From positions 1 through 21,555 of IMG/VR virus record IMGVR_UViG_3300020171_000140: DNA of 21,555 bases, one strand, 5' to 3'. Made by a program: the position numbers and the translations under genes. The first letter of the stretch is position 1. Every line of letters starts with the position of its first letter. The notes beneath the pieces are model-generated. The model was not told the DNA's origin, did no database searches, and worked only from the letters and a program-made list of their open reading frames with translations. Of the stretch, positions 1-21,555 are shown one piece after another. Source of the stretch: a virus.

Positions 1-1
1 T

Positions 2-79
2 GCTGAGGCATACAAGGGAAGCATCAGTAAGAAGGAGTTGGAGTATGATTCAGTTAGAGGTGCTATCCCCGTCTTATAA
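2..79 (+). CDS. C-terminal tail of an upstream gene (partial)
   Basis: An open frame enters from the left edge and reads about 25 residues (including SISKKELEYDSVRG) before a TAA at 77-79. It overlaps the next gene start by about 35 bp. It is too short to identify. The frame of the next gene is also open to the left edge, so this tail may be spurious and the next gene may begin upstream. Low confidence. Confidence 0.3.
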   Translation, partial: AEAYKGSISKKELEYDSVRGAIPVL

Positions 80-1061
80 TAAGCTCTCGGCAGGCTCTAG
101 TGTCCCTATTGGCACTAGAGGTCTGGTCCACGTCTGGGGGAAGAATGGCATGACTACCAGCCAGAAGCTGGGCATCAGCTGGATAGTCAAGGACCCTACC
201 GGGCTAACTGTGGAAAGTTACACCGATTGGGAAACCGGCACTACCAGCCCAGGCGCCACCCACGAGTTTATCGGCGGGCGGTTCGACATTAATAAGGCTG
301 GGAACTGGACGATATCGATAGGCTTGTTCATGAACCAGGCTGCCCCGGTCATGGTGGCCAGTTACGAGGGTGCCTTATGCACTACCACTACTGAAGTCCC
401 GCCGGAGTATGAGCTTATTCAGCACACGGTGTATCCCTATGCCTATATCTACGATGGCGATGTTGAAGTTGTCACTGCCACTTTCAAGACCGACCCGTTT
501 ACACCCTCAGCCTGGGTAGCCGAAAAGTTTGCTGAGAAATTAGCCAGTGAGGTCAAGAAGAACGGCGGGCGAGTAATTGAGTTAAAAGCCTACGCCGATA
601 CTACACCCCTTCTCTGGACCAACATCAGGATAGATGTCATCTCGACGCCATTGAAGGAAACTGCCGGGGGAGCACCACGCCAAACAGGTCTCGCCCTGTG
701 GGTAACTGTCCTCATTATCGCTCTAGCCATAATTGCCGTCATTGTTGTGGCAACCTTAGCTTTTAATATAGTCATGGACCGCTTCGAGCATAAACCTATC
801 TCTGAGAAAATTAAGAAGACCTGGTCAAAGCCAACTTTAATTGGCGCTATCAGCGACTTTGAGGTAGAGCTAAACCTGACTCCCACGCCACCTGGGGAAC
901 TAGAGGAAATGTCGGAGCAGGAGCTGCGAGACTACTGTGACCACCTGGCCGAGGAAATAGCACCGCCAGGGGTCTCCTGGCTGCCCTGGGCCATAGCCGG
1001 CGGTGTGGGTGTCCTTGCAATTGGAACTGTTGCTGTTTTAGCTGCCAGAAAAAAGAAGTAG
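45..1061 (+). CDS. Membrane-anchored beta-rich structural protein, two TM segments
   Basis: This 338-residue protein has ATG at 45 preceded by GAAGGAG at good spacing. Residues 1-115 look like an Ig-like beta-sandwich (alternating beta pattern, GRFDINKAGNWTISIGL). Residues 120-200 form a second alpha/beta domain. A strong hydrophobic segment at about 215-240 and another at about 313-334, ending in the basic tail RKKK, predict two membrane passes. There is no cleavable signal peptide. It sits at the head of the virion-type block, separated from the next gene by a promoter/terminator leader. I do not recognise a family. It may be a virion membrane or host-envelope protein; function is inferred from position only. 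The frame stays open upstream of 45, so an earlier start is possible. Confidence 0.8.
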   Translation: MIQLEVLSPSYNKLSAGSSVPIGTRGLVHVWGKNGMTTSQKLGISWIVKDPTGLTVESYTDWETGTTSPGATHEFIGGRFDINKAGNWTISIGLFMNQAAPVMVASYEGALCTTTTEVPPEYELIQHTVYPYAYIYDGDVEVVTATFKTDPFTPSAWVAEKFAEKLASEVKKNGGRVIELKAYADTTPLLWTNIRIDVISTPLKETAGGAPRQTGLALWVTVLIIALAIIAVIVVATLAFNIVMDRFEHKPISEKIKKTWSKPTLIGAISDFEVELNLTPTPPGELEEMSEQELRDYCDHLAEEIAPPGVSWLPWAIAGGVGVLAIGTVAVLAARKKK

Positions 1062-1085
1062 AGAGGTATAATAAGCCTTAGAGGC

Positions 1086-1114
1086 TTGACAAGTATAATT
1101 AACTAGTATATCGT
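1086..1114 (+). promoter_or_regulatory. Candidate sigma70 promoter in the leader before the 1251 gene
   Basis: A perfect TTGACA at 1086-1091 is followed after 17 bp by TATCGT (4 of 6 matches to TATAAT). The intervening DNA is AT-rich. Transcription would start near 1120 and run directly into the stem-loop at 1130, so this promoter would drive a short attenuated leader. Inferred from sequence alone. Confidence 0.45.
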
Positions 1115-1129
1115 TAAAAGGTAATAAAA

Positions 1130-1185
1130 GAGAGGGCGAACACTAGACTGAAAAGTCTATAGAGAGTTCGCCCTCTCTTCTTTTT
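1130..1185 (+). terminator. Intrinsic terminator or attenuator hairpin
   Basis: A 12-bp perfect stem (1130-1141 with 1166-1177) encloses a second 6-bp stem, TAGACT/AGTCTA (1144-1149 with 1154-1159), closed by a GAAA tetraloop. The outer stem is followed by TTCTTTTT. This is a textbook rho-independent terminator shape. It lies downstream of a candidate promoter and upstream of the 1251 gene, so it may end transcription from the first gene, attenuate the late operon, or yield a small RNA of about 65 nt. Confidence 0.8.
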
Positions 1186-1189
1186 AGCC

Positions 1190-1230
1190 GATGTGTTCGC
1201 CCCACCGCACAGGTCGATTGCGGTAACATC
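1190..1230 (+). promoter_or_regulatory. Second leader stem-loop with possible antiterminator pairing
   Basis: GATGT (1190-1194) pairs with ACATC (1226-1230), and ACCGCA (1204-1209) pairs with TGCGGT (1219-1224). The segment GTGTTCGCCC at 1193-1202 is also perfectly complementary over 10 nt to GGGCGAACAC at 1134-1143, the 5' arm of the terminator hairpin. The two folds are mutually exclusive, as in attenuators. It lies about 20 nt upstream of the ribosome binding site of the 1251 gene. Confidence 0.4.
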
Positions 1231-1250
1231 AAAAGAAGGAGGGAAGAACT

Positions 1251-1679
1251 ATGATTCGCATTGAGGACTTCGGGGAAATCGCCTATGGCGGTGTTGTTAC
1301 CCTTACCGAGTGGTGGGATAACAAGCGCATCGACCAGGGCAAGATCGGGACGAAGGATGTATTCAAGAAAGCATCTTTCTACACCTACCTTGGCGTCGGT
1401 CTCGCCGCTACCCTCATGAGTGTCTTTGGCTGGATGAAGCGCTACGAGCGCTGGTCAGAGCACGTCTCCCATGGCTTCCTCTATGACCTGCCGAGATTCG
1501 CCTACAACCTGACCAAGGCAATGGGTACCAGTGGTAGGAGAGGGTCAGAGTCGGCTGCGGTCCAGGAGGCACAGAAGATACTCCGTGAGAGAATGAGCGC
1601 GAGGGCGTTGACCCAAGGAAGTGGCATACCCGCACAAAGGACCTACGTGCCTGAAATGGAACAGGTAGGCGCATTCTAA
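1251..1679 (+). CDS. Small single-TM protein of the structural block
   Basis: This 142-residue protein has ATG preceded by AAGGAGGG. One hydrophobic segment at about residues 43-61 (around YLGVGLAATLMSVFGW) is flanked by basic and aromatic residues. The C-terminal half is helical and basic. No family is recognised. Its place directly before the abundant-protein-type genes, with a very strong ribosome binding site, suggests a virion component or membrane-associated assembly protein. Confidence 0.75.
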   Translation: MIRIEDFGEIAYGGVVTLTEWWDNKRIDQGKIGTKDVFKKASFYTYLGVGLAATLMSVFGWMKRYERWSEHVSHGFLYDLPRFAYNLTKAMGTSGRRGSESAAVQEAQKILRERMSARALTQGSGIPAQRTYVPEMEQVGAF

Positions 1680-1727
1680 ATAACTAGAGTGTGCGTAATC
1701 TAAAAGAAGTCAAAGGAGGTATACACA

Positions 1728-2378
1728 ATGGCTTCAAGAAATTATCTGGTTATGTCCAATGACATGACGCTGACTGACAAGAAGGAATACCGGACGAAGG
1801 CTCTGGCAGCCGGCCTGGAGAGGTGCGGACTGAAGAGCATCGGCGATATCAATGCCGACGTCCCCGGCCTGCAGACCATTCCGGTGGCCAATAAGAGTGC
1901 CAGAGTCGCGGCGATTAAAGCCTACATCGAGACCGGCGCGTGGCCACGGACGATAGACCAGCGTGAGCTGGCCCCCCTGACCGACCTGGTTGTCCCAACG
2001 GCTCTTGATATGTGGCTGACGGCGGCCCTAGCAGTTGTCGGCACGGCCTACAGCTGCTTCCAGGCAGTAGTCGCTCCCCAGCTCATCGTGGGCAGGCTGA
2101 TGGTTTGCTATGCCGTCTCCGTTGAGTCAGCCGTTGTCCCGATGCCTGTCTCGCGCCTCATCTTCCGGAGGGGTGGCGCTGCGGGCAACATCCAGGCACA
2201 GCTCGACATGGAGCCCATGGGGGTAAGGTGGGAACCTGACGCCTTCTTCTCCGAGCCCGTGGTTATCGACCCCAACGATGTATTCGCCATCCAGGTTCTG
2301 TGTAGAGCCGTTGCCGCTGCGACAATCGTCCATATCCATAACTTCCTGTTTGAGGGCGCTGGTCAGGTCGTAGCCTAA
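1728..2378 (+). CDS. Probable virion protein, capsid or coat candidate
   Basis: This 216-residue protein starts after a near-perfect AAAGGAGGT ribosome binding site, typical of a highly expressed structural gene. Residues 1-75 are polar and helical. Residues 85-216 alternate hydrophobic strands (LIVGRLMVCYAVSV, VSRLIFRRGG, VFAIQVLCRAVA, VHIHNFLFEG) consistent with a beta-sandwich. No HK97-fold signature is visible and no family is recognised. The strong translation signal, size and placement in a series of beta-rich proteins make a coat or decoration role plausible, but this is inference. Confidence 0.75.
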   Translation: MASRNYLVMSNDMTLTDKKEYRTKALAAGLERCGLKSIGDINADVPGLQTIPVANKSARVAAIKAYIETGAWPRTIDQRELAPLTDLVVPTALDMWLTAALAVVGTAYSCFQAVVAPQLIVGRLMVCYAVSVESAVVPMPVSRLIFRRGGAAGNIQAQLDMEPMGVRWEPDAFFSEPVVIDPNDVFAIQVLCRAVAAATIVHIHNFLFEGAGQVVA

Positions 2379-2448
2379 CTTAATTAAATAAAGGTCGAAC
2401 TAGCTTAGTCTAGGCAAGTAACCCGAAAGGGAGAAAGGAGAAAAAGCT

Positions 2449-2949
2449 ATGAGCTTAAAGTCTGAGGTTGACCAACTCTTCCTGGCTGCAGTTCAGTCGG
2501 GTAATATCCGATACACCACTGCCCCAGTAGCTGCTGCACCAGTGGCCATTGTGTCTGATGGTGTTGTGGCTGCATGGGCATGGGCGCCGTACATCACGAT
2601 TGTTGCGGCGGCGGTAATACCAACTCCATGCTGGCTGTGCGGTGTGGTCATCCATACTGCGGTGGTGGAAAACCACAATGGCGATATAGCTATTGCCAGT
2701 GGGGCAGCGGCTACAGAAGTAGACTTAGCCATGTTCCACTACGCTGGCGTTATTGCTATTGTTGGAGCAACTGCTGCATTGGTTGCTAATGCTCAACCTG
2801 TAACAATAGCGAGTTCAACAATCTGGCTGCCGTATCCGATAAGGATAGCGACTTCATTGAGACTAGCTGGTAGAGTCCGCAAGAGCACTGCTGTCAGTGC
2901 TGCTGGTGTGAGTGTCAAGGTCATCTTAGCCAGTGCTGTTGGCGGTTAA
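2449..2949 (+). CDS. Alanine/valine-rich beta-sandwich-like protein, probable virion component
   Basis: This 166-residue protein has ATG preceded by GAAAGGAG. After a short helical N-terminus it is made of alternating hydrophobic strands rich in A, V and I. An IWLPYPIRI strand and a final GVSVKVILA strand are typical of small viral beta-sandwich proteins. There is no signal peptide. It lies between two other strongly translated small genes and is followed by a perfect stem-loop at 2968. Probable decoration, fibre or coat protein; no named family is recognised. Confidence 0.72.
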   Translation: MSLKSEVDQLFLAAVQSGNIRYTTAPVAAAPVAIVSDGVVAAWAWAPYITIVAAAVIPTPCWLCGVVIHTAVVENHNGDIAIASGAAATEVDLAMFHYAGVIAIVGATAALVANAQPVTIASSTIWLPYPIRIATSLRLAGRVRKSTAVSAAGVSVKVILASAVGG

Positions 2950-2967
2950 TCCTAAGAGTAGGTAAAC

Positions 2968-2991
2968 GAGGGGGGAGATTACTCCCCCCTC
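2968..2991 (+). terminator. Perfect 10-bp G/C stem-loop between structural genes
   Basis: GAGGGGGGAG (2968-2977) and CTCCCCCCTC (2982-2991) form a perfect 10-bp stem with an ATTA loop. It is followed by AATAAAG rather than a T tract, so it is not a classical intrinsic terminator. It could be a partial terminator, an mRNA stabiliser or an RNase processing site that sets the relative expression of the flanking virion genes. Confidence 0.6.
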
Positions 2992-3047
2992 AATAAAGCA
3001 ATTATCGGATTCAAACTCCGAAGATAGAGACAGAAAAGGAGGTTGAT

Positions 3048-3632
3048 ATGCCTGATCTTTATATCTTCAAAACGCAGGTGGGGATGTTCGATCCCGTCGC
3101 CCTGCAAAATCACAATGTCTGCATCCACTACGTGCAGAAAAGCTACTACCGAAAGGTCGATTTCCTCGAGGCTATACCGCCGTTTCAGTGCATAAACCTG
3201 GGCGCCTTGCCTGCCCTGACCCCCAGCGGCAGGGCTAATATCGTCAACCTGGAGATGGCCGACAACGAGTTCGGACTCTGGCGCTGGTACCCCATAGACG
3301 ACGCCCAGATACGACTCTACCACCCCGCCGGCATCGCCAAGTATCAGCTCCGCAACCTGCAGATCCCGGTCGATATGAATATCCTCTTCCGCGACCCCAA
3401 CCTGGTCTCCACCGAGATCGCAGTCTGGGAGAATAACCGACCCGCAGTTGAGGCCGTCAACGGCCACGCCTTTGGTTTAGGAGGCGTTCGCCTGATCTCC
3501 CTGGGCTACCGCTTCCACACTGCCAATTTGGAGAGCGGAGCAGAGGCCGATCCCGAGCTGGTGAAAGCTCTCAAAGCGGGTAAAGAGCCATGCACTCACG
3601 TCTGGTGCTCCGGTCGGGGAATAGGTGACTAA
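3048..3632 (+). CDS. Conserved-type structural protein, unknown family
   Basis: This 194-residue protein has ATG preceded by AAAAGGAGGT. It is aromatic-rich and mixed alpha/beta (LWRWYPIDDAQIRLYHPAG, VRLISLGYRFHTAN), with no TM segment or signal peptide. The C-terminal tail is charged, with two cysteines (CTHVWC). Composition, size and neighbours fit a soluble virion or assembly protein. No named family is recognised. Confidence 0.72.
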   Translation: MPDLYIFKTQVGMFDPVALQNHNVCIHYVQKSYYRKVDFLEAIPPFQCINLGALPALTPSGRANIVNLEMADNEFGLWRWYPIDDAQIRLYHPAGIAKYQLRNLQIPVDMNILFRDPNLVSTEIAVWENNRPAVEAVNGHAFGLGGVRLISLGYRFHTANLESGAEADPELVKALKAGKEPCTHVWCSGRGIGD

Positions 3633-3643
3633 AGGAGGTAGAA

Positions 3644-4018
3644 ATGTTACTGGCAAATAAAGAGGGGATTGTTGTTACTGGTCCCGTTGTTAACCTGATA
3701 GCCGCCGGCGTGGCTAATGCGGTCGTTGTCTTCACCATACCGGTCCTCGTCGGACAGCTCGTCGGTGTCAAGTCGGTGAAGATTCTCAAGGTGCACCTGT
3801 TCAACAACGCCGCCGGCAATACCTCGGTCTTAATAGGCACAGGTGTAGGTGGTGCGTTCGTCGCTCTGCTGCCGGCGATTGTTTCCATGAATGGCCTTGA
3901 GGATATCTACGACAACCTGCCCGAGGTGGAGTCGTTCGTTAACATCACTGCGTATCCAGTAGCCCTAGTGGCGGCTGGTATCATCTCTCTCCAGTTGGAA
4001 GTCGCCATAATCGGTTAG
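3644..4018 (+). CDS. Small hydrophobic beta-rich virion-type protein
   Basis: This 124-residue protein begins 11 bp after the previous stop with AAAGGAGGT before ATG. Nearly the whole chain is alternating V, I, A and G strands (VKILKVHLFNNAAGNTSVLIG), resembling the small beta-sandwich accessory proteins found near fibre genes. One stretch, GPVVNLIAAGVANAVVVFTI, is very hydrophobic but more likely forms strands. Its job is unknown; a coat-associated or adaptor role is inferred. Confidence 0.7.
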   Translation: MLLANKEGIVVTGPVVNLIAAGVANAVVVFTIPVLVGQLVGVKSVKILKVHLFNNAAGNTSVLIGTGVGGAFVALLPAIVSMNGLEDIYDNLPEVESFVNITAYPVALVAAGIISLQLEVAIIG

Positions 4019-4028
4019 GAGGTGCCTG

Positions 4029-4583
4029 ATGGCAGATCGTGACAAGGCTTCTCAAGTGGCCATTGGAGTAAGCGCTGCCGCGGCTATAGCTGCCGCTTTG
4101 GCATTCGCCCAAAAAGCCAAGGCAGCCACACCCGAGATACCTGAGGGTGTGGTGCAACTACCACAGGAGCTGTGGAACCTAATTATTGCCATTGCCGACT
4201 CCGTAGATAATGTTGACACCGACCTCGATACAGTCATCACCGAGCTCAGTAAGCTCTCAATCAGCGTCCAGGGATGGCCGCCTAATACCGGAGGCATTAC
4301 ATCGCTACGTGTTGCCATCGCCACAACTGGCACCAAACTTCCTTATATTGCGGTACCCAGCGGCATGGCCCTGGTCATCAAGGCATGGGCTCTTAACCCG
4401 GGGTGGCTCCAGGTAGGGGGCTCCCAGGCAGAGTGTAGCAATATCAATCAGTCTTTCCCCCTCCTCCCCAATGAGACCGTAGGCTACTTTGTGCAGAACG
4501 CCGAAGATGTCTATATCGCCGCCACGGTTGCTGGCTGTTTCGCCTGCCTCACCGTTGAGCAGAGGAAGGGAGGACAAGGCTAA
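4029..4583 (+). CDS. Protein with N-terminal TM or coiled segment and beta-sandwich head
   Basis: This 184-residue protein has its ribosome binding site (AGGAGGT) overlapping the TAG of the previous gene. Residues 10-28 are a hydrophobic Ala-rich helix (AIGVSAAAAIAAALAFAQKA), residues 45-80 are helical and possibly coiled coil, and residues 95-184 form a compact beta domain of the type seen in minor virion and fibre-head proteins (IAVPSGMALVIKAWALNPG, then YVQNAEDVYIAA-like strands). It may be a membrane- or capsid-anchored spike. Its stop overlaps the next start (TAATG). Confidence 0.7.
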   Translation: MADRDKASQVAIGVSAAAAIAAALAFAQKAKAATPEIPEGVVQLPQELWNLIIAIADSVDNVDTDLDTVITELSKLSISVQGWPPNTGGITSLRVAIATTGTKLPYIAVPSGMALVIKAWALNPGWLQVGGSQAECSNINQSFPLLPNETVGYFVQNAEDVYIAATVAGCFACLTVEQRKGGQG

Positions 4584-4978
4584 TGGCTTTCGCCACATCG
4601 GTACCACCACTGCTCTCTCTTCGAAGGTCGGCTCAGTCCGGGTCCAAGGCGATGACCGCTGTTTATGCCTCGGTCTACTCAGATGTTTCTTCGTCGGCGA
4701 TAGCTTACCTCTTTGGGGGGGCTAAAATAAACCTGTCCCCAATGCAAGCTGGCGACCACATAGATATCAGGGTGCGTAAGAGAGTCGTCTCCGGGGGGGC
4801 GTGGGTAAACCATGACGAGCTGGGTTATGACGATGCCCAACCAGCAAACCATCCGTCTGTCTCTATTCCCGCAATCCCGGATGTTTATGGCACTGAGATA
4901 TCCGCAAGACAAGTCGCAGGCGTGCTGAGGACAATAGAGATGGAATTTTATGCAGCTAAAATCTTAGGGACAAGTTAA
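4583..4978 (+). CDS. Small structural-block protein, unknown
   Basis: This 131-residue protein is translationally coupled to the previous gene by TAATG, with GGGAGG just upstream. The sequence is polar beta-rich (HIDIRVRKRVVSGGAWVNHDEL) with a final strand-rich segment (TIEMEFYAAKI), consistent with a small beta-sandwich. There is no TM segment. The coupled start suggests a defined ratio to the protein encoded upstream. No family is recognised. Confidence 0.68.
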   Translation: MAFATSVPPLLSLRRSAQSGSKAMTAVYASVYSDVSSSAIAYLFGGAKINLSPMQAGDHIDIRVRKRVVSGGAWVNHDELGYDDAQPANHPSVSIPAIPDVYGTEISARQVAGVLRTIEMEFYAAKILGTS

Positions 4979-5038
4979 AGGGGAATTATGCCCACCTATA
5001 CTATTTGGGCGGTAATATAGGAGTAGTGAGGTAGTTCA

Positions 5039-6772
5039 ATGGCAGTAGGCGATATAGTTGGCGTCATTGATACGCTTGAATTTGACACAGACTACTGTGA
5101 AGACCTTGACATTATTCACATTGCCGGGGATGTCTATCTTATAGCGTATTGTGGGCCGGTTTATCATGGCTGGCTGAAGACTGTTACCATTGAATCAAAT
5201 GGCAATATTGGCTCTGTCATTGACTCTTTAGAGTATGATAACGTTCTGGGTCTTAATTCCGCACTGGCTCATATCCCTGGCACCGACAAGTACATTGTTG
5301 GCTACCAAGGGCCAGATAATGATGGCTGGCTGAAGACCTTTAATGTAGACAATAACGGTAACATTGGCGCTGTTATTGCCAGCCTTGAAATTGATACTGC
5401 CTATGGCCGAAATTTCCGCTTCTATCACCTAGGGGGGACTGTATGGCTAATTGCTTACCAAGAAACCGCCGCTGGCTGGCTGAAGACCGTTAATATAAAT
5501 ACTAACGGCACATTCGGAGCCATCATTGGTACCCAAAAGTTCGATGTATTTTTGGGTGCTTTCCCCGCCCTTATCCACATTTCAGGGAACATTTTCGCTA
5601 TCGCCTACACTGGAGTTGATAGCGATGGCTGGCTGAAGACCTGGATAGTGCAAAGTGATGGGACAATTGCTGCAGCGATGACTGCTTCATTAGAGTTTGA
5701 CCCTACCTACTGCCACTATCCTCAAATACTGCATATTTCGGGGGATGTCTACGCTATTGCGTACCAAAGCACTGGTGTTGGTGGCCCCGGAAGACTTATA
5801 ACCTTGACCATTGCCACTGATGGTTCTATTGGGGCTATTGTTGATACCTTTCAATACACCGCCCAGGCAACATTGGTAAGCGCTATTGTACATGCTGGCG
5901 GGGAGGTCTATACCCTCGCCTATACGGGGCTGGGTAACGATGGCTATATCGTCACCGTTACCATTCACAATAACGGCCAAATTGACGAACCTTTGGTAGA
6001 TGAGCTTGAGTTCGACCCGTCCCAGTGCCTTTGGCCTGAAATAATTCATATTGGGGGGAACACCTATACCATCGCCTACAGTGGAGTTGATGCTGATGGT
6101 TTCCTAAAGACGGTTGGGATTGCATCACTTGTTGCCCCTACTGTCCGAACCGACCCAGCCACGGCAATAACCTCTGATATCGCTATTTTGAATGGGACAC
6201 TAATTGATGATGGCGGTGAGGCTTGCCAGTGTGGTTTTCAGTGGGGTGAGACAATAGCCTATGGCAACACTACCCCTACCCAGAGCAGGACAACCGGGCA
6301 AACCTTCACTCAGCCAATAACCGGGCTGGACCCGAATAAGACATACCACTTCAGAGCTTTCGCCACCAACTCAGCAGGAACGAGTTATGGCGCCGATAGA
6401 ACCTTTAGTACCCTGACTGCTCTGGCTCAAGTGCTAACACTAGCCGCGACAGGGGTGGCAGAGGCTCAGGCGCAATTAAACGGTATGATTGTAGATGATG
6501 CTGGCTTCCCCGGCGACGTCTCCTTTGAGTGGGGTATAACCACAGCTTATGGGCAGGAGACACCCTGGCTCAGCGGCTATGGCTCCGGCGCCATGTTCTG
6601 GGCGCTGATATACCCTCTGGCTCCGGGAATAGCTTACCATTTTAGGGCAAGGTTCAGGAACGGGTATGGAGTAGTCTATGGGGTGGATATGGCTTTCGCA
6701 ACTCTATCCGCTCAAGGGATAGCGGTGTTAATAGATGACGCTGCTCTACTCCGATTCTTGGAGGTGGCTTAA
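5039..6772 (+). CDS. Beta-propeller plus fibronectin-like fibre or adhesin protein
   Basis: This 577-residue protein contains seven repeats of about 50 residues over residues 1-365. Each repeat holds an IAY-type strand and a GWLKT-type strand (HGWLKT, DGWLKT, AGWLKT, DGWLKT, GRLIT, GYIVT, GFLKT), which predicts a seven-bladed beta-propeller. Two fibronectin-III-like modules of about 90 residues follow (roughly 365-460 and 460-555), with the usual AYG and YHFRA signatures. The domain mix is typical of host- or glycan-binding phage surface proteins. It lies in a receptor-binding cassette with the next two genes and overlaps the next start (TAATG). Catalytic activity is not evident. Confidence 0.8.
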   Translation: MAVGDIVGVIDTLEFDTDYCEDLDIIHIAGDVYLIAYCGPVYHGWLKTVTIESNGNIGSVIDSLEYDNVLGLNSALAHIPGTDKYIVGYQGPDNDGWLKTFNVDNNGNIGAVIASLEIDTAYGRNFRFYHLGGTVWLIAYQETAAGWLKTVNINTNGTFGAIIGTQKFDVFLGAFPALIHISGNIFAIAYTGVDSDGWLKTWIVQSDGTIAAAMTASLEFDPTYCHYPQILHISGDVYAIAYQSTGVGGPGRLITLTIATDGSIGAIVDTFQYTAQATLVSAIVHAGGEVYTLAYTGLGNDGYIVTVTIHNNGQIDEPLVDELEFDPSQCLWPEIIHIGGNTYTIAYSGVDADGFLKTVGIASLVAPTVRTDPATAITSDIAILNGTLIDDGGEACQCGFQWGETIAYGNTTPTQSRTTGQTFTQPITGLDPNKTYHFRAFATNSAGTSYGADRTFSTLTALAQVLTLAATGVAEAQAQLNGMIVDDAGFPGDVSFEWGITTAYGQETPWLSGYGSGAMFWALIYPLAPGIAYHFRARFRNGYGVVYGVDMAFATLSAQGIAVLIDDAALLRFLEVA

Positions 6773-8682
6773 TGGACTTGATAGGATACCTACGCCGGAT
6801 AATGAACAAGGATGCCTCGGAGACTTTTGCCCAAGCTACCGATAGCCTTGAGGCAATTTCGGAGGCTCTGGGTATTGGTCCCAGTGTCGGTCTGTGGATG
6901 TTCGGCCGGGTGGCGGCTGGCATTGCCAGCACCACTGTTATTACCACTGACAACCTCGGCACGCAACTGCCCACTGATGTCTTCAACAATGAGTTTTATA
7001 TGCAGGTTCTCCATAATTTCAATGCTCCGGGCACCGCACCTGAGCGAGAGATTCGCAGGATAACCGATTTTGTCGGTCCAACACAGACCTTCACCACCGA
7101 TGCTTTCTCAGCCAATGTGGAAGAGGGAGACCTGGTAGCCATAATTCACGAATCAGTGCTCACCATTGAGATACTGGGGTTTGGCACCCTGACCACCAGC
7201 TCAGCAACGGTTCCAGCTGATAATACCAGGACTGAGGTCGATAACTACTTCAATGGCTGTTTGCTGATGCCTACCGAGGGCGCCTGCCGGTTTCAGCCTC
7301 GGAGGATTGTTGATTATACCGGGGCTACCGGGGTATTCACTCTTGACCCCAATAACCCCTTCACCGGGGTGCCAGGGCTTGTTGACTATATCATTATCGG
7401 GGGCCAGTGCGCCTTTGTTCCGGCAACCGATAGTGTGAACAATAGAACCCCAGAGGATGTAGTCGGTTCTAAGGCAGATACACCTCAGTTTAACCCTACC
7501 TCCATCACCAGTAGCATTATAAGGTTTATTAAAGCTATTCTGAGTAACCAAGTGATTGCCACGGGGACGCTAACGACCTCCAGTGCTACCGTCCCCGCCG
7601 ACAATACTAGGGCTGAGGCTGATAACTATTTTAACGGCGCAATGCTTATGATGGTAACTGGTGCTGTTGCCTTCCAGCCTCGCAGGATAGTGGATTATAC
7701 AGGCATTGGCGGCATATTCACTTTAGACCCCAATAATCCTTTGACTGCTGTACCGGGCCTGGTAGTATATGTCGTTTTTGTTGACCAAACTGAGTTTGTC
7801 CCTACTACCGATGGGGTCAACAATAGGACACCCTCAGATGTTGTAGGCAACAAGGCAGACACAGCTATTGCAGTGCCAGATAATGTTTCCTCTCATATCC
7901 GTTATCTCAAAGGGCTACTTACTCAAATTACAGCTGCTAGGCTTGGGGAACTGGATGCTGCCAACTTACCTGCTGACATAGACCTTATCAAGGGATATAC
8001 TGATACCCTGGAAGCGGCTATCGGAGCCATTGAAGGTGCTACAAGCCTTCATAACAAGCTGACTGCTGCCAGAGCACTTCTTTTAGACCGCCTGGCCCTT
8101 TTAGCTGCTGGGGGTGCTGGTGAACTTACCCCTGCCAGAGCAGGATACCTAGAAGAACTGGCGGCGGCTAATATCCCTATCGATATAGATGGGCTAAAGA
8201 CCTCAAGAGACCGCCAGCTCCTCTCAATGGACTTCTGGAGTAACCCGCAAGAAGAAGTCTCTGTGCCAGCAATTGCGGCGACGCTAGCTCTGCCCTCTGT
8301 CACCGTGGCTGATTTACCTGCTGGTGCTACAATCGTCCGAGCTATAGCAATTTTCAAAGCAAGAATGATTGAGAACACTAATGCCGCTGCTAACAAGCTG
8401 AATGGGGCGACTGTGGCTGCCACCAGCCAGGTAATCCAAATCCAAGACTCCGCGTTGAGTGGCTGGGTAGATGCGATTAACTTTGTGGATGATCAGTTTG
8501 GAATTGCAGCCACTACCCGAGAGGGCGGCGACGTGCTTATGGGCAGCATAGACATAGCTGGTGCGGGCAAGGTTGACGCTAATGATACCTACAGCGTTCG
8601 TTGGCTACTAGCACTGGCTGACCTTGCTAGCCTAAACTTCAATGATTGCGCGTGCGGACTGAGAATATGGTATTCGGTGTGA
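6772..8682 (+). CDS. Modular fibre-like protein with triplicated module and coiled coil
   Basis: This 636-residue protein starts at TAATG after GGAGGT. Two closely related modules begin near residues 137 and 263 (GTLTTSSATVPADN, RRIVDYTG, FTLDPNNP), and a more diverged copy lies at about 43-125 (RRITDFVG). Such modules recur in phage fibre and tail-associated proteins. Residues 375-490 are rich in LDAA and AAR heptads and likely form a trimeric coiled coil. The last 140 residues look like a beta-sandwich tip. Probable receptor-binding fibre or its shaft. Confidence 0.78.
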   Translation: MDLIGYLRRIMNKDASETFAQATDSLEAISEALGIGPSVGLWMFGRVAAGIASTTVITTDNLGTQLPTDVFNNEFYMQVLHNFNAPGTAPEREIRRITDFVGPTQTFTTDAFSANVEEGDLVAIIHESVLTIEILGFGTLTTSSATVPADNTRTEVDNYFNGCLLMPTEGACRFQPRRIVDYTGATGVFTLDPNNPFTGVPGLVDYIIIGGQCAFVPATDSVNNRTPEDVVGSKADTPQFNPTSITSSIIRFIKAILSNQVIATGTLTTSSATVPADNTRAEADNYFNGAMLMMVTGAVAFQPRRIVDYTGIGGIFTLDPNNPLTAVPGLVVYVVFVDQTEFVPTTDGVNNRTPSDVVGNKADTAIAVPDNVSSHIRYLKGLLTQITAARLGELDAANLPADIDLIKGYTDTLEAAIGAIEGATSLHNKLTAARALLLDRLALLAAGGAGELTPARAGYLEELAAANIPIDIDGLKTSRDRQLLSMDFWSNPQEEVSVPAIAATLALPSVTVADLPAGATIVRAIAIFKARMIENTNAAANKLNGATVAATSQVIQIQDSALSGWVDAINFVDDQFGIAATTREGGDVLMGSIDIAGAGKVDANDTYSVRWLLALADLASLNFNDCACGLRIWYSV

Positions 8683-8691
8683 GGTAAGTAA

Positions 8692-9198
8692 ATGGCAGTT
8701 GAGGAGCAGACCCTATATAACAGCATTACACACCTCTACGCAGGCAGCGTCATCAGGCACGGACAGCGTTTGACTATACCTAACCGAAAGGTAACCAAGC
8801 TAGCCTTCATCATCTGTAAATTAGGAAGCCCCACAGGAGCGGTTACCTTCACCATCCGTAAGGTTAGTGATGATAGCATTATTCTCAGCAAGGTCTGGGG
8901 AGACGCCTCAGCCCTTACTACCACCTATGGCTGGGTAGAGGTAACCTTTGATACGCCAGCTACCATCAACGAGGAAGTCAGAATACTCGTGGAGTTTAGC
9001 GGGGGTTCAATCAATAATGATGTGTTGGCTACCTACCAAAATACAGATGTTAAAGCCGGTGAGGTCACGACAGCATATACCGCCAGCTACACAGACTACG
9101 CTACCAACGACAGCACCTACCGATATACTTATGAAGTGGGGGAAAAACCTCGAACTGCTCAGATAGCGGCCAAGATGGTAGGTGCAGGAGTGATATAA
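8692..9198 (+). CDS. Small beta-sandwich (jelly-roll-like) fibre-tip or carbohydrate-binding-type protein
   Basis: This 168-residue protein has GAGGT upstream of ATG. Its pattern of polar strands (VTKLAFIICKLGSPTGAVTF, then W-x-V-V-F-type strands and VRILVEFSGG) matches the jelly-roll fold common to carbohydrate-binding and fibre-tip domains. It follows the two large fibre-like genes by 9 bp. It has no signal peptide. Binding specificity cannot be inferred. Confidence 0.7.
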   Translation: MAVEEQTLYNSITHLYAGSVIRHGQRLTIPNRKVTKLAFIICKLGSPTGAVTFTIRKVSDDSIILSKVWGDASALTTTYGWVEVTFDTPATINEEVRILVEFSGGSINNDVLATYQNTDVKAGEVTTAYTASYTDYATNDSTYRYTYEVGEKPRTAQIAAKMVGAGVI

Positions 9199-9206
9199 TG
9201 TCTTTA

Positions 9207-9222
9207 CAGTATAATAATACTG
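9207..9222. promoter_or_regulatory. Dyad CAGTA-N6-TACTG (copy 1, + strand gene)
   Basis: CAGTA TAATAA TACTG is a perfect 5+5 dyad just upstream of the AAAGAGGAG ribosome binding site of the zinc-ribbon gene at 9242. It is the only copy I found outside the right-hand part of the - strand block, and it links this + strand gene to the same putative regulator. Confidence 0.7.
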
Positions 9223-9241
9223 TTTCGGTAAAGAGGAGTGA

Positions 9242-9403
9242 ATGAAAACACTTAACTCTCCAATTAAATTTATGGCTTACGCTGTCTTTAAGGCGGTGCG
9301 CCACCCCAGGACGCCGATTAAATTCTTTGTCTGTGAGTGCGGCTGCCGCTTCCCTAACTCGGCAAAGGAATGCCCTAGATGTGGCGATAAGGTAAAGGAT
9401 TAA
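9242..9403 (+). CDS. Small zinc-ribbon protein (53 aa)
   Basis: ATG at 9242 follows AAAGAGGAG and the dyad at 9207. The 53-residue product has a basic, hydrophobic N-terminal half (MKTLNSPIKFMAYAVFKAVR) and a C-terminal CxC...CPRCG ribbon (CECGCRFPNSAKECPRCGDK) with two cysteine pairs that can hold one zinc ion. Proteins of this type often bind nucleic acid or protein, but the role here is unknown. It lies between the fibre cassette and a small membrane protein. Confidence 0.75.
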   Translation: MKTLNSPIKFMAYAVFKAVRHPRTPIKFFVCECGCRFPNSAKECPRCGDKVKD

Positions 9404-9404
9404 G

Positions 9405-9590
9405 ATGGCATCACCAGGACGAAAAGAGGTATCACCGGTCCCGTGGTATGGGTGTGTGACTCTGATAATTGTGGGGGCTATAATCTGGTCCTGGTCAGCT
9501 GCCTACAACATAGCCGCTATTGCCGAGCTGGGGCGCGTACTCGTCTATATTCCGATAGGGCACTTATTCGGTATGGCACTCCAAAGGTAA
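9405..9590 (+). CDS. Small membrane protein, holin-like
   Basis: The start codon follows the previous stop by 1 bp, with AAAGGA upstream. The 61-residue product has hydrophobic stretches at about 15-35 and 43-60 (VTLIIVGAIIWSWSAAY, VLVYIPIGHLFGMAL), giving one or two membrane spans after a short charged N-terminus. Last gene of the + strand block, it ends 3 bp before a convergent papain-like amidase gene. A lysis (holin) role fits its size and place but is inferred. Confidence 0.65.
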   Translation: MASPGRKEVSPVPWYGCVTLIIVGAIIWSWSAAYNIAAIAELGRVLVYIPIGHLFGMALQR

Positions 9591-9593
9591 ACC

Positions 9594-10169
9594 TCAAACC
9601 AATTCCTCTGATAATTTGCCTCTCCAGGCAGTCCACAACAGCGGACTATCAGTAACGAAGTCACCAGGCAAGGAAACATCCTCAAGATATAGCAATTCGA
9701 GTCCACCCCGGATAAATACTTCATCCACAGCTTCAGAACATATATGCCACGGGTCCCGGTGATATTTCAAGGGCATTGGTAGGCCTAATTTCTGACAGAT
9801 AAGTCTGGGGATAACAAACTGCACTATACAGAGGTAATCGTAATAGCTTTGGGGATCTGAAGCCAGCTTGATTGCTTCCTCTAGGACATAAGGGATTCTC
9901 CTCTTGTCATGCTCCGACCGTAGACGAAGGATCACCACTTCCTGACCATAACGATTGGATAATGACTGGATGGCTACCCCGCGGCCGCTACTCTCAAAGA
10001 GGAAGGGGTGGCGGAGTACTACACTATCAACTAGGATGGTCATCTCGCCCATGTAGAGGAACACGTGGCTGTAGGGACCCACCCCCCATCTCTTAATTAC
10101 TGATATTGGGTCTTTGCCCCAGTTGACGTTGACGAGGATATCCGCAGGCTCTAGCTTGAAGTTATTCAT
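9594..10169 (-). CDS. Permuted papain-like (NlpC/P60-type, YiiX-like) amidase or peptidase
   Basis: This 191-residue protein has AGGAGG at good spacing. Catalytic-type residues follow the circularly permuted NlpC/P60 order: His35 in GPYSHVFLYMG comes first, and the nucleophile-type Cys144 lies in WHICSEAV near the C-terminus. A PxxD motif (SLPGDFVTDSPLLW) follows, as in the family. These enzymes cleave peptide, amide or thioester bonds in cell wall or lipidated substrates. It is the most distal gene of the - strand block and lies end-to-end with the holin-like gene. Cell-wall lysis, virion-associated penetration or anti-defence roles are all possible. Confidence 0.72.
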   Translation of the reverse strand: MNNFKLEPADILVNVNWGKDPISVIKRWGVGPYSHVFLYMGEMTILVDSVVLRHPFLFESSGRGVAIQSLSNRYGQEVVILRLRSEHDKRRIPYVLEEAIKLASDPQSYYDYLCIVQFVIPRLICQKLGLPMPLKYHRDPWHICSEAVDEVFIRGGLELLYLEDVSLPGDFVTDSPLLWTAWRGKLSEELV

Positions 10170-10202
10170 TTATGATGCCTCCTAATTTGCTGCCTTTTTG
10201 TT

Positions 10203-10481
10203 TCAGGTACGGTCAATAAAGGCACGAAGTTCTTCATCTGACCAATCACTCATACAACGATGGGTATTATACTTGACTGGAACTGTTTTGATCCGTTTTG
10301 GCTTCAGGATACGGTCAATAATGACCTGCAGTTCTTCATCCGACCGGTCGCTCATACAACGATGGGTATTATACTGGGCTCGAACTGTGGGCTCATCACC
10401 ACCATAATAACACTGACCGCAACGGGGACACTGCGCTATTGTTAAGTCGAAGCTGATTTCAGATGGTGCTTCTTCAGTCAA
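10203..10481 (-). CDS. Zinc-binding protein with internal duplication
   Basis: This 92-residue protein starts at a TTG (10481) that overlaps the TGA of the repressor gene, with AAGGAG 7 bp upstream of it. C18-P-R-C21 and H40-x-C42 suggest one C2HC-type zinc site. Residues 36-58 and 70-92 are near-identical (QYNTHRCMSD and KYNTHRCMSD, each followed by SDEEL and an IDR-type end), offset by 34 residues, so the gene carries a recent partial tandem duplication including H-x-C. It is coupled to the XRE repressor. Function unknown. Confidence 0.7.
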   Translation of the reverse strand: MTEEAPSEISFDLTIAQCPRCGQCYYGGDEPTVRAQYNTHRCMSDRSDEELQVIIDRILKPKRIKTVPVKYNTHRCMSDWSDEELRAFIDRT

Positions 10482-10837
10482 TTACATTCTCCTTCAGTTC
10501 CGGTAAAAGAGCTAAGCCAGGCACAAAGACCGTCAATCTTCAGGTGGATATTGATTAAAGCCAGAGCTATCTCCTTAATTTCACTTTTCAATCTTTCGAC
10601 ACGGTCTTGGCTATCGTCTCGTGAAAGGTATCCGGCCAACATTAGAAGTTCAGCTTCCCTGAAGCCCAGCGGCTCAGCCAATTTGATTAAAATATGCGCC
10701 GAAGGAAACCGCTCTCCCCTCTCAACACGACCAATGTGTGCTGCTGAAACCCCTGATAAACTGCTGAGCTGTACTAGCATCAGCTTCTTTTCCTTCCTTT
10801 GCTTTTTGAGTATTTCGCCTAAATTGTTAGTGTCCAT
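10478..10837 (-). CDS. XRE/Cro-CI family HTH transcription regulator
   Basis: This 119-residue protein starts at ATG after GGGAGG. Residues 6-60 form a canonical XRE helix-turn-helix (LGEILKKQRKEKK, LSGVSAAHIGRVERGERFPS), and residues 70-110 are helical and may dimerise. It probably binds a short inverted repeat as a dimer. The 16-bp dyads found in this window are the right size for such a protein, so it is the first candidate for their ligand, though no sequence evidence links them. It overlaps the duplicated zinc protein and follows the conserved phage gene at 10838. Confidence 0.88.
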   Translation of the reverse strand: MDTNNLGEILKKQRKEKKLMLVQLSSLSGVSAAHIGRVERGERFPSAHILIKLAEPLGFREAELLMLAGYLSRDDSQDRVERLKSEIKEIALALINIHLKIDGLCAWLSSFTGTEGECN

Positions 10838-11290
10838 TTATTCCTCCCTTCCTTCAGGCAGCTGGAAGTGCCTATCAACCATTGCCTCATATAGAGTTCG
10901 CCCACCTCGAGTAATCACATAGGGTAAAAATACTTGCTCCATCTTGACCATCTCAGTTTCAAGTAAAGCCATTTGGGCTTCTACCCAATCCTTTATGATT
11001 CGCCAGGCAACTCTTACTGCCTGCGCTCGATCAGGCCTCCCTTGATGGCTTCGTAGCTTACCCAAGCTTGATTGGCGTTCCAGGATTTTCAATACCGGTT
11101 CAGGGTTTATAGGTAACCTGAAGCCGACCACGCCTTGGGCAGTTTCAATCTGGAAGGCAAGGGCTTCAACACTGCCATCGTCACCATAACTAGTCAGAAT
11201 AGATTTCGCCCCATGGGCAGCTAGAATACGTTGGATTTCCGCCACTGTCTTTGCTGCCTCAATTTTGGTTGTATAATTCAAAAGTGGCAT
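10838..11290 (-). CDS. Conserved phage hypothetical protein
   Basis: About 150 residues. GGGGG lies 6 bp upstream of the ATG at 11290; a GTG directly in front is an alternative start. The sequence (YTTKIEAAKTVAEIQRILAA; GVVGFRLPINPEPVLKILE; QAVRVAWRIIKDWVEAQMAL) resembles a small protein I recall being common near replication and recombination genes of phages, with no assigned function. It has an N-terminal alpha/beta half and a C-terminal long-helix half with R-x-A-W-R. No catalytic motif is visible. Confidence 0.75.
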   Translation of the reverse strand: MPLLNYTTKIEAAKTVAEIQRILAAHGAKSILTSYGDDGSVEALAFQIETAQGVVGFRLPINPEPVLKILERQSSLGKLRSHQGRPDRAQAVRVAWRIIKDWVEAQMALLETEMVKMEQVFLPYVITRGGRTLYEAMVDRHFQLPEGREE

Positions 11291-11351
11291 CACTTACCCC
11301 CTTTCCTCTGGACGCTGAAAAGGCAAACCAAGAGCATTGTAAATACTGAGT

Positions 11352-12158
11352 TCACCTCACCTTGGGCATTTCCTGCCTTAATTTCAGGGTATCGTTAACC
11401 GATGGTTTTTTGAAGAATGGTGGCTGAGGATAATCAAACAAAGGCATTAAATTATTCTTCAAAAACGCAGGTATTCTAGCCTTATCACAGGCTCTTACTA
11501 TTTCCTCTACCCACTCTATCTTTGGTGGCTTGTAGGGCTTGGTCTGTGAGCCTATAATATCCCAATCATAAGCATCTTCAGGAGAATAAGGGGGATGAAG
11601 CGATATATGCTCTAATAATGGTTCGTGGGATATGAATTTGATACTTGCCTCAATACTCGCTAATACTACAACTGCCTCGTTATGTGCTTTCTGATTAGTA
11701 GCCGTAACGCCGACAAAGCAATTAGGAGGAAACGGACTGAACTTGATTAGGTTCTGCGGTTGCTTGGTGAGTAGATAGAAGCGGTGCCAACTGCACAATT
11801 GACATATTCGCAATATCTGCATTGTCCATTCTTCGGGGATACCGATGCCAAAAAGGTCTGACATATCACAGGGGAAAATACCTTTTGGCTGTCTATAATG
11901 TCTAGGCAACCACAACCTATCTTCCCAGAAGCGGGGGTAGAAGGGGTCATCAGCGGCTGTAGCTTCAAACACAGGCAAGTCGCCCTCGTAAGTCCACGCA
12001 ACATTTGGATTAGCCAGATATAGAGGCTTCAACCGCCCATTAGCCAGCTTCCGGGCATAGCAGTATTCACAGCCATTGAGACAGCCGGTGATGGGATTCC
12101 AGGTGTAACCCTGTGTGCCATCAGGATTCTTAACCCACTCAATTTTTGTTTTGTTCAT
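11352..12158 (-). CDS. Phage Gp37/Gp68-type radical-SAM-like protein (DUF5131)
   Basis: This 268-residue protein starts at the ATG at 12158, 5 bp after GGGAGG; the ATG one codon earlier is too close. Near the N-terminus is TWNPITGCLNGCEYCYARKL, a C-x3-C-x2-C iron-sulphur signature of radical SAM type (Cys26, Cys30, Cys33). It is followed by a barrel-like alternation (FPCDMSDLFG, WHRFYLLTKQPQN, FVGVTATNQ, FISHEPLLE) characteristic of the phage Gp37/Gp68 family. Family members are widespread in phages and related to spore photoproduct lyase-like or queuosine-type SAM enzymes, but the substrate is unknown. The last part (WDIIGSQTKP) is slightly diverged from the usual GGE-type motif. Confidence 0.85.
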   Translation of the reverse strand: MNKTKIEWVKNPDGTQGYTWNPITGCLNGCEYCYARKLANGRLKPLYLANPNVAWTYEGDLPVFEATAADDPFYPRFWEDRLWLPRHYRQPKGIFPCDMSDLFGIGIPEEWTMQILRICQLCSWHRFYLLTKQPQNLIKFSPFPPNCFVGVTATNQKAHNEAVVVLASIEASIKFISHEPLLEHISLHPPYSPEDAYDWDIIGSQTKPYKPPKIEWVEEIVRACDKARIPAFLKNNLMPLFDYPQPPFFKKPSVNDTLKLRQEMPKVR

Positions 12159-12304
12159 CATATCCTCCCTAGCCTATGTAGTAGCCAACACCAAAACCGG
12201 GGGCATAGTTTTAGCGGTATTATCTCTAAGAAGATAAGTAACCTATCGCAATATGGGGAAAGCCGTTTAATTACCTCAGCAGCTATCTTTTGAGCTTGCT
12301 CCAT
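12158..12304 (-). CDS. Small ORF, possible remnant of a nucleotidyltransferase N-terminus (48 aa)
   Basis: A 48-residue frame has GGAGGT 6 bp before its ATG, and its TGA overlaps the next start (ATGA). The first 22 residues, ending RLSPYCDRL, resemble the N-terminus of PolX-like nucleotidyltransferases, in which this segment is followed by a GSxRR active-site motif. Here the motif is absent and the sequence degenerates to hydrophobic and basic residues. It may be a decayed gene kept as a translated leader for the radical-SAM gene, or an unrelated small protein. The resemblance is from memory and uncertain. Confidence 0.45.
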   Translation of the reverse strand: MEQAQKIAAEVIKRLSPYCDRLLIFLEIIPLKLCPRFWCWLLHRLGRI

Positions 12305-12318
12305 GCTCTACCTCCAAT

Positions 12319-13098
12319 TCACCTTTGCACCATGTGCCCATATTTGCCCCCAATGTATTTATCTGGGTCATCTTTTGGTTTTTTCCCCTTCTTCCCAATA
12401 TCTTCATTGACCCAAGTCATGCTTACAAATTCCCCGCCACGCTGAGATACCTTGCTTTTCCAACAAGCTAATATCTCCTCACGGGTAAAGCCTCGGGCCA
12501 GCATACGCTTAATAGTTTGCCCCTCCTTGCCATAGCTGGGAATAGGGTCTTTTTGAACTCTATCGGGAAAGCCGAGGTATGTTCTCATCTCGGTAAAAAT
12601 CTCATTAACAATAGGGGCAACTTGCTTTGTGCGGGCACCTTTACGAAGTAAAGGTGTATTAGACTTAACTAAACTAGACTTAATTATATTGGGTTTCTCG
12701 GTGGTTGTCGGTTGGGTGACATCTGGTTGCCGACTGGTTGTCATAACTTCTTGTGACTCCTCATAGCTGGGCAGTGTGGATGGATTGTAACGGTCTTTTC
12801 TGATTTGTTGGTGCTCGTGCCAGCCCGGTATGTCAAGGTACTCTGTTTTACCATTGGTGTAGATTCGGATAAGTCCGAGCTGGGCGCACTGGTCTCGTAG
12901 CTCTCTGATTTCCTCCCCGGTTTTGTCATTGTCGTATGGGAAGATGCTTGCCTTGAGAAAACGGGGCGATGCTTTCAATCTGCCGTCATCGTCTGCTTGG
13001 CTGAATATGCCAATGAATAGCAGCCGCCCAGTGTCAGAAAGGGCTCCTACCTTTTCATTACGCCATATCTGCGGGTCTATCATTCTACGGCGTGGCAT
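12319..13098 (-). CDS. Phage replisome-organiser-like replication protein
   Basis: This 259-residue protein starts at ATG with GAGGG upstream. The N-terminal 110 residues (MIDPQIWRNEKVGALSD, LLFIGIFSQADDDGR, KASIFPYDN) match the winged-helix-type domain of phage replication initiators and replisome organisers. The middle is Thr/Pro-rich and linker-like. The C-terminus (RMLARGFTREEILACWKSK) resembles a DnaD-like helicase-loading segment. It probably recruits host helicase to a phage origin. It overlaps the preceding gene by 14 bp and lies near RecT and the nuclease, as in many temperate phages. Confidence 0.75.
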   Translation of the reverse strand: MPRRRMIDPQIWRNEKVGALSDTGRLLFIGIFSQADDDGRLKASPRFLKASIFPYDNDKTGEEIRELRDQCAQLGLIRIYTNGKTEYLDIPGWHEHQQIRKDRYNPSTLPSYEESQEVMTTSRQPDVTQPTTTEKPNIIKSSLVKSNTPLLRKGARTKQVAPIVNEIFTEMRTYLGFPDRVQKDPIPSYGKEGQTIKRMLARGFTREEILACWKSKVSQRGGEFVSMTWVNEDIGKKGKKPKDDPDKYIGGKYGHMVQR

Positions 13099-13417
13099 TA
13101 TCGCCCTCGCTTGAAGCTACTTCCTTTAGGCGTTTAAAAATACCTGTAAGTTCCACCTCCATTGTTGGAAAATTTTTGACCCCTCTGTTTCGCGAGACCT
13201 TGTGTACTAAAGTTTTAAGGAGAATCTCGCTACATATGACCTCAAAGAAATCTCCCCAGCGGCTATTATTGAATGCGCCCTCAGTTAACCAAGCACAGTG
13301 CAGGATATCATCCACCTCCCTCCATTTCGGATACCATCTGAATCTCTGCCCATCGGCTTCAAACTCGACATACATCAGGTCTTTCTCCCAATCAACCTTT
13401 TGCAACTTCAGATTCAT
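13085..13417 (-). CDS. Unknown protein between nuclease and replisome organiser
   Basis: This 110-residue protein has ATG overlapping the stop of a 25-residue upstream ORF (ATGA), with GGAGGT just upstream. It is a soluble alpha/beta protein (LMYVEFEADGQRFRWYPKWREVDD) with a helical second half and a charged tail. It overlaps the replisome-organiser gene by 14 bp, so the two are likely co-translated. No family is recognised. Confidence 0.68.
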   Translation of the reverse strand: MNLKLQKVDWEKDLMYVEFEADGQRFRWYPKWREVDDILHCAWLTEGAFNNSRWGDFFEVICSEILLKTLVHKVSRNRGVKNFPTMEVELTGIFKRLKEVASSEGDNATP

Positions 13418-13491
13418 GTGGCACCTCCTAGTATTTGGTCTGTTGACAAGCTCTGGGGAACTATTCTTCCCCGAGCAATGGCTCGTCTCAT
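13414..13491 (-). CDS. Tiny coupled ORF (25 aa)
   Basis: ATG at 13491 is preceded by AAGGAG at 5 bp, and the frame ends in a TGA that overlaps the next ATG. The product is a 25-residue basic peptide (MRRAIARGRIVPQSLSTDQI...). It fills the gap between the nuclease and the 13085 gene. It may be a genuine microprotein or a leader that couples translation. Moderate to low confidence. Confidence 0.45.
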   Translation of the reverse strand: MRRAIARGRIVPQSLSTDQILGGAT

Positions 13492-13515
13492 ATTGGCTCC
13501 TTAGAAGAGCTCCCT

Positions 13516-13986
13516 CTATTTCTGCAATGGTTTTAATTTCTCAGCCGAAACAAACCAGCACGGTAAACAGGGCATATCTGTGCGCCATATACCAAGCTCA
13601 GGTACTCGCTCTCCCTCTAAGTATCCCTTTAGAGTGAAATTAGGGCGTGTTCCACAAGCTAGAATGTATGTCACGGTCCGGTCCAGGTCGTCAATAAGAA
13701 GGTTACCGGTGATTCTTTGGGTGCTTTTAACATCTAGCTTTATGCCGCGCCAATTAAGGTCAAATTTGGGTACCGCAGCGGCGGTTGGTGACCATTCAGG
13801 ATAAATGTTAAGATATTTGGCGACAGCTAGCTCGGCAGCAGAGGACTCAATATCATTATTCAGACCGTCATCGGTAAAGTCCCTCCGGGTTCTACGCTGA
13901 CGCTCCAGTGAAATCTGGCGCCTGATACGCCCGATAATCGCCGCTATTTCACACTCGACCTTAGTAAGTGTCACTATCACCATCAT
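13516..13986 (-). CDS. PD-(D/E)XK-type nuclease
   Basis: About 156 residues from an ATG at 13986 that overlaps the RecT stop (ATGA); the frame is open further upstream but would then lie inside recT. The nuclease core is visible: a helix with Glu (DIESSAAELAVAKYL, Glu47 or Glu52), then KFDL (Asp76) and LDVKST (Asp85-x-Lys87) on adjacent strands. This fits small phage endonucleases and resolvases. Coupling to the RecT annealase suggests a role in recombination, end processing or host DNA degradation. A CLPC pair near the C-terminus is unusual. Confidence 0.72.
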   Translation of the reverse strand: MMVIVTLTKVECEIAAIIGRIRRQISLERQRRTRRDFTDDGLNNDIESSAAELAVAKYLNIYPEWSPTAAAVPKFDLNWRGIKLDVKSTQRITGNLLIDDLDRTVTYILACGTRPNFTLKGYLEGERVPELGIWRTDMPCLPCWFVSAEKLKPLQK

Positions 13987-15155
13987 TGTCTTACCACCGC
14001 TATTTGTCGATAACAATTCGCTGGAGTATCGCTGAGGTCGCTTTGGGAAGAGACACCTAACTCCCTTAGCACGTCTTTCGGCTGCATACCCCAGTCTTCG
14101 TGGCATGCCTTGTATAGGTCGTTAATTGTCCTTATAGTCTCCGGGTCCCGCTTTGGCTGGGGGGGCGTTTCTGCTGGCTCAGGGGTGACCTCATCGGGCG
14201 GAAACAGGTCCTCGGCCGGCTCCTCTATTACTGGCACCGGTGTCGCCTTTGCTGGGGTCGCCCTTTTTGCCTTTGGCTTCTCCGTTTTCGGCTTTGCCTT
14301 CGCTTTCTCTAGGAAGTCATTGATGATTTTCTCGGCTTCTTCCAGCGTCTGCCCCTGCTCTATCCAGTCAGTTTTAAGACTGGCGATGCCTAGCATGCTA
14401 TGGACGTCATCTTCAGTGAGGCCCTTCTCTTTTTGTCGAGCCCACCATAGCTTCCAGTAGGCTTCGCCGTTTCTTTCATAGGCCGGGGGAAGTTCACCTT
14501 CGGGGGTTTCTCCTCGAGGCTTCGGTACAGCCCCTTTCACCTCTTCCGGTATCACCTCATACTCCGCCTCGACGTTGGACATGGTGCCTGTGAAGAGCGA
14601 AGGGAACGCCTCGACCAGGGCGCGTTTCAGCGCTGTTTTCCTGAGCATCATCGGCTGTTTGTCTTTGGCCCAGAACTGAGTCAGGTTGCCTTCCTTAGTG
14701 TACCTTACGCATTCTGCCTTGTTGACGGACATGTAAAATGGCTTTTCCCTATCTTTTCTGTATACCCTGGCATAGCCTCCCACTAGCTTCTCCGCCTCAT
14801 CAGGCAAGAGCAATGAGCCTTCCCTCAATTCGAGCTTACCGCCACTGTCTCTTAGGACAATGCCAGCCTCAAATCCGTTGAAGTTGTCATTGGTCTCGCT
14901 TGCCTTTAAGTAGGCATCTATCGCGATGACCATGGCTGCTTTGTCCCTCTCGCCATACTTTATCAGGTATATCTCGCTAGCGAACGGGTTTAGTTGCAAG
15001 GACTGGCAAGTCCTGAGAAAGATGGCGGTCTCCTGGTCCGAGGCGTAGGGGCAGATAAGGCTTTTTACATCGTGGAAGCTGATGGTGATTGCTTCACCCT
15101 TCCACTTAACTACCGCCTTTTCCCTTGTTGCGACTGCTTTCATTTGTGCTACCAT
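13983..15155 (-). CDS. recT: RecT/Bet-family single-strand annealing protein
   Basis: This 390-residue protein starts at ATG after AAGGAGGT. Residues 20-200 are a clear RecT/Bet annealase core (LRTCQSLQLNPFASEIYLIK; MVIAIDAYLKASETNDNF; KAECVRYTKEGNLTQFW; MMLRKTALKRALVEAFP). Residues 230-290 form a small helical domain, and residues 295-390 include a Lys/Ala/Pro-rich linker and a final helical domain. The C-terminal extension makes it longer than typical RecT (about 270-300) and may bind partner proteins. It anneals complementary single strands in phage recombination. A coupled PD-(D/E)XK nuclease follows, although no RecE- or lambda-exonuclease homologue is obvious. Confidence 0.9.
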   Translation of the reverse strand: MVAQMKAVATREKAVVKWKGEAITISFHDVKSLICPYASDQETAIFLRTCQSLQLNPFASEIYLIKYGERDKAAMVIAIDAYLKASETNDNFNGFEAGIVLRDSGGKLELREGSLLLPDEAEKLVGGYARVYRKDREKPFYMSVNKAECVRYTKEGNLTQFWAKDKQPMMLRKTALKRALVEAFPSLFTGTMSNVEAEYEVIPEEVKGAVPKPRGETPEGELPPAYERNGEAYWKLWWARQKEKGLTEDDVHSMLGIASLKTDWIEQGQTLEEAEKIINDFLEKAKAKPKTEKPKAKRATPAKATPVPVIEEPAEDLFPPDEVTPEPAETPPQPKRDPETIRTINDLYKACHEDWGMQPKDVLRELGVSSQSDLSDTPANCYRQIAVVRQ

Positions 15156-15167
15156 GTAGTTACCTCC

Positions 15168-15389
15168 TTAATGTCTATTTTCCTCGCCCCTCTCTGCTTC
15201 AGCAAGCATCTTACAGACCTGGCTTAACCCAGTGCATACCTTGGCTAAAACAGCATCCTTTTCAGCCTTTGTTTCAGCCTGTTCAGCACTTGTCTGGTAT
15301 AAGCGACCGAAAGCCTGAAATGTACTTGATTGCTCTAAGAACTTTTCATTAGGGCTTAAAGCCTTTCCCCTTCTCTTACCTCGTCTCAT
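15168..15389 (-). CDS. Small helical protein upstream of recT
   Basis: This 73-residue protein has AAAGGAG before ATG. The N-terminus is basic (MRRGKRRGK), and the rest is Ala/Glu/Lys-rich helix, possibly a coiled coil (QAETKAEKDAVLAKVCTGLS). It ends 12 bp before recT and is likely co-expressed. Function unknown. Confidence 0.65.
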   Translation of the reverse strand: MRRGKRRGKALSPNEKFLEQSSTFQAFGRLYQTSAEQAETKAEKDAVLAKVCTGLSQVCKMLAEAERGEENRH

Positions 15390-15409
15390 CCTTGTCTCCT
15401 TTCAACAAT

Positions 15410-15799
15410 TCAGATTTGTTGAGCCAGCACTTTTAGATACTTGATAATATCAATGGTAATCTCCTTAATGCGTTTTTCCTCTACACCCGGGTTATAGGCG
15501 TGAGCAAGTTCATGGATAGCTGTTCTTTGCCAACCTAGTCGCACACAAATTTGAAGCTCCTCGAAATCAGCTAAACGCACACATTGCCCAACAACTACTT
15601 CACCTTTGCCTTGCCCGGATATGTAACTGAGAAATACAAAGCGAACCTTCCGTATCGGTTGACAGAAAATGCTGGCCATTTTCTCATTTATCAACTCCAA
15701 TATGGCTTTAGCCTCGGCCTCATTAAAGGTATAACCCACATGACTCATGAGACAATACCTCACTTCTGTTGGTAGTATCGTTTCATTATCTTCAACCAC
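15410..15799 (-). CDS. HExxH-motif putative metallopeptidase-like protein
   Basis: This 129-residue protein starts at GTG (15799), with an in-frame TGA 36 nt further upstream ruling out a much longer form. HELAH at residues 96-100, followed by Glu107/Glu108, is a minimal zinc-peptidase signature in a helix after a strand-rich N-terminal half (VRFVFLSYISGQGKGEVVVG). It is much shorter than typical SprT, ImmA/IrrE or M78 proteins but shares the layout of small phage Zn-peptidases. The target might be a repressor or host protein, but this is inference. Its start overlaps the 41-residue upstream ORF. Confidence 0.6.
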   Translation of the reverse strand: MVEDNETILPTEVRYCLMSHVGYTFNEAEAKAILELINEKMASIFCQPIRKVRFVFLSYISGQGKGEVVVGQCVRLADFEELQICVRLGWQRTAIHELAHAYNPGVEEKRIKEITIDIIKYLKVLAQQI

Positions 15800-15885
15800 A
15801 GGCGGAATACCTTTCTCCTCAATGGTGATAGTTTCTCACGGTTCTCACCAAACCAATCCCTAGCTGCCTCATAATAGTTCAACAT
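15760..15885 (-). CDS. Small basic protein (41 aa), translationally coupled
   Basis: ATG at 15885 overlaps the TAA of the preceding gene (TAATG), with AAAGG just upstream. The product is 41 residues, aromatic and strongly basic in its second half (LRRKVFRLWLKIMKRYYQQK). It overlaps the HExxH gene by 40 bp in another frame. The coupled start supports real translation. Function unknown. Confidence 0.5.
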   Translation of the reverse strand: MLNYYEAARDWFGENREKLSPLRRKVFRLWLKIMKRYYQQK

Positions 15886-16088
15886 TACTCCTTTATTGTT
15901 GAAGATACCTCTACTATTTTTGTCAGTTCCTCCAGTCCCCCTCCGATGGTGATGTCATCAGGTAAAGGGCAGCCCCGCACCATCAGCGGGATTATCGCTG
16001 TGGCTATCAGCCGGAGCTCCTCCTCGCTCATTTCATCACCACGCTTCGTATCGAGAAGCTGCTTGGCTTGCCTAAAGATATTCATCAT
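15885..16088 (-). CDS. Small acidic/helical protein (about 67 aa)
   Basis: The start (ATGATG at 16088 or 16085) overlaps the stop of the preceding gene, with AAAAGGG upstream. It is helical and acidic (MSEEELRLIATAIIPLMVRG) followed by a strand-type tail. It is part of a tightly overlapping string of four small genes leading to the HExxH gene. No family is recognised. Confidence 0.6.
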   Translation of the reverse strand: MMNIFRQAKQLLDTKRGDEMSEEELRLIATAIIPLMVRGCPLPDDITIGGGLEELTKIVEVSSTIKE

Positions 16089-16303
16089 ACCCTTTTCTTT
16101 TTTAGGAAGTGCTCTATCCTCTGGGCTGTATCGAGTGAGAACGGGTTTCCCCAGGCCAATAGTGCCTCCCTATCGGTTTGCTCATCTAACCCCTCAACCA
16201 TGCCGATATACGCCTTGCGGTCACCGGTTACATCTTCCTCGAGGATGACAATGCCTACTGTCCCTTTCATGTTGGTGAACCAAAGTGAGTCGATTACTTT
16301 CAT
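16085..16303 (-). CDS. Small conserved-type phage protein (72 aa)
   Basis: ATG is preceded by GGGAGGG, and the dyad at 16320 lies 16 bp before the start codon. It is an alpha/beta protein (SLWFTNMKGTVGIVILEEDV; KAYIGMVEGLDE) with a basic C-terminal helix (HFLKKKRV). The fold looks compact and similar small proteins occur in phage early regions, but no function is known. This is the last - strand gene carrying the dyad. Confidence 0.65.
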   Translation of the reverse strand: MKVIDSLWFTNMKGTVGIVILEEDVTGDRKAYIGMVEGLDEQTDREALLAWGNPFSLDTAQRIEHFLKKKRV

Positions 16304-16319
16304 TTCCCTCCCTTCTTTC

Positions 16320-16335
16320 CAGTATGCGACTACTG
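16320..16335. promoter_or_regulatory. Dyad CAGTA-N6-TACTG (copy 2)
   Basis: CAGTA TGCGAC TACTG lies between the 16360-16626 gene and the ribosome binding site of the 16085-16303 gene. Perfect half-sites, variable centre. Confidence 0.75.
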
Positions 16336-16359
16336 TTTAGTGTTCTCATCTGGAACGCC

Positions 16360-16626
16360 TTATCCTTTGCCGGTGCCTCTCCCGATGTGCATTCGCTCTA
16401 GGGGACTTATAATCTTGATTGCATTGTCCACATAATCCAATGCTTCATCAGTGGCTTCTAGCCTGGGGTGCATATTTGATAACGCTTGGAGGTTCATAAA
16501 TTCCTCTTTTGTTATCTGAAAGAGGGCGATGTCATTACACCAGCCATCCTTTACTTGGTATTCTGTCCTCCCCCTCGATGCGATTCGTTTTATTATTTCG
16601 TCTAACGGTATTCCAGTAGCTTTCAT
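16360..16626 (-). CDS. Unknown small protein (88 aa)
   Basis: ATG follows AAAGGAGGT, and the dyad at 16643 lies immediately upstream. The protein is helical at its N-terminus (IPLDEIIKRIASRGRTEY), then strand-rich (DIALFQITKEEF), with a Gly-rich basic end. No motif is recognised. Controlled by dyad copy 3 by position. Confidence 0.62.
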   Translation of the reverse strand: MKATGIPLDEIIKRIASRGRTEYQVKDGWCNDIALFQITKEEFMNLQALSNMHPRLEATDEALDYVDNAIKIISPLERMHIGRGTGKG

Positions 16627-16642
16627 ATAGCCTACCTCCTTT

Positions 16643-16658
16643 CAGTATCCAACTACTG
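16643..16658. promoter_or_regulatory. Dyad CAGTA-N6-TACTG (copy 3)
   Basis: CAGTA TCCAAC TACTG lies 1 bp from the stop of the 16660-16797 gene and 3 bp from the AAAGGAGGT of the 16360-16626 gene. Confidence 0.78.
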
Positions 16659-16659
16659 T

Positions 16660-16797
16660 TTAACTTTGTGCTTGCTGGCAGGTAAGGTGTGCCTCTTTAT
16701 AAGCATCCTTGCCGACTTTTATCGAGACTCTATTGGGATCATGCCTCTTTATAGATTTAAGACAGTATAGGCAGATACTCGCTTTTAATTTCCCCAT
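16660..16797 (-). CDS. Small zinc-finger-like protein (45 aa)
   Basis: ATG at 16797 follows AAGGAG by 4 bp. The 45-residue product (MGKLKASICLYCLKSIKRHD...) has CLYC near the N-terminus and H-L-T-C near the C-terminus, a spacing compatible with one C2HC zinc site. It is flanked on both sides by CAGTA-N6-TACTG dyads, exactly like the larger genes in this operon, which supports it as a real gene. Possible DNA- or RNA-binding protein. Confidence 0.65.
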   Translation of the reverse strand: MGKLKASICLYCLKSIKRHDPNRVSIKVGKDAYKEAHLTCQQAQS

Positions 16798-16809
16798 TTC
16801 ACTCCTTCA

Positions 16810-16825
16810 CAGTATTCACCTACTG
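16810..16825. promoter_or_regulatory. Dyad CAGTA-N6-TACTG (copy 4)
   Basis: CAGTA TTCACC TACTG directly abuts the TGA (16826-16828) of the upstream gene and precedes the AAGGAG of the 45-residue protein gene. Confidence 0.78.
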
Positions 16826-17176
16826 TCAAACTAGGCCAGCATCCTCCAAAAGCTTCCTCGCCACCTCAGCGCTCGGTGCCTGTAAAGCTTTTTGGACTGC
16901 CTCCTTTATCTCCGGGGCAAGGGTGGGATCGTTGACCATCTGGTTGATCATTAACTTAACAAAGACCTCACCCAACGCCTGAGTTTGCTCCATCCTCTGT
17001 CGGGCTTCGGCTTCGGCTTCCATATAACGCCCTGTGCGGAGATTCTGCTCGATGCCGACTTCCATACCTTTAAGGTTAAGCTCATACAAGATATCCTTGC
17101 GGCATCTATTTCCCTTGTGGTCCCATTCCCGACAGGTCTTGCCAATACATTGTTTTCTTATCTCTGGACAAAACAT
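16826..17176 (-). CDS. Cys-rich N-terminus plus helical tail protein (116 aa)
   Basis: ATG follows AAAGGAGGG. Four cysteines in the first 25 residues (C3, C10, C15, C25; MFCPEIRKQCIGKTCREWDH) could bind a metal. The remaining 90 residues are amphipathic helix (YMEAEAEARQRMEQTQAL; EIKEAVQKALQAPSAEVARK), suggesting dimerisation. It might be a small regulatory DNA-binding protein. No named family. Confidence 0.65.
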   Translation of the reverse strand: MFCPEIRKQCIGKTCREWDHKGNRCRKDILYELNLKGMEVGIEQNLRTGRYMEAEAEARQRMEQTQALGEVFVKLMINQMVNDPTLAPEIKEAVQKALQAPSAEVARKLLEDAGLV

Positions 17177-17195
17177 ACCAGCTCTCCCTCCTTTC

Positions 17196-17211
17196 CAGTA
17201 TCATGCTACTG
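17196..17211. promoter_or_regulatory. Dyad CAGTA-N6-TACTG (copy 5)
   Basis: CAGTA TCATGC TACTG. On the - strand its first half contains the TAG stop codon of the winged-helix gene (AAA CAG TAG), so the dyad overlaps the end of the coding region. Confidence 0.78.
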
Positions 17212-17787
17212 TTTTGCTAGTATGTGCCTTCTTATTAAATTGAGAATCCTCGTCTTTAGCCCCTGTCGGGGTTTCAAGCCAAGTGTACTAAAAAGTCTAG
17301 TGTCGAAGATAAAGCGTAAACCACATGCCCCCCCCTCGATGTAGGGCTCCAAACCACCACTACGGTTGCTGTCGTATTCAGTGGTTAAGCTCTCGATAAG
17401 GCTGTAGAGTTTTCTAGCAATGTCGGCTTCGCTTGGGACATACTCGACATGATCCTCGTCGTGCCCCCATTTCCACTTTAGAAACCGGTATAATGGCGCC
17501 ACGCATTTTGCAAAATCTGGCACCATCGCTTTCAGCTCCTCCCGCGTCCGTTCCAGTCCCCAAGGTTTCCAAGATGCGAGTGCTGCCAGTAATTGGTCTT
17601 CTCTTCCTTTGTCAGTGAGAAGATAGTGCTGGTCGCCAGTATCCTCAATGAGGCCATCCTTCACCCAGTGGTTGAGCTGGGTCAGGAACCCGCGATAGCT
17701 TTCCCCTACTCCATCTGCCAATTCCTCTCGACTCAGGGGGCCGCTAGCCTTAGCCAAAACCCTAAAAACCTGTTGCTTCGACGCCAT
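17206..17787 (-). CDS. Winged-helix-like DNA-binding protein (193 aa)
   Basis: ATG follows AAAGGAGGT. Residues 1-65 form a winged-helix pattern (VFRVLAKASGPLSREELAD, YRGFLTQLNHWVKDGLIEDT, YLLTDKGRE), as in MarR/ArsR-like or archaeal-type wHTH regulators. Residues 70-193 are a mixed domain with conserved-looking aromatic and charged residues (YRFLKWKWGHDEDHVEYV) and a basic C-terminus. It could regulate this operon or bind the dyads. Its stop lies inside dyad copy 5. Confidence 0.68.
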   Translation of the reverse strand: MASKQQVFRVLAKASGPLSREELADGVGESYRGFLTQLNHWVKDGLIEDTGDQHYLLTDKGREDQLLAALASWKPWGLERTREELKAMVPDFAKCVAPLYRFLKWKWGHDEDHVEYVPSEADIARKLYSLIESLTTEYDSNRSGGLEPYIEGGACGLRFIFDTRLFSTLGLKPRQGLKTRILNLIRRHILAKQ

Positions 17788-17801
17788 ATTTACCTCCTTT
17801 A

Positions 17802-17817
17802 CAGTATTTAGCTACTG
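17802..17817. promoter_or_regulatory. Dyad CAGTA-N6-TACTG (copy 6)
   Basis: CAGTA TTTAGC TACTG sits between the stop of the 17819-18073 gene and the AAAGGAGGT of the winged-helix gene. Confidence 0.78.
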
Positions 17818-17818
17818 T

Positions 17819-18073
17819 TTATATCTTTGCTATCCGCCTCTCACCAATTTCTTGAAAATATTCGTCTAGTTCATTCCTTAGACTGCTGGCAGGCTCCTCT
17901 AATTTAATCATCGGAAGCTTGCTCTTACCAGGTTGACCAAGCAAGTATTCGCGACTAAGGACTTGCTTCGAGTTAAACTCTTTTATGAGTTTCCCATCAA
18001 ACTGGTCTTGATAAACCTCAAAGACTACCTTGGCTCGATAGTTGGTTCTTACGGGACCTTTTCCTGTCTCCAT
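17819..18073 (-). CDS. Unknown small basic protein (84 aa)
   Basis: ATG follows AAAGAGGT. It is a beta-rich N-terminal half (RTNYRAKVVFEVYQDQ) followed by an acidic helix (SSLRNELDEYFQEIGE). No motif is recognised. It lies between the LAGLIDADG and winged-helix genes and is preceded by dyad copy 7. Confidence 0.6.
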   Translation of the reverse strand: METGKGPVRTNYRAKVVFEVYQDQFDGKLIKEFNSKQVLSREYLLGQPGKSKLPMIKLEEPASSLRNELDEYFQEIGERRIAKI

Positions 18074-18089
18074 TTACTTCACCTCTTTC

Positions 18090-18105
18090 CAGTATTGGAT
18101 TACTG
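18090..18105. promoter_or_regulatory. Dyad CAGTA-N6-TACTG (copy 7)
   Basis: CAGTA TTGGAT TACTG lies 1 bp from the TAG of the LAGLIDADG gene and before the ribosome binding site of the 17819-18073 gene. Confidence 0.76.
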
Positions 18106-18106
18106 G

Positions 18107-18541
18107 CTACTTTCTCTTTTTATTTTTATTGCTATTCATACCCGAGAGTAATATACGCTGTGCCTCAAGCACAGCTAATTCTTCATCGGTTTTTCCACGC
18201 TTGGCATTTTTGATAGGGAAGCTAATGGCTATTTCAGCTTGTGGTTGTTTTAAATTGAGATAGGGTAAGACTAGCAATAAAAAACTTGTTGCCTTATTTG
18301 AGGTCAAGGCCCATTTCCATCGGTCTTGTCTAACACCAGATGCCGGACGGAATACTATCGTTCCACCGTATTGCATCTTCAACCATCGAATTAACCATTC
18401 ATCGATTGACCAGACAGCGACATCGAGCTGATAGTGGAAGCCCTTCTTCGTCTTGTCTTTACACTTGGAAATGCTTACACACCCATCGCCATCTATGATT
18501 CCGGCTGTATAAGCTAAGGTTATTTTTTGCTTGTTTCTCAT
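18107..18541 (-). CDS. LAGLIDADG homing endonuclease-like protein
   Basis: About 144 residues from the ATG at 18541, which has GGGGGG 5 bp upstream; an in-frame start 18 bp earlier lacks a good ribosome binding site. Residues 9-20 (LAYTAGIIDGDG) are a single LAGLIDADG motif with the catalytic-type Asp, so the enzyme would act as a homodimer. The C-terminal segment (LPYLNLKQPQAEIAISF) is typical of phage members. It is free-standing, not in an intron, and sits beside the 18590 array, one dyad away. It might target the array or an allelic phage locus lacking it. Confidence 0.85.
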   Translation of the reverse strand: MRNKQKITLAYTAGIIDGDGCVSISKCKDKTKKGFHYQLDVAVWSIDEWLIRWLKMQYGGTIVFRPASGVRQDRWKWALTSNKATSFLLLVLPYLNLKQPQAEIAISFPIKNAKRGKTDEELAVLEAQRILLSGMNSNKNKKRK

Positions 18542-18566
18542 AGCTACCCCCCGAAGCAAAATTTTA

Positions 18567-18582
18567 CAATATACGAATACTG
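18567..18582. promoter_or_regulatory. Dyad CAATA-N6-TACTG (copy 8, one mismatch)
   Basis: CAATA TACGAA TACTG is the only - strand copy not close to the preceding stop codon: the 970-bp array separates it from the RAMP-like gene. It precedes the LAGLIDADG gene. Confidence 0.65.
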
Positions 18583-18589
18583 TTTATCT

Positions 18590-19566
18590 CTCGGCTTCAT
18601 CCCCTCTCACCTCAGATCAACTCTCGGCTTCAGATCAATTCAGGCCACTCCATGACACACCACGTCATCGCTCGGCTTCAGTTCAAGCCAGGCCATTTCA
18701 TCCCAATTCTCGGCTTCACCACAAGCCACCTCAGTGCACCTCAGTTCAAATCAGCCCTCGGCTTCACTCCAACTCACTCCAATTCACTTCAAGCCAACTC
18801 TCGACTTCAAAGCAATTCACCGCACCACGGATCAACCCTCGACTTCACTCCATTCCAAAACAATGCACTTCTCGGCTTCACCCCAGACCACTACAGACCA
18901 TAGCACCTCTCGGCTTCAATCCACTGCATTTCATGGCTGAACAAACCACTCCTCGGCTTCAACTCACCTCATTCCGGGCCATTTCAATTCTCGGCTTCAC
19001 TTCAGACCACCTCATGCCACTTCAGTCCACTGCAGAGCATATCATATCTCGGCTTCATTCCAAGACACCTCACAGCAATGCAAATCTCGGCTCCAGCCCA
19101 AATCATTTCGGATCAGACCACGGCAAATCACTCCTCGACTTCATTCCAATTCACATCACTCCAACCCTCGGCTTCATTCCACATCAGGTCAAGTCAAGCC
19201 AGATCAGCTCTCGGCTTCATTTCAGCCCAAGCCACACCAGTTCTCGGCTTCATATCCCTTCATTGCATTACCGGTCAATCCATTTCTCGGCTTCACCTCA
19301 CATCACGGCAGCGCATCACAGGACACCACAAAGCAACTCACACCTCGGCTTCATCTCACTCCAAAACATTTCTCGGCTCCAGCCCACTCCAGGTCAGGGC
19401 AGCTCACCACTCGGCTTCAGAACATCGCACCCCCTATCAAGCCAATTCTCGGCTTCAACTCACCTCATTCCGGGCCAACTCAATCCTCGGCTTCACCGCA
19501 AATCATTGCATTTCTCGGCTTCATATCAGTCCAATCCAAGTCACGTCAGTACAGTGCTCGCCTACC
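18590..19566 (-). repeat. Quantised 10-mer/pentamer array, undescribed type
   Basis: About 970 bp without a credible gene. CTCGGCTTCA (TGAAGCCGAG on the transcribed - strand) starts at 18590, 18623, 18671, 18709, 18757, 18800, 18838, 18871, 18909, 18952, 18990, 19048, 19086, 19134, 19167, 19210, 19243, 19286, 19344, 19372, 19410, 19448, 19486 and 19514: 19 exact copies, three CTCGACTTCA and two CTCGGCTCCA. A degenerate end copy, CTCGCCTACC, starts at 19557. Every distance equals 13+5n (n = 3 to 9). After each 10-mer the spacer reads as n pentamers NNNCA plus a free triplet. I count 131 pentamers: 122 end in CA, C is at position 4 in all 131, and position 3 is mostly pyrimidine. The long + strand open frames here arise because CA-rich pentamers rarely form stops. 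On the - strand TGA recurs in all frames, so it is non-coding. Not CRISPR: repeats are too short and spacers structured. Function unknown. Confidence 0.9.
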
Positions 19567-20179
19567 TGACCTTTTCCAGCTTCACCAGCTCATACTTACC
19601 CCAGTCCTGAGACCTCTCTTGCCCCATGCCATGCTCGCTGCCATACTCAAAGATAGCCTCAAGGATGTCCCGGTCAATTACATCATCATCTAGGACTTTG
19701 AGGTTAAATTTAAGTATCGGCTTATCCACGTAGTCAATCGTCTTTAGCGATGACCTCGGTCCCTTCATTGTCATAGCGTGGATGATGCGGGTCTCATTAC
19801 CGTCTGGCTCCTGCTTGCCGAGGTAAATCTTGGCTGGCTCGACATAGACCCGATTAGCTACCTTTGACTTGAATGCCTTAATGCCGAGGAGACCCTGAAG
19901 CTGGCTGGCGCAATCCTTGATGTGAGCCCTAACACATCGTGCCTCGTAATACAGGCCATTGTCATCTCTCTTAAAGGTCGCATAGCCCCTTTCTACCTCC
20001 GGAGTGGCTTCAACCTCCTCAGCAACCTGCTCAGCGAGTTCCGGGATAGGCGTAGCATTCTCAGGTGGCTTTGCTGGCATTCTCGCTTCCAGCATTGCTG
20101 AAATGTCCTTGGGGTTCTTCGGTGTTGAACTGGCAAATGGTGTTGTGAATTTTAGCTCGACTTCATATTTTGTCCACAT
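19562..20179 (-). CDS. Phage RAMP-like (Cas5/6/7-fold-like) protein
   Basis: This 205-residue protein starts at ATG after AAAGGAG. The N-terminus (KYEVELKFTTPFASSTPKNP) and C-terminus (LEAIFEYGSEHGMGQERSQD, then WGKYELVKL) match a common phage family of unknown function with a G-x-G-Q-x-R-x-x-x-G/W-G-K-Y/F Gly-rich loop (residues 184-194). This loop resembles the G-loop of RAMP/Cas7-type RNA-binding proteins. Fold assignment is inference; no catalytic His is evident. The stop codon lies at the very edge of the 18590 array, and the terminal degenerate repeat overlaps it. Preceded by dyad copy 9. Confidence 0.68.
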   Translation of the reverse strand: MWTKYEVELKFTTPFASSTPKNPKDISAMLEARMPAKPPENATPIPELAEQVAEEVEATPEVERGYATFKRDDNGLYYEARCVRAHIKDCASQLQGLLGIKAFKSKVANRVYVEPAKIYLGKQEPDGNETRIIHAMTMKGPRSSLKTIDYVDKPILKFNLKVLDDDVIDRDILEAIFEYGSEHGMGQERSQDWGKYELVKLEKVR

Positions 20180-20192
20180 TTCCTTCTCCTTT

Positions 20193-20208
20193 CAGTACTA
20201 GGTTACTG
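20193..20208. promoter_or_regulatory. Dyad CAGTA-N6-TACTG (copy 9)
   Basis: CAGTA CTAGGT TACTG lies 1 bp from the stop of the alpha-CTD-like gene and before the ribosome binding site of the RAMP-like gene. Confidence 0.78.
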
Positions 20209-20209
20209 T

Positions 20210-20656
20210 TTACTGCTCGCCTTCTTCTGGCAGAGGCTGCCGGGCTGGTTGTGGGATTAGAACCCGGATATCTGCTAATGTCTTTGGACCTATTCCACCT
20301 GCGAAGAGAAGGTCATCATCTGTCAGTTCTGTAACTGGCTTAAGTAGCCTCCCGCTAGAGTATGCGCGACGGAGCATGAGACGGGCTCTTGCTCCAAGTT
20401 GACTAACCCCATACTGTGATGATTCCCACAACCTTCTACCCTCCCTTTCTTTTTCTTGTCTTGTTTTCTCCTCGTCAAGCGCTCGCTGCGCAGTTTCTTG
20501 ACTATCGAGCAGGTCATCGAAGAAAACCCAAAATGTTTCAAACAGGTTTTTGTGGTCCTGCAGATATTTTGAGTGTATTGCTAAGGTGGCAGCGGCAGCC
20601 GCTATACCATCAGGGCTTATTTCAGTAGCTTTCTTCATATGTCTTATCTCACGCAT
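20210..20656 (-). CDS. RNA polymerase alpha C-terminal-domain-like protein
   Basis: This 148-residue protein has GGGGG 7 bp upstream of ATG. Residues 1-80 are helical with a charged coiled-coil-like segment. Residues 82-135 (LGARARLMLRRAY, VTELTDDDLLFAGGIGPKTL) reproduce the helix-hairpin-helix pattern of bacterial RpoA C-terminal domain, with an Arg at about the place of the UP-element-binding Arg265 of E. coli. It may redirect transcription by binding promoters or sigma factors, and it lies next to a sigma region-4 protein. HhH domains also occur in repair proteins, so the assignment is probable, not certain. Confidence 0.65.
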   Translation of the reverse strand: MREIRHMKKATEISPDGIAAAAATLAIHSKYLQDHKNLFETFWVFFDDLLDSQETAQRALDEEKTRQEKEREGRRLWESSQYGVSQLGARARLMLRRAYSSGRLLKPVTELTDDDLLFAGGIGPKTLADIRVLIPQPARQPLPEEGEQ

Positions 20657-20672
20657 CTTTCTTCCCCCTTTT

Positions 20673-20688
20673 TAGTATGGTCATACTG
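20673..20688. promoter_or_regulatory. Dyad TAGTA-N6-TACTG (copy 10, one mismatch)
   Basis: TAGTA TGGTCA TACTG lies 1 bp from the stop of the sigma region-4 gene and before the ribosome binding site of the alpha-CTD-like gene. Confidence 0.7.
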
Positions 20689-20689
20689 T

Positions 20690-21439
20690 TCACTCGCCAA
20701 AAATCGCCCTTAGTAATTTATCTACTGGTGCCCGTTGGTCATGAGGCTTTTCCTCATCTAGGTAGCCCTTTAATTTTCGGCTTTGGCTGGGGTGGCGTAG
20801 CTTACGAAGTGCCTTTGCTTCAATTTGGCGGATTCGCTCTCTAGTTACTCCAAACTCTTTCCCCACCTCCTCTAGGTTCCGGCCACGTCCATCCTCAAGA
20901 CCAAATCTGAGCTGGAGTACCCGCTGCTCACGAGGGCTAAGGTTGGAGAGTACCTCATCAATCTGATCTTCAATTGTGGGCATTTCTTTATTTACCTCCG
21001 GCTTAGCGTCTGCAGCTTCGGCTACTGCCTCGGGGCCCTCGGCTTTTGGTTCTAGCTTGGCTGCCCTAGCCCTTCGTTTTTCCCTTGCAGCTTCGGCTCT
21101 TGTCCTTGCTGATTTTATCTCGGCTCTTATATTCCTTTTAATTGCCAACCAACATCTTTCGAAGTGTTTCAACACCACTGCATCTGGATTATATGGTAGC
21201 CGACCTTCGCATTTCTTACAGCATGGCAAATCCTTTCTAAAACCTTGCTTAAATCCTTCAAGGAACAATTTAACTTCGTTATATGTGGCACCATGCTCCC
21301 TGCAGTAATCCCGTTTACAGAAAAAGCAGATGCCGATTGCTCGATTTGCGCATTGCTCTGTAGGCTTAGGTATATCGCCCAAATAATCTGGCTTTCCCTC
21401 TATCATAAAGTCACAGAACCTCTCTTTTCGAACCGACAT
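20690..21439 (-). CDS. Zinc-binding protein with C-terminal sigma70 region 4
   Basis: This 249-residue protein starts at ATG after GGAGGG. The N-terminal 80 residues are Cys/His-rich (C9, C30, C38, C41, C46, H49, C73, C74, C77), suggesting a zinc-binding domain. Residues 100-150 are a basic then Ala/Glu/Pro-rich linker. Residues 155-228 are an unmistakable sigma70 region 4 ([38 protein letters not shown]). Region 2, needed for -10 recognition, is absent. It could act as an activator that docks on RNA polymerase beta-flap and the -35 element, or displace host region 4. Confidence 0.88.
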
Positions 21440-21455
21440 GATATTCCCTCCTTTT

Positions 21456-21471
21456 CAGTATTACTCTACTA
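21456..21471. promoter_or_regulatory. Dyad CAGTA-N6-TACTA (copy 11, one mismatch)
   Basis: CAGTA TTACTC TACTA lies 2 bp from the TGA of the partial gene at the right edge and before the ribosome binding site of the sigma region-4 gene. Confidence 0.7.
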
Positions 21472-21473
21472 GC

Positions 21474-21555
21474 TCATTTCAGGATAGTTCCAACCGGGGT
21501 GCGGTAATTGTTGCAGCCGGAGTTTTTACAGGTGATAATATCCACTTCCTTAGTC
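21474..21555 (-). CDS. C-terminal end of a gene running off the right edge
   Basis: An open frame enters from the right edge and reads 26 residues (DIITCKNSGCNNYRTPVGTI...) to a TGA at 21474-21476. Two cysteines spaced C-x4-C suggest part of a zinc ribbon. It has the same junction layout (stop, dyad, ribosome binding site) as its neighbours, supporting it as a real gene. Confidence 0.55.
   Translation of the reverse strand, partial: TKEVDIITCKNSGCNNYRTPVGTILK

What the first reader, a model, noticed from the sequence alone, without database searches (positions are those of the whole stretch)
18590..19566. Array of 24 decamers with spacing locked to 13+5n
Seen directly: 24 CTCGGCTTCA-type decamers plus one degenerate end copy. 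All 24 successive start-to-start distances (33, 48, 38, 48, 43, 38, 33, 38, 43, 38, 58, 38, 48, 33, 43, 33, 43, 58, 28, 38, 38, 38, 28, 43) leave remainder 3 when divided by 5. Random spacing would give this with probability about 5 to the minus 23. I know of no described repeat class with variable but quantised unit lengths. Something measures or builds this DNA or its RNA in 5-nt steps.
Basis: seen in the sequence. Interest (0 to 1): 0.96.

Follow-up and report, generated by a model that had tools for sequence, protein, structure and literature searches.

The report
Phage guide-RNA array beside a CRISPR-like protein
This phage carries about 25 guide RNAs written in five-letter words beside a gene for a CRISPR-like RNA-binding protein, a recently described kind of weapon (VIPR) with which viruses appear to switch off the genes of rival viruses.

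Summary
The decamers, however, are only separators. On the minus (coding) strand the array is one unbroken run of pentads: 25 cores NCGAGNNN plus 155 pentads TGNNN (G in 131/131 of the pentads tabulated, T in 122/131), with no slip over 975 nt. A fixed 3-nt insert per unit (YCG before AGNNN) gives the 13+5n rule. The array starts at the stop codon of a 205-aa gene whose predicted structure matches CRISPR RAMP proteins (Csm3/Cmr/Cas7; Foldseek 2.3e-8). A protein-only search found 64 viral loci with this gene; 60 carry the same array, always on the same strand. This matches VIPR (PMC13142463, 2026): a single RAMP plus pentad guide RNAs read with one skipped target base. In a relative (L020), one guide matches the G-loop codons of rival vipr genes at 22/22 positions under exactly that rule, with wobble bases skipped; a scan of 2.9 million viral contigs hit six, all vipr contigs. 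No target was found for the window's own guides. The motif (gYG/NN rather than GGY/NN) and the tail-less multi-guide layout differ from the characterised type II VIPR, but may fall within one of the seven published types, whose supplement I could not read.

The parts
18587..19561 (-). Guide-RNA (vrRNA-like) array: 25 cores NCGAGNNN, each followed by a whole number of TGNNN pentads (155 in all); about 24 complete guide units of 28-58 nt
   Evidence: continuous parse without slip
19562..20179 (-). vipr-like gene: 205-aa RAMP-fold protein with C-terminal loop GMGQERSQDWG (relatives GMGAERSQGWG = GhGxxxxxGhG); its TAG stop abuts the first core (TAG-GCGAG)
   Evidence: pLDDT 89.8; Foldseek PDB: listed top 50 all CRISPR RAMP complexes, best E 2.3e-8
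19554..19561 (-).
18590..18599 (-). Last decamer (TGAAGCCGAG); the array ends three bases later, at 18587
19296..19353 (-). Longest unit 1, decoded NN guide GT AG CT TG TC TG CG CC AT AG (no exact target in viral contigs; none with up to 1 mismatch in 393 Dehalococcoidia-class genomes)
19000..19057 (-). Longest unit 2, decoded NN guide AT AT CT CA GA AA GC AG GT AA (same negative result)
20210..20656 (-). 148-aa gene upstream of vipr in the same direction; no Pfam or PHROG match; possible accessory (DNA-binding) gene, by position only
   Evidence: role inferred

Best explanation
The region is a VIPR-type RNA-guided system of a phage. The vipr gene (19562-20179, minus strand) makes a single RAMP-fold protein. 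The array behind it is transcribed with it as a multi-guide RNA. Vipr subunits would line up along the RNA, one per pentad, holding the conserved (g)YG and presenting the two variable bases after it. The variable dinucleotides pair with target DNA, skipping one target base per pentad, so five guide bases read three target bases. The YCG-AG core separates guides and probably marks processing or the guide's 5' end. In relatives, guides spell codon motifs of rival phage genes with the wobble base skipped, so the likely use is silencing competing phages. SHOWN here: pentad grammar, predicted RAMP fold, strict gene-array linkage, and one guide obeying the 1-nt-skip code. INFERRED: transcription and processing, protein-RNA assembly, DNA silencing, and that the window's own guides act in this way.
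For: Pentads: positions 1-2 YG at 96%/98%, positions 3-4 near uniform, position 5 G 45%, over 399 clean units of 40 distinct arrays. RAMP: AlphaFold2 pLDDT 89.8 / pTM 0.82; the 50 Foldseek PDB hits shown are all CRISPR RAMP complexes, best 2.3e-8; BFVD hit 'Cas system-associated RAMP superfamily protein', 8.9e-13; weak sequence hits to Csm4/Cas5/Cas6/Cmr6. Linkage: 60 of 64 loci found by the protein alone carry an array, always on the same strand; three of the other four have the gene cut by, or lying close to, the end of the locus. Code: of 11 decoding rules, the 1-nt-skip rule (NN = positions 3,4, or its near-equivalent counting position 5 as well) gives the only hits below E 1e-5, 0 in shuffles. 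The L020 guide fits 22/22 at HGYAGERSDGE codons of vipr genes in other phages but 19/22 in its own. As a 22-base pattern in 2.9 million viral contigs it hits six; by contig name all six are vipr contigs already found. Against 53 vipr genes only skip = 1 exceeds all 20 shuffles. Published model.
Against: No target found for any window guide; many window units are short (5-8 pentads including core and last pentad). The motif is gYG/NN, not the published GGY/NN, and no 3' tail was recognised. Sequence similarity to the SUSP1 Vipr is marginal (hhalign E 0.024, probability 2%). Decoding rests on one very strong guide plus one suggestive one. No RNA data.
Confidence: 0.92

Rival explanations
1. The array is a regulatory RNA platform (for example a TRAP-like attenuator or RNA sponge) on which a ring or filament of the neighbouring protein binds every 5 nt; the three variable bases carry no target information.
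For: 5-nt periodic binding sites are known for TRAP (own knowledge); the array sits directly behind the gene for its presumed binder; no window target found.
Against: The L020 guide matches rival vipr codons at 22/22 positions under the 1-nt-skip rule and hits only vipr contigs among 2.9 million. The fold is a CRISPR guide-RNA binder. Variable positions are near uniform.
Confidence: 0.04
2. The region is coding: the 359-aa plus-strand open frame 18531-19610 is a repetitive protein and the decamers are codon repeats.
For: The frame is open over the whole array.
Against: Units are 28-58 nt and often not multiples of 3, so the decamer changes frame (SAS/RLH/LGF). Plus-strand NNNCA pentads allow a stop only when NNN itself is one, so open frames are expected by construction.
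Confidence: 0.01
3. Neutral satellite DNA or assembly artefact.
For: Virus-collection contig without reads at hand; two near-duplicate units (18952 and 19448).
Against: Same grammar in dozens of independent contigs, beside vipr and on its strand; 0 slips in 975 nt; conserved YG with near-uniform NN points to selection, not drift.
Confidence: 0.01

Closest known systems
VIPR (Viral Interference Programmable Repeat) systems, type II, Escherichia phage SUSP1 (PMC13142463; KT454805.2)
   Same: Single phage-encoded RAMP-fold protein of about 20 kDa; adjacent intergenic RNA of tandem pentanucleotides with conserved and hypervariable bases; target read with one skipped base per pentad falling on codon wobble; guides aimed at other phages, including their VIPR genes; often a small accessory gene.
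   Different: Motif gYG/NN (TGNNN) instead of GGY/NN (YNNGG); about 24 guides fused in one array with NCGAG separators instead of separate ~100-nt RNAs with a folded 3' tail; shorter guides in part (5-11 pentads in the window, against 9-16); proteins only marginally similar in sequence.
Class 1 CRISPR-Cas RAMP proteins (Csm3/Csm4, Cmr4, Cas7 of type VII, Cas5, Cas6)
   Same: Fold, G-rich loop, presumed filament on guide RNA.
   Different: No CRISPR repeats or spacers, no other cas genes recognised in the window; 5-nt grammar in the guide itself; stand-alone phage gene.
TIGR-Tas (PMC12045711)
   Same: Tandem guide-RNA arrays in phages, non-CRISPR RNA-guided DNA targeting.
   Different: Per its abstract, TIGR arrays work with Tas proteins; here the protein is a RAMP and the array is built of pentads.
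TRAP (trp RNA-binding attenuation protein) sites
   Same: Repeated short motifs at about 5-nt spacing bound by one subunit per motif (own knowledge).
   Different: Fixed (G/U)AG triplets with no information in the spacers; unrelated fold (own knowledge).

Membership tests
VIPR | Stand-alone RAMP homologue with G-loop (Vipr, ~20 kDa) | tested here: met
   AF2 + Foldseek PDB: the 50 hits shown are all CRISPR RAMPs; G-loop GhGxxxxxGhG in relatives, window form GMGQERSQDWG; 205 aa
VIPR | Encoded by phages/proviruses, no CRISPR array or cas suite | tested here: met
   G000 is an IMG/VR virus record; window has RecT, replication initiation and sigma genes; no other cas-like gene among the window proteins scanned; 64 viral loci
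VIPR | Adjacent ncRNA of tandem pentanucleotides, three conserved and two hypervariable bases | tested here: met
   Pentad statistics: Y .96, G .98, N, N, G .45; the third conserved base is weak
VIPR | GGY/NN consensus proper (or 'a related consensus', fig. S17 of the preprint) | tested here: inconclusive
   GGY not met; the motif is gYG/NN. The preprint allows related consensuses but the figure was not readable here
VIPR | Target read by NN with 1-nt skip, wobble-aligned | tested here: met
   For the family, not the window: L020 guide 22/22, E 2.2e-6 for 20 of those bases in 2.46 Mb (both strands); other rules and shuffles lack such hits
VIPR | The window's own guides match a natural target | tested here: inconclusive
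   No exact hit for three window guides in viral contigs; none with up to 1 mismatch for two of them in 393 genomes
VIPR | 9-16 repeats per vrRNA and an invariant structured 3' tail | tested here: not met
   Window units have 5-11 pentads including core and last pentad, and adjoin directly; no tail noticed in the array sequence, though no structure search was made. The preprint reports this feature for the characterised systems and lists other array architectures, including overlapping ones
VIPR | Accessory vap gene | tested here: inconclusive
   29 of 53 relatives have one conserved small gene directly after vipr; the window lacks it and has an unassigned gene upstream
VIPR | Vipr-vrRNA complex, transcriptional repression | not testable with these tools
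   Needs RNA sequencing, pull-down, reporter assay
CRISPR-Cas | Repeats with unique contiguous spacers plus cas genes | tested here: not met
   Array is pentads with a short core; no other cas-like gene among the window proteins scanned against Pfam or PHROGs

The most novel reading that the evidence does not exclude
This clade is a distinct VIPR type with its own guide grammar (gYG/NN, guides fused end to end and delimited by a YCG insertion, no tail). Its guides are aimed at codon motifs that rivals cannot escape by wobble recoding, such as the vipr G-loop itself, while the owner escapes by using other Arg/Ser codons (AGA, TCC) in its own vipr gene.
Probability: 0.35. Interest if true: 0.78.

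Novelty: new variant of a known kind. Interest (0 to 1): 0.66.

Why it matters
VIPR was reported only in 2026 as a possible forerunner of CRISPR, with biochemistry for one type. This window and about 60 related loci give a second, differently written guide code, and arrays of a dozen or more guides. They also give independent sequence evidence, from uncultivated phages, that the one-base-skip rule holds and that phages aim it at each other's VIPR genes. That makes the code's generality and the protein-RNA register directly testable.

Tried and rejected
Other decoding rules (skip 0, 2, 3; bases 4-5; all three bases): no excess beyond shuffles, except that bases 3-5 with no skip, which shares the 3-nt spacing, re-finds the same L020 guide. 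Guides spanning two units across the core with linkers of -2 to +5 nt: no excess. Wobble-phase enrichment over all weak matches: dominated by the L020 guide, no clear general signal. Targets for the window guides: none (best self matches unremarkable). A second guide (L130, 16/16) fits the VTDPPYGV motif of a DNA methyltransferase in L058, antisense and wobble-aligned, but E 5.7e-4 over 388 guides is only suggestive. Hosts: of 34 GTDB stretches matching a core pattern only one (Dehalococcoidia UBA5760) is a real array, and Vipr occurs in 1 of 294 genomes of that class. Single-protein search of viral contigs failed, the alignment search worked. The Microcystis phage Mae-JY09 homologue (26% identity) has no TGNNN array that I recognised. 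The 20156 decamer is a coding coincidence.

Full report
OBSERVATION. Reading the minus strand, which is the coding strand of the flanking genes, shows why. Each spacer is a whole number of TGNNN pentads. Of 131 spacer pentads tabulated, 131 have G at position 2 and 122 have TG. The decamer TGAAG-YCGAG is the last pentad of one unit plus the start of the next: YCG (3 nt) followed by AGNNN, itself a pentad with A for T. One 3-nt insert per unit gives lengths of 3 mod 5. A Viterbi parse of the whole array (18587-19561) needs 25 cores, 155 pentads and no slip; it scores 446 against at most 12.2 in 20 mononucleotide shuffles of the window.

RELATED LOCI. A core-plus-pentads pattern found the same grammar in many viral contigs. 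The core is N-CGAG-NNN. The pentad before it is mostly the same within one phage but differs between phages (TGAAG, TGACG, TGTAG, TGACT). Over 399 clean units of 40 distinct arrays, pentad positions 1-2 are Y (96%) and G (98%), positions 3-4 are near uniform and position 5 is G in 45%. Arrays start at, or within a few bases of, the stop codon of the gene before them in most loci.

THE GENE. The window array starts at the stop codon of 19562-20179(-). Iterated profile searches find homologues of its 205-aa product in most array loci. Searched the other way round, with the protein alignment only, 64 viral loci were found and 60 carry an array, always on the same strand. Of the other four, two have the gene cut by the end of the locus and one ends 185 nt after it. 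Pfam and PHROGs do not know the family. PADLOC and NCBIfam give weak matches, mostly to RAMP proteins (Csm4 in 10 of 28 members, best 5.6e-4; also Cas5, Cas6, Cmr6). AlphaFold2 gives a confident model (pLDDT 89.8, pTM 0.82). Foldseek against the PDB returns CRISPR RAMP complexes for all 50 hits shown (type III-B Cmr, type VII, Csm; best E 2.3e-8). The C-terminal loop GMG(A/Q)ERSQGWG is the RAMP GhGxxxxxGhG pattern; in the window one G of the second half is D.

CLOSEST KNOWN SYSTEM. A full-text search found the VIPR preprint (PMC13142463): phage-encoded Vipr RAMP proteins with vrRNAs of tandem pentanucleotides (YNNGG, alternating GGY/NN) that recognise double-stranded DNA by the NN dinucleotides with one skipped target base per pentad, the skipped base mostly at codon wobble. 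It reports seven types, 'related' consensuses and several array layouts, including overlapping ones, but characterises type II. In SUSP1 (KT454805.2), gene 28474-29061(-) is a candidate Vipr by size, position and G-loop, with YNNGG runs such as TATGG TAAGG TGTGG TTCGG close by. Its protein aligns collinearly with our family but only marginally (hhalign E 0.024, probability 2%).

THE CODE. I decoded all units of at least six dinucleotides under 11 rules and searched 1.26 Mb of fetched loci, both strands, arrays masked, with two shuffles per rule. The NN = positions 3,4 rule with a 1-nt skip gave a hit at E 2.2e-6; shuffles gave none below 1e-5, and the only other rule with such a hit (positions 3-5, no skip) shares the 3-nt spacing and re-finds the same guide. 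That guide (L020) reads CA GG TA GC GG GA CG AG GA GG (GA) and matches CAT GGC TAC GCG GGA GAA CGC AGC GAC GGA GAA, the HGYAGERSDGE codons of the vipr G-loop in other phages, at 22/22 positions with the wobble base skipped. The guide's own phage has AGA and TCC there and matches 19/22. As a 22-base pattern it hits six of 2.9 million viral contigs; by contig name all six are vipr contigs already found. Against the 53 distinct vipr genes, only skip = 1 gives more matches at E < 0.1 and E < 0.03 than any of 20 shuffles (20 vs at most 17; 12 vs at most 9). A second guide (L130) fits the VTDPPYGV motif of a DNA methyltransferase in L058, wobble-aligned on the other strand, but is only suggestive after correction. 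The vipr matches count as one evolutionary event, since the target motif is conserved.

THE WINDOW'S OWN GUIDES. Three of the longest gave no exact match in viral contigs, and two gave none with up to one mismatch in 393 genomes of the one class where a cellular contig with this system was seen (Dehalococcoidia). Missing targets are expected if the rival phages are unsampled, but this step is unproven for the window.

MECHANISM. Shown: the pentad grammar; the predicted RAMP fold; gene-array linkage and common strand; the 1-nt-skip code in a relative. Inferred: co-transcription, one Vipr subunit per pentad, processing at the YCG/AG core, and silencing of rival phages by binding their DNA. The L020 match covers exactly one unit, core NN to last pentad, so one unit is probably one guide; guides spanning two units gave no signal.

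MEMBERSHIP AND NOVELTY. It works like VIPR and meets VIPR's main features (RAMP, phage location, pentads, 1-nt skip in the family). It departs from the characterised type in motif (gYG/NN), in fused tail-less guides and in the lack of a recognised accessory gene in the window; 29 of 53 relatives have a small conserved gene right after vipr. Whether this clade is one of the seven published types could not be checked. I therefore call it a new variant of a known kind.

Noticed in passing
L020 (pos 3989 on its reverse strand) vs L051, L019, L126, L132, L135, L136: A natural guide spelling the vipr G-loop codons of rival phages at 22/22 positions; its own vipr differs at 3 of 22 through AGA/TCC codons.
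   Followed up: yes
L130 guide at 4042; target L058 around 11664: Guide fitting the VTDPPYGV catalytic motif of a DNA methyltransferase on the antisense strand, wobble-aligned, 16/16.
   Followed up: partly
29 of 53 distinct vipr loci, e.g. L053, L140, L037, directly downstream of vipr: Conserved small gene (about 75-135 aa, ..GRIDAKTADALNTTLKG..YL..KL..), two members searched without a Pfam match; candidate accessory protein with arrays starting at its stop codon.
   Followed up: partly
window 18952 and 19448 units: Two units share four consecutive pentads but differ in the pentad nearest the core and in the core triplet; may be guide duplication with retargeting.
   Followed up: no
window 10195-10388: Tandem duplication (period 102, 1.9 copies) inside the ORF 10203-10481, repeating a YNTHRCMSD..SDEEL segment.
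   Followed up: no
window 18107-18559, minus strand: Small LAGLIDADG-like endonuclease gene just after the array (Pfam E 0.0012, below the curated cut-off).
   Followed up: no
L101 (Microcystis phage Mae-JY09, PP395641.1 37713-38459): Distant homologue of the vipr-like protein (26% identity) annotated hypothetical; the 0.5 kb after it is C-rich without TGNNN pentads that I could see.
   Followed up: partly
L078 (Dehalococcoidia bacterium UBA5760, DIFA01000026.1): Only cellular contig found with this gene and array; may be a prophage or a phage contig binned with the genome, and hints at Chloroflexota hosts.
   Followed up: partly
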